Positions 1 through 64,000 are shown, counted from the first letter of the stretch. The stretch: 64,000 nt of DNA from Flavobacteriales bacterium (GCA_017620815.1 JAGAUI010000008.1:1-64000), one strand, 5' to 3'. Made by a program: numbers and translations. The notes: a model not told the origin generated them from the sequence alone.

Positions 1-52
1 CTATGGATAGGCTGCCTATCACCAGTAGGAAAAAGAATTTAAGGGATTTCAT
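1..52 (-). CDS. Exported protein, N-terminus only (runs off left edge)
   Basis: Reading leftward from an ATG at 52, the 17 visible codons give a Lys-containing start followed by a hydrophobic run (MKSLKFFFLLVIGSLSI), which looks like a Sec signal peptide or lipoprotein leader. The rest of the gene lies outside the window, so no function can be given. A near-consensus -7 box, TACATTTA, lies at 104-97 on the same strand. Confidence 0.5.
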   Translation of the reverse strand, partial: MKSLKFFFLLVIGSLSI

Positions 53-96
53 TGTCGTGCGTATTTTTGATTATATGTATGCGTTTATCTACGATG

Positions 97-104
97 TAAA
101 TGTA
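97..104 (-). promoter_or_regulatory. Possible -7 box for the left-edge gene
   Basis: TACATTTA on the minus strand differs from the TAnnTTTG consensus at the last base. It lies about 45 bases upstream of the ATG at 52, with a T-rich stretch further upstream where a -33 element would be. Confidence 0.3.
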
Positions 105-183
105 CGAATTTTGTGCAAAAAAAAACAAAAAGATGCTTTTTTTCATGGAGAATATTTAAAACCCCCGTGGTGGCTACAAAAAG

Positions 184-212
184 AAAGGCAGCCCTATAGG
201 GCTGCCTTTTTT
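184..212. terminator. Bidirectional intrinsic terminator after nhaA
   Basis: GGCAGCCC at 187-194 pairs with GGGCTGCC at 199-206 around a TATA loop. A-rich and T-rich flanks give a U-tract on either strand. It sits just past the stop of nhaA. Confidence 0.85.
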
Positions 213-230
213 ACATCATCACTATCGTGT

Positions 231-1628
231 TTATTTCTTTTTGGAAACTAGTCTCAAGTAAAAATAACCACACACAGCTGCCATTATTGAAGCTATAAGG
301 ATAGCTACTTTTGATTCATCGGTCATGGCTTTTGCCATATCCACTATAGAAGAATCATTGGTACGGAAAGCCAGTGAAGTTACAAATATAGACATAGTAA
401 AGCCCATACCAGCTATCATACCCATACCCCATATCTGTTTCCAATTCACACCCTCTGGCAATTTACCTATTTTCAGTTTAACAAATAGAAGTGTCATAAG
501 GAATATACCCACTGGTTTACCTAGGAACAGACCTAGACCTACACCCATAGCTACAGGAGCTACAATGGCTTCGGCTATACCGCCCTCACCTAGTGTTACA
601 CCAGCGTTTGCTAGAGCAAAGACAGGCATTATAAATAGCGAAACGTATGGTGCAAGACCATGCTCTACTGTCATCATAGGGCTATTGGCACGGGCTGTAA
701 GATGACGCAATTCGGCGTAGCGTTCAGCCAATTTTTCTGATGGCACACCCTTATCTACCTCTTTATCCTCATCCATACCCTTGATTTTATCAAGCAATTT
801 CTGTGCTTTGACAGAATATTCACTAGGCATAATAGCCACAGCAGAAGGGAATGCAAGACCAGTAAGAAGACCCGCAATAGTAGCGTGAACACCAGATGTC
901 AAGAATTGTGTCCAAACAACTAGGATGCCGACCGCATAGTAGAAGAATTTGGTGCGATTGTGCATCATATTGGCTACAAAGAGGATTATTACACCCACTA
1001 GACCAAATGCCAACGCCTGGAAGTTAAGATGGTCTGTATAGAATATAGCTATGACAAGCATAGCTCCTATGTCATCGGCTACAGCTAGAGCCATAAGAAA
1101 TACCTTAAGAGATATAGGTACTTGTTTTACAAGTAGCGACATCACAGCTAGAGAAAATGCTATATCGGTAGCGGTAGGAATACCCCAACCACGCATAGCC
1201 AAATCATGTTCACCTGTTGCCACCACCATCGCTACATATATAAGAGCAGGAACCAACATTCCCCCAACAGCAGCGCCTACTGGAAGTATAGCTTTCTTAA
1301 ATGAAGATAGTTTACCTACCAATATCTCTCTCTTAATTTCCAGACCTATACTGAAAAAGAAAATAGCCATCAAAAAGTCATTGACTAAAAGCTCAAGGCT
1401 CTTGATAGTAAAGGTCATAAAATAAGTTACTTTTTGCACCTCTACTCCATTTTCCAGTATAGTTTCTATGTGAGGAGCAAGGTTAATGGTATGAGGGTGT
1501 CCCCATACGTAATGGTAGCTTTCAGGAGACACATTTGCCCAAATGAACGCTGCCACAGCCGATAAAAATAGCAGTGCCCCACCAAATGTAGAACTCATAG
1601 CTATCTCTTTTACTTTTTTATAGGTCAT
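231..1628 (-). CDS. nhaA: Na+/H+ antiporter NhaA
   Basis: A 465-residue inner-membrane antiporter that should exchange Na+ (or Li+) for H+ and so control internal pH and sodium. Most of the protein is a series of hydrophobic helices. The region with TDIAF, and further on ADDIGAMLVIAIFYT, is the NhaA signature that carries the two ion-binding aspartates. A charged insert near residues 280-310 (rich in Lys, Asp, Glu) makes it longer than the E. coli protein, as is common in Bacteroidetes. It is a single gene with its own promoter at 1722-1715 and a terminator at 184-212. The start at 1628 keeps a short cytoplasmic N-terminus before the first helix. Confidence 0.95.
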   Translation of the reverse strand: MTYKKVKEIAMSSTFGGALLFLSAVAAFIWANVSPESYHYVWGHPHTINLAPHIETILENGVEVQKVTYFMTFTIKSLELLVNDFLMAIFFFSIGLEIKREILVGKLSSFKKAILPVGAAVGGMLVPALIYVAMVVATGEHDLAMRGWGIPTATDIAFSLAVMSLLVKQVPISLKVFLMALAVADDIGAMLVIAIFYTDHLNFQALAFGLVGVIILFVANMMHNRTKFFYYAVGILVVWTQFLTSGVHATIAGLLTGLAFPSAVAIMPSEYSVKAQKLLDKIKGMDEDKEVDKGVPSEKLAERYAELRHLTARANSPMMTVEHGLAPYVSLFIMPVFALANAGVTLGEGGIAEAIVAPVAMGVGLGLFLGKPVGIFLMTLLFVKLKIGKLPEGVNWKQIWGMGMIAGMGFTMSIFVTSLAFRTNDSSIVDMAKAMTDESKVAILIASIMAAVCGYFYLRLVSKKK

Positions 1629-1714
1629 AATCGTTCCCTTAACGGGTGTTTGTAGTTAATAGTTAATATTTTATATTTTCATCATGTTTATATGATGTGC
1701 ATATCAATCTTTCG

Positions 1715-1722
1715 CAAAGATA
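1715..1722 (-). promoter_or_regulatory. -7 box upstream of nhaA
   Basis: A perfect TATCTTTG on the minus strand. It predicts a transcript start near 1710 and a leader of about 80 bases before nhaA, containing a small ATCAT/ATGAT hairpin. No clear -33 TTG at the usual distance. Confidence 0.6.
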
Positions 1723-1770
1723 CAGACAAATGTCCAAAAAGAATAAAAAAAGTATTTAATTTTCACTTAT

Positions 1771-3063
1771 TTATTCCATCATTCGCATTAGGTCCTGCCC
1801 TATATCACGACGGCAGTATTTGCCTTCATATGATATTTTTTCAATGTTTCCATAGCTCTTTTTAAGAGCCTCACGGAAATCCTCATCATATGAAGTAACA
1901 CACAGCACACGACCTCCAGCTGTTACTATCTCGCCATTTTCATTAAGAGCTGTTCCCGAATGGAATACTATGCTGTTTTCATCCACTGCATCAAGACCTT
2001 TAATTACTTTTCCTTTTTCGTATGCTTCTGGGTATCCTCCACTTACCAGTACCACCGTAACAGCTGCACGAGAATCTATATGAAAATCCACTTCGCCAAG
2101 ACGTCCCTGTGATGCAGCCCATAGAGCCTCCAGCAAGTCGCTTTCTACACGAGGGATAACAGCTTCGGTTTCTGGGTCTCCCATACGCACGTTATACTCT
2201 ATAACCTTTGGAGTACCATCTACATTTATAAGCCCAAAGAATACAAATCCAGTATAAACTATACCGTCCTTTTCAAGACCTTCTACCGTAGGACGCACTA
2301 TGGTATCCTCTATCTTTTTCATAAATGCTTCATCGGCAAAAGGTACAGGGGATACAGCACCCATACCGCCAGTATTAAGACCAGTATCGCCTTCGCCTAT
2401 GCGTTTATAGTCTTTGGCTGTAGGGAGCAGTTTATAGTCTTTACCATCTGTTATAGCAAATACCGAAAGCTCTATACCAGATAGAAATTCTTCTATCACC
2501 ACCTTGGCAGATGCCTGTCCAAATTTTGCATCGAGTATCATCTCTCGTAGAGATGCTTTGGCCGTAGCGGCATCGGGAATGATAAGCACACCTTTACCTG
2601 CTGCCAATCCATCGGCTTTAAGCACATAAGGAGCTTTAAGGCTATCTATAAAAGCATCGGCTTCGTCTATATTTTCTTCTGTAAAGCTGCGATATGCAGC
2701 AGTAGGTATGCCATGACGCATCATAAACTCTTTGGCATATTCTTTACTTCCTTCCAGACGAGCACCTTCGCGGGATGGGCCAAAAACACCTACATGGGAT
2801 ATCTCTTTATCACCTTTTATAAAATCATATATGCCATTTACCAAAGGGTCTTCTGGGCCTACCACCACAAATTTTATATCATTTTCTATGATAGCTTTTT
2901 TTATAGAATCAAAATCTGTAACCTTGATAGGTAGATTTTCTCCCAACGAAAGCATACCTGCATTCCCCGGAGCTATAAATAGCTTATCACACATAGGGCT
3001 CTGTGCTATTTTCCAAGCCAAAGCATTTTCACGGCCACCTGAGCCTAATATCAATACGTTCAT
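1771..3063 (-). CDS. purD: Phosphoribosylamine-glycine ligase (GAR synthetase)
   Basis: Joins glycine to phosphoribosylamine using ATP, the second step of purine synthesis, in the cytoplasm. The 430 residues start with the typical MNVLILGSGGRENALAWK. An ATP-grasp fold follows with KADGLAAGKGV and, near residue 290, EYNVRMGDPE, the metal and ATP site. Length is normal for the family. It is last in the leftward run starting at tgt; only 1 base separates it from the upstream GH3-like gene, so the two are probably co-transcribed. Confidence 0.96.
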   Translation of the reverse strand: MNVLILGSGGRENALAWKIAQSPMCDKLFIAPGNAGMLSLGENLPIKVTDFDSIKKAIIENDIKFVVVGPEDPLVNGIYDFIKGDKEISHVGVFGPSREGARLEGSKEYAKEFMMRHGIPTAAYRSFTEENIDEADAFIDSLKAPYVLKADGLAAGKGVLIIPDAATAKASLREMILDAKFGQASAKVVIEEFLSGIELSVFAITDGKDYKLLPTAKDYKRIGEGDTGLNTGGMGAVSPVPFADEAFMKKIEDTIVRPTVEGLEKDGIVYTGFVFFGLINVDGTPKVIEYNVRMGDPETEAVIPRVESDLLEALWAASQGRLGEVDFHIDSRAAVTVVLVSGGYPEAYEKGKVIKGLDAVDENSIVFHSGTALNENGEIVTAGGRVLCVTSYDEDFREALKKSYGNIEKISYEGKYCRRDIGQDLMRMME

Positions 3064-3064
3064 C

Positions 3065-4573
3065 TTATAGTGTTTTAATGTTACTTTCTATTATATACTG
3101 GGACATAGAGTCGGCTATACGGCGGTCATTGGATAGACGAGGGAGTTTATTCTGCCCCCCTAGCCGTCCTACCGATTTCATATAAGCATCAAATGCTCCT
3201 TTACTTACCGAACTTATCACCGCCTCTCTTAATATCTTACCTTCTATAAGGTCTTTGTAATATACATTCTGCTTCTGCATCTCTTCATCTACACATCTAG
3301 CAAAATCCTGTAAATCTACCGTCTTTTCAAACTCCACCACCCACTCATGATATGGCAACCCCTCACTAGGTGTTACCATAGGAGCAACGGTAAATTCTCT
3401 TACTATGGCTCCTGTCTTGCTACATGCTACACCGATGGCCTGCTCCACTTCCTTGCCTATCACATGCTCTCCAAATGCCGATGTAAAATGTGCCACACGT
3501 CCTGTTACACGTACACGATATGGTTTTCTGGAAGTGAACATGACGGTATCTCCTATGCTGTATGCCCATAGACCGCTATCGGTAGTGAGGATAACGGCAT
3601 AGTTAACACCTTCTTCCACTTCCCATAGAGGCAAACGTCGAGCATTTGCAGTGCCATACTCCTCTACAGGTATAAACTCATAAAATATCCCCGAATGTAC
3701 CTCTAGGAGCATATCATCTGCATTGGGAGAGTCGGATGCTGCTATGAAACCCTCGCTAGCGGGATAAGTTTGGAGGATATCTACCTTACGACCTATCATC
3801 TCTTCAAACCTCACACGATATGGCTCATAGCTCACACCACCTGTTACCATCAATGAAAAATGAGGATAAAGTTCCCCTATCTTTTTACCACTACGGCTCA
3901 TAAGACGTTCAAAATACATCTGCAACCACGATGGTATGCCAGATATAAGTGTCATGTTCTCCCCTACAGTTTCATCTACCACTGCCTCCACCTTTCTTTC
4001 CCAGTCTTCTATGCAGTTGGTAGAGAACGAAGGTTTGCGATTAGATTGGAGGTATGCAGGGACATGATGTGCCACTATACCCGATAGACGTCCTATCTTT
4101 ATACCGTTTTTCTCCTCCAGAGCAGGACTACCTTGCAAGAAAATCATCTTGCCTCCCACATAATCTATATTTCCTGTTTTAAGAATATAACGCAACAGCA
4201 TATTGCGGGTGGATTTTATCTGATGACGTAATCCACAGCTGGTAAGAGGTATGTACTTACTACCCGACGTTGTCCCCGAAGTCTTGGCAAAATAAGCAGG
4301 GCGTCCGGGATATAGCACGTCTTTCTCTCCCGATGCTATGCGTTCTATATATGGTCGCAAATCATCATATGTGACCACTGGGACATTACCCCTATACGCT
4401 TCATAGTCATGTATCCTATCCATAGAATGTTCACGACCATACACCGTACGTGAGGCTTTTTTAAGTAGTCTAGATAGCACATCACGTTGTGCATCATGAG
4501 GAGAGTCATAATACTTCTTCTCCCTAGATAACACCACGCGAGCAAATATTTTTGATAGATATTTCTTCATCAC
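3065..4573 (-). CDS. GH3 auxin-responsive-promoter family protein
   Basis: A 502-residue member of the GH3 family of the adenylate-forming superfamily. Plant relatives couple amino acids to acyl acids such as auxin or jasmonate by way of an acyl-AMP. The N-terminal half has the ATP-binding TSGTTSGSKYIP near residue 100. TYPASEGF and, further on, YSIGDTVMF match the conserved core of the family. The substrate in bacteria is not known to me, so only the chemistry (ATP-dependent acyl activation) is inferred. It overlaps the upstream LytM-like gene by 4 bases and abuts purD. Confidence 0.85.
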   Translation of the reverse strand: MMKKYLSKIFARVVLSREKKYYDSPHDAQRDVLSRLLKKASRTVYGREHSMDRIHDYEAYRGNVPVVTYDDLRPYIERIASGEKDVLYPGRPAYFAKTSGTTSGSKYIPLTSCGLRHQIKSTRNMLLRYILKTGNIDYVGGKMIFLQGSPALEEKNGIKIGRLSGIVAHHVPAYLQSNRKPSFSTNCIEDWERKVEAVVDETVGENMTLISGIPSWLQMYFERLMSRSGKKIGELYPHFSLMVTGGVSYEPYRVRFEEMIGRKVDILQTYPASEGFIAASDSPNADDMLLEVHSGIFYEFIPVEEYGTANARRLPLWEVEEGVNYAVILTTDSGLWAYSIGDTVMFTSRKPYRVRVTGRVAHFTSAFGEHVIGKEVEQAIGVACSKTGAIVREFTVAPMVTPSEGLPYHEWVVEFEKTVDLQDFARCVDEEMQKQNVYYKDLIEGKILREAVISSVSKGAFDAYMKSVGRLGGQNKLPRLSNDRRIADSMSQYIIESNIKTL

Positions 4574-5433
4574 ATACCAAAGTTGATATAGTCTTCAGGA
4601 TTTACAGACTTACCTTTTATCCATAGTTCAAAATATACCGATGTATTGCTTTTGGCACTAGAACCACTTATGGCTATTTGTTCACCTTGTGATACACGGT
4701 CTCCCACTGACACTGGTATAAGACCTAGGTTTTTATATACCGATATTATGTTTTCGCTGTGCTGAAGGATGACTACATTGCCTGTCTCTGGAGACCAATC
4801 TTTATAGAGAACAGTCCCTGCTAGCGTTGCAAAGACTGGCATATTACTACCCGCATCTAGGGTTATATGACATTCATCGGTAGTATAGTCATATGGCGTT
4901 GTTATCACCGCACCACGCATAGGAGACGAAAAAGAGAGTATATTACGGGATACAGCTGCATTGCGGCGTGCAGCCTCTAGTTTTTTATCTATGGAATCAC
5001 GATATACAGAATCACTTGCCGAGGCATATATCTTCTCTCGTGCCACACGAGAGAGTGAGTCCACATATGCCGAATCCTTAAATTCTTCTACTTTCACCTC
5101 TCCAGACACCACATCACGCATAGAAAGTATAAAGACCTCGTTAATGTCTTGACGGGAGGAAAGGGAGTCTAGACGATATAACAATTCTGCTGTCTGTCTT
5201 CTCAAATGTGGAATATCATCTATAGATATATAAGTTTTAAGGGGGGTATAACGTATGAGTAGAACCGTACCTGCTATAAGCAGAACAACTATAGTTAGCA
5301 GTGAGAAAAACAGGCTTATAGGGCGTAATTTTATAGAAAATATCTCGTGAAACATCTCTTCGTCAAACAAAATGAATTTAAGACGAGATGTAAATCTTCT
5401 TTTAAGTCTTTTGAAAAAACCTACCTTTTTCAT
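4570..5433 (-). CDS. Membrane-anchored LytM/M23-like protein, probably non-catalytic
   Basis: 287 residues: a basic cytoplasmic N-terminus, one membrane helix at about 38-62, a charged helical (coiled-coil-like) region at 75-165, then a LytM/M23 domain at about 170-285 outside the membrane. Active M23 peptidases hold zinc with HxxxD and a later HxH. H189 and D193 are present, but the HxH position reads S265-V-Y-F-E, so the catalytic and third zinc histidines are missing. Such degenerate LytM proteins (EnvC and NlpD are known cases) activate cell-wall amidases instead of cutting. A role in controlling peptidoglycan hydrolysis is therefore the best inference. Confidence 0.82.
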   Translation of the reverse strand: MKKVGFFKRLKRRFTSRLKFILFDEEMFHEIFSIKLRPISLFFSLLTIVVLLIAGTVLLIRYTPLKTYISIDDIPHLRRQTAELLYRLDSLSSRQDINEVFILSMRDVVSGEVKVEEFKDSAYVDSLSRVAREKIYASASDSVYRDSIDKKLEAARRNAAVSRNILSFSSPMRGAVITTPYDYTTDECHITLDAGSNMPVFATLAGTVLYKDWSPETGNVVILQHSENIISVYKNLGLIPVSVGDRVSQGEQIAISGSSAKSNTSVYFELWIKGKSVNPEDYINFGM

Positions 5434-5519
5434 GAGCCAAATATATACTACCTTATAATCTACAAAGATAGTAAATACCTGCCAATAAAATATCTTAAAG
5501 AGATTATAAAAGCGACATT

Positions 5520-6185
5520 TTATCTCTTTTTATTTATAGACTTCAATGCCTTCTCTCCTACTATAGTTGCAGTGATGATATCTTTGGATAAATCTAGAGA
5601 ACGTGCCGGCGAATACTCACGTCCATAATAAATCATTTGAAGGTGAAGGTCATGCCATTTGTGGGGAGGGAATAGACGTTTGGCATCGCGTTCTGTCTGC
5701 TCTACGTTTTTTCCCGAAGTAAATCCCCATCGTGTCATCAAGCGATGTATGTGTGTATCTACAGGAAAAGCCTCATAACCAAACGCTTGAGACATAAGAA
5801 CCGATGCCGTTTTATGTCCCACTCCGGGCAGTGATTCCAGCTCTTCAAACGTGCGTGGAACCTGACCTTTATATTTATCTACCAGTATCTGGGAGAGAGC
5901 CTTGATGTTACGTCCTTTGGTAGGAGAGAGACCCACAGGACGGATAACCTCTATGATACGTTCGGTAGGAATTGTTATCATCTCCTCTGGAGTAGAAGCC
6001 ATTGCAAAAAGTGCAGGAGTGGTTTTGTTTACACGAGCATCTGTACTTTGTGCCGAAAGAAGAACAGCTATAAGAAATGTATATTCCGATGTATAGTCTA
6101 GAGGAATGGCAGGATTTGGATACAACTCTTCTAGTTTATCCATCACATATTTTACCTTTTGTTTCAAGGTCATTCTCACTGCCAT
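5520..6185 (-). CDS. nth: Endonuclease III-like DNA glycosylase without the Fe-S motif
   Basis: A 221-residue base-excision repair enzyme expected to remove oxidised pyrimidines and nick abasic sites. The helix-hairpin-helix LPGVGHKTA includes the catalytic Lys at 125, and the catalytic Asp is at 143 in FPVDTHIHR. Classical endonuclease III ends with four cysteines holding a 4Fe-4S cluster. Here the region after HLQMIYYGREYSPAR has none, and the whole protein contains no cysteine. The glycosylase core is otherwise complete. smpB lies 9 bases upstream, so it is probably in the same operon. Confidence 0.93.
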   Translation of the reverse strand: MAVRMTLKQKVKYVMDKLEELYPNPAIPLDYTSEYTFLIAVLLSAQSTDARVNKTTPALFAMASTPEEMITIPTERIIEVIRPVGLSPTKGRNIKALSQILVDKYKGQVPRTFEELESLPGVGHKTASVLMSQAFGYEAFPVDTHIHRLMTRWGFTSGKNVEQTERDAKRLFPPHKWHDLHLQMIYYGREYSPARSLDLSKDIITATIVGEKALKSINKKR

Positions 6186-6194
6186 ATACCTTAT

Positions 6195-6656
6195 CTATCG
6201 TTTTTTAAGTCTATCTAAGTCACGTTTTACATCACGTTCTTTTATAGTTTCTCGTTTATCATATAGTTTTTTACCTCTAGCTAGTGCTATTTCTAGTTTG
6301 GCGAGGCCTGCTTGATTTATAAACAGACGTAAAGGGACTATAGTAAGCCCCTTGTCCTTCACCGAACGCGATAAACGACGCAATTCTGTACGGGTGAGTA
6401 GCAGTTTACGTTCGCGACGAGAATTATGATTATAATATGTAGCGTGGGAGTATTGGTCTATATTCATATTGATGATATATAGCTCCCCCTCGTCTGTCAT
6501 CTGGCAGAAACTTTCGGCTATGCGACCTTTTCCCTCTCTCAAAGACTTTATCTCGGTGCCACACAGCACGATACCAGCCGTTAGTTTATCCAGTATTTCA
6601 TACTCAAAACTAGCACGGCGGTTCTGTATAGAGACGTTTGATGCACGAGATTTCAT
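6195..6656 (-). CDS. smpB: SsrA-binding protein SmpB
   Basis: Binds tmRNA and brings it to stalled ribosomes for trans-translation. At 153 residues it is standard length. The N-terminal [20 protein letters not shown] and [11 protein letters not shown] are family signatures. The basic C-terminal tail ([12 protein letters not shown]) is the part that enters the mRNA channel in characterised SmpB. It lies 9 bases from the EamA transporter gene upstream and 9 bases from nth downstream. Confidence 0.97.
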
Positions 6657-6665
6657 AGATAATGA

Positions 6666-7586
6666 TTATTTATGGGAGAGAAGTTTTTTACTCTCTCTTT
6701 TTTCGCGAATGTTATTAAGAACAGCATTGAGAACTACGGTGAGAAGTATTACTGCTGCACCAGCATAGAAATGAGGCGACATACGTTCATCGGCAAATAA
6801 TATCACAGCCATCACCATAGAATATATAGGCTCCATGTTTATGTTAAGGGTAACGGTAAACGGAGTAAGATAACGGAAGAGCTGTATCATCTTGACATTG
6901 GTAAAGGCGGTACATCCTATCGCCAATGTAAAGATAAGGATAGCATCTTTCATATCTACCTGTGTAAACCCAGCCCAGAATCCATCTATAAAAGAGAAAA
7001 GAGTCGTTACAACCACTACCGCACCTATCATCTCCCACATGATAACCATTACCGTATCATTGGGCATAGCGGCAGACCATTTGCCATTGATGATAGAATA
7101 ACAAGCCGAAAGAAATGACGCTATAAGAGCTATCACTACCCCGCTTTCCATAGCATCATTTCCATCCACCGAATCACGAATAATATATACACCCCCTATC
7201 ACTATAAGACCTAGTAATACTTCATGAATACGCAATCTACGATGGAAAAATATAGGCTCTAGAAAAGAAGTGAAAAGAGCTCCTGTGGCGAGCATAGCCA
7301 TCGTAACGGTAACATTGGCTGTCTTGATAGCCTCAAAAAACGCCACCCAATGCAACCCTATCACACCACCAGATAGTATCATCAAGATTAGTTTCTTCCA
7401 ACCCGGGAAAATAGTATATCCCTTTATCCATACATATAAAAACAGCACTATGAACGTAATACCTGTACGATATACGGTTATAGCTGTAGATGGAGTGTCT
7501 ATATAACGCCCCATTATCCCTGTAAATCCAAATATAAACACTAGCAGATGCAGTGTAAGATATGGTCCTACTTTACTTTTTGGCAT
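6666..7586 (-). CDS. EamA/DMT-family transporter
   Basis: An inner-membrane protein of 306 residues with about ten hydrophobic helices arranged as two repeated five-helix halves, the drug/metabolite transporter (EamA) pattern. Family members export or import amino acids, nucleosides and other small metabolites; the substrate cannot be read from sequence. I chose the ATG at 7586 (MPKSKVGPYL). An ATG at 7607 would add seven residues. Either start overlaps the end of the LptF/LptG-like gene, which implies translational coupling. Confidence 0.85.
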   Translation of the reverse strand: MPKSKVGPYLTLHLLVFIFGFTGIMGRYIDTPSTAITVYRTGITFIVLFLYVWIKGYTIFPGWKKLILMILSGGVIGLHWVAFFEAIKTANVTVTMAMLATGALFTSFLEPIFFHRRLRIHEVLLGLIVIGGVYIIRDSVDGNDAMESGVVIALIASFLSACYSIINGKWSAAMPNDTVMVIMWEMIGAVVVVTTLFSFIDGFWAGFTQVDMKDAILIFTLAIGCTAFTNVKMIQLFRYLTPFTVTLNINMEPIYSMVMAVILFADERMSPHFYAGAAVILLTVVLNAVLNNIREKRESKKLLSHK

Positions 7587-8670
7587 TTTTATAAGTGTAA
7601 TAAGCAATTATAGTAAATAAAATGTTGGGTATCCATACCCACAGCAATGGGAATGCGTCTGTTCCTTGGGCGGCTATCGTTTCAAATATACGCAACATAA
7701 ATAGATATGCAGCCATGAGCGTGATACCTATTGCTATGTTTATACCTGTACCTCCGCGTTTTTTACGGGAACATAACGTAACGGCTAGAACTGTGAGTAT
7801 GATGGTAGAAAAAGGCATTGACAAGCGTTTATAGCGTTCTGTTTTAAGAGCTCGCACCCCCGCCGAACCTCTTTCTATTTCTTTTTCTATGATTTGAGAT
7901 AGTTCTATGGTATTTTTCTTTTCTCCCACATTTTTCTCCATAGCAAAATCATCTGGAGTAAAAGCAAATGCTGTATCTATAGAGTATTCAGACCTTAATC
8001 TTTCTGTGCCATCGGGATTTATATCGCGTATAAAACACGTTGTAAGCTTAAAGGTAGATGAGTCTTTATCATAGGAGATGTAGTCGGCATTGAGTTTTTT
8101 TATCATCACTCCCGTAGAGTCATAAGTCTCTAGAGTAAAACGGTTACCAGTATTGGTTTTGGTACGCCACTCCTGCATATAGATTATCTGCCCGGGAGCT
8201 ATCTGCTTATGGATATTCTGTTTATACTCCTCATCAAAACTCTTTCCTCCCTTGACATACTTCTCTTCAAATGCTAGGCGGCGTATATTGGAAGAAGGGA
8301 TGATGAAGTTATTAAACATAAGTGATACCAACGTTATGATTACAGCTCCTATGATATATGGTCTTAAGAATCGGTCATATTTAACCCCTGCCGAAAATAT
8401 AGCTATAATCTCACTTCGTGCTGCAAATTGGGAGGTAAATATAGTCGCTGCTAGAAATACCACAAGCGACATATACATACTGCCATAGTATATGCAAAAA
8501 TCCATATAGTATGTAAGGATATGGGACATAGGAGCTTCATAGTTGAGGAATTTGTCTATCTTTTCAGACATATCCACAACTATTGCAAGTACCAGTATAA
8601 TGAGTTCTGTCATTATAAAAGTACCCAGAAAGTTTTTGAGGATGTATCTATCCAGTATCTTAAAACTCAT
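7573..8670 (-). CDS. LptF/LptG-family permease
   Basis: 365 residues with three hydrophobic helices near the N-terminus, a large periplasmic region (about 110-265), and three helices at the C-terminus, which is the LptF/LptG (YjgP/YjgQ) arrangement. In Gram-negative bacteria such permeases work with the ATPase LptB to pull lipopolysaccharide from the inner membrane to the Lpt bridge. The sequence does not say whether it is LptF or LptG; a partner must be encoded elsewhere. It lies 9 bases downstream of tgt, a neighbourhood common in Bacteroidetes. Confidence 0.9.
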   Translation of the reverse strand: MSFKILDRYILKNFLGTFIMTELIILVLAIVVDMSEKIDKFLNYEAPMSHILTYYMDFCIYYGSMYMSLVVFLAATIFTSQFAARSEIIAIFSAGVKYDRFLRPYIIGAVIITLVSLMFNNFIIPSSNIRRLAFEEKYVKGGKSFDEEYKQNIHKQIAPGQIIYMQEWRTKTNTGNRFTLETYDSTGVMIKKLNADYISYDKDSSTFKLTTCFIRDINPDGTERLRSEYSIDTAFAFTPDDFAMEKNVGEKKNTIELSQIIEKEIERGSAGVRALKTERYKRLSMPFSTIILTVLAVTLCSRKKRGGTGINIAIGITLMAAYLFMLRIFETIAAQGTDAFPLLWVWIPNILFTIIAYYTYKNAKK

Positions 8671-8679
8671 ATCCTTTAT

Positions 8680-9810
8680 TTATAGACGATTACTCATTTT
8701 TCTTACCATCATATCTTTCCACGCTGCAAAATCCCCAGCCAATATATGTTCTCTCGCCTCGCGTACAAGCCATAGATAGAAACCTAGATTGTGGATAGAT
8801 GCTATCTGTTTACCTAGGAATTCCTCGGCAGTGAAAAGATGACGCAGGTAAGCCTTACTATATGCTGTATCCACCCAAGTGATACCCATAGGGTCTATAG
8901 GAGAGAAATCATCTGCCCATTTTTTATTTTTGATATTGATACTACCTTCGCTAGTGAAAAGCATACCATTACGAGCATTGCGAGTAGGCATAACACAATC
9001 CATCATATCTATACCCAATGCTATGTTTTCTAGTATATTGATAGGGGTACCTACACCCATTAGATAACGTGGTTTATCCTGTGGGAGTATTCCACACACC
9101 AGTTCCACCATTTCATACATCACTTCATGGGGTTCTCCTACCGAAAGTCCTCCTATCGCATTACCATCTGCCCCTACCGATGCTATCTTTTCTGCCGAAA
9201 TAGTCCTCAAATCCATATATGTAGAACCTTGTACTATGGGGAAAAGTGACTGCTTGTAGCCGTAAAGTTCTGGATTTTGTGATAGATAATCCACACATCT
9301 ATCCAACCAACGATGTGTCATTCCCATAGATGCACGAGCATATGAATAATCACAAGGATATGGAGTACACTCATCAAATGCCATTATAATATCGGCACCT
9401 ATCTTACGTTCTATCTCCATAACGCTTTCGGGAGAGAAAAAGTGAAGACTGCCGTCTATATGGGATTTGAATTTAACTCCTTCTTCTTTTATCTTGCGGG
9501 TAGATGATAGCGAATAAACTTGGTAACCACCACTATCGGTAAGGATAGGACGCTCCCAACCTATGAAACGATGCAATCCTCCTGCCTTCTGGAGAATATC
9601 TGTCCCGGGGCGTAAATACAGATGATATGTATTACCCAATATTATACGGGCATCTATATCATCACGCAATTCACGTTGGTGGACACCTTTTACACTACCC
9701 ACTGTACCTACTGGCATAAATATAGGCGTAGGTATATCTCCATGAGCTGTAGATATAACTCCTGCTCTGGCCGATGAATGTGGGTCTTTTTTATTTATCT
9801 CAAATTTCAT
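8680..9810 (-). CDS. tgt: Queuine tRNA-ribosyltransferase (Tgt), lacking the usual zinc cysteines
   Basis: Exchanges guanine for a queuine precursor at position 34 of GUN-anticodon tRNAs. 376 residues, with TDSGGYQVYSL (Asp92) and DCVMPTRNARNG (nucleophile Asp271), so the active site is complete. In well-studied bacterial Tgt the stretch after SPID carries CxCxxC plus a later His that bind zinc. Here the corresponding 304-313 region (DPMGITWVDT) has no cysteine, although IHNL is kept. This is probably a lineage variant. It is first in the leftward run and has a promoter box at 9843-9836. Confidence 0.95.
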   Translation of the reverse strand: MKFEINKKDPHSSARAGVISTAHGDIPTPIFMPVGTVGSVKGVHQRELRDDIDARIILGNTYHLYLRPGTDILQKAGGLHRFIGWERPILTDSGGYQVYSLSSTRKIKEEGVKFKSHIDGSLHFFSPESVMEIERKIGADIIMAFDECTPYPCDYSYARASMGMTHRWLDRCVDYLSQNPELYGYKQSLFPIVQGSTYMDLRTISAEKIASVGADGNAIGGLSVGEPHEVMYEMVELVCGILPQDKPRYLMGVGTPINILENIALGIDMMDCVMPTRNARNGMLFTSEGSINIKNKKWADDFSPIDPMGITWVDTAYSKAYLRHLFTAEEFLGKQIASIHNLGFYLWLVREAREHILAGDFAAWKDMMVRKMSNRL

Positions 9811-9835
9811 AAATCTATATTCTATCCAAACTCTG

Positions 9836-9843
9836 CAAAGATA
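9836..9843 (-). promoter_or_regulatory. -7 box upstream of tgt
   Basis: A perfect TATCTTTG on the minus strand. It predicts a start near 9831 and a leader of about 20 bases, and probably drives the tgt-lptF/G-EamA-smpB-nth-LytM-GH3-purD run. Confidence 0.65.
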
Positions 9844-9879
9844 GTGATTTTGTCGTAGAGAATATGCCTCTTTTCTACC

Positions 9880-10071
9880 CTAGCTTTTATTTACTTTGTT
9901 CTTTTTTTCCTTATGACGATAATACAGCACTATTATGAGTATTGCCACTATTACAGCTAATGGATAAACACTCACCATATACAGAGATGCAGCTACTGCT
10001 ACACCCCATAGAAACGTACGAGGAGAAAACCATAACCACACCACTACTAGAACTATGAGAGCTGCTATCAT
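9880..10071 (-). CDS. Small two-helix membrane protein, unknown
   Basis: 63 residues, almost all hydrophobic, with two membrane helices (about 1-30 and 35-50) and a Lys-rich tail (RHKEKKNKVNKS). It begins 2 bases after the stop of the 126-residue gene upstream, so the two form an operon. I do not recognise the family. Confidence 0.7.
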   Translation of the reverse strand: MIAALIVLVVVWLWFSPRTFLWGVAVAASLYMVSVYPLAVIVAILIIVLYYRHKEKKNKVNKS

Positions 10072-10073
10072 TA

Positions 10074-10454
10074 TTACCTATCGGGATATAATTCGTCTAG
10101 TATGGCGAGTCTTTTCTGCCACTTGTTCCACGAACGTTTATATGTGTTCATCACACATCGACTCATGCTATAACGCAAGACACACATCTCGTCATCAACT
10201 CTTTCTGTTACCCTTAAAAGTGGCAGTACGAGGTCTGTATAACGAGTAATGATTGCTCCACGTGGTACGCTACGGGCATATTCTATCTCTAGTATTGAAA
10301 GATAGACATCGGCAGCGGCATTTTTATCTCCTTCAGCAATTAGAGATTTGGCTTCGCTTTCTTTTTCTGGGTAATAGATTTTTATCCCACCTCTCTTTTT
10401 AAGGTAAGCTCCCACTATCACCAATGCCGATACTATGATTACAAGTGTTATCAC
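10074..10454 (-). CDS. Small membrane-anchored protein, unknown
   Basis: 126 residues: an N-terminal membrane helix (about 1-18), then a soluble, helical, charged region. The stretch EKESEAKSLIAEGDKNAAADVYLSIL has the look of a single TPR-like helix pair, but this is weak. A good promoter (TTG at 10503-10501, 19 bases, TACATTTG at 10481-10474) lies directly upstream, which supports a real gene. It forms a two-gene unit with the 63-residue gene. Function unknown. Confidence 0.7.
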   Translation of the reverse strand: MITLVIIVSALVIVGAYLKKRGGIKIYYPEKESEAKSLIAEGDKNAAADVYLSILEIEYARSVPRGAIITRYTDLVLPLLRVTERVDDEMCVLRYSMSRCVMNTYKRSWNKWQKRLAILDELYPDR

Positions 10455-10473
10455 AATACTTATCTTTTAAATG

Positions 10474-10503
10474 CAAATGTAGTTCTTTATATCCTTACAT
10501 CAA
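10474..10503 (-). promoter_or_regulatory. Promoter for the two small membrane genes
   Basis: Minus-strand TTG at 10503-10501 and TACATTTG at 10481-10474, separated by 19 bases, fit the Bacteroidetes -33/-7 pattern. The predicted start near 10469 gives a leader of about 15 bases. Confidence 0.7.
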
Positions 10504-10535
10504 AAAATTACATTATACTTATAACCTTACCCCCA

Positions 10536-10573
10536 AAAACGCCAGCTCCGCTGGCGTGCCTTCCATGGAAGGC
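10536..10573 (-). terminator. Second hairpin and palindrome beyond the amidase terminator
   Basis: CGCCAGC (10540-10546) pairs with GCTGGCG (10550-10556), and on the minus strand this is followed by five U, so it may act as a back-up terminator. Next to it, 10558-10573 is a perfect 16-base palindrome (GCCTTCCATGGAAGGC). Confidence 0.6.
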
Positions 10574-10587
10574 AAACTCCCTCACAT

Positions 10588-10622
10588 TAAAAAATGCGGC
10601 TCGCACAGCGAGCCGCATTTTT
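10588..10622 (-). terminator. Intrinsic terminator after the amidase gene
   Basis: A 13-bp stem (10592-10604 with 10608-10620, ACA loop) around GCGGCTCGC, followed on the minus strand by a U-tract. It lies 17 bases past the amidase stop. Confidence 0.85.
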
Positions 10623-10638
10623 CAGATGTCTATTTATT

Positions 10639-12357
10639 TTATTTGTTTTTATATGGTTTTGGTGCTGGAGCATCACTTCCTGGCACTTCAGAAAGGAATT
10701 TTTCTACGCCCCATATCACACGTTCCATCATCTCCTGACGGAAAGCAGGGTCTTGTATCTGTGCAGACTCTTGAACCACATTAAGGAATAGAGTTTCTAC
10801 CAGCACACATAGATATTCGGTAGGTTGGTTAAGGGAGAAATTAAAGTTACCTATGTTACCAAAGTTCTTAACGTCCATCTCCAGCAGGCTGTTAAGTATA
10901 GCTACCGATAGAGCTTTATGGCTCAAATGACGATAATATGTGCTTGTTCCTTTGAGGTCTAGCGGAGTACCACCTGCATTACAGTGGATAGATATAAGTA
11001 TATCGGCAGCTGCTTCACGGGCTTTATCACGGCGGTCGCTCATATCTACATTTTCCTTACCTTCACGAGTAAGGACAACCTTTGCTCCTTTATCTTCCAG
11101 TATCTTTTTAAGACGTTGTACCATATCATATGTGAGTTCGTCTTCGTTGGTTCCGTTTATGGTACGGGCTCCTGTGTATGGTTTTCCGTGTCCTGCGTCA
11201 AGGGCTATGGTAAGATTGCTTATCTTAAGGCTTTCTGGACGATGTTTTACATTGACAACCAAACTTTTTCCTTCATAAGACACGCTATAACCCCATATCT
11301 GTGGGTCTTTAAGGTCTATGTCTATACGTATAACATCATCCTGTTCCTGGATATAGCTTACGTTTTTGATAGCTTTGTAGTCTTTATGTGTTATCCAGTT
11401 ACTGTTACATGCTGCTCCATATAGACGTACCGATATACGTGATAGAGCTACATCTTCTGTTATGGTATATGGCAATTTTTCATCCAGCCCTACCATAACT
11501 CTATCATATCCTTTGGAAGATGATATATGCCAAGAACCTGTAAGAGATGTAGGAGCAAATGTACCGTTTGGCTGTATTTCCATATATGACACTGGTATCC
11601 AAGCATTGATATTTTTGGAAAGGCGTACTTTATACATATCATTTACACGCCCTATGATACGCATACATATTCCTTCTGAAAGATAGTTAATCTTGGCACC
11701 ACCTAGACGGTCGCTACCTAGTCCGTAGTTAAGGTATGCTCCTTCTGTAGTTTTACCTACTAGATATGAAGATTCCATCATCTTAACATCGGCTTTAACA
11801 GGTTGTGCTACTGTTTCATCACCTGTGGCTATAACCACTTCTATAGGTGCATCAAACGCTTTGTCGTCTTTTTTTACCACATATACACCCTGGTATGTGC
11901 CTTTATCATCTACCTCATAAAGAGGTTCCCCTCCCAACCAAGTGAGTTTGGCTCCAGGCAGCGAAGATAAGCGTATGCGTATCTCATCTCCTTCTACTAC
12001 TTCCATACGAGAAGCAGGGGAAATTTTCACATTTTTAATGATAGGAGTAGTGATAGGTTCTGGCACTGGACGGTCTGCATAGACTGTAGTGTACTCTACT
12101 TTATCACCATTTGATGCTTTTACAGTGATTTTGTTCACTCCTTTTTCAAATTTGATACGAGCAGCCCATTCACCTGTGTAATAGATAGGATATTCTACGC
12201 CTTGAACTGTTACGGTACCGTTTTTGGGGCCAACACCCATTATATTCATAGTAGCAGAATATGTAGTATCTGGCAGTCCGCGGGATACTTTGAGTTCCTG
12301 TGCAGACATCTGGATGGCTAGCACTGCACACGTAATAGTAAATAATAATTTTTTCAT
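10639..12357 (-). CDS. N-acetylmuramoyl-L-alanine amidase, secreted
   Basis: Cuts the bond between glycan and peptide in peptidoglycan. 572 residues: signal peptide (MKKLLFTITCAVLAIQMSAQ), a long N-terminal region of about 330 residues with beta-rich SH3-like segments, then an Amidase_3 domain at the C-terminus. Zinc and catalytic residues are visible in LDAGHGK, NEDELTYDM, SIHCNA and VETLFL, so it should be active. An upstream in-frame ATG at 12402 was rejected because the predicted transcript starts near 12395 and the signal peptide begins at 12357. The non-catalytic LytM protein at 4570-5433 is a possible activator, by analogy only. Confidence 0.93.
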   Translation of the reverse strand: MKKLLFTITCAVLAIQMSAQELKVSRGLPDTTYSATMNIMGVGPKNGTVTVQGVEYPIYYTGEWAARIKFEKGVNKITVKASNGDKVEYTTVYADRPVPEPITTPIIKNVKISPASRMEVVEGDEIRIRLSSLPGAKLTWLGGEPLYEVDDKGTYQGVYVVKKDDKAFDAPIEVVIATGDETVAQPVKADVKMMESSYLVGKTTEGAYLNYGLGSDRLGGAKINYLSEGICMRIIGRVNDMYKVRLSKNINAWIPVSYMEIQPNGTFAPTSLTGSWHISSSKGYDRVMVGLDEKLPYTITEDVALSRISVRLYGAACNSNWITHKDYKAIKNVSYIQEQDDVIRIDIDLKDPQIWGYSVSYEGKSLVVNVKHRPESLKISNLTIALDAGHGKPYTGARTINGTNEDELTYDMVQRLKKILEDKGAKVVLTREGKENVDMSDRRDKAREAAADILISIHCNAGGTPLDLKGTSTYYRHLSHKALSVAILNSLLEMDVKNFGNIGNFNFSLNQPTEYLCVLVETLFLNVVQESAQIQDPAFRQEMMERVIWGVEKFLSEVPGSDAPAPKPYKNK

Positions 12358-12399
12358 ATAAGTAATGATATTGGTATTTATATTTATTCTTGTGATAAG

Positions 12400-12407
12400 C
12401 AAATGTA
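12400..12407 (-). promoter_or_regulatory. -7 box for the amidase gene
   Basis: A perfect TACATTTG on the minus strand, predicting a start near 12395 and a leader of about 38 bases to the ATG at 12357. It is one half of a divergent promoter region shared with lysA. Confidence 0.65.
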
Positions 12408-12531
12408 ATAACTTTTGGACATAAATATCTACTATACTTTATCTTTTTTTTGACTCAAATTCCACATATAAACTTGTTAAATTTTTAACAAAATATATTA
12501 TTTTATTTAAAAAACATCATTTTTATCACCA

Positions 12532-12539
12532 TACATTTG
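12532..12539 (+). promoter_or_regulatory. -7 box for lysA
   Basis: A perfect TACATTTG. The predicted start near 12545 lies downstream of the ATG at 12537 and upstream of the one at 12570, which decides the lysA start. Confidence 0.65.
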
Positions 12540-12569
12540 CATCTGAAAAAAAACACACATTATAACCCG

Positions 12570-13805
12570 ATGATTAAATTATCTCAATCACAAGAATACA
12601 GCATAGGAGGTGTTTCTGCCACAGAAATAGCCAAAGAGTACGGCACACCACTATATGTCTATGACATATCTACCATAGAATCCCAATACAATAGACTAGA
12701 TGCTGCTTTTTCATCCATTGGCAAACGCCGTATAAATTATGCTATGAAAGCATTGAGCAACATCAATATCCTACGCACCATGCGTCGTTTGGGAAGTGGT
12801 ATAGATGCCGTTAGCATTAACGAAGTGATGTTGGCATTAAAAGCAGGATTTGCTCCTTCAGACATCATTTATACCCCTAGCGGTGTAGATATGGAAGAGA
12901 TAGACATAGCCGTAGAGTTGGGGGTAAACATAAACATAGACAGCATGGTAGCTCTAGAGGAGTTTGCTAGGCGTCATAAGGATACACCTGTAGGCATACG
13001 CATAACTCCCCACATAGTAGCTGGCGGCAATGCCAAGATATGCACAGGAGGTATTGACTCAAAATTTGGAATATCTATACACTATCTAGACCGCGTAGAA
13101 GCTCTATCTCGTGAGACAGGACTTAAGATAAACGGCATACATATGCATACGGGCAGTGATATTTATGACGTAGATGTATTTTTGCGTGGTGCCGAAATCC
13201 TCTTTAATGCAGCCTCTCGCTTTCCTGTAGAATACATAGATTTTGGTAGTGGATTTAAGGTACGTTATCGCGATACAGACCGTGCTACAAATGTTGAATT
13301 ACTGGGAGAAAAGCTATCGGCAGCGTTTAATGCCTTTTGTGAAAAAGCAGGACGTGATATATGCTTCATGATAGAACCCGGCAAATTCCTAGTGAGCGAC
13401 AGCGGCACACTACTAGTAGGTGTAAACTGGGTGAAACAAGCTCCTGTAACCACATTTGCACAGGTAAACAGCGGTCTTAACCACCTTATACGTCCTATGA
13501 TGTATGACGCATACCACCACATAGTAAACATATCCAATCCTTTTGGAGAGATAAAAGACTATAACGTAACTGGATACATATGTGAAACAGACAATTTTGC
13601 ACAGAACCGCCCTATAAACGAAATACGCAAGGGTGATGTCCTAGCCATAATGAATGCCGGTGCATATGGTTATACTATGGCTAGCATGTATAACAGTCGT
13701 TTCCGCCCTGCTCAAGTAATGGTCAAAGACGGTCGTTGCCATCTTATCTCTCGTCCCGACACTCTGGAAGATATACTTTCTACACAGATAGATTTGGGAG
13801 AGTAA
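12570..13805 (+). CDS. lysA: Diaminopimelate decarboxylase
   Basis: A PLP enzyme that decarboxylates meso-diaminopimelate to lysine, the last step of lysine synthesis. 411 residues with the alanine-racemase-like barrel first (YAMKALSN holds the PLP lysine, HMHTGSDI follows) and the beta domain after (CETDNFAQNR, then AGAYGYTMASMYNSR). These are the family's substrate and dimer motifs. The start at 12570 (MIKLSQSQEYSI) fits the family length and the predicted transcript start. Related decarboxylases act on arginine or carboxynorspermidine, but the motifs favour LysA. A terminator follows at 13825. Confidence 0.92.
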   Translation: MIKLSQSQEYSIGGVSATEIAKEYGTPLYVYDISTIESQYNRLDAAFSSIGKRRINYAMKALSNINILRTMRRLGSGIDAVSINEVMLALKAGFAPSDIIYTPSGVDMEEIDIAVELGVNINIDSMVALEEFARRHKDTPVGIRITPHIVAGGNAKICTGGIDSKFGISIHYLDRVEALSRETGLKINGIHMHTGSDIYDVDVFLRGAEILFNAASRFPVEYIDFGSGFKVRYRDTDRATNVELLGEKLSAAFNAFCEKAGRDICFMIEPGKFLVSDSGTLLVGVNWVKQAPVTTFAQVNSGLNHLIRPMMYDAYHHIVNISNPFGEIKDYNVTGYICETDNFAQNRPINEIRKGDVLAIMNAGAYGYTMASMYNSRFRPAQVMVKDGRCHLISRPDTLEDILSTQIDLGE

Positions 13806-13824
13806 TAGCAAGATTTTTTTGAAA

Positions 13825-13858
13825 ATAAAAAAGCGGCAGCCTAAAGGCTGCCGCTTAA
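13825..13858. terminator. Bidirectional terminator between lysA and the phage-like island
   Basis: GCGGCAGCC (13833-13841) pairs with GGCTGCCGC (13846-13854). The U-tract is stronger on the minus strand, so it closes the leftward phage-like operon and can also stop lysA transcripts. Confidence 0.85.
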
Positions 13859-13932
13859 TAAATACACTAACAACTCAACATTATTTATAAAAACTAACCC
13901 TAAAAATAAGAAATTCAATCTTTCAATCCTTC

Positions 13933-14421
13933 CTACTGCATAGAAAGAGGTGTTGCTATCACCTTTGCTTTGCCATCGGCTTTAAGGATAGTGGCAGTAA
14001 CTGTAATCAAGAACATACCACTACGAGAGAACGAAGCATTGAATTTGGCCACTACCCTAGCACGAGGGATTTCTATCACCATACCAGATTTTGGAGTAAC
14101 ACGTATGCTCATCTCTACAGTAGGTATGACCTCGGGAGCATTCCATGAGCCGTTATCTCCTTTATTTCCTCCTAGAAGAGATACCAGAGTATCTACATCG
14201 GCGTCCATTATAGAGAACGAAAGAATGATTTTACCGGGACGTGATACGCTTACTATAGGAGTATCACACTCTTCGGCATAGTGTTCTATTTCTTCTGGTT
14301 CATTCTGTGTAAGGGTACATGAGTCTTGGTATGTCATACCTAGGACTTTATATTGGCTATCTTCTGCCTCTACTGCTTTGGCTTCTATTTTTGAAAGTCC
14401 AAATGTTGCTATACTTGCCAT
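13933..14421 (-). CDS. Phage tail-tube-like protein
   Basis: 162 residues, beta-rich, with a short N-terminus and a C-terminus (VTATILKADGKAKVIATPL) that resembles phage tail-tube or related head-tail proteins. In tailed phages these polymerise into the tube. Assignment rests on position at the end of the head-gene order and on general character, not on a catalytic motif. It is the last gene before the terminator. The 10-base sequence AAACCTTTAA lies 12 bases before its start, as it does before ftsH. Confidence 0.6.
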   Translation of the reverse strand: MASIATFGLSKIEAKAVEAEDSQYKVLGMTYQDSCTLTQNEPEEIEHYAEECDTPIVSVSRPGKIILSFSIMDADVDTLVSLLGGNKGDNGSWNAPEVIPTVEMSIRVTPKSGMVIEIPRARVVAKFNASFSRSGMFLITVTATILKADGKAKVIATPLSMQ

Positions 14422-14485
14422 TTTTTTAATTTATTAAAGGTTTATAATCTTATGATTGGTTTGGTATAATTTTACATTAGTTTAT

Positions 14486-14893
14486 CTAAAACGCTCCTCT
14501 CAAAGAGACACATATCTCCATATGGCAGCAGAACATATCGTCCTCACGAGAGAAACGTTGTGAATCTACCCACGATAGACAGCCAGCATAGAATACTTCG
14601 TCTATCCCGTCAAATATAAGTCCAGATAGATATTCCAGACGTTTGAAGTCTGGCACCATATCTACGGCATCGGCTCGTGAAGAAAAGATAGGAGAAGAAT
14701 AAATATCTATCTTGACCCTTGCCGTTTCTCCTGCACGAGATATAAAATCCTGAGCATAGATGACTATATCTTCTTTATCACTACCAGCTGGACGTACAGA
14801 TTTATAGACACCTCCTGTTATCTGCCGTGCCACCTCCAATGCCATTATACGATGATACACGTGTGAGAGTATCGAAAAATGGGATTTTGTCAT
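14486..14893 (-). CDS. Phage head-tail connector-like protein
   Basis: 135 residues of mixed helix and strand. It sits where tail-completion or connector proteins are found in phage maps, between a smaller connector-like gene and the tail-tube-like gene. No motif identifies it for certain. The sequence AAACCTTTAA lies 6 bases before the ATG. An alternative ATG 16 codons further in (MALEVARQITGG) is possible. Confidence 0.5.
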   Translation of the reverse strand: MTKSHFSILSHVYHRIMALEVARQITGGVYKSVRPAGSDKEDIVIYAQDFISRAGETARVKIDIYSSPIFSSRADAVDMVPDFKRLEYLSGLIFDGIDEVFYAGCLSWVDSQRFSREDDMFCCHMEICVSLRGAF

Positions 14894-14919
14894 ATCATAT
14901 TAAAGGTTTGGGGTAAGTT

Positions 14920-15234
14920 TTATATCCACATTTTACAGCCTATGGGAGATGATATGAAACATCTAGCACGTCCTGTGGTAAGCAAGAATCCGTCTGCACC
15001 ATCTAGGATTTTGATAGGAGTACCGTCTTTTATAGCCGGTGTTCCAGCAGGCATATATACCACATAACTATAACGATAATCTTCGCCGCTGGATAGTACT
15101 ATATGTTGTCCCGAACCATTGCGTACGGCTCGGCATATGCAGTGTTCGCTGTATGAGGGGAGTGATGATTCATTATTCCCATTATCCTGTTCTATGTCCA
15201 TCACCTCTAGGACATTGTGATATAAATCAAACAT
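14920..15234 (-). CDS. Small phage-island protein, probable head-tail adaptor
   Basis: 104 residues, beta-rich after residue 30, with an acidic N-terminal stretch (DIEQDNGNN). Position between two connector-type genes suggests a structural role in joining head and tail. I do not recognise a family motif. Confidence 0.5.
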   Translation of the reverse strand: MFDLYHNVLEVMDIEQDNGNNESSLPSYSEHCICRAVRNGSGQHIVLSSGEDYRYSYVVYMPAGTPAIKDGTPIKILDGADGFLLTTGRARCFISSPIGCKMWI

Positions 15235-15258
15235 AATATACTTTTCTGTTTTATTTAA

Positions 15259-15582
15259 TTACCATATATGTGAACTGTCTTTTATAGCATTACCCGATGC
15301 TGTTATACACATATCTTCTACATGTCCATAACGTCTATAAATACTTTCGGCCATCTGGGCTAACATTTCTCTATCTTCTATAGTGATAGAAAAACCATCC
15401 ATAGTTACCGATGGTGTAGTTGATAACATCATATATACATCTGCACGGGCAAGCATAAAGGATTCGGTAGGGCCGCTGTATGCAGCACCTCCATCTATGT
15501 TTCTGTCTATAAATATCCTCTCTAGATATTTTTCATCTAGTGGATAACCGACAGTCATCTTAAGAGCTTCTAGGATAGTCAT
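15259..15582 (-). CDS. Phage head-tail connector-like protein (DUF6706-like)
   Basis: 107 residues beginning MTILEALKMTVGYPLDEKYLE, then an acidic helix and ARADVYMMLSTTPSV. This resembles short proteins found after the capsid gene in Bacteroidetes prophages, which I recall as DUF6706; that identification is from memory and should be confirmed. Gp6-type connectors occupy this position in other phages. A large hairpin at 15610-15681 lies between it and the capsid gene. Confidence 0.55.
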   Translation of the reverse strand: MTILEALKMTVGYPLDEKYLERIFIDRNIDGGAAYSGPTESFMLARADVYMMLSTTPSVTMDGFSITIEDREMLAQMAESIYRRYGHVEDMCITASGNAIKDSSHIW

Positions 15583-15609
15583 AATTCCAATTTTTCTGAA
15601 CGTAAAATA

Positions 15610-15681
15610 GCGACCGACTCTTTCTATGTGGACATCTTACCACACATCTCATACATACAGCCCACAAGAAAGAGCGGTCGC
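15610..15681 (-). terminator. Large imperfect hairpin between capsid and connector genes
   Basis: Bases 15610-15625 pair with 15667-15681 through 15 bp with one bulged A, and after a second bulged A the stem continues for five more pairs (15627-15631 with 15662-15666). The loop is about 30 bases. On the transcribed minus strand it is followed by UAUUUU, a weak U-tract. It could be a leaky terminator that makes more capsid than connector mRNA, or an RNA processing or stability site. Confidence 0.6.
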
Positions 15682-15718
15682 ACAACTAACACACTTTATA
15701 CACTATCATTACTATACA

Positions 15719-16795
15719 TTATTCTGCATTTGTATCATAGAGGTAACATCTGTCTGCATTACCCCATACAGGCAGAGCATTTGCTATGCCTTTGGTTACT
15801 TCGGTAACAGGGTCTTCGGTAGAGTATTTTTTGATGAGGATATGTTCTTTTTTCACTTTGGTTGCCACGCCATCTACTACCATTTCATCGGCCATAGGAG
15901 CGTGATATGTGTAACCGCACTTCATCTCTGGGACAAATGTAACTATACCTTTCTCCCATGGATTTACTGTCTGACGAGTTCCATCTGTTTTTTCTATAGT
16001 TACATATGTATCTATGATACGTATCTCTGGCAGACGATGAGCTACAAGAGCCATATTGACATCATCTACATTAGGAACTTTTATACGTCCTACCTGTGGC
16101 ACCCATGAAGAACAGAAATCCACTGCTTCGTCTGTTGCCATCATGTTATAAAATGTATCTATATCCATAAACAGGTATTTGAGAAGGATACCTTCACCTG
16201 TGGCACGTTCTACCATAGCTCTTATATCTGAAATAGGAGTAGCAGTAGCTGCGTTTTCTGCCTTCCAAGCTACAGATGATGATAGTTTATGTTCTGCAGG
16301 AACACCAAAATCAACCGATGTCTCGGTAACTATACCAGCATTGTTATCACTATCCAGTACAAATCCTCCTGTAGAAAGAGCTCTTAATGCCAACCATTCC
16401 AGACGAGCATTTATTCCCTTGAAACAGAAGTCTGTATCTCCATACACCCAAGCCATAAGGGCTCGCTGTCCTTCCTCGCTACCATAGTAGTACTGTAGGT
16501 GTTGATATTCGTTAAGGTCAGACTCTTCTTTTACACGAGTGATTTCTATCTTTGGTATCTTACCAGTGAGACGTTCTACTACGTTGCGGGTCTTTTTGGG
16601 AGCGGCACTGTTATATGACACAACGTCGGCAGCTACATTTATGCCGTATTCGCCAGAAAGTGCTCGCCATGTAAGTGTAGGCGTAAACATCACTGGAAAT
16701 ATAGATGGATAATAAAATTCATCTAGTGTGTATGAATCCATTACCGCTTGCAAGTCATTTTGAGTAAACTCTTTTATCAAACTCTTTTTCATCAT
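15719..16795 (-). CDS. Major capsid protein, lambda gpE-like
   Basis: 358 residues that should form the phage-type shell. The N-terminus (YYPSIFPVMFTPTLTWRAL) and the C-terminus (VTKGIANALPVWGNADRCY) have the character of the lambda gpE (Phage_cap_E) group of HK97-fold capsid proteins. That group relies on a separate scaffold, which fits the gene just upstream. The frame is intact and there is no sign of decay. The start gives MMKKSL; the second Met is equally good. Confidence 0.72.
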   Translation of the reverse strand: MMKKSLIKEFTQNDLQAVMDSYTLDEFYYPSIFPVMFTPTLTWRALSGEYGINVAADVVSYNSAAPKKTRNVVERLTGKIPKIEITRVKEESDLNEYQHLQYYYGSEEGQRALMAWVYGDTDFCFKGINARLEWLALRALSTGGFVLDSDNNAGIVTETSVDFGVPAEHKLSSSVAWKAENAATATPISDIRAMVERATGEGILLKYLFMDIDTFYNMMATDEAVDFCSSWVPQVGRIKVPNVDDVNMALVAHRLPEIRIIDTYVTIEKTDGTRQTVNPWEKGIVTFVPEMKCGYTYHAPMADEMVVDGVATKVKKEHILIKKYSTEDPVTEVTKGIANALPVWGNADRCYLYDTNAE

Positions 16796-16864
16796 TACTT
16801 AATTTTTGGTTTAACGGTTTATAAATTATTTCCTTTTTTGATTATAAAATAAATAAAAAAAGAT

Positions 16865-17377
16865 TTATTCTTTGAATTTTCCCATAAGAGGAGAATCGCT
16901 ACGCATAGAGCGAATATAAGCCTCTACCGCACTACTATGTCCCTCATGACGTACAGCACCTTCAGGGCGGGAGATTTTGGAGATATTATGGTCATTCTGC
17001 TCTTGGAGGAATGATTTATATGCGGTCTGAATAGCATCGGCTGCTTCCTGCCAACTAGAGTGAGCATCATCTATTTCAAGGGTTGCTCTCCAGAAATACT
17101 CTGGGACTTCACGGGAAGTAAGTTCGTCTGCAAGAGCTTTTTTAAATCCTGCTATCACTTCTTCCTGTGAATGATATTCGGCTAATTCTTCCTCTGAAGC
17201 AGCCAGTTGCTCGTAACTACCTTTCAACACCTCCAAAAGAGGCACATACTGCTCATAGGCAGCCTCCTGTAACTGTATATCATCGGGATTGTTTCCCTCT
17301 ATAATAGAAGATAATGCAGTAAGGACACTTTCTTCTATCATAGGATAATCGGTTTTAAGTTTCTCTGAAATCTTCAT
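16865..17377 (-). CDS. Acidic helical protein, probable capsid scaffold
   Basis: 170 residues, strongly acidic and predicted helical (QLAASEEELAEYHSQEE), ending in a short basic tail (MGKFKE). Scaffolding proteins of phage heads look like this and usually precede the capsid gene, as here. No protease motif is visible. It has a consensus -7 box at 17445-17438 of its own, so scaffold and capsid may form a separate transcript from the terminase. Confidence 0.5.
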   Translation of the reverse strand: MKISEKLKTDYPMIEESVLTALSSIIEGNNPDDIQLQEAAYEQYVPLLEVLKGSYEQLAASEEELAEYHSQEEVIAGFKKALADELTSREVPEYFWRATLEIDDAHSSWQEAADAIQTAYKSFLQEQNDHNISKISRPEGAVRHEGHSSAVEAYIRSMRSDSPLMGKFKE

Positions 17378-17437
17378 ACTTGTTTTATGGTTTGTGTTAT
17401 TAAATAATTGGTTTTATTTTCTGTAATACAATCTTCA

Positions 17438-17445
17438 CAAATATA
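17438..17445 (-). promoter_or_regulatory. Internal -7 box for scaffold/capsid genes
   Basis: A perfect TATATTTG on the minus strand in the gap between terminase and scaffold genes. It predicts a start near 17433 and a leader of about 55 bases. It lies exactly where a portal gene would be expected. Confidence 0.55.
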
Positions 17446-17474
17446 CTAAATAATTATCAAATAAGAAAGAATTA

Positions 17475-18797
17475 TTAGAAAAATATTTCTAGAGTCTTTT
17501 TCTCCCCCACGTCTTTAAGTTCAAAATACATACGCATCATAAGTGCATCGGCTACGTCTGGCGAACGACCTAGATTTTCTTTCATCTCACGTTTTGACAC
17601 TATAGATAGACGTTGAGCAACAGTAATATCGGCTGCTTTTATCTCTTGCATCTCTTCTATGATACGGTCTTTAAGACGTACATCATCTACATTTATTCTT
17701 ATCATAGAACGATTTACATAGTCTGCCCACAGGAAATAGCATTGGTTTTTGAGGTTGGAGAAATTCTGTTGTTTACCTCTTACCATTATAGGCGATGAAT
17801 TATTTACAAATCCCTTACATCGCAACGTATCCACTACACCCCCACCTACTCCGTCTTCGTCACATATTACATGAGAGAGGAGGACTCCATGCACTGCACA
17901 CATATCTCTTATAATAGCCGATGTTTCATCTACACCGCTTCTAGGCATTACCTTTATACTTTCACACATAAGACCGTACCACAGGCATATGACAGTACTA
18001 TCACTACCAAAACGAGCTATATCGGCTGTGATATATCTCTCATCTTTTTTCACCTCTCGTGGGGAGAACATATCTATGATTTTATCATAGTTCATAAGTG
18101 CCGATGGGTCTTCGTCATACTCCCAAGAGCCATATAACAGCCTATCTCTAGAACGAGAATCAAGACCTTTGAGGCTATCCTTGTAATGTGATGAAATGTA
18201 AGGATTATCACCTACCAGCGAACTTATAAACCTTTTATCCTCGTCCAAAACACCTTCTTTCCACGGTTTATAAAAACGATTATAAACATACCCTCTGGAA
18301 GGGTTACACGTTCCCAAAATCTTGGGTATGAGATTATAATCATTAAGTCTATACCTTATACGAGAACGAACTATATTCCATGCTTTGAGAGATATCTGAT
18401 TACACTCATCTATAAAGGCTCCCGTTACTTCCAGTGAACCCAATTCGTCAAAATCTGGGTCTGATGGTCGTGATTGGAGGGGTTTGAGTACTATGACAGA
18501 TGATGTAGGACGCAAGAGGATTTCTCCACGGCTTTCGTTATAAGAAAAGGCATCGGCAGGGATATCCTGCATACGTGCTACATAACGTAATGTATTGAGC
18601 GTAGTCTGTCTAAGTGTAGTAAGACGACTTCTTGCCACCAAATAACGGCTTTCTGGATACTTAAAAAGACATTTGAGTACCCAGTAACACCCCAGTACAG
18701 ATTTACCCCCACCCGCTCCACCTCCATAGAGGATTTCGCGGGTGGTAGCATCTTCTAGAAAGTCAAGAGCCTCTGTTTGTTTTATCGTCAGTTCCAT
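17475..18797 (-). CDS. Phage terminase large subunit
   Basis: The DNA-packaging motor ATPase and nuclease. 440 residues. Walker A GGGAGGGKS at 25-33 (Lys32), Walker B FIDE with Asp130/Glu131, coupling motif LGTCNPS at 161-167. The RNase H-like nuclease has Asp259 (TADIARFG), Asp313 (CDEDGVGGG) and Asp414/417 (SPDVADAL). Every catalytic residue I would look for is present, so the gene shows no decay. It overlaps the small subunit by 35 bases. The portal gene that normally follows is absent. Confidence 0.93.
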   Translation of the reverse strand: MELTIKQTEALDFLEDATTREILYGGGAGGGKSVLGCYWVLKCLFKYPESRYLVARSRLTTLRQTTLNTLRYVARMQDIPADAFSYNESRGEILLRPTSSVIVLKPLQSRPSDPDFDELGSLEVTGAFIDECNQISLKAWNIVRSRIRYRLNDYNLIPKILGTCNPSRGYVYNRFYKPWKEGVLDEDKRFISSLVGDNPYISSHYKDSLKGLDSRSRDRLLYGSWEYDEDPSALMNYDKIIDMFSPREVKKDERYITADIARFGSDSTVICLWYGLMCESIKVMPRSGVDETSAIIRDMCAVHGVLLSHVICDEDGVGGGVVDTLRCKGFVNNSSPIMVRGKQQNFSNLKNQCYFLWADYVNRSMIRINVDDVRLKDRIIEEMQEIKAADITVAQRLSIVSKREMKENLGRSPDVADALMMRMYFELKDVGEKKTLEIFF

Positions 18798-19218
18798 AAC
18801 TTTTACGTTCGTTCCACACTACTGTCGTTGGAGTATTTTCCATCGCCGTATGATTTATGTTAAGACCTAGTAATTTGGAGCGTTGTTCATTACATCGTCT
18901 TATTTCAGATAGATAACGAGCATCGCCACCGCCTTCGTCAAGAGATTTTGACTCCTCCCAAGCCTGCCATAATTCAGCCTCCAATGCGTCTATTTTTTTT
19001 AATTCCAATGCTCGCATTATCTTCTGGTCCTCTATCGTACTATTTTCTCCCCATGACTCTAGAATCTCAGAAAGAAGTCTATTTAGTTTTCTAGGATACA
19101 TCTTTTCTCCCGTTAGATTATGTACACGAGCCATTATCTTGGCTTTTGAATAGCCTTTTATGTAGCATTCGGCTATTATCTCTTTTACTCTTTCTTTTTC
19201 AAATTCTTTTTCACTCAT
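18763..19218 (-). CDS. Phage terminase small subunit-like protein
   Basis: 151 residues with an N-terminal DNA-binding-type segment (GYSKAKIMARVHNLTG, helix-turn-helix-like), a long charged helix (about 60-115), and a polar tail. Small terminase subunits recognise DNA and regulate the large subunit. The call rests on this layout and on the direct overlap with the large-subunit gene. Confidence 0.75.
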   Translation of the reverse strand: MSEKEFEKERVKEIIAECYIKGYSKAKIMARVHNLTGEKMYPRKLNRLLSEILESWGENSTIEDQKIMRALELKKIDALEAELWQAWEESKSLDEGGGDARYLSEIRRCNEQRSKLLGLNINHTAMENTPTTVVWNERKSYGTDDKTNRGS

Positions 19219-19260
19219 CGTTTATCCTTCACATTTGTTATCAATAAAGAAATTTATTTA

Positions 19261-19527
19261 TTAAAAAATATATACTATCTCGTCTTCACATTGGTCAAAT
19301 AACGTGTCTATGAAAAAATCCTCCAATGCCCTTTCAGATGGTAAGACATGGCGAAATTTCTTTTTACTCTTCTTTCCACCCTTGCATTTTACAGGTTCTG
19401 ATACCCAAGTTACATCATCTACCTTACGACGTTTCATAGTCATGGAAGCCTCTATCTTTTTAAGCTCATCTAGTCTTTCTATGGCTATCTTACGCTGCTC
19501 TCTGAATTCTTCTTCTGTAATAATCAT
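19261..19527 (-). CDS. Small basic phage-island protein, unknown
   Basis: 88 residues: a helical N-terminus (EEEFREQRKIAIERLDELKK), a Lys-rich middle (CKGGKKSKKKFRHV), and an acidic C-terminus. It lies between another small gene and the terminase small subunit. Function unknown; the basic region could bind nucleic acid. Confidence 0.5.
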   Translation of the reverse strand: MIITEEEFREQRKIAIERLDELKKIEASMTMKRRKVDDVTWVSEPVKCKGGKKSKKKFRHVLPSERALEDFFIDTLFDQCEDEIVYIF

Positions 19528-19557
19528 TGCTTTTTTGATAATTTTAATTATATAAAA

Positions 19558-19809
19558 TTATAATTTATTATTTTCACGACGTTTATCAATTACCCTTGTC
19601 CTATTTATAGAGTTGAGTAATACATCGCGTACAGTATCTTGGTAACGAGCATAGGCCTCTCTTATGAGTTCCACATCGTTATCACATAGATGTAATCTAT
19701 TTTTAAGAATATAGTCTGTGGGTATCCCTATGTATGATACCACACCATTTTCACAGATGGGATAATCCAGTTTCATCTGCCTTAATTGTACATATGTGCT
19801 TCTTTTCAT
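19558..19809 (-). CDS. Small phage-island protein, unknown
   Basis: 83 residues, first gene of the leftward island operon, with a consensus -7 box about 50 bases upstream. The C-terminus is rich in Arg, Asn and Lys. I do not recognise it. The promoter and tight spacing support it as a real gene. Confidence 0.5.
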   Translation of the reverse strand: MKRSTYVQLRQMKLDYPICENGVVSYIGIPTDYILKNRLHLCDNDVELIREAYARYQDTVRDVLLNSINRTRVIDKRRENNKL

Positions 19810-19858
19810 AACAACTATAAAATTAATACAATCACTATATTTTAGAGTTTTAGCCCTA

Positions 19859-19866
19859 CAAATATA
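19859..19866 (-). promoter_or_regulatory. -7 box for the phage-island operon
   Basis: A perfect TATATTTG on the minus strand, about 50 bases before the first island gene, facing away from the regulator gene. The surrounding 19810-20056 gap is very AT-rich and is the natural place for operators. Confidence 0.6.
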
Positions 19867-19982
19867 TCAATTTTTGTATAAATGAAAAGAAATTGCTACA
19901 AATTTTTTTTCACATAAAAACAGACGTATTATTGACAAATAAGATGATTTGATAAAATAATCAAAAAAACAAATTCAAAAAA

Positions 19983-20014
19983 TTGACTTATATAGACCAA
20001 ATATGCTATTTTTG
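19983..20014 (+). promoter_or_regulatory. Promoter for the divergent regulator
   Basis: TTG at 19983-19985 and TATTTTTG at 20007-20014, 21 bases apart, match the Bacteroidetes pattern. The predicted start near 20020 gives a leader of about 37 bases. Confidence 0.65.
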
Positions 20015-20056
20015 AACTAGAAAAACAACACAATATATGTAAATCCACACTATCTT

Positions 20057-20320
20057 ATGCCTAAATTAAAAAATCCCGAAATCCAAAAGGAAATAACTCA
20101 TAGAGTTATAAGTTCCATAGAAAGACTCATAGAACTAGGATTGGTACGCAACCAAAAAGAACTATGCCTTGCCTCTGGATATAAAGAAGCCAACCTATCC
20201 AAAGTAATGAATGGTGAACGCCAAGCACCACTTATGCTACTTCACTTCCTGTCTTTTTCATACGGCATCTCTACCGAATGGCTAATACTAGGAAATGGTA
20301 CTATGTTTAAAAACAAATAA
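20057..20320 (+). CDS. Small helix-turn-helix regulator, Cro/CI-like
   Basis: 87 residues. The centre (NQKELCLASGYKEANLSKVMNGERQAP) is a helix-turn-helix of the lambda-repressor type, with the recognition helix around EANLSKVMNG. It lacks any large C-terminal dimer or protease domain. It is transcribed away from the phage-type operon across a shared promoter gap, the usual place for a phage regulator. It probably controls that operon, itself, or both. A terminator follows at 20339. Confidence 0.8.
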   Translation: MPKLKNPEIQKEITHRVISSIERLIELGLVRNQKELCLASGYKEANLSKVMNGERQAPLMLLHFLSFSYGISTEWLILGNGTMFKNK

Positions 20321-20338
20321 TTATTAAAATATCCACAT

Positions 20339-20371
20339 AAAAAAGCTCGCCCCCGTGGGGCGAGCTTTTTT
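20339..20371. terminator. Bidirectional terminator after the regulator
   Basis: GCTCGCCCC (20345-20353) pairs with GGGGCGAGC (20357-20365), flanked by A and T runs. It serves both the regulator and the convergent plug-like gene. Confidence 0.9.
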
Positions 20372-20393
20372 ATATAAGTATTATCTATTCGGT

Positions 20394-21020
20394 TTATTTT
20401 TTGGTAGTTACGAGAATCACACCATTTTCACTACCACCACCATATAGGCTGGCTGTACCGTCTTTAATAACCTCTACTTTATCTATCATATTTGGGTCAA
20501 GGTTTGCTGACTCTAGGTTATCTACACGTGTACCATCCACCAAATATAGGTTACATCTATTACCGCGGAAGAACACATAACCATCTTCATAGATAACGCC
20601 TGGGGATTTACTTTCTACTATACTTTTAATAGATTTATAACCAGTAACTTCATCTGCACGCATAGTTGCTTTGGCAGTAGTTGCTGTATGCTGGTCTATA
20701 AGACCTTTGGCTATAGCCTTGTCCATATCAGAGAACTGAAGTGTTACATCTAGCACAGTCTGTTTTTTACCTACTTTGATGTATTGAGATACCACTCCAT
20801 CACCAGCTACTATAACGTTGAGTTCTTTTGGTCCCAATTCCACAGAATATTTACCTTCTGCATCGGTATAAGCAACTTTTTTGGTTCCCTGTACAGCGAC
20901 TTTAACACCTTTTATAGGAGCATCACCAAATTTTACAGTTCCAGTAAGAGTACGGTTTTGGGCAAATACTACCGCAGATACAGCCATAAGCGATAGAGCA
21001 AATAATGTTTTTAATTTCAT
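20394..21020 (-). CDS. Secreted TonB-plug-only protein (no beta-barrel)
   Basis: 208 residues: signal peptide (cut near Ala20), a carboxypeptidase-regulatory-like beta domain (about 22-95), a linker, and a TonB-receptor plug-like domain (about 120-208). The plug ends at GGSENGVILVTTKK, exactly where SusC-type receptors pass into the barrel, but the protein stops there. It therefore cannot be a transporter itself. It may be a periplasmic adaptor or a remnant given new work. A paralogue with the same layout lies at 25290-25961. It has a promoter at 21073-21066. Confidence 0.85.
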   Translation of the reverse strand: MKLKTLFALSLMAVSAVVFAQNRTLTGTVKFGDAPIKGVKVAVQGTKKVAYTDAEGKYSVELGPKELNVIVAGDGVVSQYIKVGKKQTVLDVTLQFSDMDKAIAKGLIDQHTATTAKATMRADEVTGYKSIKSIVESKSPGVIYEDGYVFFRGNRCNLYLVDGTRVDNLESANLDPNMIDKVEVIKDGTASLYGGGSENGVILVTTKK

Positions 21021-21065
21021 CTTTAGTATTATTTAGCGTTATATAATTCTTATTCTTTGGTGCTC

Positions 21066-21073
21066 CAAATGTA
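21066..21073 (-). promoter_or_regulatory. -7 box for the plug-only gene
   Basis: A perfect TACATTTG on the minus strand, with a predicted leader of about 40 bases. Back to back with the speD-speE promoter. Confidence 0.6.
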
Positions 21074-21150
21074 TAAATTTTTTTTAATCTCACCATCATA
21101 TTAACATAATTTTATCATTTCTTCCATTCCCTCCCCACGATGTATAAAAA

Positions 21151-21185
21151 TTGTTTCCACATATAGAGATAAATGAGTATCTTTG
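21151..21185 (+). promoter_or_regulatory. Promoter for the polyamine operon
   Basis: TATCTTTG at 21178-21185 is a perfect -7 box. A TTGTTT at 21151-21156 is the likely -33 region. The leader is about 40 bases. Confidence 0.65.
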
Positions 21186-21232
21186 CACGATTATAAATAC
21201 ATTACAATACACATAAATACACATATTATAAG

Positions 21233-22513
21233 ATGAATTCATTGGGAAGACACATACTAGTAGAGTTTTTCGGTTGCAAACCCGAAATTATGAATGACGT
21301 AGCTGGCATAGAAAAATCTATGGTAGATGCTGCATCTCGAGCAGGAGCTACTGTTATAAATTCTACATTTCACCATTTTTCACCCTACGGAGTATCTGGC
21401 GTTGTAGTGATACAAGAAAGCCATCTAGCCATACACTCATGGCCAGAATACGGTTATGCTGCTGTGGATTTGTTTACATGTGGAGAATCTGTTGACCCAT
21501 GGATATCATTTGATTACCTCAAAGAAAAATTTGAAGCACAGAATTATTCTGCCATAGAATTGCGTCGTGGTTCTCGTGTTCTTCTCACTCAGCTAGACTT
21601 TGACCTAGCCTCTATGCGTGAACAGAATAAAAAACACACCAATCCTCAAATGTACACACGTAACGTATGGTTCACAGACAAGGACGACAACCAAGCCCTT
21701 TCTTTACGCCATACAGGCGAAATCCTCTATGATGAGACATCTCCATACCAACGCACACGTGTTATAGACACATACGGCTATGGCAAGGCTCTTACCATAG
21801 ATGATATGTTTATGTGTACAGAACGTGACGAAGCCCACTATCACGAGATGATTTCTCACCCTGTAATGCTCGCTCACGGAGGAATTAAAAAAGTACTTAT
21901 CATTGGCGGAGGAGATGGTGCCAGCGTACGCGAGATATGCCGTCACAAGGGGGTAGAGAAAATAGTAATGGTAGAGATAGACGCCAATGTAGTTGATGCC
22001 TGCAAAAAACACCTCCCACAGACAGCTGCCGCATTTGATGACCCACGCGTAGAACTTATCATAGGTGATGGTATAGCTTATGTAGAGAATGCTCCTCAAG
22101 GAAGTTTTGATTACATCATAGTAGATGGTAGCGACCCTGTAGGCCCTGCCGAAGGTCTTTTCTCTGAAAAATTCTACACAGACTGCCGCAACGCTCTTAC
22201 AGAAGGCGGTGTTCTTATCACACAGGGAGAATCACCTCTATTTAACGAACGTACATTTGCAGAACTTAACGCTTGTCTTAAACGCATATTCACTCCTTCA
22301 CAGGTACGCACCATGCTATTCAGCATACCTACATACCCTACTGGTCTATGGAGCTTCCAGACAGCAGTAAAAGGAGAACTAGATATACCTGCACTAGACG
22401 TATCAGTGATAAAAGAATTTGAAAAAGAAAACACACTTAAATACTACAATAGTGACATACATCGTGCGGCATTTGCTCTGCCCAACTATGTAAAAAAGAT
22501 GCTCAATGAGTAA
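21233..22513 (+). CDS. Fused S-adenosylmethionine decarboxylase / spermidine synthase
   Basis: 426 residues joining two consecutive polyamine enzymes. Residues 1-120 are a prokaryotic AdoMet decarboxylase (SpeD type): self-cleavage between Glu62 and Ser63 should make the pyruvoyl group, and His68 and Cys83 are also present. Residues about 135-426 are a spermidine synthase (SpeE type) with [14 protein letters not shown] for decarboxylated AdoMet and [13 protein letters not shown] for putrescine. The fused enzyme should turn AdoMet plus putrescine into spermidine. It overlaps the agmatinase gene by 8 bases, so putrescine supply and use are coupled. Confidence 0.93.
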
Positions 22514-23540
22514 TAAAGAGACACATAATAATTTTAACCCAAATGATACGGGTGTGAATAATGGGAACTTTTTCGGGTTCCCATATTCATTACAACAGGC
22601 CGATGTAGTAGTCTATCCAGTGGAATGGGACGTTACCACTTCCTATGGCGGAGGAGCTTCCCGTGGGCCAAAAGCGATACTTGATGCATCTCCACAACTG
22701 GATTTTTATGATTGGGATTATCCACATGCTTGGGAGAATAAGATAGGTACAGCCTATGCCAATGAAGCTATCTCTTCTGCCAATGCTCCTATGCGTAAAC
22801 TTGCAGAAAGCGTTATATCCCACCTAGAAAATGGAGGCGATAAAACAGCTGTCATAAAAGACATTGAAACCATAAATAAAGCCTCACGAGAGATGGTAGA
22901 GCGTGTAAAGAAAGACACTAGAGCTTTACTTGATGATGGTAAAAAAGTAGTTCTATTGGGTGGAGACCACTCTACTCCGCTGGGATATATGCAATCATTG
23001 GCAGAAAGTGGAGAAAAATTTTCTATCCTGCACATAGACGCCCACGCAGACCTACGTGATGCATATGAAGGATTTGAGTATTCACATGCCTCTATAATGT
23101 TCAATGCTCTTAAAATTCCACAAGTAGAACGCCTGGTACAGGTGGCTATACGCGATACATGTCCAGATGAAATAGAACTGGTTAAAAAAAGCGGTGGAAG
23201 GGTAAGACAGTTCCCATATCCTCTTCTTGCTGCAAGAGAATTCTGTGGTGAGAAATGGCACGATATATGCCATTATATAATAGAAGCATTGGGAGAGAGA
23301 GTGTATGTGAGCTTTGACATAGACGGTCTAGACCCATCGCTGTGTCCTGGCACAGGAACTCCTGTGGCAGGAGGTCTTACATTCTACCAAGCAACATATC
23401 TACTGCTAATGCTTAAAAATTCTGGACGTGAAATAATAGGAGCAGACCTTAACGAAGTATGTCCTTCATCTGAAGAGAATGAATGGGATGCCAATGTAGG
23501 AGCTCGTATGCTTTATAAACTATGCTCCCTCATATCATAA
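22506..23540 (+). CDS. speB: Agmatinase (ureohydrolase)
   Basis: Hydrolyses agmatine to putrescine and urea with two Mn ions. 344 residues with the ureohydrolase metal motifs [23 protein letters not shown] and [18 protein letters not shown]. The N-terminal 50 residues are longer than in E. coli. Context next to spermidine synthase supports agmatinase over arginase or formiminoglutamase, although substrate choice cannot be proved from motifs. The arginine decarboxylase that would make agmatine is not in the window. Confidence 0.88.
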
Positions 23541-23566
23541 TATCACAGAAATAAAATTTGACACAT

Positions 23567-23602
23567 AAAAATCCCAAAGACGACGAGCCTTTGGGATTTT
23601 AT
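23567..23602 (+). terminator. Terminator after agmatinase
   Basis: ATCCCAAAG (23571-23579) pairs with CTTTGGGAT (23589-23597) around a 9-base loop, with a T run after it. The promoter of the next gene begins only a few bases on. Confidence 0.7.
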
Positions 23603-23605
23603 ATC

Positions 23606-23613
23606 TACATTTG
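23606..23613 (+). promoter_or_regulatory. -7 box for the NapH-NapG-like gene
   Basis: A perfect TACATTTG. Its -33 region would fall inside the preceding terminator hairpin, so termination and initiation signals share DNA. Confidence 0.6.
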
Positions 23614-23645
23614 TAGCATAGATAACCACATCATTAAACATATAT

Positions 23646-25274
23646 ATGAATTCATCTCTATTGAAATACATACGTATTGCACTAGCAAGCGTTGTTTTTA
23701 TACTCATCACAGCATATTTTCTGGATTTTTCATCTAGCATTCCGAACGTCCACATACAGGACATACAACTAATACCCGCCATACTACACTCTATGTGGAT
23801 AGCAGTAGGAATTCTACTGTTGCTCACATTTGTGATGGGACGTGTGTACTGTTCTACACTATGTCCTCTAGGGATAATGATGGACATCATATCCTTTACA
23901 AGCGGACGTGGTAAAAAGAAAAATTTTAAAAACAAAAACTCTCGTTACTCTTACACCAAGGCCCACAACATATTACGTTATACGCTACTAGTGGTGTGTA
24001 TAGCAACATATTTTATATCAAGTGCTTTTATAGTCATACTAGCCCTAGACCCTTATTCCAACTACGGACGCATAGCACAGAACGTATTTGCACCTATATA
24101 TTACAGCATAAACAACACCATTAGCTGGTTTGCTAGTGAAGTAGGACTACACGGCACTTATATGATGGGATATGACACTTTTTCGTGGATAGGAAGCGGA
24201 GTATCATTTGCTGTTTTGCTCTTAGTAGGCTATATGGCTTATACCCGCGGACGCCTATGGTGTAACACTATATGTCCCACAGGTGCATTTTTGAGTCTAT
24301 TGTCTCGTTTTTCACTACTCAAGATAACTCTAGACAAAAAGATGTGTACGTCTTGTGGGATGTGTGCATCGGCATGTAAATCTAGCTGTATAGACCACAA
24401 AAATAAAACCGTAGATAATTCACGATGTGTAGTATGCTTTAACTGCCTAGGGAGATGTTCTCGTGGTGGAGTGAAATACAGTCTTTCACTTCCTTGGAAA
24501 AAGGATAAAAAGCCTGCCGATACTTCAGATGTAAAAAAAGACTGCAATACTATATCTCGTCGCGATTTCCTAGCCACTGGTGCTGCCATCACCTTCACTG
24601 CCATAGCTGCCAAAGCCGCCTCCAAAGACACAGCTAAATCCCAACGCCGAGTATGTGCCCTGGTAAAAGAATGCCCTCGCGGACGCGGTTGCAATTTTAA
24701 TAGAATATGTTATGTAGAGGGTGAACGACTACCTGTAGCCCCTCCCGGAGCATTGGGTATAGAGATATTCAATGATGCTTGTACAGGCTGTCATCTATGT
24801 ATCGCCAAATGTCCTTCGGGGGTATTGGTACCATCTATCACACAGTACGGGGCTCGTGGTTTCCTCCAACCCGTCATGCGTTATGATGGAGGACACTTCT
24901 GTGCCTATGACTGCAATGTGTGTGGAGATGTATGTCCTACCGGTGCTATACGCCCTCTTACAGTAGAACAAAAACATTCTGTACAGGTAGGTATAGCACA
25001 CCTTTTCCCCAGCAAATGTGTGGCATTTGCTCGTGATTATGACTGCGGAGCTTGTGCAGAACATTGCCCAGTGGGGGCTGTACACATGGTAGTAAACAGT
25101 CGTGGAATACCTGTCCCTGAAATCATCCCCGAGGTATGTATAGGATGTGGAGCTTGTGAACAGATATGCCCAGAAAAAGCCATACTGGTCTATGGACATA
25201 AAGTTCACCGTCGTGCCCAAGTCCCAGAAAAAGAAGAGGCAAAAGAGATAAATCTAGACGGATTTGGATTTTAA
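23646..25274 (+). CDS. Membrane polyferredoxin, NapH-NapG-like fusion
   Basis: 542 residues. Residues 1-220 have about four to five membrane helices with CxxxCP motifs (YCSTLCPLG, WCNTICPTG), then two ferredoxin motifs (CTSCGMCASAC, CVVCFNCLGRC), the NapH layout. At 304-312 a twin-arginine motif SRRDFLATG with a hydrophobic run starts a second half like NapG/MauM, with four more clusters (CTGCHLCIAKC, CNVCGDVC, CGACAEHC, CIGCGACEQIC). Known NapGH pairs pass electrons from quinol to periplasmic reductases. No reductase is nearby, so the electron acceptor is unknown. It is a stand-alone gene. Confidence 0.85.
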   Translation: MNSSLLKYIRIALASVVFILITAYFLDFSSSIPNVHIQDIQLIPAILHSMWIAVGILLLLTFVMGRVYCSTLCPLGIMMDIISFTSGRGKKKNFKNKNSRYSYTKAHNILRYTLLVVCIATYFISSAFIVILALDPYSNYGRIAQNVFAPIYYSINNTISWFASEVGLHGTYMMGYDTFSWIGSGVSFAVLLLVGYMAYTRGRLWCNTICPTGAFLSLLSRFSLLKITLDKKMCTSCGMCASACKSSCIDHKNKTVDNSRCVVCFNCLGRCSRGGVKYSLSLPWKKDKKPADTSDVKKDCNTISRRDFLATGAAITFTAIAAKAASKDTAKSQRRVCALVKECPRGRGCNFNRICYVEGERLPVAPPGALGIEIFNDACTGCHLCIAKCPSGVLVPSITQYGARGFLQPVMRYDGGHFCAYDCNVCGDVCPTGAIRPLTVEQKHSVQVGIAHLFPSKCVAFARDYDCGACAEHCPVGAVHMVVNSRGIPVPEIIPEVCIGCGACEQICPEKAILVYGHKVHRRAQVPEKEEAKEINLDGFGF

Positions 25275-25289
25275 GAGGAGGGAAGATTT

Positions 25290-25961
25290 TTAATAAGTTG
25301 CTCCCATACTAGAATTTATCATTATGCGTGTTTTTTTACCCGCATCACTGTTCTCATTGTTACGTCCATCTTTAAGACGAATGATGACTGCTCCGTTACG
25401 GGCATCACGACCATAGATAACACAGTCTGCCATATTTTTAATGATAGTAATACTATACACATCATAGGGATTGGCTGCTTCAAGGGAAGGCACGCGGACT
25501 CCGTCAACCATATAGTACATACACATCTGCCCTCTTATCACTACATAATTTCCCGATGTAAAACAACCCGGAAAACGACCGTCTATCATCTTGGAAAATG
25601 TGTTATCATCTATAGTAGGATAGTATGTATCACCCTTTACCATCTCTACCACAGGAGCAGTGTTTATCTTAAATGATATATTTTTTGAAGTATCCTTTAC
25701 AGATACACTTTTGCTTTTGTGCAGTATATCATTATAATAGACTTTTATCTTTTTATCATCTGGGGAGAGATTTATGGCGTATGTCCCATCTGCAGATGTA
25801 AGTGTATGGGATTCGCTTTTATTGGCACGTATTACAGCTCCTTTGACAGGATTTTTTTCCATATCTACCACACTACCCTTTATAATATAGTTCTGGGCAT
25901 AGATAGATATACTTTCTATCATAGTGGTTAAAATCATCACACAAAATACCACTCTTTTCAT
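25290..25961 (-). CDS. Secreted TonB-plug-only protein, second copy
   Basis: 223 residues from the ATG at 25961: signal peptide (to about IYAQ), a carboxypeptidase-regulatory-like domain, then a plug-like domain containing MIDGRFPG, VIRGQMCMYYMVDGVRVP and YGRDARNGAVIIRL. It runs about 20 residues beyond the plug, to what would be the first barrel strand in a SusC protein, and stops. Divergent in sequence from the copy at 20394-21020 but the same layout. The ATG at 26015 was rejected because the -7 box at 26010-26003 puts the transcript start downstream of it. Confidence 0.8.
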   Translation of the reverse strand: MKRVVFCVMILTTMIESISIYAQNYIIKGSVVDMEKNPVKGAVIRANKSESHTLTSADGTYAINLSPDDKKIKVYYNDILHKSKSVSVKDTSKNISFKINTAPVVEMVKGDTYYPTIDDNTFSKMIDGRFPGCFTSGNYVVIRGQMCMYYMVDGVRVPSLEAANPYDVYSITIIKNMADCVIYGRDARNGAVIIRLKDGRNNENSDAGKKTRIMINSSMGATY

Positions 25962-26002
25962 AATCATATTATTTTTTATCGTTTGATATGTCTTCACTGC
26001 CT

Positions 26003-26010
26003 CAAATATA
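26003..26010 (-). promoter_or_regulatory. -7 box for the second plug-only gene
   Basis: A perfect TATATTTG on the minus strand; predicted start near 25998. It decides in favour of the ATG at 25961. Confidence 0.55.
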
Positions 26011-26156
26011 GACATAAATATCCCTCTATCATTATTTTTATAATTTATTTAACCTAAAAGTATCTCAAAACAGATTAACACACTGGAATTATGCAGATTA
26101 AGAGAAAAAACTCTACATTAGCATATATAAAAACAGAACTTAAAAACCCTACCAAA

Positions 26157-26843
26157 ATGTTTGAACTACCACCACTACCCTACACCTATGATGCACTAGA
26201 GCCATACATAGATGCCACTACAGTAGAAATCCATCACGACCGCCACCATGGCACCTACACAGGAGCCCTTAATGTCGCCATCAAAGGCACTCCGCTAGAG
26301 GGGAAGAGTATCATAGAGATTTTTGACGAGATAGAGAACTATCCTGCTGCCGTACGTAACAATGGCGGAGGATATGCCAACCATAACCTTTACTGGCAGA
26401 TACTAGCTCCCAAAGGCACTTCTGAACGACCAGTAGGCGAGATAGCAAGCATAATAGATAGCACCTATGGTTCATATGAAATATTCCGCGATAAATTTTC
26501 AGATGCAGCTATGGGAGTATTTGGCAGCGGATGGGTATGGCTAGTGGTAAAGCCCGACTGCAGTCTAGAAATATGCACCACCGCCCTGCAAGACAACCCT
26601 ATGATGCTATTGGGTGGCTCCCGCAAAGGATACCCTATCCTAGGTCTTGACCTATGGGAACACGCCTACTACCTCTCCTACCAAAACCGCCGTGTAGAAT
26701 ATATCAAGAATTTTTTCCACATCATCAATTGGTACATAGTGGACAGTCTTTACCACGATGCCTTGCTATACTATGGTTGTGATAATGACAGCACCAATGC
26801 TCCGCTGGGTAAAGAGCCTCAACAGGATATGGAAAAAGAATAA
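26157..26843 (+). CDS. sodB: Superoxide dismutase, Fe/Mn type
   Basis: Converts superoxide to oxygen and hydrogen peroxide in the cytoplasm. 228 residues from the ATG at 26157, which gives the usual MFELPPLPYTYDALEP start. An upstream in-frame ATG would add 22 residues not seen in the family. Metal ligands are visible in EIHHDRHHGTY, NHNLYW and DLWEHAYYLSY. Metal choice (Fe, Mn or either) cannot be told here. It ends with a polar extension of about 30 residues after the usual end. No perfect -7 box upstream; TACATTAG at 26114 is close. Confidence 0.95.
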   Translation: MFELPPLPYTYDALEPYIDATTVEIHHDRHHGTYTGALNVAIKGTPLEGKSIIEIFDEIENYPAAVRNNGGGYANHNLYWQILAPKGTSERPVGEIASIIDSTYGSYEIFRDKFSDAAMGVFGSGWVWLVVKPDCSLEICTTALQDNPMMLLGGSRKGYPILGLDLWEHAYYLSYQNRRVEYIKNFFHIINWYIVDSLYHDALLYYGCDNDSTNAPLGKEPQQDMEKE

Positions 26844-26850
26844 ACATCAT

Positions 26851-26880
26851 AAAAAAGGCAGCCCTTCGGGCTGCCTTTTT
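26851..26880. terminator. Bidirectional terminator between sodB and psd
   Basis: GGCAGCCC (26857-26864) pairs with GGGCTGCC (26868-26875) across a 3-base loop, with A6 and T-run flanks. Confidence 0.9.
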
Positions 26881-26902
26881 ACCATGGCCTATCTTTTATA
26901 TA

Positions 26903-27580
26903 TCATTTTTCTTCTTTGGGAGCTTCGGCTATTACCGTTTCACCTCCGCGAACTTTCTGCCCCAAATCCACCATCACATCAAAATCCAGAGGCAATAAAA
27001 CGTCCACCCTGCTACCAAATTTTATAAATCCAGAATCCTCCCCACGATGTGCCGTTTGCCCCACCATAGCATAGTTCACTATACGGCGAGCCATTGCACC
27101 AGCTATCTGACGATATAGTATCTTACCCATAGCAGGATTATCTATCACTACCGTAGTGCGTTCGTTCTCACTAGAAGATTTCGGATGCCAAGCCACGAGG
27201 TATTTTCCGGGGTGATATTTGGAGTATTCCACCATACCTCCCACAGGATAACGTGTAACGTGGACATTGGTAGGAGACATAAATACCGATATCTGACGCA
27301 TATTGCAGTGGAGGTATTCGCCTTCATAGACCTCTTCTATCACCACTACCTTACCATCTACTGGAGATAGTATCTGCGTGTCTTTCACTCCTTCTATATA
27401 TCGTTTGGGATTACGGAAGAACTGTGTGATAAGCACATATGTAAGCGATGTTATAAAAAGCACTACCAAGAAAACCCATTGTGATTCCACAAACTGGAAC
27501 GTAAGCAGGTTTATAGTTACCATCAGTGCAAAAAGCGATAGTAGTATCTTTTTCCCCTCTCTATGTATAGAAAATTTCAT
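26903..27580 (-). CDS. psd: Phosphatidylserine decarboxylase
   Basis: Forms phosphatidylethanolamine from phosphatidylserine at the inner membrane. 225 residues, the short bacterial form: two membrane helices near the N-terminus and a C-terminal FIKFGSRVDVLLP, in which cleavage at Gly-Ser creates the pyruvoyl group. HVTRYPVGG is also a family motif. It is the last gene of the leftward rsfS-ftsH-cdsA-psd unit. Confidence 0.94.
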   Translation of the reverse strand: MKFSIHREGKKILLSLFALMVTINLLTFQFVESQWVFLVVLFITSLTYVLITQFFRNPKRYIEGVKDTQILSPVDGKVVVIEEVYEGEYLHCNMRQISVFMSPTNVHVTRYPVGGMVEYSKYHPGKYLVAWHPKSSSENERTTVVIDNPAMGKILYRQIAGAMARRIVNYAMVGQTAHRGEDSGFIKFGSRVDVLLPLDFDVMVDLGQKVRGGETVIAEAPKEEK

Positions 27581-27587
27581 ATCTTAT

Positions 27588-28445
27588 TTATATGCAAAAA
27601 AATAGAAAAATAATAACAAATGGCACAACCATTATAAAACTATCCAGACGGTCTAGAATACCTCCATGCCCAGGCATTATACGACCAGAATCCTTAACGC
27701 CTGCATCACGTTTGAACATAGACTCCACCAGGTCTCCTGCCGTACCTGCCATACATACTATTACAGCCATCACTATCCATACCCACATAGGGTATTCTCC
27801 TATGAGAAAATACAGAGCCACCGCTATACCTATGGTTCCAGCCACACCGCCTATAAAACCTTCTATGGTCTTTTTGGGGGATATACGTTCAAATAATTTG
27901 TGGCGACCCATTGATATCCCAAATAGATATGCAAACGTATCATTACTCCATAGCAGAGCAAAAAGTCCCAATATAACCCATTTGCTAGTTACGACAGGTA
28001 GGAGCATTGACATAGCAAATGGCACACTCACATAGACAATAGCCACCACAGATGATGATACTTGTCTTACCGCATCACCTCCAGCAGTAAAGAGTGCCAC
28101 TATAAAGGCTATAAAAATACCCAATATAGATACCACAATACCAGCCAAAATATACTGCATGTCTAGTCCCGTACACCATGAGAGAGATGTGTACATCATA
28201 CCTATGTGTATCACAAAGACAACTATTTTCATAGCCATATTAAGAGACATCATACGCGACATCTCTATCATAGCAATAGCCGAGGCCACCATCACAAATG
28301 CTATAAACGAATAATCACTATATAAAATACTATAAAGCAATATACCCACATACACCACTGCCGAAAGGGCTCTTATGGGCAGCGAAGCTGCTATGAATTT
28401 TTCTTTTACACTCTTACGAGGAGCGGGATTTACATTTTCAGACAT
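27588..28445 (-). CDS. cdsA: Phosphatidate cytidylyltransferase
   Basis: Makes CDP-diacylglycerol, the precursor of membrane phospholipids. 285 residues with about eight membrane helices and the C-terminal family signature [12 protein letters not shown] followed by [25 protein letters not shown]. psd lies 7 bases downstream and ftsH 11 bases upstream. Confidence 0.96.
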
Positions 28446-28456
28446 AAATATATGTA

Positions 28457-30457
28457 TTATGATTCTTTTTCTGTTGTATCGCTAGCAGGAGCAGTTTCTT
28501 CTTTTTTATCTTCAACTGCAACATCTACTGTCTTTTCTTCATCAAAAGGACGAGGGCCAAATATAGCTTCTAGGTCTTCCTTAAAGATTACTTCTTTTTC
28601 CAGCAATTGTTCTGCCAGACGTGTGAGTTTGTCTTTATTGGCAGATAGGATATCTATAGCTCTCTGATACTGTTCTTCTATGATTTTGGATATTTCTTCA
28701 TCTATGGCTTGGGCGGTTTTTTCGCTGTATGGTTTGGTAAATCCATAGTCGCGTTGTCCTGTTGAGTCATAGTAAGTTATATTACCCAGACGTTCATTAA
28801 GACCATAGATAGTTACCATAGCACTCGCTTGACGGCTTACTTTTTCAAGGTCTGAAAGAGCTCCTGTGGATATTTTATCAAATATCACTTTTTCGGCAGC
28901 ACGACCACCCAGTGTAGCACACATCTCGTCGAGCAGCTGCTCACTAGTAGTTATCTGACGTTCTTCTGGCAGATACCACGCTGCTCCCAACGACTGACCA
29001 CGAGGAACAATAGTAACTTTTACCAGAGGAGCCGCATGACGCACCAGCCAACTCACCGTAGCATGTCCTGCTTCGTGGAAAGCGATAGCTCGTTTTTCGG
29101 CAGGAGAGATTATACGCGTACGTTTTTCAAGACCTCCTACTATGCGGTCAACAGCCGAAAGAAAGTCTTCTTTTTCTACATGGTCTTTATTGCGACGAGC
29201 AGCTATAAGAGCCGCTTCATTACATACGTTGGCTATATCGGCACCAGAGAATCCGGGGGTTTGACGTGCTAGGAATGCTATATCCAAACCATCGGCCAGT
29301 TTCAATGGTTTAAGATGAACACGGAATATAGCTTCACGTTCTGGAAGGTCTGGAAGGTCCACATATATCTGACGGTCAAAACGTCCCGCACGCAATAGTG
29401 CTTTATCTAGGATATCGGCACGGTTGGTAGCGGCTAGGACTATAACATTGGTATCGGTCTGGAAACCGTCCATTTCTGTAAGCAGCTGGTTAAGTGTGTT
29501 TTCACGTTCATCGTTACTACCTGTAACTGCATTTTTACCACGGGCACGTCCTATGGCGTCTATCTCGTCTATGAAGATAATGGCAGGGGATTTTTCTTTG
29601 GCTTGCTTAAAGAGGTCGCGTACACGGCTTGCTCCCACACCCACAAACATCTCTACAAAATCTGAACCCGAAAGCGAGAAGAAAGGCACGCTAGCCTCAC
29701 CTGCTATCGCTTTGGCGAGTAGGGTTTTACCTGTACCCGGAGGGCCTACTAGGAGAGCACCTTTGGGTATCTTACCTCCTAGACGTGTGTATTTGTCTGG
29801 TTCACGCAAGAAATTAACTATCTCTTGCAGTTCTTCTTTGGCACCTTGTAGTCCTGCCACATTTTCAAATGTAACCTTGATACGGTCATTCTCATCAAAT
29901 ACACGAGCCTTGCTTTTACCTATGTTAAACACTTGTGAGCCTCCTCCTGCTGCACCACTCATGCGTGTCATCATAAATATAAAGAAGCCTATCATAAGTA
30001 TAAATGGCAACCAAGAAAGTATATTTCCCAGAGCATTGGAAGGGACTTCTTTTTTAAGCATCACTTCCAGTGAATTTTTATCTACCACTTCGTTAAATGT
30101 CTTTTCAAAATTGGCCGCATCTACAAATATGACCTTGAAATGTGGCGAAGTGTTATTTGGACTGGTAGAGTTTACGCGGTCTTTATAGCGTCCGCTTTTA
30201 AGTGCATCGCTTGTGAGGAACACATTGGCATAGTCTTTGTTATAGACTACGACCTCGCGTACATCTCCCGATGGCAGTATCTCATTAAAGAACTCACGTT
30301 GAGATAGTTCACGAGCCGTTGTTTCTGAACTATAAAAATACTCTATGCCCAGTATAGCAACTACTATCATTGCACTTACCCACCAGAATCCTAGAGGCGA
30401 ACGTCTGCCTTGAGGGTTACGGGTAGGGGGGACACGGTTATTGTCATTTTTTTCCAT
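28457..30457 (-). CDS. ftsH: ATP-dependent zinc metalloprotease FtsH
   Basis: Membrane-bound AAA+ protease that degrades misassembled membrane proteins and some regulators. 666 residues: helices at about 22-40 and 145-165 with a periplasmic domain between them, Walker A GPPGTGKT near 238, Walker B IIFIDEID, second-region-of-homology arginines in [10 protein letters not shown], and the zinc motif HEAGH at 461. The tail is acidic. An identical AAACCTTTAA precedes its start by 13 bases and is also found before two phage-island genes. Confidence 0.97.
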
Positions 30458-30497
30458 TAGGTTTTATTATTTAAAGGTTTATATGTGGTTAGTATTA

Positions 30498-30863
30498 TTA
30501 GTCTTCTAGATGTGTTATACGAGCATCACCCCATAGGGACTCTATATCATAAAATGCACGTGTATGCTCTTCAAATACATGTACTACTATATCGGCATAG
30601 TCTATAAGCACCCAAGTAGATGCTCCCTCTCCCTCCACATGCCAAGGATGTTCTTTAAGACTGCGAGACACTTCTTTTTGTACCGCTCCTGCTATACTTC
30701 TCACATGAGTAGTAGAACCACCAGTACACAGTATAAAATAACTGCACACCGCACCATCTATCTCTCTCATATCCATTATAGTTATATCTTTGGCTTTTAT
30801 TTCAGAGAGCTGATGCAGGATTTCGGTAAGAAGAGCATCTGTCGTTGGTTTCTTTTTTATCAT
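30498..30863 (-). CDS. rsfS: Ribosome silencing factor RsfS
   Basis: 121 residues of the RsfS/Iojap family, which binds L14 on the large ribosomal subunit and blocks subunit joining when nutrients are low. Family features include TGGSTTHVRSIAGAVQKEV, WHVEGEGASTWVLIDYADIVVHVF and a final YDIESLWGDA. First gene of the operon with ftsH, cdsA and psd, with a -7 box at 30909-30902. Confidence 0.95.
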   Translation of the reverse strand: MIKKKPTTDALLTEILHQLSEIKAKDITIMDMREIDGAVCSYFILCTGGSTTHVRSIAGAVQKEVSRSLKEHPWHVEGEGASTWVLIDYADIVVHVFEEHTRAFYDIESLWGDARITHLED

Positions 30864-30864
30864 A

Positions 30865-30893
30865 TTGTGGTATTTATATTTTTACTACTTTTG
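30865..30893 (+). promoter_or_regulatory. Promoter for birA
   Basis: TTG at 30865-30867, 18 bases, TACTTTTG at 30886-30893. The predicted leader to 30951 is about 50 bases. Confidence 0.65.
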
Positions 30894-30901
30894 GCAAATT
30901 A

Positions 30902-30909
30902 CAAAATTA
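30902..30909 (-). promoter_or_regulatory. -7 box for the rsfS-ftsH-cdsA-psd operon
   Basis: TAATTTTG on the minus strand, a match to TAnnTTTG. The rightward birA box at 30886-30893 lies only 8 bases away, so the two promoters face away from each other in overlapping DNA and probably compete. Confidence 0.5.
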
Positions 30910-30950
30910 CTCAAAATTCCCGATATTTGGACATTCTTTATGAAAACATT

Positions 30951-31703
30951 ATGATAGAAAAAAAGACACCACATATAGAGATACACCACTATGAGAGTAT
31001 TGACTCCACATCATCACAACTCAAACGAATGATAGAGAGTGATGAAAACACAGAACAATACACCGTAGTTACCGCCTTTAACCAATGTGGAGGCCGAGGT
31101 CAAGGTGAAAATCGTTGGAGTTCATCGGCAGGAAAGAACCTTACTTTTTCCCTCTTGTTACGTCCTATGATAGACGCTTCGTCACATTTCTATCTCAATA
31201 TGTGTATATCACTGGGCATAAAGAAAGCTCTTGAAAAGCACATAGACAGAATCAAAATAAAATGGCCAAACGACATCTATGTAAACGATAGCAAACTATG
31301 TGGAATACTCATAGAAAGCACCATAAAAGGCACTGCTATCATACGTTCTGTGGTGGGCATTGGCATAAACATAGAGCAAAAAAAGTGGGAGAACTGGGTG
31401 CCAAATCCTATTTCGCTATCTATGTGTGGAGTCCAAAACATAGACAAAGACTCTCTTATGAGAGAGATAATAACATCTATACACGATATGCTATCCATGC
31501 TACTAGATGGAGAAAAAGAAAAAATATCTGCATTGTATCACGATGTGATGTATAGAAAAGACACCGTAGCTCTTTACAACGACATAAACGGGACATTTGA
31601 AGGGGTGATACAGGGTGTAGATGAGGGAGGCCGTCTTATTATAAAGGATTACGCTACTGGAGAAAAAAAATTCTATATGTTCAAGGAAGTAAGATACTTA
31701 TAA
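30951..31703 (+). CDS. birA: Biotin-[acetyl-CoA-carboxylase] ligase
   Basis: Activates biotin with ATP and attaches it to the carboxyl carrier protein. 250 residues, catalytic and C-terminal domains only; no N-terminal DNA-binding domain, so it should not act as the biotin repressor. Motifs: SIDSTSSQLK, GGRGQGENRWSSSAGKNL (adenylate-binding loop), KWPNDIYVNDSKLCGIL. I used the ATG at 30951 because the longer open frame from 30564 covers the rsfS gene and both promoters. Confidence 0.92.
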   Translation: MIEKKTPHIEIHHYESIDSTSSQLKRMIESDENTEQYTVVTAFNQCGGRGQGENRWSSSAGKNLTFSLLLRPMIDASSHFYLNMCISLGIKKALEKHIDRIKIKWPNDIYVNDSKLCGILIESTIKGTAIIRSVVGIGINIEQKKWENWVPNPISLSMCGVQNIDKDSLMREIITSIHDMLSMLLDGEKEKISALYHDVMYRKDTVALYNDINGTFEGVIQGVDEGGRLIIKDYATGEKKFYMFKEVRYL

Positions 31704-31743
31704 AAAGATAAAATATATGGTTGTTAAAGCTATACATCTGTCA

Positions 31744-31788
31744 TTTAAAACCAAAAGGCTCGCCTCGGGCGAGCCTTTTGGTTTTAAA
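31744..31788. terminator. Bidirectional terminator with a 21-bp perfect stem
   Basis: 31744-31764 pairs perfectly with 31768-31788 around a TCG loop. The core is GGCTCGCC with A/T arms. It separates birA from the convergent small membrane gene. Confidence 0.9.
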
Positions 31789-31986
31789 TTACCTATCTTT
31801 TTTACGTCTGGCCTTATCCACTTGGGAGAATATTATAGCTGCCGCAGCAAAAGCCAACGCAGCATATAACATCATACTCTTGTCTTTGTCTTCCAGATTA
31901 TCCATCATATGACGTGCTACCAGTAAACACACCGCCACGATGGCAAAAAACCTATGCAACCAAGTTATAAAAATACTTTTCTTCAT
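31789..31986 (-). CDS. Small two-helix membrane protein, unknown
   Basis: 65 residues: two hydrophobic helices (about 5-25 and 38-55) and a basic tail (DKARRKKDR). It begins 11 bases after era ends and probably shares its transcript. I do not recognise it. Confidence 0.65.
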   Translation of the reverse strand: MKKSIFITWLHRFFAIVAVCLLVARHMMDNLEDKDKSMMLYAALAFAAAAIIFSQVDKARRKKDR

Positions 31987-31997
31987 CCCTCTCTACA

Positions 31998-32894
31998 TTA
32001 AAATTCATACCCGAAATGACGCAGCGAATTTTTATTACTCCGCCAACCATCGTTAACCTTTACAAATGTTTCTAGATACACCCTCTTACCAAAGAAACGT
32101 TCCATATCTTCGCGGGCTTCTATACCCACTTTCTTTATGGCAGCACCCTTATGACCTATGATTATAGGACGTTGCGAAGCCCGTTCTACATATATCACTG
32201 CACGTATGCGTATGATATCTTCTTCTTCCAGAAATGATTCTGTCTCCACCTCTACCGAATATGGCACTTCTTTGGTATAATTGAGTAGTATTTTCTGGCG
32301 GATGATTTCGTTTACAAAAAAACGTTCTGGTTTATCGGTAAGGGTGTCCTTGGGATAGTAAGCAGGGCCTTCGGGTAGCAGTTCCACTATCCTATCCAGC
32401 AAGTCTTCCACCGCAAATTTCTCTCGTGCCGAAATAGCGTGTATCTCCACACGAGGCAGTTTTTCACTCCAGAATTCAACCACTTCTTCCAGTCGGTTTT
32501 GGTCTATCGTGTCTATCTTGTTTATCACCAGTAGCACTGGCACGGTAGCTGTTTCTATTTTGCGATAAAAAGTAGGGTCTTTGAGTTCTTTTTCACCGGG
32601 TTCTATCATATAGAGTAGTATGTCGGCATCTTCAAATGCACTTTTTACAAACTCCATCATATTTTCCTGCAGACGATATGCTGGTCGTATTATACCCGGT
32701 GTATCACTCAATACCACTTGGAAATCATCTCCACTTACCACTCCTAGTATTCTATGACGTGTAGTCTGTGCCTTGGATGTGATGATAGATAGCTCCTGCC
32801 CTACCAGAGCATTCATCAGGGTGCTTTTACCCACGTTTGGATTGCCTATGATATTAACAAATCCACTGCGATGTTTTTTGATATTTTCTTCCAT
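31998..32894 (-). CDS. era: GTPase Era
   Basis: Binds 16S rRNA and helps mature the small ribosomal subunit. 298 residues: GTPase domain with GNPNVGKST, TPGI (as LSDTPGIIRPA) and NKID, then a KH domain with GHKGAAIKKVGIEAREDME. The open frame reaches 33029, but Era proteins start about ten residues before FVNIIGNPN, which fits the ATG at 32894. A -7 box (TACTTTTG at 32907-32900) ends 6 bases before this ATG, so the mRNA could be almost leaderless. Confidence 0.95.
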   Translation of the reverse strand: MEENIKKHRSGFVNIIGNPNVGKSTLMNALVGQELSIITSKAQTTRHRILGVVSGDDFQVVLSDTPGIIRPAYRLQENMMEFVKSAFEDADILLYMIEPGEKELKDPTFYRKIETATVPVLLVINKIDTIDQNRLEEVVEFWSEKLPRVEIHAISAREKFAVEDLLDRIVELLPEGPAYYPKDTLTDKPERFFVNEIIRQKILLNYTKEVPYSVEVETESFLEEEDIIRIRAVIYVERASQRPIIIGHKGAAIKKVGIEAREDMERFFGKRVYLETFVKVNDGWRSNKNSLRHFGYEF

Positions 32895-32899
32895 GAGTG

Positions 32900-32907
32900 C
32901 AAAAGTA
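32900..32907 (-). promoter_or_regulatory. -7 box for era
   Basis: TACTTTTG on the minus strand, the only TAnnTTTG match between era and the next gene on that strand. No -33 TTG at the right distance. Confidence 0.45.
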
Positions 32908-32984
32908 TGTCTTTTTATGTAAATTTCTGCCTTTACACCCATATCTTTCATAGCAAAAATGTCGTTTTTTTGGTACTTTCTTAC

Positions 32985-32992
32985 TACCTTTG
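32985..32992 (+). promoter_or_regulatory. -7 box for the oxidoreductase-rimO-cdaA run
   Basis: A perfect TACCTTTG. The leader of about 70 bases contains a 7-bp hairpin (ATGTGTG/CACACAT, 33000-33022). Confidence 0.65.
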
Positions 32993-33065
32993 CACGGATA
33001 TGTGTGCCTATACCACACACATCTAGCATAAGGATAACAGAAAGAATAAATTAAAAAAATATATT

Positions 33066-34064
33066 ATGCTCAAAATAGGAGTATTGGGTGCTGGACACCT
33101 AGGAAAGATACACATCCGCCTGCTTAAAAGTAGTACGCACTATGAACTAGTAGGTTTTTATGACACGATGAAAGAAAACGCAACTCGTGTAGAAGAAGAA
33201 CTAGGAGTAAAATCTTGGGATGATGTAGATGCACTTATGGATGCTGTGGACGTGATAGACGTTGTTACACCTACCACTCATCACTTCTCGTGTGTCATGA
33301 AGGCAATAGAAAAAGGCAAACACGTATTTGTGGAAAAACCCATAGACTTCACTATGGAGCAAGCCGAAATGATGATAAAGGCACTGGAAGAAAAAGGGCT
33401 TAAAGGACAGGTAGGACACGTAGAGCGTTATAACCCTGCCTTTACCGCTGTCAAAGACTCTATCCACTCCCCTGCCTTCATAGAGGCTCACCGTCTATCC
33501 CAATTCAATCCCCGCGGCACAGACGTCCCTGTCGTTCTAGACCTGATGATACACGATATAGACGCCATACTCTCTATCGTCAAATCTCCCGTAAGAAGCA
33601 TAGCTGCCAGCGGAGCCAAAGTGATAAGTGAGACTCCAGACATAGCATCGGCACGTATAGAGTTTGAGAATGGATGTGTAGCCAACCTCACTACCAGCCG
33701 CATATCTATGAAGACTATGCGTAAAACCCGCATCTTCCAACGCGATGCTTATATCACCGTGGATTTCCTTAAAAAAGAAGCCGAGGTATTGCGTATGCAC
33801 GATGCACCAGAGAACCCAGACCCATATGCTATGATACTCACTACAGCTGAAGGTCGCAGCAAAGAGATAATGTTTGACAAGCCAGCCATTCCAGATACCA
33901 ATGCCATACTGGAAGAACTCAACACATTTGCCGAGGCGATAGAAAACGACACTACTCCTATCGTTACCTTCCGCGATGGCACAGCGGCATTGCGTGTGGC
34001 ACTGGATATAATGAAAGACATAGACCGTCATATAGAACGCATAGAAAACAACGAAAGGAAATAA
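33066..34064 (+). CDS. Gfo/Idh/MocA-family NAD(P)-dependent oxidoreductase
   Basis: 332 residues. The N-terminal Rossmann fold begins LKIGVLGAGHLGKIHIRLL, and HVFVEKPIDF carries the family's Glu-Lys-Pro motif. The C-terminal half is the substrate domain. Substrates in the family are mostly sugars and polyols; none can be assigned here. It is first in a rightward operon and directly abuts rimO. Confidence 0.9.
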   Translation: MLKIGVLGAGHLGKIHIRLLKSSTHYELVGFYDTMKENATRVEEELGVKSWDDVDALMDAVDVIDVVTPTTHHFSCVMKAIEKGKHVFVEKPIDFTMEQAEMMIKALEEKGLKGQVGHVERYNPAFTAVKDSIHSPAFIEAHRLSQFNPRGTDVPVVLDLMIHDIDAILSIVKSPVRSIAASGAKVISETPDIASARIEFENGCVANLTTSRISMKTMRKTRIFQRDAYITVDFLKKEAEVLRMHDAPENPDPYAMILTTAEGRSKEIMFDKPAIPDTNAILEELNTFAEAIENDTTPIVTFRDGTAALRVALDIMKDIDRHIERIENNERK

Positions 34065-35366
34065 ATGATGAAAAACTCCAAAGAACTTTCGGTATGTATC
34101 ATCACACTCGGATGTCAGAAAAACTGGTGTGATAGTGAGACTCTAGCAGGGCATCTTTCTATGCAGGGGATAAATGTTACTCACGAAAAGGACGGGGAAA
34201 TAGTTATAGTAAACACCTGTGGGTTTATAGGTGATGCCAAAGAAGAGAGCATTAACGTTATACTTGAACAAGTAGAACGCAAGAATCGCGGGGAGATAAG
34301 CCACGTCTATGTCATGGGCTGTCTATCCCAACGCTATCGTGAAGAGCTTAAAGAAGCCATACCAGAGATGGACGGGATATATGGAGTAAACGAGATGAAA
34401 GACGTTCTATCCACACTAGGGGCAAAATACCTCCCCGAAGCCGAAGGACGTCGTATGCTATCCACTCCTAAACACTATGCTTACCTTAAAATTTCGGAAG
34501 GATGTGATAGACATTGCTCGTACTGTGCTATACCTCTTATAAGAGGAGGCCATGAGTCTGTCCCTATGGAAAAACTAGTAGATGAAGCTCGTTATCTAGC
34601 AGAAGGAGGAGTAAAAGAACTTATCCTCATAGCCCAAGACCTTACATACTATGGGCTGGATATATATGGAGAACGTCGCCTAGCCGAACTCATTCGCCGC
34701 ATAGCACAAGTGGAAGGTATAGAATGGATACGTCTGCATTATGCTTATCCACATGGTTTTCCAGACGATGTTATAGATGTTATGGCCAGCGAACCAAAAG
34801 TATGCAAATACATAGACATACCCCTCCAACACATATCTGACCGCATCCTTACATCTATGCACCGCGGTGCCTCTCGCAAACAGACAAACGAATTGCTTAA
34901 AAAACTGAGAGAGAGAGTACCGGGTATAGCCATACGCACGACCCTTATAGTAGGATATCCGGGTGAGAGTGAGCAGGAATTTGAAGAACTTAAAGAGTGG
35001 GTAAAAGAGCAGCGTTTTGACCGTCTGGGTTGCTTTACATACAGCGAAGAAGAAGGAACCGATGCTGCACGTCTGGAAGATGACATCCCACAAGAAGTCA
35101 AAGAAGAACGCAAGGAAGCCATCATGGAACTCCAACGCGACATCACCTGTGAACTCAACGCCCAGAAAGTAGGTAGTACTATACGCGTCATCATAGACGA
35201 TGAGAATGATGATATATATATGGGACGCACAGAACACGACTCTCCCGAAGTTGACTGTGATGTATTCATAGACAAAGAAAAATGGAGAGTACCTGTAGGT
35301 GATTTTGTCAAGGTGGAGGTTACTTCATCTGGGGTGTATGATATATTTGGAATACCTGTTCCATAA
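34065..35366 (+). CDS. rimO: Ribosomal protein S12 methylthiotransferase RimO
   Basis: Radical-SAM enzyme that adds a methylthio group to an aspartate of ribosomal protein S12. 433 residues. The N-terminal domain has three cluster cysteines (TLGCQKNWCDSE, VNTCGF, VMGCLSQR), the radical-SAM CDRHCSYCAIP follows, and a C-terminal TRAM domain ends the protein. IRGGHES after the SAM motif fits RimO better than MiaB. Start MMKNSK; the second Met is as likely. Confidence 0.95.
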   Translation: MMKNSKELSVCIITLGCQKNWCDSETLAGHLSMQGINVTHEKDGEIVIVNTCGFIGDAKEESINVILEQVERKNRGEISHVYVMGCLSQRYREELKEAIPEMDGIYGVNEMKDVLSTLGAKYLPEAEGRRMLSTPKHYAYLKISEGCDRHCSYCAIPLIRGGHESVPMEKLVDEARYLAEGGVKELILIAQDLTYYGLDIYGERRLAELIRRIAQVEGIEWIRLHYAYPHGFPDDVIDVMASEPKVCKYIDIPLQHISDRILTSMHRGASRKQTNELLKKLRERVPGIAIRTTLIVGYPGESEQEFEELKEWVKEQRFDRLGCFTYSEEEGTDAARLEDDIPQEVKEERKEAIMELQRDITCELNAQKVGSTIRVIIDDENDDIYMGRTEHDSPEVDCDVFIDKEKWRVPVGDFVKVEVTSSGVYDIFGIPVP

Positions 35367-35390
35367 GGAAGATTAAAATAAGTAAAAGCT

Positions 35391-36164
35391 ATGTTGGAAA
35401 GTTTATCATTTGGGCTTAAGGACATCATAGATATCACGGTGGTGGTATTTCTGGTTTATCAGGTATATCGTCTGGTGAGGGGGACGGTAGCTGTAAACAT
35501 ATTTATAGGTATAGCTGCCCTTTTCCTACTCTATAAACTGGTGGAAGCACTACATATGAGTCTTCTAAGCGGTATCCTAGGACAATTTATGAGTATAGGT
35601 GTACTGGCACTAGTGATACTTTTCCAGCAAGAGATACGCCGTTTTCTTATCCTCATTGGCACCAATAATTTCTTCACCAAACACTTTTTCTCTCGTATAA
35701 AACGAGCTCCAAATCTTCCCGAACGCCTAGACGTAAAAGAGATAGCATCGGCTTGTTTTGAGATGGGAAAATCTCGTACAGGAGCCCTTATAGTGATAAA
35801 AAAATCATCACTTCCTCTTATAGAGACATCGGTAGGAGATGTGCAGAACATAGTCCCCACTCAATCCATTCTAGAGAGTATATTCTATAAAAACAGTCCT
35901 CTGCACGATGGAGCTATAGTAATAGAAGACGGTCGTATAGTTGCCACACGCGTTATACTTCCTGTATCTCGTAACAAAAACCTACCCGAAGAGTATGGCA
36001 CACGACATCGTGCGGCGGTAGGAATATGTGAAAAATCAGATGCTGCGTGCATAGTCGTTTCAGAAGAAAGAGGCAAGGTTACCTACATCAAAGGCGAGAC
36101 CATAGAGATTATGAAAGATGAGAAAGAGCTAGAAACTCGCATAGCACAAGAATTAGAAATGTAA
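35391..36164 (+). CDS. cdaA: Diadenylate cyclase CdaA
   Basis: Makes cyclic di-AMP from two ATP. 257 residues: three membrane helices (about 10-80), then the DisA_N catalytic domain with GALIVI, HDGAIVI (the DGA motif) and GTRHRAAVGI (the RHR motif). All catalytic residues are present. It follows rimO by 24 bases and precedes the AIR synthase gene by 31 bases. No c-di-AMP phosphodiesterase is in the window. Confidence 0.94.
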   Translation: MLESLSFGLKDIIDITVVVFLVYQVYRLVRGTVAVNIFIGIAALFLLYKLVEALHMSLLSGILGQFMSIGVLALVILFQQEIRRFLILIGTNNFFTKHFFSRIKRAPNLPERLDVKEIASACFEMGKSRTGALIVIKKSSLPLIETSVGDVQNIVPTQSILESIFYKNSPLHDGAIVIEDGRIVATRVILPVSRNKNLPEEYGTRHRAAVGICEKSDAACIVVSEERGKVTYIKGETIEIMKDEKELETRIAQELEM

Positions 36165-36195
36165 ACCATATAGAAAATAAAAACATACATATAAA

Positions 36196-37371
36196 ATGGA
36201 AGTAAGTAAAAGATATGCAGGACGTGGTGTTTCGGCATCCAAAGAAGACGTACACAACGCCATTAAAAACGTTGACAAAGGGCTATTTCCCGGTGCATTT
36301 TGTAAGATAATACCAGACTATCTCACAGGCAGTGATGAGCATTGTGTAGTTATGCATGCCGATGGTGCTGGCACCAAATCATCATTGGCATATATGTATT
36401 GGAAGAAAACAGGAGACCTTTCGGTATGGAAAGGCATAGCTCAGGATTCGCTTATAATGAACATTGATGACCTGCTATGTGTGGGAGCTACCGATAATAT
36501 CCTACTCTCCTCTACCATAGGTCGTAACAAAAACCTTATCCCCGGCGAAGTAATAGCAGCTATTATCAACGGCACCCAAGAACTACTAGACGAGATGCGT
36601 GGCTATGGAGTAAATATCATATCTACAGGCGGTGAAACAGCCGATGTAGGCGACCTAGTACGCACCATCATAGTGGACAGCACCGTTACTGCCCGTATGA
36701 AAAGAGCCGATGTGATAGACAACTCTCATATTCAGGCAGGTGACGTGATAGTAGGTCTAGCCTCATATGGCCAATCTACATATGAGACAGGATATAACGG
36801 TGGTATGGGTTCAAATGGTCTTACATCGGCACGTCATGATGTATTCTGCCACTCTCTAGCAGAAGAGTTCCCTGAAAGCTATGACCACGCTGTTCCAGAA
36901 GAGTTGGTATTTTCGGGAAGTAAAAACCTTACCGATGCTGTGGAAGGAAGTCCTCTTGACGCTGGCAAACTAGTCCTTTCTCCTACCCGCACATATGCTC
37001 CGGTGGTAAAAAAGGTTTTGGATAAATTACGTCACCAGATACACGGTATGATACACTGTTCTGGTGGTGCCCAGACCAAGATTCTACATTTTGTAAATGG
37101 TCTTCACATCATCCAGGACAATCTTTTCCCTATTCCTCCATTATTTGCTATGATACAGAAAGAGAGTGGTACAGACTGGAGAGAGATGTACCAAGTATTT
37201 AATATGGGACACCGTATGGAATTCTATGTTCCTGCCTCCATAGCCGATGAAATAATATCTATTTCTGAATCATTTGGTATTCCTGCTCGCGTGGTAGGTC
37301 GTGTAGAAGCCTATGAAGAAGGAAGCAAAAAACTCACTATCGTGAGTGAAAATGGCACATTTGAGTATTGA
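36196..37371 (+). CDS. purM: AIR synthase (phosphoribosylformylglycinamidine cyclo-ligase) family
   Basis: 391 residues of the PurM/AIR-synthase-related ATP-binding family. Typical features: CKIIPDYLTG, VVMHADGAGTKSSLAY, MNIDDLLCVGA, STGGETADVGD and GLASYGQSTYETGYNGGMG. Closing the imidazole ring of purines is the expected job. The Bacteroidetes form is longer and more divergent than E. coli PurM, so the symbol is a family call. Confidence 0.87.
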   Translation: MEVSKRYAGRGVSASKEDVHNAIKNVDKGLFPGAFCKIIPDYLTGSDEHCVVMHADGAGTKSSLAYMYWKKTGDLSVWKGIAQDSLIMNIDDLLCVGATDNILLSSTIGRNKNLIPGEVIAAIINGTQELLDEMRGYGVNIISTGGETADVGDLVRTIIVDSTVTARMKRADVIDNSHIQAGDVIVGLASYGQSTYETGYNGGMGSNGLTSARHDVFCHSLAEEFPESYDHAVPEELVFSGSKNLTDAVEGSPLDAGKLVLSPTRTYAPVVKKVLDKLRHQIHGMIHCSGGAQTKILHFVNGLHIIQDNLFPIPPLFAMIQKESGTDWREMYQVFNMGHRMEFYVPASIADEIISISESFGIPARVVGRVEAYEEGSKKLTIVSENGTFEY

Positions 37372-37391
37372 TAAACAGTAACCTGATATAA

Positions 37392-38471
37392 ATGGCAACA
37401 TCACTTTTAGAAAAATTAGAAGGTCTTAAAACCCGTTTTGACGAAGTAGCAGACCTCATTATCCAGCCAGACGTCATCGCCGACCAAAAACGATATATGG
37501 ATTTGGGTCGCCAGTATAAACAGCTGGAAAAGATAATGGATGTCTATAAACGCTATAAAAACGTACTTGACAATATAGACGAAGCCCGTGAAATCATACG
37601 CGAAGGCGGTGATGCAGAAATGGTAGAAATGGCTCGTATGCAACTAGAAGAGTCTGAACCACAAGTTCTTCCACTAGAAGAAGAGATAAAATATCTCCTC
37701 ATACCTCGTGACCCAGAAGACTCCAAAAACGCAATGGTAGAGCTCAGAGGCGGAACAGGTGGCGATGAAGCTGCTATTTTTGCAGGAGACTTTTACCGTA
37801 TGTATAGCAAATATGCCGAAAGCAAAGGTTGGCGTCTGGAAGTTATGGACTTTAACGAAGGCACATCTGGTGGGTACAAGGAAATGATATTCAAACTCTC
37901 TGGCGAAGACGTATATGGCACCATGAAATTTGAAGCTGGTGTACACCGCGTTCAGCGTGTTCCTGCCACCGAGACACAAGGTCGTGTACATACCAGTGCA
38001 GCTACATGTATCGTTATGCCCGAAGCCGAAGAATTTGACATCTACATAGACCCAAAAGACATACGTAAGGATACTTTCTGCTCTAGTGGTGCTGGTGGTC
38101 AGTCGGTAAATACTACATATTCGGCAGTACGTCTTACCCACATCCCTACTGGTATAGTGGCTCAATGTCAAGACGAACGTTCGCAGCTCAAAAACCTAGA
38201 AAAGTGTATGACTGTTCTACGTTCTCGTCTTTACGAGATAGAATATCAGAAACGTCTGGAAGAAGAAGCCAAAAAACGTAAATCTATGGTATCCAGCGGT
38301 GACCGTAGTGCCAAAATACGCACATATAACTATCCGCAAGGTCGTGTTACAGACCACCGCATAGGTCTTACACTATATAACTTGGCCGATATAATGGGAG
38401 GTGATATCCAGAAGATAATAGACGAACTTACCATAGCCGAAAACGCCGAAAAACTCAAAGAAATGGAATAA
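37392..38471 (+). CDS. prfA: Peptide chain release factor 1
   Basis: Reads UAA and UAG stop codons and releases the finished protein. 359 residues. [10 protein letters not shown] carries the GGQ that catalyses peptide release. The PAT-type stop-recognition motif is visible as VPATETQGR. Length and C-terminal [11 protein letters not shown] match RF1. Confidence 0.97.
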
Positions 38472-38493
38472 TAACTCTTAAATACTTAATACA

Positions 38494-39216
38494 ATGAAAC
38501 ACTTTATTTTTGCTCTACTAGCAGTATGCACACTATCTCTACAAGCACAGGTCAAACAGTATGCCGCCGATGTTCATAAAGGCGAAAACGGAAATGTTGA
38601 CCTTCCATATCGTTACCTAGCACCAGAGGCAACTCCTCGCGGTGTGAAATACCCTCTAGTTATCTTTTTGCACGGTAGCGGAGAAAGAGGCACAGATAAC
38701 GAAAAACAACTATTCCACGGTAGCGGTCTTTTCCTTAACCCTGTAAACCAAGAAAAATACCCTGCTTATGTCATCATTCCTCAATGTCCCGAAGGCAAGA
38801 CTTGGAAAAGAGATGATGTAGCTCCTACCGTTATCTCTCTTATAGAAAAATACAAAAATCTACCACAGGTAGATGATTCCCGCATATACATCATAGGTCT
38901 GTCTATGGGTGCATATGGAATCTATGACATCGTTACACGTCGTCCAGACCTATTTGCTGTAGCTGTGCCTATATGTGGAGAAGGTAACGTAGAAAAACTA
39001 CCAGTAGCCAAAGACATAGCATTCTCTATCTACCACGGTGATGCCGACCAAGCTGTACCAGTAGAAGGTTCTCGTGAGGCTTATGTGGCACTTAAAAAAG
39101 CTGGTTGTAAGAACTTGAGATACACAGAATTTGCTGGCACTACACACAATAGCTGGAACCCAGCATTTAACACTCCAGATTTCCTTAAATGGATATTCTC
39201 AAAACGCAGAAAATAA
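38494..39216 (+). CDS. Secreted alpha/beta-hydrolase, esterase-like
   Basis: 240 residues: signal peptide (MKHFIFALLAVCTLSLQAQ), then an alpha/beta-hydrolase with LHGSGERG (oxyanion loop), nucleophile GLSMGAYG, Asp in HGDADQAVP, and His in THNSW. This resembles the phospholipase/carboxylesterase and PHB-depolymerase-like group. It should act in the periplasm or outside. The ester cleaved is unknown. Confidence 0.87.
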   Translation: MKHFIFALLAVCTLSLQAQVKQYAADVHKGENGNVDLPYRYLAPEATPRGVKYPLVIFLHGSGERGTDNEKQLFHGSGLFLNPVNQEKYPAYVIIPQCPEGKTWKRDDVAPTVISLIEKYKNLPQVDDSRIYIIGLSMGAYGIYDIVTRRPDLFAVAVPICGEGNVEKLPVAKDIAFSIYHGDADQAVPVEGSREAYVALKKAGCKNLRYTEFAGTTHNSWNPAFNTPDFLKWIFSKRRK

Positions 39217-39228
39217 TACATAAGATAT

Positions 39229-40059
39229 ATGAATTACGCTCAACTAGTCGCACAGATAAAACAGAAAAAAAGTTTTCTATGTGTAGGTCTAGACCCCGAC
39301 ATTAACAAAATCCCATCCCATCTATTATCCTCACAAGACCCTCTATATGAGTTCTCACGTGAGATAATAGATGCCACCGCACCCTATGCTGTAGCCTACA
39401 AACCAAATAGTGCATTCTATGAAGCACAAGGATGGAAAGGGATGCTGTCATTTGAAAAGACTGTAGAGTACATACGTCGCAACTATCCCGATATTTTCAT
39501 CATTGCCGATGCCAAACGTGGCGACATAGGAAACACATCGGCTATGTATGCACGTACGTTCTTCCAGACTATGGATTGTGATGCGGTAACAGTAGCTCCA
39601 TATATGGGTAAAGATTCTGTAAGTCCATTTCTGGATTTTGACGGGAAATGGGTTATACTGCTAGCCCTTACCTCCAATGCAGGTGCCGCCGATTTCCAAT
39701 TCACAGAAAGCACAGACGGCTCTCTACTCTACGAGAAAGTAATAAAGACTTCTCAAGAGTGGGCATCACATGAAAATATGATGTATGTAACAGGTGCCAC
39801 CAAGGCCGAATACTTTACTCGTATAAGAGAATTGGCTCCTCGTCATTTTCTATTGGTACCGGGAGTAGGAGCACAGGGAGGCTCACTGGAGGACGTATGT
39901 CGTTATGGTCTTACAGAAGATTGCGGACTTCTTATAAACTCTTCCCGTGGTATCATCTATGCTTCACACGGGGAAGATTATGCTAGTGTGGCAAAAGAAG
40001 AAGCTCACAAGATACAGAGCGTAATGGAAAATATCCTTACTACATCACATATCATATAA
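39229..40059 (+). CDS. pyrF: Orotidine 5'-phosphate decarboxylase, type 2
   Basis: Makes UMP from OMP. 276 residues, the longer type 2 form, with catalytic [11 protein letters not shown] and the phosphate-binding [10 protein letters not shown] near the C-terminus. It follows the esterase by 12 bases. Confidence 0.96.
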
Positions 40060-40062
40060 GAT

Positions 40063-40710
40063 ATGCCATTCATAGGTGAGAGTTATTTTTACCACGCACG
40101 CATAGGACGGTGGAAGATAGAGGAAACAGAATCTACCCTCAGAGCAGGGATAGATGTGTCATCTGCTACTATGGCACGTATAAACTCCTCCAAGAGTTCC
40201 AGCCGTAGAGCCGAGATTCTAGCGTCCAGACGTCTTATGCATCGTATGGGAATATCAGACCACAACGTCATCTACTCTCCACAGGGTAAGCCTATGATGA
40301 GAAACGGCATGTATATAAGCATAAGTCATTCACATGGAAATGTATGTGTAGCTACATCTGAATACCCCATAGGCATAGACATACAGAAGATAGACCGCAA
40401 GATAAAAAATGTACTATCGTGGTTCTTGCACCCAAAGGAGAGTAACGAAAAACGTCGCGATGAGCTATTGCGTATGGCTCTGCTGTGGAGCGGGAAAGAA
40501 GCCCTTTATAAATTGGAAGGAGATGATAGAATTTCTATGCGAGATTTCCAGATAAGACTCCCCTCCTCTATAGATAGAGAAGGTTATTTCCCTGCCATCC
40601 TGCATAGAAAAGGAGAAAAGACCAAAATCTATCGTATGTACTACTCTCACGATGATAATTACGTTATGGTTCACGCCTTACGCATAGAGAAACTATCTGA
40701 AGAATACTGA
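40063..40710 (+). CDS. 4'-phosphopantetheinyl transferase family protein
   Basis: 215 residues. GIDIQKIDRK and, further on, WSGKEALYKLEG are the Mg- and CoA-binding motifs of Sfp-type transferases, which move phosphopantetheine from CoA onto carrier proteins. Which carrier it modifies is not shown. It is the last gene of the operon, 3 bases after pyrF. Confidence 0.87.
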   Translation: MPFIGESYFYHARIGRWKIEETESTLRAGIDVSSATMARINSSKSSSRRAEILASRRLMHRMGISDHNVIYSPQGKPMMRNGMYISISHSHGNVCVATSEYPIGIDIQKIDRKIKNVLSWFLHPKESNEKRRDELLRMALLWSGKEALYKLEGDDRISMRDFQIRLPSSIDREGYFPAILHRKGEKTKIYRMYYSHDDNYVMVHALRIEKLSEEY

Positions 40711-40745
40711 TGTCAAACTTGCATAAAAAGCATTGAAAAAATCAG

Positions 40746-40753
40746 TAAATTTG
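40746..40753 (+). promoter_or_regulatory. -7 box for der
   Basis: TAAATTTG, a match to TAnnTTTG, about 50 bases before the ATG of der. A TTG at 40719-40721 is a possible -33 with a long 24-base spacer. Confidence 0.45.
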
Positions 40754-40803
40754 CTATCTCAAAAAAAAGAAGCGATTCTATATAAAAAAGAAAACAATTG
40801 ATT

Positions 40804-42234
40804 ATGCCAAACATACTAGCTATAGTAGGACGTCCCAATGTAGGGAAATCCACTTTTTTTAACCGCCTTACTCAATCCCGCCGTGCCATAGTAGATTCTG
40901 TGGCGGGTGTTACACGCGACCGTCATTATGGTAAAAGCGACTGGAACGGTGTGGAATTTTCTGTGATAGACACAGGAGGATATGTGAGAGGTTCAGACGA
41001 CATATTTGAAGGAGAGATAGCCAAACAAGTTCTTCTAGCCATAGAGGAAGCTACAGCAGTACTATTTATAGTAGATGCACAGACAGGTATCACCACAAGC
41101 GATGAGGAAGTGGCCGATATATTACGTCGTTGTAAGAAACCTGTTTTTCTAGCTGTCAATAAAGTAGATAGTTCTGTACATGAGACTCTCACTGCCGAAT
41201 TTTATTCGTTGGGACTGGGTACACCCTACTCTCTTTCGGCTATAAATGGTAGTGGTTCTGGTGACCTACTGGACGAGATAATAAAAGTCTTCCCAAAAGA
41301 CCAAGGTGCTGCTATTTCTATAGAAGACGCATATTATTCGTCTGTTAAAAACACCGAAGAGAACATAGAAGAACTATTTGATGAAGATGGCAACCCCATA
41401 GAGCCAGATGAAGACATAGAGGAAGAAAGACAAGACGATGAAAATGCCATACCTCGTGTAGCTATCATTGGTCGTCCAAACGTAGGTAAATCATCACTTG
41501 TCAATGCACTCCTAGGAGAAGAACGAAATATAGTTACCAATATAGCTGGAACCACTCGTGATGCTATACATACTCTTTATAACCGTTTTGGACATAATTT
41601 CTACATAGTAGATACTGCCGGATTGCGTAAAAAGAGTAAGGTAGAAGAAGACCTTGAGTTTTATTCTGTGATGCGTTCTATACGTTCCATAGAAAATTCA
41701 GATGTATGTATGCTTCTCATAGATGCCACACAGGGTTTTGAAGCACAAGACCTCAATATCTTCCATCTGGCAGACAAGAACAAGAAAGGCATAGTCATTC
41801 TAGTAAACAAATGGGACCTCATAGTCAAGGACAACAAGACTATGCGTGAGTATGAAAAACGCATACGAGAGAAAATTATGCCATTTACAGACGTTCCCAT
41901 AGTATTTGTATCGGCACTAGAAAAACAACGCATCTTCAAGGCGATAGAAATAGCTATGCAGGTATATAAAAACCGCCGCCGCAAGATACGCACACGCGAA
42001 CTCAACGAAGTAATGATACCTATCATAGAAAGCACTCCTCCACCTTCTACCAAAGGTAAATACATCCGTATCAAGTTCTGCACACAGCTACCTACACACA
42101 CGCCTAAATTTGCATTTTTTGCCAATCTACCTCAATATATCAAAGACCCATATAAAAGATTTATTGAGAACAAATTGCGTGAAAAATTTGATTTCAACGG
42201 TGTTCCTATAGATATTTTCTTCCGCAAAAAATAA
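40804..42234 (+). CDS. der: Ribosome-assembly GTPase Der
   Basis: 476 residues with two GTPase domains in tandem (GRPNVGKST near residue 9 and GRPNVGKSS near 220) and a C-terminal KH-like domain. It aids assembly of the large ribosomal subunit. The linker between the two domains is long and very acidic ([16 protein letters not shown]). I used the ATG at 40804 and not the TTG two codons earlier. Confidence 0.96.
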
Positions 42235-42250
42235 TAATCACACCATACTC

Positions 42251-42287
42251 ATAAAAAAGCATCGGGCTCTGCCCGATGCTTTTTTAT
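42251..42287 (+). terminator. Terminator after der
   Basis: A 17-bp perfect stem (42251-42267 with 42271-42287, TCT loop) around GCATCGGGC, with A and T arms. Confidence 0.9.
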
Positions 42288-42413
42288 ACCCATTAGTTTA
42301 TATATTTACATATACATAGATATTTTGAGGATTATTATGATAGATTTTGACATAAAAAAACTATCTTAGCATTTTATTTTTACACATAGTATGTCATATA
42401 CCTCATAATATAT

Positions 42414-43643
42414 ATGAAAAACACACAAAACACTGAAAAACAGATAATACTGCTCACCGTATCGGGAGAAGACCGTCCGGGACTTACCACCTCTCTTATG
42501 GGAATTTTGGGACAATACGGAGCAGATATTCTGGATATAGGTCAGGCAGACTTGCACCAATCTCTTAACCTAGCCATAGTATTTGAGATGGGAGCAGGAG
42601 AAGAATCGGCTCCTGTACTCAAGGACTTGCTTATGAAGAGTTATGAACTAGGTCTTAACATTCGTTTTACGCCTATGACCAAAGACGAATATATCCAATG
42701 GGCCAATAGCCGTAACATTCGCCGTAACATAGTAACCGTACTATCACGCAATCTAGATGCTCAACAAGTCCACGAAGTAACACGTGTGATAGCTCGCTAT
42801 AACCTCAACATACGCACTATAAGCCGTGTAACCCACCGTCCTTTCCCAGACGATAACGAACGCAAAGTATGTCTTGAACTTAAGGTAGAGGGAGAAATAA
42901 TTGACCGCGAAGCATTAACACGTGAGTTTCTAGAAATATCCTCCCGTGTGGGTATAGACATCTCATTCCAAGAGGACGACATTTACTATCGCAATCGTCG
43001 TCTGGTATGTTTTGATATGGATAGCACCCTTATACGCACAGAAGTAATGGACGAACTAGCTCGTCGTGCTGGTAGCGGCGATGAAGTATGTGCCATAACA
43101 GAAAGTGCCATGAGAGGAGAGATAGACTTCCGCGAGAGCTTTACCCGCCGTCTTTCTACACTTAAAGGACTACCAGAAAGTGTACTTGAGGAAGTTGCCG
43201 AAAGCCTTCCCCTTACCGAAGGTGCAGAACGTCTTATCTCTACCCTTAAACGCTATGGGTATAAAACAGCCATCATATCGGGTGGGTTCTCATACTTTGG
43301 CGAATACTTGAAAAAGAAACTAGGTATAGACTATGTATTTGCCAACGAATTGGAGATAAAAGACGGGCATCTCACAGGTGGATATGTAGGGGATATAGTA
43401 GATGGTCCTCGCAAGGCAGACTACCTTAAAACCCTTGCCAAGATAGAAGGTATATCCACCCAGCAAGTAGTAGCATTGGGAGATGGAGCAAATGACCTTC
43501 CTATGTTGCGTATAGCTGGGCTAGGAATAGCCTTCCAAGCCAAACCAACGGTAAAAGAAAACGCCTCTCACGCCATTTCCTCTATGGGACTGGACGGGGT
43601 GCTGTATCTGCTAGGATATAGAGATAGACACATAGAAAAATAA
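42414..43643 (+). CDS. serB: Phosphoserine phosphatase with ACT domains
   Basis: Last step of serine synthesis. 409 residues: two ACT-like domains (about 10-85 and 100-180), then a HAD phosphatase with CFDMDSTLIRTE (nucleophile Asp), ISGGFSYFG and ALGDGANDLPML. The ACT domains may bind serine for feedback control, as in related proteins. I see no perfect -7 box in 42288-42413. Confidence 0.94.
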   Translation: MKNTQNTEKQIILLTVSGEDRPGLTTSLMGILGQYGADILDIGQADLHQSLNLAIVFEMGAGEESAPVLKDLLMKSYELGLNIRFTPMTKDEYIQWANSRNIRRNIVTVLSRNLDAQQVHEVTRVIARYNLNIRTISRVTHRPFPDDNERKVCLELKVEGEIIDREALTREFLEISSRVGIDISFQEDDIYYRNRRLVCFDMDSTLIRTEVMDELARRAGSGDEVCAITESAMRGEIDFRESFTRRLSTLKGLPESVLEEVAESLPLTEGAERLISTLKRYGYKTAIISGGFSYFGEYLKKKLGIDYVFANELEIKDGHLTGGYVGDIVDGPRKADYLKTLAKIEGISTQQVVALGDGANDLPMLRIAGLGIAFQAKPTVKENASHAISSMGLDGVLYLLGYRDRHIEK

Positions 43644-43661
43644 CAATTAACACATATAGAT

Positions 43662-45656
43662 ATGAGTCAAAACATAGAAGAAAAAAAACCAATAGAACTC
43701 CCAGAAAATGCCTTCCGTGAGTTGCATGAAGGCGAGGAGTATCGTCCTGTGATGTCCCCAGACAAATCATATCCCGAAATCAACCTATGGTCTGTTTCTT
43801 GGGGTGTGGTGATGGCTGTAGTATTTTCGGCAGCAGCTGCATTTCTAGGGCTTAAAGTAGGACAGGTATTTGAGGCTGCTATACCTATTGCCATTATAGC
43901 TGTAGGTCTTTCAAGTGCTGCCAAACGTAAAAACGCTCTAGGAGAAAATGTCATCATTCAGTCCATAGGAGCTTGTTCTGGTGTGATAGTTGCAGGTGCT
44001 ATCTTTACACTTCCTGCTCTCTATATCCTCCAACGCACCAACCCAACCCTTACAGTAAACTTTATGGAAGTATTCCTTAGTTCGCTGCTAGGTGGTATCC
44101 TAGGAATACTTTTCCTTATACCTTTCAGAAAGTATTTTGTGAAGGATATGCACGGCAAATACCCTTTCCCAGAAGCAACAGCTACCACACAGGTGCTTAT
44201 TTCGGGAGAGAAAGGAGGCAGCCAAGCTCGCCCACTTATCATAGCTGGTCTAGTAGGTGGTCTTTATGACTTTATACTATCTACATTCTCATGGTGGAGC
44301 GAAGTTCTTTCTACCAAAATCCTACCTTGGGGTATGGAAATAGCAGACAAAGCAAAACTGGTCTTCAAGATAAACACAGGTGCTGCTGTATTAGGATTGG
44401 GATATATAGTAGGGCTTAAATACTCTACCATAATATGTGCTGGTTCTATATTTGTATGGTTTATTATCATTCCTCTTATAGGTGTAGTATTCCCAGAGGC
44501 AGCTGCTTCGCTCAATGGTGATGTAACTACCCCTGTATCACAGATGAGCCCAGAAGTTATATTTACGACATATGCACGTCATATAGGTATAGGCGGTATA
44601 GCTATGGCAGGTGTGATAGGTATCATACGTTCATGGGGTATCATCAAGAGTGCAGTAGGTCTTGCTTCTCGTGAGTTCTCTGGTAAAAAAGCAGACGATA
44701 ACGTCAAACGTACAGACCGCGATATCTCTATGAAGACCATTATGATATGTGCTGGTATAGCACTGGTGGCTACATTTATTTTCTTCCAGTTTGGAATTAT
44801 ACATAACTGGATGCAGAGCATCATAGCTTGGGTGGTGGTAACAGTTATAGCATTCCTATTTACTACAGTCGCTGCCAATGCGATAGCTATAGTAGGCACC
44901 AACCCTGTTTCTGGCATGACTCTTATGACACTTATATTGGCTTCTGTAATACTAGTGGCTGCTGGTCTTAAAGGAACATCTGGTATGGTAGCGGCTCTTA
45001 TCATAGGTGGTGTGGTATGCACTGCTCTAAGTATGGCTGGTGGATTTATCACAGACCTTAAGATAGGATATTGGTTGGGTTCTACTCCTGCCAAACAGCA
45101 GACGTGGAAATTCCTAGGAACTCTAGTTTCAGCCGCTACTGTAGGTGGTGTGATACTGGTGCTTAACAAGACTTATGGTTTTGATGCTGCAAATGGAGGT
45201 CTTGTAGCGCCTCAAGCCAATGCTATGGCTGCCGTTATAGAACCTCTTATGAGTGGTAAGAGTGCACCTTGGTTGCTATATGGTATAGGTGCTGTGATAG
45301 CTCTTATCCTTACAGGGCTTAAAATACCTGCTCTGGCATTTGCTCTGGGTATGTTCATTCCTCTAGAACTTAACACTCCGCTTGTAGTGGGTGGTCTTGT
45401 GAGCTGGTATGTAAGCACACGTAGCAAAGACGCCTCTGTAAACAAATCCCGTATGGAGAAAGGAACACTACTTGCTTCTGGATTTATAGCTGGTGGTGCT
45501 CTTATGGGAGTGGTAAGTGCTACTATGCGTTTTGCAGGTTTTGAATACTCTCACTCTATGAGCGAAGGCGTGATGCAGGCTCTTGCTCTGGTAATGTATC
45601 TGCTTATAATTGTATTCCTCGCTTGGTATAGCATGAAAGAGGATAAAAAAGCATAA
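43662..45656 (+). CDS. OPT-family oligopeptide transporter
   Basis: 664 residues, about 14 to 16 membrane helices, of the oligopeptide transporter (OPT) family, which imports small peptides or metal chelates with protons. Family features are the N-terminal SWGVVMAVVFSAAAAFLGLKVGQ and the PFPEATATTQVL loop. The gene follows serB by 18 bases and is closed by a hairpin at 45685. Confidence 0.92.
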   Translation: MSQNIEEKKPIELPENAFRELHEGEEYRPVMSPDKSYPEINLWSVSWGVVMAVVFSAAAAFLGLKVGQVFEAAIPIAIIAVGLSSAAKRKNALGENVIIQSIGACSGVIVAGAIFTLPALYILQRTNPTLTVNFMEVFLSSLLGGILGILFLIPFRKYFVKDMHGKYPFPEATATTQVLISGEKGGSQARPLIIAGLVGGLYDFILSTFSWWSEVLSTKILPWGMEIADKAKLVFKINTGAAVLGLGYIVGLKYSTIICAGSIFVWFIIIPLIGVVFPEAAASLNGDVTTPVSQMSPEVIFTTYARHIGIGGIAMAGVIGIIRSWGIIKSAVGLASREFSGKKADDNVKRTDRDISMKTIMICAGIALVATFIFFQFGIIHNWMQSIIAWVVVTVIAFLFTTVAANAIAIVGTNPVSGMTLMTLILASVILVAAGLKGTSGMVAALIIGGVVCTALSMAGGFITDLKIGYWLGSTPAKQQTWKFLGTLVSAATVGGVILVLNKTYGFDAANGGLVAPQANAMAAVIEPLMSGKSAPWLLYGIGAVIALILTGLKIPALAFALGMFIPLELNTPLVVGGLVSWYVSTRSKDASVNKSRMEKGTLLASGFIAGGALMGVVSATMRFAGFEYSHSMSEGVMQALALVMYLLIIVFLAWYSMKEDKKA

Positions 45657-45684
45657 AAGACATATTGATTATGTACACCCGGCA

Positions 45685-45729
45685 ACGCCCGCTCCTATAG
45701 GGAGCGGGCGTTATGCTTGCAAAGCATAA
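45685..45729 (+). terminator. Two hairpins after the OPT transporter
   Basis: CGCCCGCTCC (45686-45695) pairs with GGAGCGGGCG (45701-45710), and TTATGCTT pairs with AAGCATAA (45711-45729). The U-tract is poor, so termination may be inefficient. Confidence 0.65.
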
Positions 45730-45784
45730 AGCCTTAACACTCTGGACATTGCATATATAATTTTTATATATCACTCTTTTTATA

Positions 45785-45792
45785 TACATTTG
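45785..45792 (+). promoter_or_regulatory. -7 box for the menC-like gene
   Basis: A perfect TACATTTG, with a predicted leader of about 32 bases. Confidence 0.6.
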
Positions 45793-45828
45793 TCATTTAA
45801 AAACCTTTATTCTATACACTAGATATAA

Positions 45829-46881
45829 ATGAAAGCCTACTGGACACATCGTCGCCTTATATTCAAATCCCCTGCTGGGACATCACGTGGCACACTACTC
45901 CACAAGGACACTTGGTATCTGGTGCTAGATGACAGCGGATATACAGCGATAGGTGAAGCGGGAATGTTCCGTGGACTTTCATGTGATGATGTGCCACATT
46001 ATGAAGAAGAATTAGACGCTCTATGCAGTAGGATAAACAGTGGCAGTATCCCCTCCCCTAGTGAATACGAGTCTTATCCTTCTATAAGATTTGCTCTTGA
46101 GGTTGCACTAGGTAAAATGGAAGCTATGAAAGAAGGCAAATGCTATATGGACAGTCCTTGGGTGAGAGGGAAAGAAGGTATAGCAGTAAACGGGCTTATA
46201 TGGATGGGCAGCCATGATAATATGGTTGAGCAGATAAAGACCAAACTAGACGCTGGATATACTTGCCTTAAAATGAAGATAGGAGCGATAGCATGGGAAG
46301 AAGAGCTATCTATTATAAAGGCATTGCGTAGTGAGTTTACATCATCAATGCTCACATTAAGAGTAGATGCCAACGGAGCTTTTACTCCCTCCACTGCTCC
46401 TGCTATACTGGACACATTGGCACGATATGAGGTACATTCCATAGAACAACCTATACGTGCAGGACAGGTAGAAGAGATGGCTCATCTGTGTGAGACAACA
46501 CCTATACCCATAGCTCTGGACGAAGAACTGATAGGGATAAGAGAGCCTCTCACATTGCTTGATACTATACGTCCTCAATACATCATATTAAAACCTACGC
46601 TACTAGGAGGGTTTAATGCAAGTAGAGAGTGGATGTCATCTGCTAGAAAACATGAAATAGGATATTGGGTAACATCTGCCCTAGAATCAAATGTAGGGCT
46701 TGATGCAATAGCTCGTTTTACATACATAGAAGGTGATATAAATTTTCCTCAAGGTCTAGGAACTGGTATGCTATATCACAATAACATACCATACCCTTTT
46801 GAGATAAGAGATGCTCGTTTTTATATGAACGGCACTCCTCATAGCGATAAGGAGTTATATCATCTCATTACAGAAAAATAA
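45829..46881 (+). CDS. menC: o-Succinylbenzoate synthase-like enzyme (enolase superfamily)
   Basis: 350 residues of the enolase superfamily: CLKMKIG with the Lys base, VDANGAF, IEQP and DEE for Mg binding, and LKPTLLGG with the second Lys. In the menaquinone pathway MenC dehydrates SHCHC to o-succinylbenzoate. Relatives epimerise dipeptides, so MenC is the best but not the only reading. No other men gene is near. Confidence 0.78.
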   Translation: MKAYWTHRRLIFKSPAGTSRGTLLHKDTWYLVLDDSGYTAIGEAGMFRGLSCDDVPHYEEELDALCSRINSGSIPSPSEYESYPSIRFALEVALGKMEAMKEGKCYMDSPWVRGKEGIAVNGLIWMGSHDNMVEQIKTKLDAGYTCLKMKIGAIAWEEELSIIKALRSEFTSSMLTLRVDANGAFTPSTAPAILDTLARYEVHSIEQPIRAGQVEEMAHLCETTPIPIALDEELIGIREPLTLLDTIRPQYIILKPTLLGGFNASREWMSSARKHEIGYWVTSALESNVGLDAIARFTYIEGDINFPQGLGTGMLYHNNIPYPFEIRDARFYMNGTPHSDKELYHLITEK

Positions 46882-46896
46882 AAAACTACCATACAA

Positions 46897-47910
46897 GTGA
46901 ACAAAGATTATAAAATATCTATCATCGTTCCCATATATAACCGTCCAGACGAACTAGACGACCTGCTACATAGCATAGATATGGCTCGCATACCCGAAGG
47001 CATGAGCTATGAAGTTGTGGTAATAGAGGATGGTTCGGCTATAAAATCAGATGCTGTATGCAGACGTTGGGAAGAGAAGATGGACATAAAGTATTTTGCC
47101 AAGGAAAATACAGGTCCTGGAGCTTCTCGTAACTATGGCATGGAACGTGCCAATGGTGATTATTTTGTGATAGTGGATTCAGACTGCCTACTTCCAGAGG
47201 GTTATTTTATGACTCTTAATGACATCATATCTACTCCCGATGCTCCCGATGCCATAAGCGGCCCCGACCGTGCCCACCACTCTTTCACCGATGTGCAGAA
47301 GGCAGTAAATTACGCCATGACTTCGTTTTTTACCACTGGAGGATTGCGTGGAGGGAAGAACAATGTATGTGGCACACGCCAGTTGCGTAGCTACAATATG
47401 GTCATTTCACGCCACGCATATGATATGTCGGGAGGATTCTCACGTCAGCGTGTAGGTGAGGACATAGAATACACTCACCGCCTATGGGCAAACGACCTCA
47501 CCACCCAATGGAACGAAAGTCTTTATGTTTACCACAAACGCCGCGATACTCTTTCAGACTTTTATCGTCAGGTATATGATTTTGGTCGTGCTCGTCCTAT
47601 CCTTAACCGCATGTTCCCCGGCACTGCCAAACTTACATATATGTTCCCTTCGCTATTTGTGGGGTTTGTGGCACTTTCCATTCTCACTGGGGCATTTGCT
47701 CCTATATGGTTTGCTCCGCTATGGTTGTACATGCTTATCATTTTTATATCTTCATCTTACATAAATAAAGACCTAACGGTAGGGCTTACATCTGTCGCTG
47801 CTGCTCTTATAATGCTTACAGGATATGGTCTAGGCTTTATAGTCACATCATGCCGCCTCATATATTATAACGACGTTGTCAAAGCCTTTCCTTATATGTT
47901 CAAACACTGA
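46897..47910 (+). CDS. Family 2 glycosyltransferase, membrane-attached
   Basis: 337 residues beginning at a GTG codon: the GT-A fold starts ISIIVPIYNRPDELDDLL, with VDSDC as the DxD-type metal site and VGEDIEYTHRLW as the acceptor/base region. Two to three hydrophobic helices lie at the C-terminus (about 245-320). It likely adds a sugar to a lipid or surface polysaccharide; donor and acceptor are unknown. No in-frame ATG is available early enough. Confidence 0.88.
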   Translation: MNKDYKISIIVPIYNRPDELDDLLHSIDMARIPEGMSYEVVVIEDGSAIKSDAVCRRWEEKMDIKYFAKENTGPGASRNYGMERANGDYFVIVDSDCLLPEGYFMTLNDIISTPDAPDAISGPDRAHHSFTDVQKAVNYAMTSFFTTGGLRGGKNNVCGTRQLRSYNMVISRHAYDMSGGFSRQRVGEDIEYTHRLWANDLTTQWNESLYVYHKRRDTLSDFYRQVYDFGRARPILNRMFPGTAKLTYMFPSLFVGFVALSILTGAFAPIWFAPLWLYMLIIFISSSYINKDLTVGLTSVAAALIMLTGYGLGFIVTSCRLIYYNDVVKAFPYMFKH

Positions 47911-47933
47911 TAATAATCATAAAAAATACTATT

Positions 47934-48608
47934 ATGCGTAAAAATATCTATACATTATTACTATTGCTATTTGCACTTACAGCTATGGCACAGACCACAG
48001 ATGCTGGTTGGATAGAAATAAATCCAGATATACATCTATTTAAGAACAAAAAATGGTTCTTCACCCCCGAAGTAGGTTACCGCTCTACCAATTTCAAAGG
48101 CAGTCATCAGTTTATGTTCCGTCCTCACGTAGGATATAAAATGAACAAACACTTTTCATATGAACTAGGTGCTTCTTATGTAGTATCTTGGAGTAATTTT
48201 ACCGCCACAAAACACGATGCAAGTCTTTACCAACACGTAAGTGCATCTACTGGGAGCTGGAATGAATTCTCTCTAGGTATGCGTGTACGTATAGAAGAAG
48301 GTATTTCACACCCTGTAGGTGGCGATAACATATTCACAGCGAGATTGCGTGTACGTCCACATATCAAGTATAATCTGCCACTGCTTAAATCAAAATCACT
48401 TTATATTCAGGCATTGCTTGAAAACCACACCTATCTTGCCAATCGCGACAAACTTAACGACGCTCTATGGTTGGCTGGTCGCCTAGGTGTAAGTCCTTCC
48501 AAACGTTTGCGTATGATATTTGAATACAACTACGCCCTCACATATAAACCAGCCAATACTACATATGGCAACCGTTTCCGTTTGATAACTTACTATAAGT
48601 TCTTATAA
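47934..48608 (+). CDS. DUF2490-type outer-membrane protein
   Basis: 224 residues: signal peptide (ends near AMAQ), then alternating beta-strands ending in an aromatic-rich FRLITYYKFL, which suits an outer-membrane barrel. The pattern matches what I know as DUF2490. Function unknown. It follows the glycosyltransferase by 23 bases. Confidence 0.75.
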   Translation: MRKNIYTLLLLLFALTAMAQTTDAGWIEINPDIHLFKNKKWFFTPEVGYRSTNFKGSHQFMFRPHVGYKMNKHFSYELGASYVVSWSNFTATKHDASLYQHVSASTGSWNEFSLGMRVRIEEGISHPVGGDNIFTARLRVRPHIKYNLPLLKSKSLYIQALLENHTYLANRDKLNDALWLAGRLGVSPSKRLRMIFEYNYALTYKPANTTYGNRFRLITYYKFL

Positions 48609-48625
48609 TACAATTTATTTTTCTC

Positions 48626-48660
48626 AAAAACGCAGCCCCTTTCAGGGGCTGCGTTTTTGA
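48626..48660. terminator. Terminator after the DUF2490 gene
   Basis: A 15-bp perfect stem, CAAAAACGCAGCCCC (48626-48640) with 48646-48660, and a TTTCA loop. Confidence 0.85.
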
Positions 48661-48665
48661 TTTTA

Positions 48666-48770
48666 AAAAAACAGTCCCACCTTGCGGTGGGGCCATCTTA
48701 TAGCAGTTTTCTGCTATACCCTGAATACTTATTTATGGATATTTATCGCCTTATAAAACATAATATATAC
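48666..48770 (-). ncRNA. Candidate small RNA
   Basis: About 105 bases on the minus strand with all the parts of an independent transcript. A -7 box (TATATTTG, 48782-48775) predicts a start near 48770. An internal perfect hairpin follows (about 48698-48719, ATAGCAG/CTGCTAT). It ends in a GNRA-capped stem, CCCACC-GCAA-GGTGGG (48677-48692), followed by GU and then seven U (48672-48666). No coding frame is evident. It sits between the terminators of the two flanking genes. I cannot match it to a known RNA family. Confidence 0.55.
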
Positions 48771-48774
48771 TGTG

Positions 48775-48782
48775 CAAATATA
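48775..48782 (-). promoter_or_regulatory. -7 box for the candidate small RNA
   Basis: A perfect TATATTTG on the minus strand in a gap where no minus-strand gene begins. A T-run about 19 bases upstream is a weak -33. Confidence 0.5.
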
Positions 48783-48821
48783 ATATATTTTTCATAGAAA
48801 AAAACATTGATACATTATTTT

Positions 48822-48870
48822 TATGGACAAAAAAAGGTCGCCCTTTCAGGGCGACCTTTTTTTGTCCATA
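48822..48870. terminator. Terminator with a 22-bp perfect stem
   Basis: 48822-48843 pairs perfectly with 48849-48870 around a TTTCA loop: a GGTCGCCC core, seven A:T pairs, then a further seven pairs. It terminates the leftward PTS-IIC-like gene. Confidence 0.9.
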
Positions 48871-48876
48871 TTTTGT

Positions 48877-49872
48877 TTATAGTTTCATATCACCTTCTAC
48901 TACCCACCCCGCACGTTTCATACATAAATGTACCATCAATGCTATAACGGCAGGAGCTATGAAATACACGAGTATAATTTCAGTTACCAACATAGTATTT
49001 GACATCGTTCCACTCATAGTAGCATACGCAGCCAATGGCCCTACAAGTCCCGCTGTCCCCATTCCTGCCCCTAGAGCATTATTGGTCATGCCAAGCCAAA
49101 CGGTAGATACAGGCCCCATCACAGCCGAAGCCACAGTAGGTGCCAACCAAATGATAGGCTTACGAGCTATATTTCCTATCTGTAACATAGACGTTCCCAA
49201 TCCCTGTGAGATAAGCCCACCTATACCATTATCACTGTAACTTATCACAGCAAAACCTATCATCTGTGCACAACAACCAGCCGTAGCTGCACCTGCTGCC
49301 AGTCCATCCAATCCCAACATTATACATATAGCCGCCGAACTTATAGGCAATGTAAGTATGCATCCCACCACCACAGCTACCACTACTCCCATCATAAAGG
49401 GAGAGAGTTGTGTAGCATTGTTAATGATTTCTCCTAGATATAACATCATATCATTTATAGGGCTGCAACAATAATGAGCAAAAAGACCTCCCGCCACTAT
49501 CGTAACCATAGGAGTGAGTATTATATCTACAGGTGTGCGTCTAGATATTAACTGTCCTATCTCGGCAGCTATTATCACAGAAAGATATGAGCCCACAGGC
49601 CCTCCATACTTATAACCCAATGCCCCCACGATAGAGGATGAGATGATGACCAACGTATCATATTTTATACCCACAGCCATGGCAAGACCTATACAAGAAC
49701 CTACCAATGGTGATGAAGCCGAAAGAGCATCGGCTATAAAAGAGAGAAATGAGAGGCACTCTATCTTGGCTATTTGGGAGATGATAAGACCCAATATAAG
49801 CGAACAAAATAAACCTTGAGCCATATAGCTCAATGCCTCTACCACATATTTTTTAAAGAGTGTTTTCACCAT
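48877..49872 (-). CDS. PTS IIC-like membrane protein
   Basis: 331 residues, eight or more hydrophobic helices, with motifs (PVDIILTPMVTIVAGG, GMTNNALGAGMGTAGLVGP) like the PTS_EIIC_2 family of sugar-transport subunits. No IIA, IIB, HPr or enzyme I gene is near, so it may not work as a normal phosphotransferase transporter. The start at 49872 (MVKTLFKKYV) was preferred because the longer frame from 49926 runs through the hairpin at 49901-49923. Confidence 0.75.
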   Translation of the reverse strand: MVKTLFKKYVVEALSYMAQGLFCSLILGLIISQIAKIECLSFLSFIADALSASSPLVGSCIGLAMAVGIKYDTLVIISSSIVGALGYKYGGPVGSYLSVIIAAEIGQLISRRTPVDIILTPMVTIVAGGLFAHYCCSPINDMMLYLGEIINNATQLSPFMMGVVVAVVVGCILTLPISSAAICIMLGLDGLAAGAATAGCCAQMIGFAVISYSDNGIGGLISQGLGTSMLQIGNIARKPIIWLAPTVASAVMGPVSTVWLGMTNNALGAGMGTAGLVGPLAAYATMSGTMSNTMLVTEIILVYFIAPAVIALMVHLCMKRAGWVVEGDMKL

Positions 49873-49900
49873 ATACCTTATATTATATACATCATATAAA

Positions 49901-49923
49901 CCGAGCAGCCTGTGGCTGCTCGG
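49901..49923 (-). terminator. Hairpin between pncB and the PTS-like gene
   Basis: CCGAGCAGCC (49901-49910) pairs with GGCTGCTCGG (49914-49923). The U-tract on the minus strand is short (UUUAUAU), so it may only partly stop pncB transcripts. Confidence 0.6.
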
Positions 49924-49937
49924 CATTAAATTCAGTA

Positions 49938-51116
49938 TTATTCTATACCCAGTATTTCTTTGGCTAGATAGATTGCGTGAGCATCTCCCGTATATTTACC
50001 GGAGCTATCAGAAAGTTTAACGGTAGGCGACCATATATCACCTTCTATAAGCACATCGCTTAGTTTTATAACCATATTCATAGCTTCCAGACCTACATCA
50101 TTGGTAAAGTTTGTTCCTATACCAAATGACATACCTATCTTTCCCCTACAATGCCCAGCTATCTTTTCTACCACAGGAGGGGTAAGAGCATCTGAAAATA
50201 TGATGGTTTTGGATACAGGGTCTATGCGGTGTTTCTTATAGTGAGCTATGATATTATCGGCAAATGTGAGAGGGTCTCCGCTATCATGACGCACCCCATC
50301 AAATAGTTTTGAGAATTTTTTATCAAACGAATGGAAGAATGAAGCCGTAGTAAAAGTATCTGAAAGGGCTATACCTAGGTCTCCTTGATATACATTGACC
50401 CAGTTATCCAGTCCCATTCTATTGGCCATACGATAACCATACCAAGCCGCATGGAACATAAACCATTCGTGAGCATGAGTACCTATAGGTATCACGTTAT
50501 AATCCATAGCTAGACGCACATTTGATGTACCTATATAGTTATCACCTCCACACTTCTGGAGTTCCTCAACCACCATTTCCTGCACACGATAACTATGACG
50601 GCGACGCGAACCAAATTCTGCTATCTTTACATCCAGAGCTTTATATGTCTCCATCTTGGAGCGTGTAATGGCTCTCACTTCTTCATCTGGCAGACGTTCC
50701 TGTTCTGTCATCATATAGTATAGTTCTGAAATAAGCGACATGAGTGGCACCTCCCATAGTATAGTACGATACCAGTAACCTTCTATCGTGATAGATAGTT
50801 CTCCACCTGTCTGTACTATGGTTAGTTCGCTGCTATCATAGCGATAACCAGCCAAAAAATCCATATAGACAGGGTCTAGATAAGGACACTTACGAGCAAA
50901 GTATGCCTTTTCTTCTCGCGTGAGGGCAAGATTTTCCATCATTCGTGTCTGCTCTTTGAGTGCTTCGGCAAAACCTTCTGGGAAGACGTGTTTTCCTCTA
51001 TTTACAAAACGGTAACGCACTTTTGCTTTGGGAAAAAGCTTGGTTACAGCATTCTGCATCGTGAATTTGTAGAAATCGTTATCCAATAGCGATTTTATTA
51101 TCTGTGGATATTTCAT
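49938..51116 (-). CDS. pncB: Nicotinate phosphoribosyltransferase
   Basis: Salvages nicotinate into NAD synthesis. 392 residues with the family's SLLDNDFYKFTMQNAV start, GTSNVRLAMDYNVIPIGTHAHEW in the middle and FDGVRHDSGDPLTFAD for phosphoribosyl binding. Length matches the bacterial enzyme. Confidence 0.95.
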   Translation of the reverse strand: MKYPQIIKSLLDNDFYKFTMQNAVTKLFPKAKVRYRFVNRGKHVFPEGFAEALKEQTRMMENLALTREEKAYFARKCPYLDPVYMDFLAGYRYDSSELTIVQTGGELSITIEGYWYRTILWEVPLMSLISELYYMMTEQERLPDEEVRAITRSKMETYKALDVKIAEFGSRRRHSYRVQEMVVEELQKCGGDNYIGTSNVRLAMDYNVIPIGTHAHEWFMFHAAWYGYRMANRMGLDNWVNVYQGDLGIALSDTFTTASFFHSFDKKFSKLFDGVRHDSGDPLTFADNIIAHYKKHRIDPVSKTIIFSDALTPPVVEKIAGHCRGKIGMSFGIGTNFTNDVGLEAMNMVIKLSDVLIEGDIWSPTVKLSDSSGKYTGDAHAIYLAKEILGIE

Positions 51117-51236
51117 GGTATAAAGATATTATTTCTTACGAGTAGCTAAATTATAAAAAAGACAAATAATTTTCATAGAAATGACTTTAAATTTCAAAAC
51201 TATCATATAATTTTATTCCACATCAAAATTTTTCCC

Positions 51237-51244
51237 TACATTTG
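51237..51244 (+). promoter_or_regulatory. -7 box for gcvT
   Basis: A perfect TACATTTG; predicted leader about 30 bases. No glycine-riboswitch-like structure is evident in the short leader. Confidence 0.65.
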
Positions 51245-51279
51245 AAAGATTTTAGAATTAAAACACACAATATAAAGAC

Positions 51280-52380
51280 ATGGAACACAATACAGAAGTA
51301 GAGCTTAAAAAAACGGCTCTTAACTCCCTTCACTACTCATTGGGAGCCAAGATGGTACCATTTGCAGGATGGGATATGCCTGTGCAGTACACTGGAGTAA
51401 ACGTAGAACATGAGACCGTAAGACACGGTGTAGGTGTATTTGACTGCTCACATATGGGAGAATTCTTCATAAGCGGGAAAGGAGCTCTTCCTCTTATCCA
51501 GAAAGTATGCTCAAACGACGCCTCCAAACTATATGACGGTAAAATCCAATACTCTTGCCTTCCCAATGGTCGCGGAGGCATAGTAGATGACCTTTTGGTA
51601 TATCGTCAAGACGAAGAGCATTACATACTGGTAGTCAATGCATCAAACATAGACAAAGACTGGCAGTGGATTTCTTCACACAATGACACTGGTGCTGTGA
51701 TGGAAAACCGCAGTGATGCCCTATCTCTTCTAGCTATCCAAGGTCCAAAGGCTGTAGAAGCCCTACAATCCCTCACAGACGTAGAACTAGGCAAAATGGA
51801 ATACTACACCTTTACCACAGGACGTTTTGCAGGATATGATGACATCATTATTTCGGCTACTGGATACACAGGTGCAGGAGGTTTTGAAATCTACTTCCCC
51901 AACGAGATAGCCGAAGATATGTGGAAAAAAGTATTTGAGGCTGGTGCTGCATATGGCATAGCACCCATAGGTCTAGGTGCTCGCGACACATTGCGTCTGG
52001 AAAAAGGTTTCTGTCTATATGGCAATGATATAGATGATACTACATCTCCTATAGAGGCAGGACTTGGCTGGATTACCAAATTCACCAAAGAATTCACAGA
52101 CTGTGAAATCCTTAAAGAGCAGAAAGAAAAAGGCGTATCCCGCAAACTTGTAGGTCTAGTACTAGTAGATAAGGGTGTAGCTCGTCATGGATATCCTATC
52201 ACAGATGAAAACGGAATAGAGATAGGTCAAGTAACATCTGGTACTATGTCACCTAGCCTTAAAAAAGCGATAGCTATGGCATATGTCCCTACCGAAAAAT
52301 CTAGCGTAGGCAGCATAGTATATGTAAAAGTCCGCGAAAAACTACTCAAAGCAGAAGTAGTTAAAATGCCTTTTTTGTAG
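51280..52380 (+). CDS. gcvT: Aminomethyltransferase (glycine cleavage T protein)
   Basis: Moves the methylene group of glycine, carried on the H protein, to tetrahydrofolate. 366 residues. [12 protein letters not shown] at the start, [10 protein letters not shown], and [20 protein letters not shown] are T-protein motifs. Other glycine-cleavage genes are not in the window. Confidence 0.95.
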
Positions 52381-52457
52381 TATAGATAGGATTTTGCTTC
52401 AATTTTATCATTCATTATGCTTATTTTGACAAATAAGTGTAATAATGATATGTTTTG

Positions 52458-52489
52458 TTGCATTTTAACAGAAATACTTCATACATTTG
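52458..52489 (+). promoter_or_regulatory. Promoter for ilvE
   Basis: TTG at 52458-52460, 21 bases, TACATTTG at 52482-52489. The start near 52494 excludes the upstream in-frame ATG at 52417. Confidence 0.7.
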
Positions 52490-52524
52490 CCTCAATTATA
52501 CAAAAATTCAAAAAACAAAATGAT

Positions 52525-53586
52525 ATGAAAATAGAGATTGAAAAATGCAGTAAGTCCCGTATAGGGGAAATGGATTTCAGCCAGAGTTTGCCATTTGGCA
52601 AATACATGAGCGACCATATGTTTATATGTAAATGGGAAAACGGAGCATGGGGAACACCTCGTATCACTCCTTATCAAAAGCTTTCCATAGCTCCATCTAG
52701 CAAGGTATTCCACTATGGACAAGCTATATTTGAGGGAATGAAAGCCTTCCGTGATAAAAACGACAAGATTTTCCTTTTCCGCCCAAAAGACAATATAGAA
52801 CGCTTTAATAAATCGGCTGTGAGAATGAACATGCCCGAATTCCCAGAAGACCTTTTCTATGAGGCTCTACACACACTAGTGGGAATGGATAGAGATTGGG
52901 TGCCTAGTGGCGAAGGACGTTCATACTACATACGCCCATTTATGATAGGATGTGAAGAGGCTCTTAATGCTGTACCTAGTGCCGAATACATATTTATGAT
53001 AATAGGAGGACCTGTAGATGCTATCTTCAAAGGCGAAGTAAAAGTAAAAATAGCCGACCACTTCTCTCGTGCAGCCAACGGAGGCACAGGTTTTGCCAAA
53101 TGTGCTGGCAACTATGGCGGACAGTTCTACCCCTCTACCCTAGCCAAAGAAGAAGGTTATCAGAGTGTTATATGGACAGATGACTCCACACATACACATC
53201 TGGAAGAAGCCGGACAGATGAACTACATGATGCGTATAGGAGACACATTGCGTACAGCTCCAGTATCAGATAGAATACTAGATGGTATCACACGCCGTAG
53301 CATACTACGCCTAGCCGAGGACATGGGCATCAAGACAGATGTAAGTCCTATACTGGTAGAAGAAGTACTAGAAGCTGGTCGTCGAGGCGAGATAAAAGAA
53401 GCATTTGGTTGCGGTACAGCAGCCGTTATAAGCCCTATAAGCGGACTAGGCTATAAGGATACACATATAGATATCCCAGCCCTCCCAGATGAAGAATCAT
53501 TTGGTGAGCGTTTACGTCAGCGTATATTTGACATACAATACAACCGTACGGAAGACCCTTATGGTTGGCGTGTAGAAGTAAAATAA
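52525..53586 (+). CDS. ilvE: Branched-chain amino acid aminotransferase
   Basis: Transfers amino groups between glutamate and branched-chain 2-oxo acids. 353 residues from the ATG at 52525. PLP-lysine motif GFAKCAGNYGG, and EAFGCGTAAVISPI near the end. Fold type IV, class II BCAT length. Confidence 0.94.
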   Translation: MKIEIEKCSKSRIGEMDFSQSLPFGKYMSDHMFICKWENGAWGTPRITPYQKLSIAPSSKVFHYGQAIFEGMKAFRDKNDKIFLFRPKDNIERFNKSAVRMNMPEFPEDLFYEALHTLVGMDRDWVPSGEGRSYYIRPFMIGCEEALNAVPSAEYIFMIIGGPVDAIFKGEVKVKIADHFSRAANGGTGFAKCAGNYGGQFYPSTLAKEEGYQSVIWTDDSTHTHLEEAGQMNYMMRIGDTLRTAPVSDRILDGITRRSILRLAEDMGIKTDVSPILVEEVLEAGRRGEIKEAFGCGTAAVISPISGLGYKDTHIDIPALPDEESFGERLRQRIFDIQYNRTEDPYGWRVEVK

Positions 53587-53591
53587 CAATT

Positions 53592-53625
53592 AAAAAAAGG
53601 CTGCCCTTTCGGGCAGCCTTTTTTA
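53592..53625. terminator. Bidirectional terminator between ilvE and tpiA
   Basis: GGCTGCCC (53599-53606) pairs with GGGCAGCC (53611-53618), with A7 and T6 flanks. Confidence 0.9.
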
Positions 53626-53667
53626 CACTAGATAGATAGTGTTCAGCATTTATAACTCAAGGCAGCA

Positions 53668-54432
53668 TTAGCATTTAAAACCATCTATAACGGCTTTGAA
53701 ATCGGCTGCTTTAAGAGATGCACCACCTATAAGACCTCCATCTACGTTTGGTTTTGCAAATATCTCTTTGGCGTTCTTTGGATTACAAGAACCTCCGTAA
53801 AGGATAGAAACTTCTTCGTCTACTTCTTTGCCATATTTTTCGGCTACCACTGCACGTATATGTGCGTGTATTTCTTCGGCTTGTTCTGGAGTAGCTGTCT
53901 CTCCTGTACCTATTGCCCATACTGGTTCGTATGCTAGAACTATGTTTTTCCATGCTTCGGCAGGAAGATGGAACAGTGCATTTTTAACCTGCTCTTCTAC
54001 TACTTCAAAATGTTTACCAGCTTTACGTTCTTCTAGTACCTCACCTATGCAGAAGATAACTTCTAGACCTTCTGCTAGAGCAGCATCTGTTTTTTCTGCT
54101 AGAAGAGCATCTGTCTCACCGAAATACTGACGACGTTCAGAATGTCCTAGTATGACCTTGGTAGCACCAGCACTCTTGGCTATAGGAGCAGATACTTCAC
54201 CAGTATATGCACCAGATTTCATCTGATGTATGTTCTGCACTGCTACTGCAACACCTGTTCCTTTGAGGGCTTCGGCAACAGCATAAACATTTGTGAATAC
54301 AGGAGCAACTACAACCTCTACTCCACATAGACACTGTCCTTCCAATTCTTTTTTAAGGTTTTCTGCCAACTCTAGACTCTCTGGCAGAGTTTTGTTCATT
54401 TTCCAGTTTCCTGCTACGATTTTACGTCTCAT
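53668..54432 (-). CDS. tpiA: Triosephosphate isomerase
   Basis: Interconverts dihydroxyacetone phosphate and glyceraldehyde 3-phosphate. 254 residues with GNWKMNKT (Lys), ILGHSERRQYFGE (His), AYEPVWAIGTG (Glu) and the phosphate-binding LYGGS. Last gene of the DUF1599-DoxX-tpiA unit. Confidence 0.98.
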   Translation of the reverse strand: MRRKIVAGNWKMNKTLPESLELAENLKKELEGQCLCGVEVVVAPVFTNVYAVAEALKGTGVAVAVQNIHQMKSGAYTGEVSAPIAKSAGATKVILGHSERRQYFGETDALLAEKTDAALAEGLEVIFCIGEVLEERKAGKHFEVVEEQVKNALFHLPAEAWKNIVLAYEPVWAIGTGETATPEQAEEIHAHIRAVVAEKYGKEVDEEVSILYGGSCNPKNAKEIFAKPNVDGGLIGGASLKAADFKAVIDGFKC

Positions 54433-54461
54433 TTCTTTTAATGTTTTTGAATTATTATTAT

Positions 54462-55538
54462 TTATTTTATTGATTCCTTGGAAATTATAGTCCCTTTCTG
54501 AAGATGCACTATAGCTGGACGCGAACGTACTATGGTTTTTATCATCACAGGGTCGGCATACATTACTGGTTGTAACAATCCCATAGACGCAAATCTTTCA
54601 GACGAAGCATTGGACACTATCCATACGGGGGAGTCTTGTTCATCTGCCCATTTTTTTACTTTTTCCCACGTCTTTTCATCTACCGCATCATAGTCATAAC
54701 ACAGTATAAGATATATGTCTTTTTCATCAAGTAGGATTTCTGTCATATCCCCACCATAGATATCCATCACCATAAAATTCTCTATCGATGGGCGATATCC
54801 GTCTTTCACTAGGACAGATTTACGCGATACAAATCTCGCCTCACGTATGTTCCAAGGCTCATCCTCATCGGTAAATTTATGTTTTTTACCATCTATCTCA
54901 TACACCCATCTGTTTTCATAGACAGGCAGCTGTGCATCAGGAGGTATCGTCATAGCCTCTTTTATATTAACCCCCACTTTATATGGGCGGAAGTCTATAA
55001 GAGGTTCGTTGTGCAGAGCATAGTATGACATACCATACACCACTGCAAATGCTAGAGCGACCACACTCATGGACGTACGGAATCCCGCTATAGGTTTTAT
55101 AAAGCGTTGCCATACTATGAGTATGATTATCATCACACATATTACGACATTCTTTATAAACGACTCCCAAGCCCCCATAGGTATCGCATCTCCAAAACAT
55201 CCGCAATCACTCACAGCTCCTGTTATAGCAGTGTATAGAGTGAGTAACATAAAAGCCCCATTCAGTACAAAAAGCGTCCATAACGTAAAGACCTTAAAAC
55301 GTCCTAGTAGCAACGATAAACCCAGTATAAGTTCCAATGCTATAAGAGCTATTGAAAGGTCTTCTGCCAATGGGAGAAAAAAAGGCATATTCAGAGCCTC
55401 GGCAGAAAGGTAGTCTTCTATCTTAAATGCCAGCCCTAGAGGGTCGATTAGTTTTACAAATGAAGAAAACACAAACGTAAGCCCTAGTATTATCCTCAGA
55501 GCCACAGTTATCGTTTTCTTATGGGTTCTTTCTATCAT
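54462..55538 (-). CDS. DoxX-like membrane protein (BT_3928 type)
   Basis: 358 residues. About four helices in the first 150 residues form a DoxX/MauE-like membrane domain (SSFVKLIDPLGLAFKIEDYL), followed by a soluble C-terminal domain with some thioredoxin-like character (EILLDEKDIYLILCYDYD) but no CxxC. Its place between DUF1599 and tpiA matches Bacteroides, where I recall the family as BT_3928. Function unknown; a link to membrane redox or folding is only suggested by the domain. Confidence 0.8.
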   Translation of the reverse strand: MIERTHKKTITVALRIILGLTFVFSSFVKLIDPLGLAFKIEDYLSAEALNMPFFLPLAEDLSIALIALELILGLSLLLGRFKVFTLWTLFVLNGAFMLLTLYTAITGAVSDCGCFGDAIPMGAWESFIKNVVICVMIIILIVWQRFIKPIAGFRTSMSVVALAFAVVYGMSYYALHNEPLIDFRPYKVGVNIKEAMTIPPDAQLPVYENRWVYEIDGKKHKFTDEDEPWNIREARFVSRKSVLVKDGYRPSIENFMVMDIYGGDMTEILLDEKDIYLILCYDYDAVDEKTWEKVKKWADEQDSPVWIVSNASSERFASMGLLQPVMYADPVMIKTIVRSRPAIVHLQKGTIISKESIK

Positions 55539-55553
55539 ATATTTACAATGAGC

Positions 55554-56120
55554 TTACCACTGCCCATTTTCCATCATTTTAATAAGAGCAAATGCCGAAT
55601 AATTCACCATATCATAATAGTTGGCATCTATACCTTCAGATACTTTGGTTTTACCGCCATTGTCTTCTATCTGTTTCACGCGTAGTATCTTCTGCAGAAT
55701 GATATCACACAGCGATGATATACGCATCTCCCGCCAAGCCTCTCCATAGTCGTGATTTTTACACATCATCAGTTCTTTGGACTTCTGGGCATATTTAAGA
55801 TATAGAGCCGATGCTTCCTCTGGATTCATATCGGGACGTTCTACAACTCCTTTTTCTATCTGGATAAGGGCTATGATGCTATAATTAAATATCCCTATCC
55901 ATTCTGGTAGCTCGCCTTCGTCCACCATCTTGACGGTATTTTCTTGGATAGAACGTATGCGTTGAGCCTTGATAAATATCTGGTCTGTAAGAGATGGCAT
56001 ACGCAATATTCTCCACGCTGCTCCGTAGTCTTCTAGTTTGCTAAAAAACAGTTTACTACAACGCTCTATCACCTCATCAAACTGCTCACCTGTACGTTTT
56101 AAATCTACCCCTGTTGCCAT
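55554..56120 (-). CDS. DUF1599-type protein with an internal duplication
   Basis: 188 residues built as two copies of one unit: KLEDYGAAWRILRMPSLTDQ (about 31-50) and KNHDYGEAWREMRISSLCD (about 120-138), each followed by a helix ending in RIRSIQ or RVKQIE. This is the pattern I know as DUF1599. It is helical and cytoplasmic; its biochemical role is unknown to me. First gene of the unit with DoxX and tpiA, with a clear promoter. Confidence 0.82.
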   Translation of the reverse strand: MATGVDLKRTGEQFDEVIERCSKLFFSKLEDYGAAWRILRMPSLTDQIFIKAQRIRSIQENTVKMVDEGELPEWIGIFNYSIIALIQIEKGVVERPDMNPEEASALYLKYAQKSKELMMCKNHDYGEAWREMRISSLCDIILQKILRVKQIEDNGGKTKVSEGIDANYYDMVNYSAFALIKMMENGQW

Positions 56121-56167
56121 ATTTAAATTTCTTTTTTATGGAAGAATTATCTTTTTGTTTATCCCCC

Positions 56168-56198
56168 CAAATTTATGGATTTTTTTCTATCCTGCCAA
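56168..56198 (-). promoter_or_regulatory. Promoter for the DUF1599-DoxX-tpiA unit
   Basis: Minus-strand TTG at 56198-56196, 20 bases, TAAATTTG at 56175-56168; leader about 43 bases. Confidence 0.65.
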
Positions 56199-56217
56199 TA
56201 TCATTTTATGGCATATA

Positions 56218-56565
56218 TCACATATATTCCAACTCATTTACCAGTTCTTCCATACCTCCTACAGCCATAGCAGCTATGATAATAATACCTATGTAAAGAG
56301 CTACGATTACTACCCACATTATAAGGACAGCCTTCGCCCAGTTGCTGCGGTTTTTATTTCCCGCACCGAATGCCCATACAAATACCATTATTATATTTAC
56401 CAAAGGTATCATCATCACCACAAACGTAAGTATCCAATCCCCTATCCCCATCACCTTTTCATTTTCTTGATGATAGTTATATAGTGGCATTTGTGGTTGT
56501 TGTGAGCCAAATGGCGGGATATTCTGATTGTTATCCCCTTGATAGTTCTGTGTGTTCTGTTCCAT
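56218..56565 (-). CDS. Small membrane protein with Asn/Gln-rich N-terminus
   Basis: 115 residues: a disordered, Asn/Gln/Pro-rich cytoplasmic N-terminus (1-35) and two membrane helices (about 42-65 and 78-102) separated by a short polar loop (AGNKNRSNWAK). It follows the WG-repeat gene by 12 bases. Function unknown. Confidence 0.75.
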   Translation of the reverse strand: MEQNTQNYQGDNNQNIPPFGSQQPQMPLYNYHQENEKVMGIGDWILTFVVMMIPLVNIIMVFVWAFGAGNKNRSNWAKAVLIMWVVIVALYIGIIIIAAMAVGGMEELVNELEYM

Positions 56566-56577
56566 AGTAGTTTTACT

Positions 56578-57651
56578 TTATGATAAAATAATTACTCGTT
56601 TCCACTCTGTTGCTTTTTTTATCACCTCTTCATCTTCCACCACATTTCCTTTTTTATCTATGACATACTCTTTACCATTATATTTTACAATGGCTCTTCC
56701 ACCATTAAATAGAGATACTTCATCATATATGCAAGGTATCACTAGATTGCCATCACCATCTATATATCCCCACTTACCATTCTTCTTTACAGGCATCAAT
56801 CCTTCACTATGCATTCTATACTGTTCATATTGTGAGGTATCCACTCTCATTAAACTTCCTTCAGCAGATATTACATAATCATATTTACCAGATGTAAATT
56901 CTTTGGTCAGGAGATTAAACATTACATTCTCTCCTTTATCCAGCACCTCTACATTGGCATCGTTAAGGCTGTGATTAAATATAGCATCATATTTGGCTTC
57001 CAGTATTTCATTGCCATTTATATCTATTATTCCATACTTATTTTTCTTTTTCACCTTGTAATATACTCCTTCATACAACACCCCTAAATCATCATACATT
57101 ATAGGCAATACGACTTTACCATCCAGGTCTATTACGCCCCATTTGCCGTCTTTTTCAACAGCAGCATATCCGTAATAGTAATTTTTATTATTATCATATA
57201 TGAGAGGTACTACAAGTTTCATCGTAGTATCTATATAGCCACATTTTTCTTCTCTCGATGTTCCTATCTTTCTTACCACAGCTCGTCCAGAATGAAAATC
57301 TCCACATGAAGCATACTTAAAGCCCATAAGTAATTTCCCTGTCCTATCCATATATGAAGCATTGTCATTGCTCTTAACAATAGACCAACCATCCACATCA
57401 ACCCGCATCACCGCCATACGCCCATCTTTTAAATTTCCTATATGAGCATAATCATAAGGCCCATTTATCACATTACCCAGTGAGTCTGTAAGATACTTTT
57501 CGCTAGGTTTAACATATCTCAATTGTAGATTTTCACCTAGTTCGGCTACATATACGCTATCATTATATACCAGAAAATCATTCCTAAAACTCACCTGTGA
57601 GAAAACTTCCCCACAGCATACAAAACATATAAATAACAATACCCGTTTCAT
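56578..57651 (-). CDS. Secreted WG-repeat protein
   Basis: 357 residues: signal peptide (MKRVLLFICFVCCGEVFSQ) followed by at least five WG-like repeats, seen as KWGVIDLDGKVVLPIMYD, KYGIIDINGNEILEAKYD and KWGYIDGDGNLVIPCIYD. Such repeats form beta units and are thought to mediate binding; the partner is unknown. It lies 23 bases after metF and is probably read from the same transcript. Confidence 0.85.
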   Translation of the reverse strand: MKRVLLFICFVCCGEVFSQVSFRNDFLVYNDSVYVAELGENLQLRYVKPSEKYLTDSLGNVINGPYDYAHIGNLKDGRMAVMRVDVDGWSIVKSNDNASYMDRTGKLLMGFKYASCGDFHSGRAVVRKIGTSREEKCGYIDTTMKLVVPLIYDNNKNYYYGYAAVEKDGKWGVIDLDGKVVLPIMYDDLGVLYEGVYYKVKKKNKYGIIDINGNEILEAKYDAIFNHSLNDANVEVLDKGENVMFNLLTKEFTSGKYDYVISAEGSLMRVDTSQYEQYRMHSEGLMPVKKNGKWGYIDGDGNLVIPCIYDEVSLFNGGRAIVKYNGKEYVIDKKGNVVEDEEVIKKATEWKRVIILS

Positions 57652-57674
57652 ATATTTAGTTGTTTATAGGTTTT

Positions 57675-58625
57675 CTAAAAGACATCTCGCACTACGGCAG
57701 CGATGTTATCGGCTCGGCTCATAGTGTAAAAATGAATGGCCGGCACACCATGAGAGATAAGAGAACGACACTGCTCTTTACACCATTCTATGCCTATCTC
57801 TCTTACCTGTGCATTATCCCGAGCCTTTTCCACCGCCATTGCCAAATCCTGCGGAATATCGGTACCGAAAACCTGTGGGAGGACATTAAGCTGAGTCTTG
57901 GTAGAGAAAGGTTTAAGCCCCGGAATGATAGGTACATTTATCCCCGCAGCCCTGCATTTATCTACAAAATCATAAAATTTATCATTATCAAAGAACATCT
58001 GCGTAACTATGTAATCTGCTCCTGCATCTACTTTTTCTTTAAGGTGAGATATATCCATAGTCATATTGGGACTTTCAGAGTGTTTTTCTGGATAACCCGC
58101 CACACCTATACAGAAATCGGTAGGGGTGGGATGCTCTACCTCTCCACTTACATAGCGTCCGTGGTTCATGTCTTGTATCTGTCGCACCAGATTACTTGCA
58201 TGCAGATGTCCTCCCTCCACTGGACGGAAGGTGTTCTCCCCTCTTATGTTATCTCCTCGCAATGCTAGGACGTTATCTATCCCTAAAAAATTCATTTCTA
58301 TAAGGGCGTCTTCGGTGTCTAGGACAGAAAAACCTCCACATATAAGGTGAGGCACCACATCTATACCATAACGAGCCTGTATAGCTGCCGAAATACCTAC
58401 CGTACCGGGACGTTTGCGGACGATTCTTTTTTCCATCAGTCCGCCTTCGCGTTCTATGAATTTAACTTCCTCGCGGTGATACGTTACATTTATGTATGAT
58501 GGGTCGTATTCGCGTAGGGTGTCTATCGTGTTGTATAGAGTATTTATAGTATCGCCTTTAAGAGGTGGTAATAGTTCAAATGCAAAAAGCGTTTTACCTG
58601 CCTTGAATTTTTCTATAATCTTCAT
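57675..58625 (-). CDS. metF: Methylenetetrahydrofolate reductase
   Basis: FAD enzyme that makes 5-methyltetrahydrofolate for methionine synthesis. 316 residues from the ATG at 58625, which gives MKIIEKFKAGKTLFAFELLPP. Family motifs FELLPP, LRGDN and ADYIVTQMFFDN are present. A weak -7 (CATCTTTG at 58657-58650) lies between this ATG and the more distal one at 58673. Confidence 0.94.
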   Translation of the reverse strand: MKIIEKFKAGKTLFAFELLPPLKGDTINTLYNTIDTLREYDPSYINVTYHREEVKFIEREGGLMEKRIVRKRPGTVGISAAIQARYGIDVVPHLICGGFSVLDTEDALIEMNFLGIDNVLALRGDNIRGENTFRPVEGGHLHASNLVRQIQDMNHGRYVSGEVEHPTPTDFCIGVAGYPEKHSESPNMTMDISHLKEKVDAGADYIVTQMFFDNDKFYDFVDKCRAAGINVPIIPGLKPFSTKTQLNVLPQVFGTDIPQDLAMAVEKARDNAQVREIGIEWCKEQCRSLISHGVPAIHFYTMSRADNIAAVVRDVF

Positions 58626-58738
58626 AATCTTATCTATTATCTCATAATGCAAAGATGATGATTTTTTTGACATTTAACATTGAATAAGAGCATTTTTTTA
58701 TGTAATTTATATATCACTATTAACCAATACTTTCAACT

Positions 58739-59344
58739 ATGAAAAAGAACATTAAAATCGTTATTCTACTATCTATCCTATCCTGTATAAGCAGCACGAC
58801 TTATGCCCAAGTAAGCCTAGGAATGAGAGCAGGTGTAAACCTTTCTTCGCTACCTACCAAACTAGAATCTGGCGGAGTAAAAGTAGATGCAGACGATATG
58901 AGTGGTCTTACTCGTTTCTATGTAGGAGCTACGGTAGATGTACCTTTTACTTGGCGATGGCATATGCAGACAGGGCTTGATTTCTCGTGGCAAGGTGGTA
59001 AAGCAAGTGGAGATAAGATGCGTTCCACACAAATGCAAATACCTGCCCTTGCCAAGATGTATGTCATAGAACGTATGCCTGTATTACTAGGTGTGTATGG
59101 CAGCTATGCCATATCCAATAAAATAGAGGTAGATGGAGAGAAATACTCTCTTGATGACCTGTATAACAAATGGGACTTTGGTATGCAGGCGGGTGTAGCT
59201 TATGAGTTTGACTTTGGAATGGTGGTAGAGTTCCGTTACTTAAGAGGATTCTTAAATCTCGCCAAAAACGAAGCTGTACAAAATGGCGTCGAGGTAAAAA
59301 TGCACAACCAGACCTTCCAGATAGGAGTAGGCTTCCGTATGTAA
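58739..59344 (+). CDS. Outer-membrane beta-barrel protein, porin-family type
   Basis: 201 residues: signal peptide (to about TTYAQ), then alternating strands as in PorT/OmpX-like eight-strand barrels (GMRAGVNLSS, YVGATVDVPF, QTGLDFSWQG), ending in a strand with a terminal hydrophobic residue (FQIGVGFRM). Function not deducible. Confidence 0.82.
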   Translation: MKKNIKIVILLSILSCISSTTYAQVSLGMRAGVNLSSLPTKLESGGVKVDADDMSGLTRFYVGATVDVPFTWRWHMQTGLDFSWQGGKASGDKMRSTQMQIPALAKMYVIERMPVLLGVYGSYAISNKIEVDGEKYSLDDLYNKWDFGMQAGVAYEFDFGMVVEFRYLRGFLNLAKNEAVQNGVEVKMHNQTFQIGVGFRM

Positions 59345-59368
59345 GTTCATAATGTCATATATTATGAG

Positions 59369-59398
59369 AAAAAACACGAGGATACCTCGTGTTTTTTT
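59369..59398 (+). terminator. Terminator after the beta-barrel gene
   Basis: AACACGAGG pairs with CCTCGTGTT around ATA, followed by a T7 run. That T run plus the next G also forms the -33 of the gtrA promoter. Confidence 0.8.
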
Positions 59399-59427
59399 GT
59401 ATGAATGATTTTTATGAACTACATTTG
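59397..59427 (+). promoter_or_regulatory. Promoter for the GtrA-family gene
   Basis: TTG at 59397-59399, 20 bases, TACATTTG at 59420-59427. The -33 is the end of the terminator's U-tract. The leader is only about 13 bases. Confidence 0.65.
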
Positions 59428-59444
59428 CAGTACACACACTATCT

Positions 59445-59879
59445 ATGCGTCAGAAAACGATAAACATATATAAAAATTACAAACATTTTATAATCTACAC
59501 CATCATAGGATTTTGGTGTGAGATTATAGATTTTGCTCTTTTTTATTTTCTAGACCACATATGTGGAGTATATGTGCTATATGCTCACCTTACGAGTGTA
59601 AATGTAGGACTGATATGTAGTTTCCTTACCAATACCAAAGTCAATTTCCGTACACCAGACCGTATGTTCCGCCGAGCAGTTTCGTTCTTTACCATAGCAT
59701 GGACAGGGCTGGCTATGAGTACCATAATGATGTGGTTTATGGTGGAATACATAGAGATGAACGATATGATAAGTAAACTGATAACCATCGTTCTAGCGGG
59801 GATTTTCCAGTACTTGATGAACAAACGCTTTACTTATCGTTCGGCAACACAGAAAAACATAATGATAGATAAAGAGTAA
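59445..59879 (+). CDS. GtrA-family membrane protein
   Basis: 144 residues with four membrane helices and the family-typical YTIIGFWCEIIDFALFYFL start, FLTNTKVNFR in the middle and QYLMNKRFTYR at the end. GtrA proteins are thought to help move lipid-linked sugars across the membrane for cell-surface polysaccharides. The substrate is unknown. Confidence 0.88.
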   Translation: MRQKTINIYKNYKHFIIYTIIGFWCEIIDFALFYFLDHICGVYVLYAHLTSVNVGLICSFLTNTKVNFRTPDRMFRRAVSFFTIAWTGLAMSTIMMWFMVEYIEMNDMISKLITIVLAGIFQYLMNKRFTYRSATQKNIMIDKE

Positions 59880-59883
59880 CCTT

Positions 59884-59930
59884 ACTCGTCAAAAAAGCGG
59901 CAGCCTACGGCTGCCGCTTTTTTGACGAGT
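59884..59930. terminator. Bidirectional terminator with a 22-bp perfect stem
   Basis: 59884-59905 pairs perfectly with 59909-59930 around a TAC loop. The core is GCGGCAGCC/GGCTGCCGC, as at 13833-13854. Confidence 0.9.
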
Positions 59931-59941
59931 CATTTTTTATA

Positions 59942-61084
59942 TTACATACAAGAACGCAATATCTTTGCGGCTAGTTTTCCATCTACATTACCAGCCTCGC
60001 CATAGGCGGCACCTCGTTCTGTAAAGCGACGTTCTATCTCACATATAGTATCTTCACCTATATTATTTTCAGAAAGACGAGTAGTAAGCCCAAGTGAGCG
60101 GAAGAAATCCTCGGTACGGCGTATAGCCTCGTCTATCACCTCGTTTTCACTACCCTCATTTATTCCCAGCACTCTGTGAGCATATTGAAGTATCTTGCCC
60201 TTTTTCTGTTCTCTTAACACGCGTAGCATTCCAGGGAACACTATAGCCAATGTCTCTCCGTGAGTAATTCTGTGTAGAGCCGTTAGTTCATGACCTATCA
60301 TATGTGTTGCCCAGTCTTCGGTAACACCCATAGCCACATAACCATTAAGCCCCATCGTTGCCGATAGCATAAAGTCTGCCATAAGGTCATAGTTACACTT
60401 GTCCTGCTTTATAAGCGGAGCTATCTCCATCACAGTAGATAGCAGGCCTTCTGCCCAACGGTCCATAACTCTGCTCTGTGAGGTAGTTGTCATATACTGC
60501 TCCATCACATGTACAAATGTATCGGCTAGGCCACACGCCACCTGATGTTCTGGCAGAGAATATGTAACCTCTGGGTCTAGGATAGAAAACACAGGATAAC
60601 GGCTGTAAAAAGCATATTTTTCACGAGTCTCATATCTGGAAATGACCGCTCCGCTATTCATTTCAGAGCCTGTAGCTGGAAGCGTAAGAACCGTAGCCAG
60701 TGGCACAGTATCTTTATATGCACCTCTCTTTACCAGTTCCCAAGCATCTCCGTCATATTTTATACCTGCAGCTATCAGTTTGGTACCATCTATCGTGCTA
60801 CCTCCACCTACCGCCAGCAAGAAGTCTATCTTTTTCTCCTTACCTATGGCTATAGCCTTCTTTAAGGTCTCTATGGAAGGATTGGGTTCTATTCCCCAAA
60901 ATTCCTCCCACTCTCTACCTTTAAGAGCCTCTACTACTTGCTCATAGACTCCATTCTTTTTTACGCTTCCCCCACCGAATGTTATCATAAGTCTAGCATC
61001 ACTAGGGATAAGACTCGCCAGTTTGGCTATCTGCCCACGTCCAAATACAAGACGTGTAGGGTTTTGAAATACAAAATTTTTCAT
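59942..61084 (-). CDS. Iron-containing alcohol dehydrogenase
   Basis: 380 residues of the type III alcohol dehydrogenase family. NAD-binding GGGSVKKNG and GGGSTIDGTK are visible. The metal site falls around residues 190-280, with VACGLADTFVHVMEQY and MIGHELTALHRITHGETLAIVFP. It resembles the YqhD/BdhA group that reduces aldehydes or makes butanol. It follows lon by 20 bases, an unusual pairing. Confidence 0.92.
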   Translation of the reverse strand: MKNFVFQNPTRLVFGRGQIAKLASLIPSDARLMITFGGGSVKKNGVYEQVVEALKGREWEEFWGIEPNPSIETLKKAIAIGKEKKIDFLLAVGGGSTIDGTKLIAAGIKYDGDAWELVKRGAYKDTVPLATVLTLPATGSEMNSGAVISRYETREKYAFYSRYPVFSILDPEVTYSLPEHQVACGLADTFVHVMEQYMTTTSQSRVMDRWAEGLLSTVMEIAPLIKQDKCNYDLMADFMLSATMGLNGYVAMGVTEDWATHMIGHELTALHRITHGETLAIVFPGMLRVLREQKKGKILQYAHRVLGINEGSENEVIDEAIRRTEDFFRSLGLTTRLSENNIGEDTICEIERRFTERGAAYGEAGNVDGKLAAKILRSCM

Positions 61085-61104
61085 CTTCTACTTTTTCAAT
61101 GTTC

Positions 61105-63519
61105 TTATTTCTCTTCCAGTGCCAATGGTATAACTTCACTCATGTGTGTTACATAATGGAAGTTAAGTCCTCGCAAATAATCTTGATTTATCTCTTCTAC
61201 ATCTTTGCGGTTGGCAGCACATAGAATGATATCGGTTATACCCGAACGTTTGGCAGCCAATATCTTTTCCTTGATACCTCCCACTGGCAGCACTTTACCT
61301 CTCAATGTTATCTCTCCTGTCATAGCTATACCACGACGCACACGACGTCCTGTAAGGACAGATACTATAGATGTGAGCATCGTAACACCAGCCGAAGGAC
61401 CATCTTTTGGAGTAGCACCTTCTGGAACGTGGATATGGATATTGGTTTTGGAGAGTTCCTCACTATCTATACCGAAGTCTTCGGCATGAGATTTTATGTA
61501 CTGAAGGGCAATAGTTGCCGATTCCTTCATCACTTGTCCTAGATTACCTGTCATAGACAGTTCTCCTTTACCTGCCGAACGTGTGGACTCTATAAATAGG
61601 ATATCGCCTCCCACTGCCGTCCAAGCAAGCCCTGTAACTACTCCCGGCACATCTATCTCCTCATATTTATCACTCTCGCGAGGGACACCCAGTATCTTCT
61701 GCACGTCATCAAATGTAAGGTCTGAATTGTATTCCTCTTTCATTACCAGACTCTTGGCACAATGACGTACTATCTGTGCTATCTTTTTGTCTAGCTGACG
61801 TACACCAGACTCACGAGTATATCCATCTATAAGGCGTTCCATCACCTCATCACTTATAGTTATAGGATGACGGCTCATACCATGTTCTTTGGTCTGTTTT
61901 GGGAGGAGGTGACGTTGAGCTATCTGTATCTTTTCCTCCATAGTATAACCATTTATCTCTATTATCTCCATACGGTCAAGCAATGCAGGCTGTATAGTAG
62001 ATAGATTATTGGCAGTGGCTATAAACAAGATTTTGGACAGGTCATATGGAGATTCTAGGAAGTTATCATAGAACGTATTGTTCTGTTCTGGGTCTAGGAC
62101 CTCTAGCATTGCCGATGATGGGTCTCCCTGCATACCTTGTGATAGTTTATCTATCTCGTCCAGTACAAATACGGGATTGGATACTCCAGCCTTTTTTATA
62201 GACTGAATGATACGCCCCGGCATAGCTCCTATGTATGTCTTACGGTGTCCGCGTATTTCGGCCTCATCGCGTAGTCCACCTAGTGATATACGCATATACT
62301 TACGACCTATGGCATCGGCTATGGAACGTCCCAATGAAGTCTTACCGACTCCCGGAGGGCCAAACAAACACAATATAGGAGCCTTCATATCTCCTTTCAG
62401 TTTGAGGACAGCTATGTATTCCAGTATGCGACGTTTTACATCATCTAGCCCATAGTGGTCTTTGTCCAGTATCTTCTGGGCACGTTTAAGGTCAAACTTA
62501 TCCTTGGAGTATTCTCCCCATGGAAGGTCCAACATCAATTCCAGAAAATTGCGTTGCACCGAATAATCTGGGGATTGAGGGTTCATGCGTGTGAGTTTTG
62601 CCAGTTCCTTATCAAACGTTTTGGCTATATCATCTCCCCATTTTTTGCTACGGGATTTTTCACGCATCTCTTCGGCTTCGCTTTCGGCACTACCACCACC
62701 TAGCTCTTCGGCTATGGTCTTCATCTGCTGATGAAGGAAGTATTCGCGTTGTTGCTGGTCTAGGTCTTCGCGTACCTTTGACTGGATATCATTACGCAAC
62801 AGGGCCTTTTTTATCTCCATTCCCAGAAGACGTATAGCCATCATACCGCGTTCATATATATCGTTGATACACAGCAGTTCATATTTTTTGGCAAGAGGTA
62901 TAGGAGCATGAGCAGATATGTAGTTCACTGTCGTTGCTCCACGGCGTAGGTTTTCGGTAGTAAATACAGCCGACATTCCTCCAGCTATCTCGTTATTAAG
63001 ACGATTAAGGGTTTCCTTTATCTCGTCTATCATGGCATTGAATTCTGGGGTGTTTTCATCATCTGATGTTTCTTTTTCACGTCTGGAATATGTAACGCGT
63101 ATAAAAGGTTCATAATCCACCACCATATCTATATCTATACGACCTTTACCATGCAGTATAGCCGTATAGCTACCATCTGGCATTTTAAATGTTTTAAGCA
63201 CCTGTGCCACCACACCAGTACGGTATATATCGTCCTGACGGGGGGATTCTACTTTGGCATCTATCTGGGCACATACAGCTATCATAGAGGAATGCTCTAC
63301 CGCTTCCTCTATGAGTTTTTTACTGCTCTCTCTTCCTATGCTCACAGGCATTATAACGCCTGGGAATAGCATCATATTACGCAATGGAAGCAGTGGCAGT
63401 ACCGATGGATAATCTGCTTGTTTATCTTGAGTGTCGTCCTCTATCACCTCGGTTACTACGGGGATGATTTCGGTTTCTGAAGAAAAAATTTGGTCCAATG
63501 ACAAATTGTCTATTTTCAT
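61105..63519 (-). CDS. lon: ATP-dependent Lon protease
   Basis: Cytoplasmic AAA+ serine protease that removes damaged and short-lived regulatory proteins. 804 residues: N-terminal substrate domain, Walker A GPPGVGKTSLGRS, Walker B VFVLDEIDKLS, and a C-terminal protease domain with the catalytic Ser in PKDGPSAGVTM and Lys in KEKILAAKRSG. An acidic insert around EELGGGSAESEAEEM is typical of Bacteroidetes. Confidence 0.97.
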   Translation of the reverse strand: MKIDNLSLDQIFSSETEIIPVVTEVIEDDTQDKQADYPSVLPLLPLRNMMLFPGVIMPVSIGRESSKKLIEEAVEHSSMIAVCAQIDAKVESPRQDDIYRTGVVAQVLKTFKMPDGSYTAILHGKGRIDIDMVVDYEPFIRVTYSRREKETSDDENTPEFNAMIDEIKETLNRLNNEIAGGMSAVFTTENLRRGATTVNYISAHAPIPLAKKYELLCINDIYERGMMAIRLLGMEIKKALLRNDIQSKVREDLDQQQREYFLHQQMKTIAEELGGGSAESEAEEMREKSRSKKWGDDIAKTFDKELAKLTRMNPQSPDYSVQRNFLELMLDLPWGEYSKDKFDLKRAQKILDKDHYGLDDVKRRILEYIAVLKLKGDMKAPILCLFGPPGVGKTSLGRSIADAIGRKYMRISLGGLRDEAEIRGHRKTYIGAMPGRIIQSIKKAGVSNPVFVLDEIDKLSQGMQGDPSSAMLEVLDPEQNNTFYDNFLESPYDLSKILFIATANNLSTIQPALLDRMEIIEINGYTMEEKIQIAQRHLLPKQTKEHGMSRHPITISDEVMERLIDGYTRESGVRQLDKKIAQIVRHCAKSLVMKEEYNSDLTFDDVQKILGVPRESDKYEEIDVPGVVTGLAWTAVGGDILFIESTRSAGKGELSMTGNLGQVMKESATIALQYIKSHAEDFGIDSEELSKTNIHIHVPEGATPKDGPSAGVTMLTSIVSVLTGRRVRRGIAMTGEITLRGKVLPVGGIKEKILAAKRSGITDIILCAANRKDVEEINQDYLRGLNFHYVTHMSEVIPLALEEK

Positions 63520-63680
63520 ATTGATGTCAGTTATTATCTAGTGTTTATGTCAAAAATCAGTCATAATGTCATATCCACATATCTATATCCACACAGCACC
63601 CTATATCCATCTGCTTGATTTCCATAGACATAATGCAACCACATGTAGATTTTCATCACGACTTACACATATAGTTGCAA

Positions 63681-63710
63681 ATCCCGTGCCAATCCTATCC
63701 CTAGTGCCAA
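63681..63710. repeat. Short near-repeat in the lon-marC gap
   Basis: ATCCCGTGCCAA (63681-63692) and ATCCCTAGTGCCAA (63697-63710) are near-copies 4 bases apart. They lie in what would be the lon leader if transcription starts near 63735. Confidence 0.5.
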
Positions 63711-63738
63711 AATAAACACTTTTTTTCACTTTTTTACG

Positions 63739-63746
63739 CAAATATA
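63739..63746 (-). promoter_or_regulatory. -7 box pointing toward lon
   Basis: A perfect TATATTTG on the minus strand, forming a palindrome with the rightward box at 63748-63755. If used for lon, the leader is about 215 bases and holds a 31-codon frame (63656-63561). Confidence 0.5.
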
Positions 63747-63747
63747 G

Positions 63748-63755
63748 TATATTTG
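63748..63755 (+). promoter_or_regulatory. -7 box for marC
   Basis: A perfect TATATTTG; predicted start near 63760 and leader about 29 bases. Confidence 0.65.
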
Positions 63756-63788
63756 CACCTATCATAATCATAGTAACTATTTTATACA

Positions 63789-64000
63789 ATGGGAGAATTA
63801 TTGACATTTGCTCTTACGGTATTCGTAGGATTTTTTGCGGTGATGAACCCCCTTACCAAGACTCCAGTCTTTATGAGTCTTACACAAGGCGTAAGTGTGG
63901 AAAAACAACACCGCGTAGCCCGCAAAGCAGGTATAGCAGCCTTTATCATTTTGGTATGCTTTATACTGCTGGGGAAATACATCTTTTTCCTCTTTGGGCT
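63789..64000 (+). CDS. MarC-family membrane protein, N-terminus only
   Basis: 70 codons are visible before the right edge. The N-terminus (MGELLTFALTVFVGFFAVMNP) and the following LTKTPVFMSLTQG match the MarC/YchE family of inner-membrane proteins with about six helices, whose role is unclear. Promoter and start are well placed. Confidence 0.88.
   Translation, partial: MGELLTFALTVFVGFFAVMNPLTKTPVFMSLTQGVSVEKQHRVARKAGIAAFIILVCFILLGKYIFFLFG

Follow-up and report, generated by a model that had tools for sequence, protein, structure and literature searches.

A head-and-packaging island in a Flavobacteriales genus as part of a candidate dispersed gene transfer agent

The head island and its genes

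The window analyzed here is a whole stretch of 64,000 nucleotides, contig C20 of a 1.73-Mb MAG (G000, 99.5% complete) from a Flavobacteriales genus near Candidatus Merdimorpha. Within it, a compact head island consists of ten genes on the minus strand (13933-19809) and one divergent HTH-type gene (20057-20320, plus strand), all with open frames. Its host neighbors are lysA (12537-13805, plus strand) and a TonB-plug gene (20394-21020, minus strand). The genes of the island are as follows.

20057-20320, plus strand: putative HTH-type regulator of 87 aa, divergent from the head operon (open frame)
19558-19809, minus strand: 83-aa protein, function not assigned, first gene of the head operon (conserved in four species, 47-66%)
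19261-19527, minus strand: 88-aa protein, function not assigned (conserved in four species, 40-70%)
18763-19218, minus strand: putative terminase small subunit (TerS), 151 aa, with a three-helix HTH-like N terminus and a coiled coil (position before TerL; AlphaFold model)
17475-18797, minus strand: terminase large subunit (TerL), 440 aa, catalytic motifs intact (family matches, invariant motifs)
16865-17377, minus strand: scaffold-like protein, 170 aa (between TerL and MCP; weak hhalign match)
15719-16795, minus strand: major capsid protein (MCP) of the lambda gpE type, 358 aa (Phage_cap_E, phrog_29)
15259-15582, minus strand: head-tail adaptor-like protein, 107 aa (placed by position only)
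14920-15234, minus strand: head-closure protein (p104), 104 aa (hhalign 97% to the CRP19 and 96% to the phage005 counterpart; phrog_13251, 2e-12)
14486-14893, minus strand: tail-completion protein (p135), 135 aa (hhalign 97% and 94%; phrog_5597, 4e-10)
13933-14421, minus strand: major tail (tube) protein (p162), 162 aa (hhalign 99% to the phage005 major tail protein; phrog_6767, 8e-39)

TerL matches Terminase_3 (3e-7) and phrog_2 (1e-33), and its Walker A (GGAGGGKS), Walker B (GAFIDE) and nuclease aspartates (TADIARFG, CDEDGVGGG, SPDVADA) are invariant in four species. The closest phage TerL is that of Flavobacterium phage 11b (48%), not one from the lineage of Porphyromonas phage005 and the Riemerella phages. 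An IMG/VR scan with TerL found many phages at ~50% identity, most of them with no obvious portal just behind TerL and with a different gene order; the same scan with MCP found no match. In the AlphaFold model of TerS, three N-terminal helices are followed by a coiled coil, and the best PDB fold matches, with weak scores, are the small terminases of phages G20C and P74-26.

The MCP matches Pfam Phage_cap_E (E 9.6e-21) and phrog_29 (7e-48). The genes behind it (adaptor, head closure, tail completion, major tail) correspond in order to phage005 and Riemerella phage CRP19, and p104, p135 and p162 reach best hhalign probabilities of 97-99% against their counterparts in these two phages. The scaffold-like protein has a weak hhalign match (61%) to the protein encoded upstream of the CRP19 MCP. 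For the adaptor-like protein, a four-helix model is predicted, and structure searches gave only a weak match to an unnamed phage fold. The HTH assignment of the 87-aa protein was made by eye, and searches of Pfam and NCBIfam with it gave no match; the gene is kept at the same place in two related genomes, G002 (84%) and G001 (71%).

Neither a portal nor an integrase is present within the island, no direct repeats were found, either long or flanking it, and there is no tRNA in the 64-kb window. In four related phages examined, the portal lies directly behind TerL, which is not the case here. An earlier note on this DNA, made from the window alone, had already described eleven intact genes with an apparently complete TerL, capsid, connector-like and tail-tube-like proteins, and an island free of portal, integrase and flanking repeats, and in all of this it was right.

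The genus is represented by four genomes (G000-G003), all of them draft MAGs. The other three members are RGIG7177 from water-buffalo cecum, STD2_115 (sample label Sandtown) and Candidatus Merdimorpha stercoravium. In all three, the head island genes occur in the same order and free of stop codons as far as the contigs reach, with identities of 85, 66 and 65% for TerL and 94, 87 and 82% for MCP. This conservation across the genus is far beyond chance. Among 84,980 species scanned by pattern, the MCP was confined to genomes of the genus, and a profile search across the order (398 genomes) recovered it in 4/4 genus genomes and in 7 of the 394 others. Five of these seven outside loci were examined. 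All five are linked clusters with a portal or MuF gene near the MCP and mostly a tube, tape measure, Dit or tail-tip gene as well; judged by this gene content, the relatives of the MCP in other Flavobacteriales are of an ordinary linked prophage type.

Scattered loci and a shared motif

A search of the genome for an HK97-type portal (PF04860) was negative, as was one with a custom profile built from 12 portals that follow related TerLs. The SPP1-type model PF05133, which represents the kind of portal found with this MCP in phage005 and CRP19, has exactly one match per genome in all four (E 7e-45 to 3e-48). The HK97-type searches failed because the portal is of the SPP1 type, which fits the lineage of the capsid and not that of TerL. 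The portal gene is free of stops in all four genomes, with 62-84% identity between species and 45% to the phage005 portal. It is a lone gene, located in G000 on contig C38, apart from the head-island contig.

Five further loci carry a MuF-type minor head protein (C16), a tape measure (C8), a distal tail protein (Dit, C24), a tail-tip protein and, 14 kb from its gene, a lysis cassette (both C12). Together with the head island and the portal, G000 thus has seven loci on six contigs, with the genes set between host genes, and all seven are found in 4/4 genus genomes, mostly between the same host genes. The tape measure (482 aa; phrog_21917, 8e-27) was found independently by profile search as well as by the motif described below. 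The other assignments rest on matches to phrog_7625/35295 (MuF), phrog_14220 (Dit, 3e-27 and 1e-35) and phrog_31303 (tail tip, 8e-129), and homology searches completed the Dit and tail-tip sets in all four genomes. The MuF and tail-tip proteins carry long extensions that vary by lineage. The cassette has three genes, including a small lipoprotein/membrane protein gene and a DUF5675 gene (4e-29, present in three of the four cassettes), and is read as lysis genes. Family scans of the scattered genes mostly point to the same phage lineage, the phage005/Riemerella type. By homology, the parts list of a phage-like DNA-packaging particle appears near-complete across the seven loci. The earlier note had listed portal, tail-assembly and lysis genes as missing, which is true of the head island only; genome-wide, such genes sit at other loci, and the orphan portal it had suggested looking for is there in all four genomes. 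G001 also carries a separate prophage-like scrap beside an IS element.

The loci are joined by a DNA motif. A 27-bp sequence, TTTTATTTCCTTTTTGATTATATTTGA, is identical in three species 53-55 bp upstream of the portal, where the rest of the leader largely differs, and scanning for it led to the tape measure, MuF, Dit, tail tip and lysis cassette. Its 19-bp core, TTATTTCYTTTTTGAYTAT, has 17 exact copies in the four genomes; 16 sit at genes whose phage homology was established independently, and the remaining one precedes an unclassified ORF of 163 aa. With up to two mismatches allowed, the core pattern gave 30 matches against 5 for a reversed control pattern, and the reversed control of the 27-bp pattern gave none. 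Most regulon leaders have 0-3 mismatches to the motif, and 37 control genes of the window have at least 5. Most three-mismatch matches in G001 and G003 (C64, C74, C96, C181) lie where there is no recognizable phage gene and are taken as chance. A putative M15-like endolysin lies behind the motif in G003; as it lacks counterparts in the rest of the genus and matches no family significantly, this is only a guess from sequence.

At the head island, the motif is weak before the first head gene (4-6 mismatches), with only its 3' half clear. Two sites were located.

19954-19968, minus strand: TTTTTTGATTATTTT, corresponding to the motif's 3' half and lying upstream of the head operon in the divergent intergenic region (exact match; 0.04 expected at one mismatch or fewer)
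16825-16845, plus strand: inverted copy of the shared motif with one extra T, between the scaffold and MCP genes

Blocks similar to the first site occur in G001 and G002. The inverted motif precedes MCP in three species, with the exact core at the same place in G002 and one mismatch in G001; it is absent in G003. G000 and G002 likewise lack the motif in front of their tail-tip genes. TAnnTTTG is the -7 box of Bacteroidota promoters, and since the motif overlaps or abuts such an element, it is probably a promoter together with an operator or activator site.

Inheritance and selection

Most of the scattered genes keep their host neighbors. The portal lies between the trigger factor gene (tig) and a TolC gene in G000 and G002, and tig also adjoins it in G001. 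In G000, G001 and G002, the lysis cassette is flanked by TetR and the next gene, MuF by YccF and the tail-tip gene by a large upstream gene. An Omp85 gene flanks the tape measure in G000, G001 and G003, with other common flanking genes in G002, and Dit is found beside SusC/SusD in G000 and G001 and beside SusC in G003. The head island itself has moved: it lies beside psd in G002 (psd is 6.6 kb away in G000) and beside recR in G001 and G003. The earlier note had proposed a search in related genomes for this gene order between unchanged flanking genes; the order is kept in the three other genomes as far as their contigs reach, and the position of the island has changed.

Between G000 and G002, dN/dS is 0.051 for MCP, 0.065 for TerS, 0.073 for the DUF5675 gene, 0.076 for the portal, 0.078 for the tape measure, 0.107 for TerL, 0.153 for MuF, 0.164 for the tail tip and 0.207 for the cassette lipoprotein; row lys151 is left out of this set. 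Most particle genes thus fall at 0.05-0.16, against 0.02-0.06 for most housekeeping controls, and these ratios are rough because dS is ~1 or more for most genes. The GC3 of the particle genes stays near that of each host (0.38 against 0.35, 0.36 against 0.41 and 0.39 against 0.39 in three species, 0.79 against 0.76 in the GC-rich fourth, with the MuF gene of G000 left out of the set). An identity ranking of G002, then G001, then G003 is common to most genes.

The common flanks, purifying selection and GC3 near that of the host suggest that the set was most likely already resident when the genus began to diversify. Flanks, identity ranking, presence in 4/4 genomes and GC3 are together consistent with mostly vertical inheritance and co-diversification with the host. 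The purifying selection for which the earlier note had proposed a check is seen in most genes, and its argument from open frames and host-like codon choice against a decaying prophage is upheld by frames without stops in four species. Neither situation that it held to be damaging was encountered: the island is present in four species with low dN/dS rather than in one strain with raised values, and a full parent prophage was looked for elsewhere in this genome and not found.

A candidate dispersed gene transfer agent

The best explanation, with a probability of about 0.78, is that the head island serves as the head-and-neck operon of a gene transfer agent (GTA) that is dispersed, co-regulated and vertically inherited, with the other structural genes at six other loci. 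The GTA would derive from a siphophage of the Porphyromonas/Riemerella type; the core proteins are homologous to this one siphophage lineage and TerL to another. In such a system, the shared motif would act as a promoter/operator common to the loci and turn them all on at once. The capsid would form on the scaffold around the portal, TerS and TerL would fill it with host DNA, and the adaptor, head-closure and tail-completion proteins would close the filled head. A short-tailed particle would assemble on the shortened tape measure with Dit and the tail tip at its end. As a rule of thumb, each tape-measure residue corresponds to ~0.15 nm of tail, and 482 residues would give ~70 nm. The lysis cassette would then open the cell to release the particle, which would inject its DNA into related cells. 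Scattered as they are and lacking a linked integrase, the genes cannot package or move themselves as one unit, and they pass down with the chromosome. No replication genes were seen at the loci examined, and with no integrase and no linkage either, the DNA spread would be host DNA in general, as a GTA does.

Of the other readings, the one that survives best, although it is unlikely, is a phage-like particle, domesticated and co-regulated, other than a GTA. It might package a particular sequence or serve as a decoy, a killer or a protein/DNA delivery device without general DNA transfer, and it fits all of the conservation evidence equally. The long, lineage-variable extensions on the MuF and tail-tip proteins would suit it. 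So would the TerS model: the RcGTA TerS is without an N-terminal DNA-binding domain, a proposed GTA-type trait (PMC6854486) that lies outside the GTA definition, and the TerS modeled here appears to keep a phage-like HTH domain. For a GTA, this difference suggests that packaging may be less random, with preferred packaging start sites possible. A non-GTA particle is harder to reconcile with complete ATPase and nuclease motifs in TerL, with the retention of portal, TerS, capsid and tail genes alike, and with loci that have no evident cargo gene nearby. The domesticated capsid-plus-terminase-plus-tail sets known to have such properties are GTAs.

It is very improbable that the loci are nonfunctional relics of an old prophage that rearrangements have dispersed. 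Scattering by itself would be expected of such remains, and the prophage-like scrap in G001 could be cited in their favor, but the genes are free of stops and under purifying selection at dS of ~1 or more, the same loci are kept in all species, and a regulatory motif is common to them. Still less probable is a helper-dependent satellite of the capsid-forming PICI type or another mobile element. A compact head-and-packaging island with a divergent HTH regulator does recall one, yet integrase, attachment repeats and tRNA are all lacking at an island that is fixed genus-wide, no empty sites were seen among the four species, the remaining parts are single genes fixed between host genes, and portal, tail and lysis genes of its own exist. 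Of the options in the earlier note, a helper-dependent satellite or remnant on the one hand and a domesticated particle on the other, only the latter is supported. That genes of several phages were mixed into the MAGs by assembly or binning is scarcely credible, draft status notwithstanding, as the island sits in a 64-kb chromosomal contig with host genes on both sides, the orphans adjoin tig, tolC, Omp85, SusCD, YccF and TetR genes in independent assemblies, and GC3 matches each host. Two further candidates were rejected: a tailocin, with tail genes but no capsid and terminase, in view of the conserved MCP, TerL and portal, and a complete or recent prophage, in which structural genes are linked and accompanied by integrase and replication genes, in view of structural genes on separate contigs, linked only in other Flavobacteriales.

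GTAs are defined as caudovirion-like particles of caudoviricete-derived proteins whose genome is endogenized, often at multiple loci, and mostly vertically inherited, and which cannot package that whole genome but encapsidate and deliver mostly random host DNA (PMC9662315). The set described here appears to agree with this definition (PMC9662315) on three genomic points. Protein homology indicates caudoviricete descent for the head, portal, tail and lysis genes, endogenization is complete over the multiple loci, and inheritance looks mostly vertical, with co-diversification with the host. GTAs have been described from Alphaproteobacteria, spirochaetes, a sulfate reducer and an archaeon (PMC9662315) and recently from Faecalibacterium (PMC12946183); RcGTA of Rhodobacter capsulatus occupies five loci (PMC9662315), and dispersed GTA loci of one or two genes are already known (PMC11841831). 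No report of a GTA in Bacteroidota was found in the open-access literature searched. The genomic agreement, the known dispersed GTAs and this search point to a new, independent candidate lineage of a known kind of system, unusually dispersed and with a regulon marked by sequence, apparently unreported in Bacteroidota.

A stronger form of the proposal is held with less assurance, as somewhat probable: an "exploded" GTA, the first in Bacteroidota, in which the structural genes outside the head operon almost all stand singly, each fixed at a host site of its own, and are joined only by the common promoter/operator motif. If this is true, dispersal would itself show that domestication is complete, because a scattered set could neither package itself nor revert to a phage. 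A GTA here would have been domesticated separately, in vertebrate gut bacteria whose genomes are small. Such agents are easily missed because each scattered piece resembles a meaningless orphan phage gene and only the common motif joins the pieces. The motif makes a search for further scattered GTAs and their regulator directly testable.

The closest linked counterparts are Porphyromonas phage005 and the Riemerella phages of the RAP44/CRP19 type, with homologous MCP, portal, MuF, head-closure, tail-completion, major tail, tape measure, Dit and tail-tip proteins. In these phages, the genes are linked, the tape measure has 1357-1445 aa against 482 here, and phage005 also has an annotated integrase. 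RcGTA, the type I alphaproteobacterial system, resembles the present set in having caudoviricete-derived head, packaging, tail and lysis genes, vertical inheritance, several loci and no linked integrase; its phage ancestor and phylum are unrelated. The core structural genes of RcGTA form one main cluster, whereas here the portal, minor head protein, tape measure, Dit and tail tip each stand alone, the scattered genes are marked by a common DNA motif, and TerS appears to keep its HTH-like domain. BhGTA (VSH-1) of Brachyspira is likewise genus-wide and likely dispersed, with TerL outside its main cluster (PMC9662315), but it belongs to a different phylum, is built of different proteins and has a main cluster of 16.3 kb. 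FpGTA of Faecalibacterium also comes from a gut bacterium and has an operon of TerS, TerL, scaffold and MCP with a second locus for tail and lysis genes (PMC12946183). It differs in its Bacillota host, in being probably podovirus-like, in having the portal inside the operon and in using two loci compared with the seven found here.

Orientation of the motif and further genes behind it

The 27-bp motif (19-bp core) found upstream of the scattered genes occurs in several settings in the other genomes of the genus:

L125 4731-4814 (genome G001): two copies in inverted orientation within 85 bp, upstream of MuF, one of them ending at the start codon
L152 around 3679 (G001, contig C18): a core copy with two mismatches, ahead of a 140-aa orphan ORF

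The inverted pair before MuF, together with an inverted copy before the major capsid protein gene, hints that the motif may be a protein-binding site in addition to a promoter. The 140-aa orphan is possibly a further member of the regulon. In G003, the DUF5675 gene is missing from the lysis cassette, and a 163-aa putative M15-peptidase-like ORF elsewhere carries an exact copy of the motif (loci: L206, contig C178; L128 9115-9750, contig C102). This suggests a possible swap of the endolysin.

A possible recent exchange and a probable prophage scrap

Near the island, synonymous divergence between G000, the source genome, and G002 is unusually low in the CDP-diglyceride synthase gene (window 27591-28445 versus L006 240-1091; pS 0.11, against 0.38-0.72 for other genes), which may have been exchanged recently.

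On G001 contig C114 (L129 3968-6491), a second tape-measure end is linked to a Dit that matches the scattered Dit at 46%. This piece, which also holds a Mom-like acyltransferase and adjoins an IS element and mnmE, is probably what is left of a genuine prophage from the progenitor lineage.

Marine phages with a related terminase

Marine phages among the IMG/VR contigs (L023, L025, L034, L045 and similar) encode a TerL about 50% identical to that of the island. They lack a portal-sized gene directly behind TerL, and their gene order differs from that of the island.
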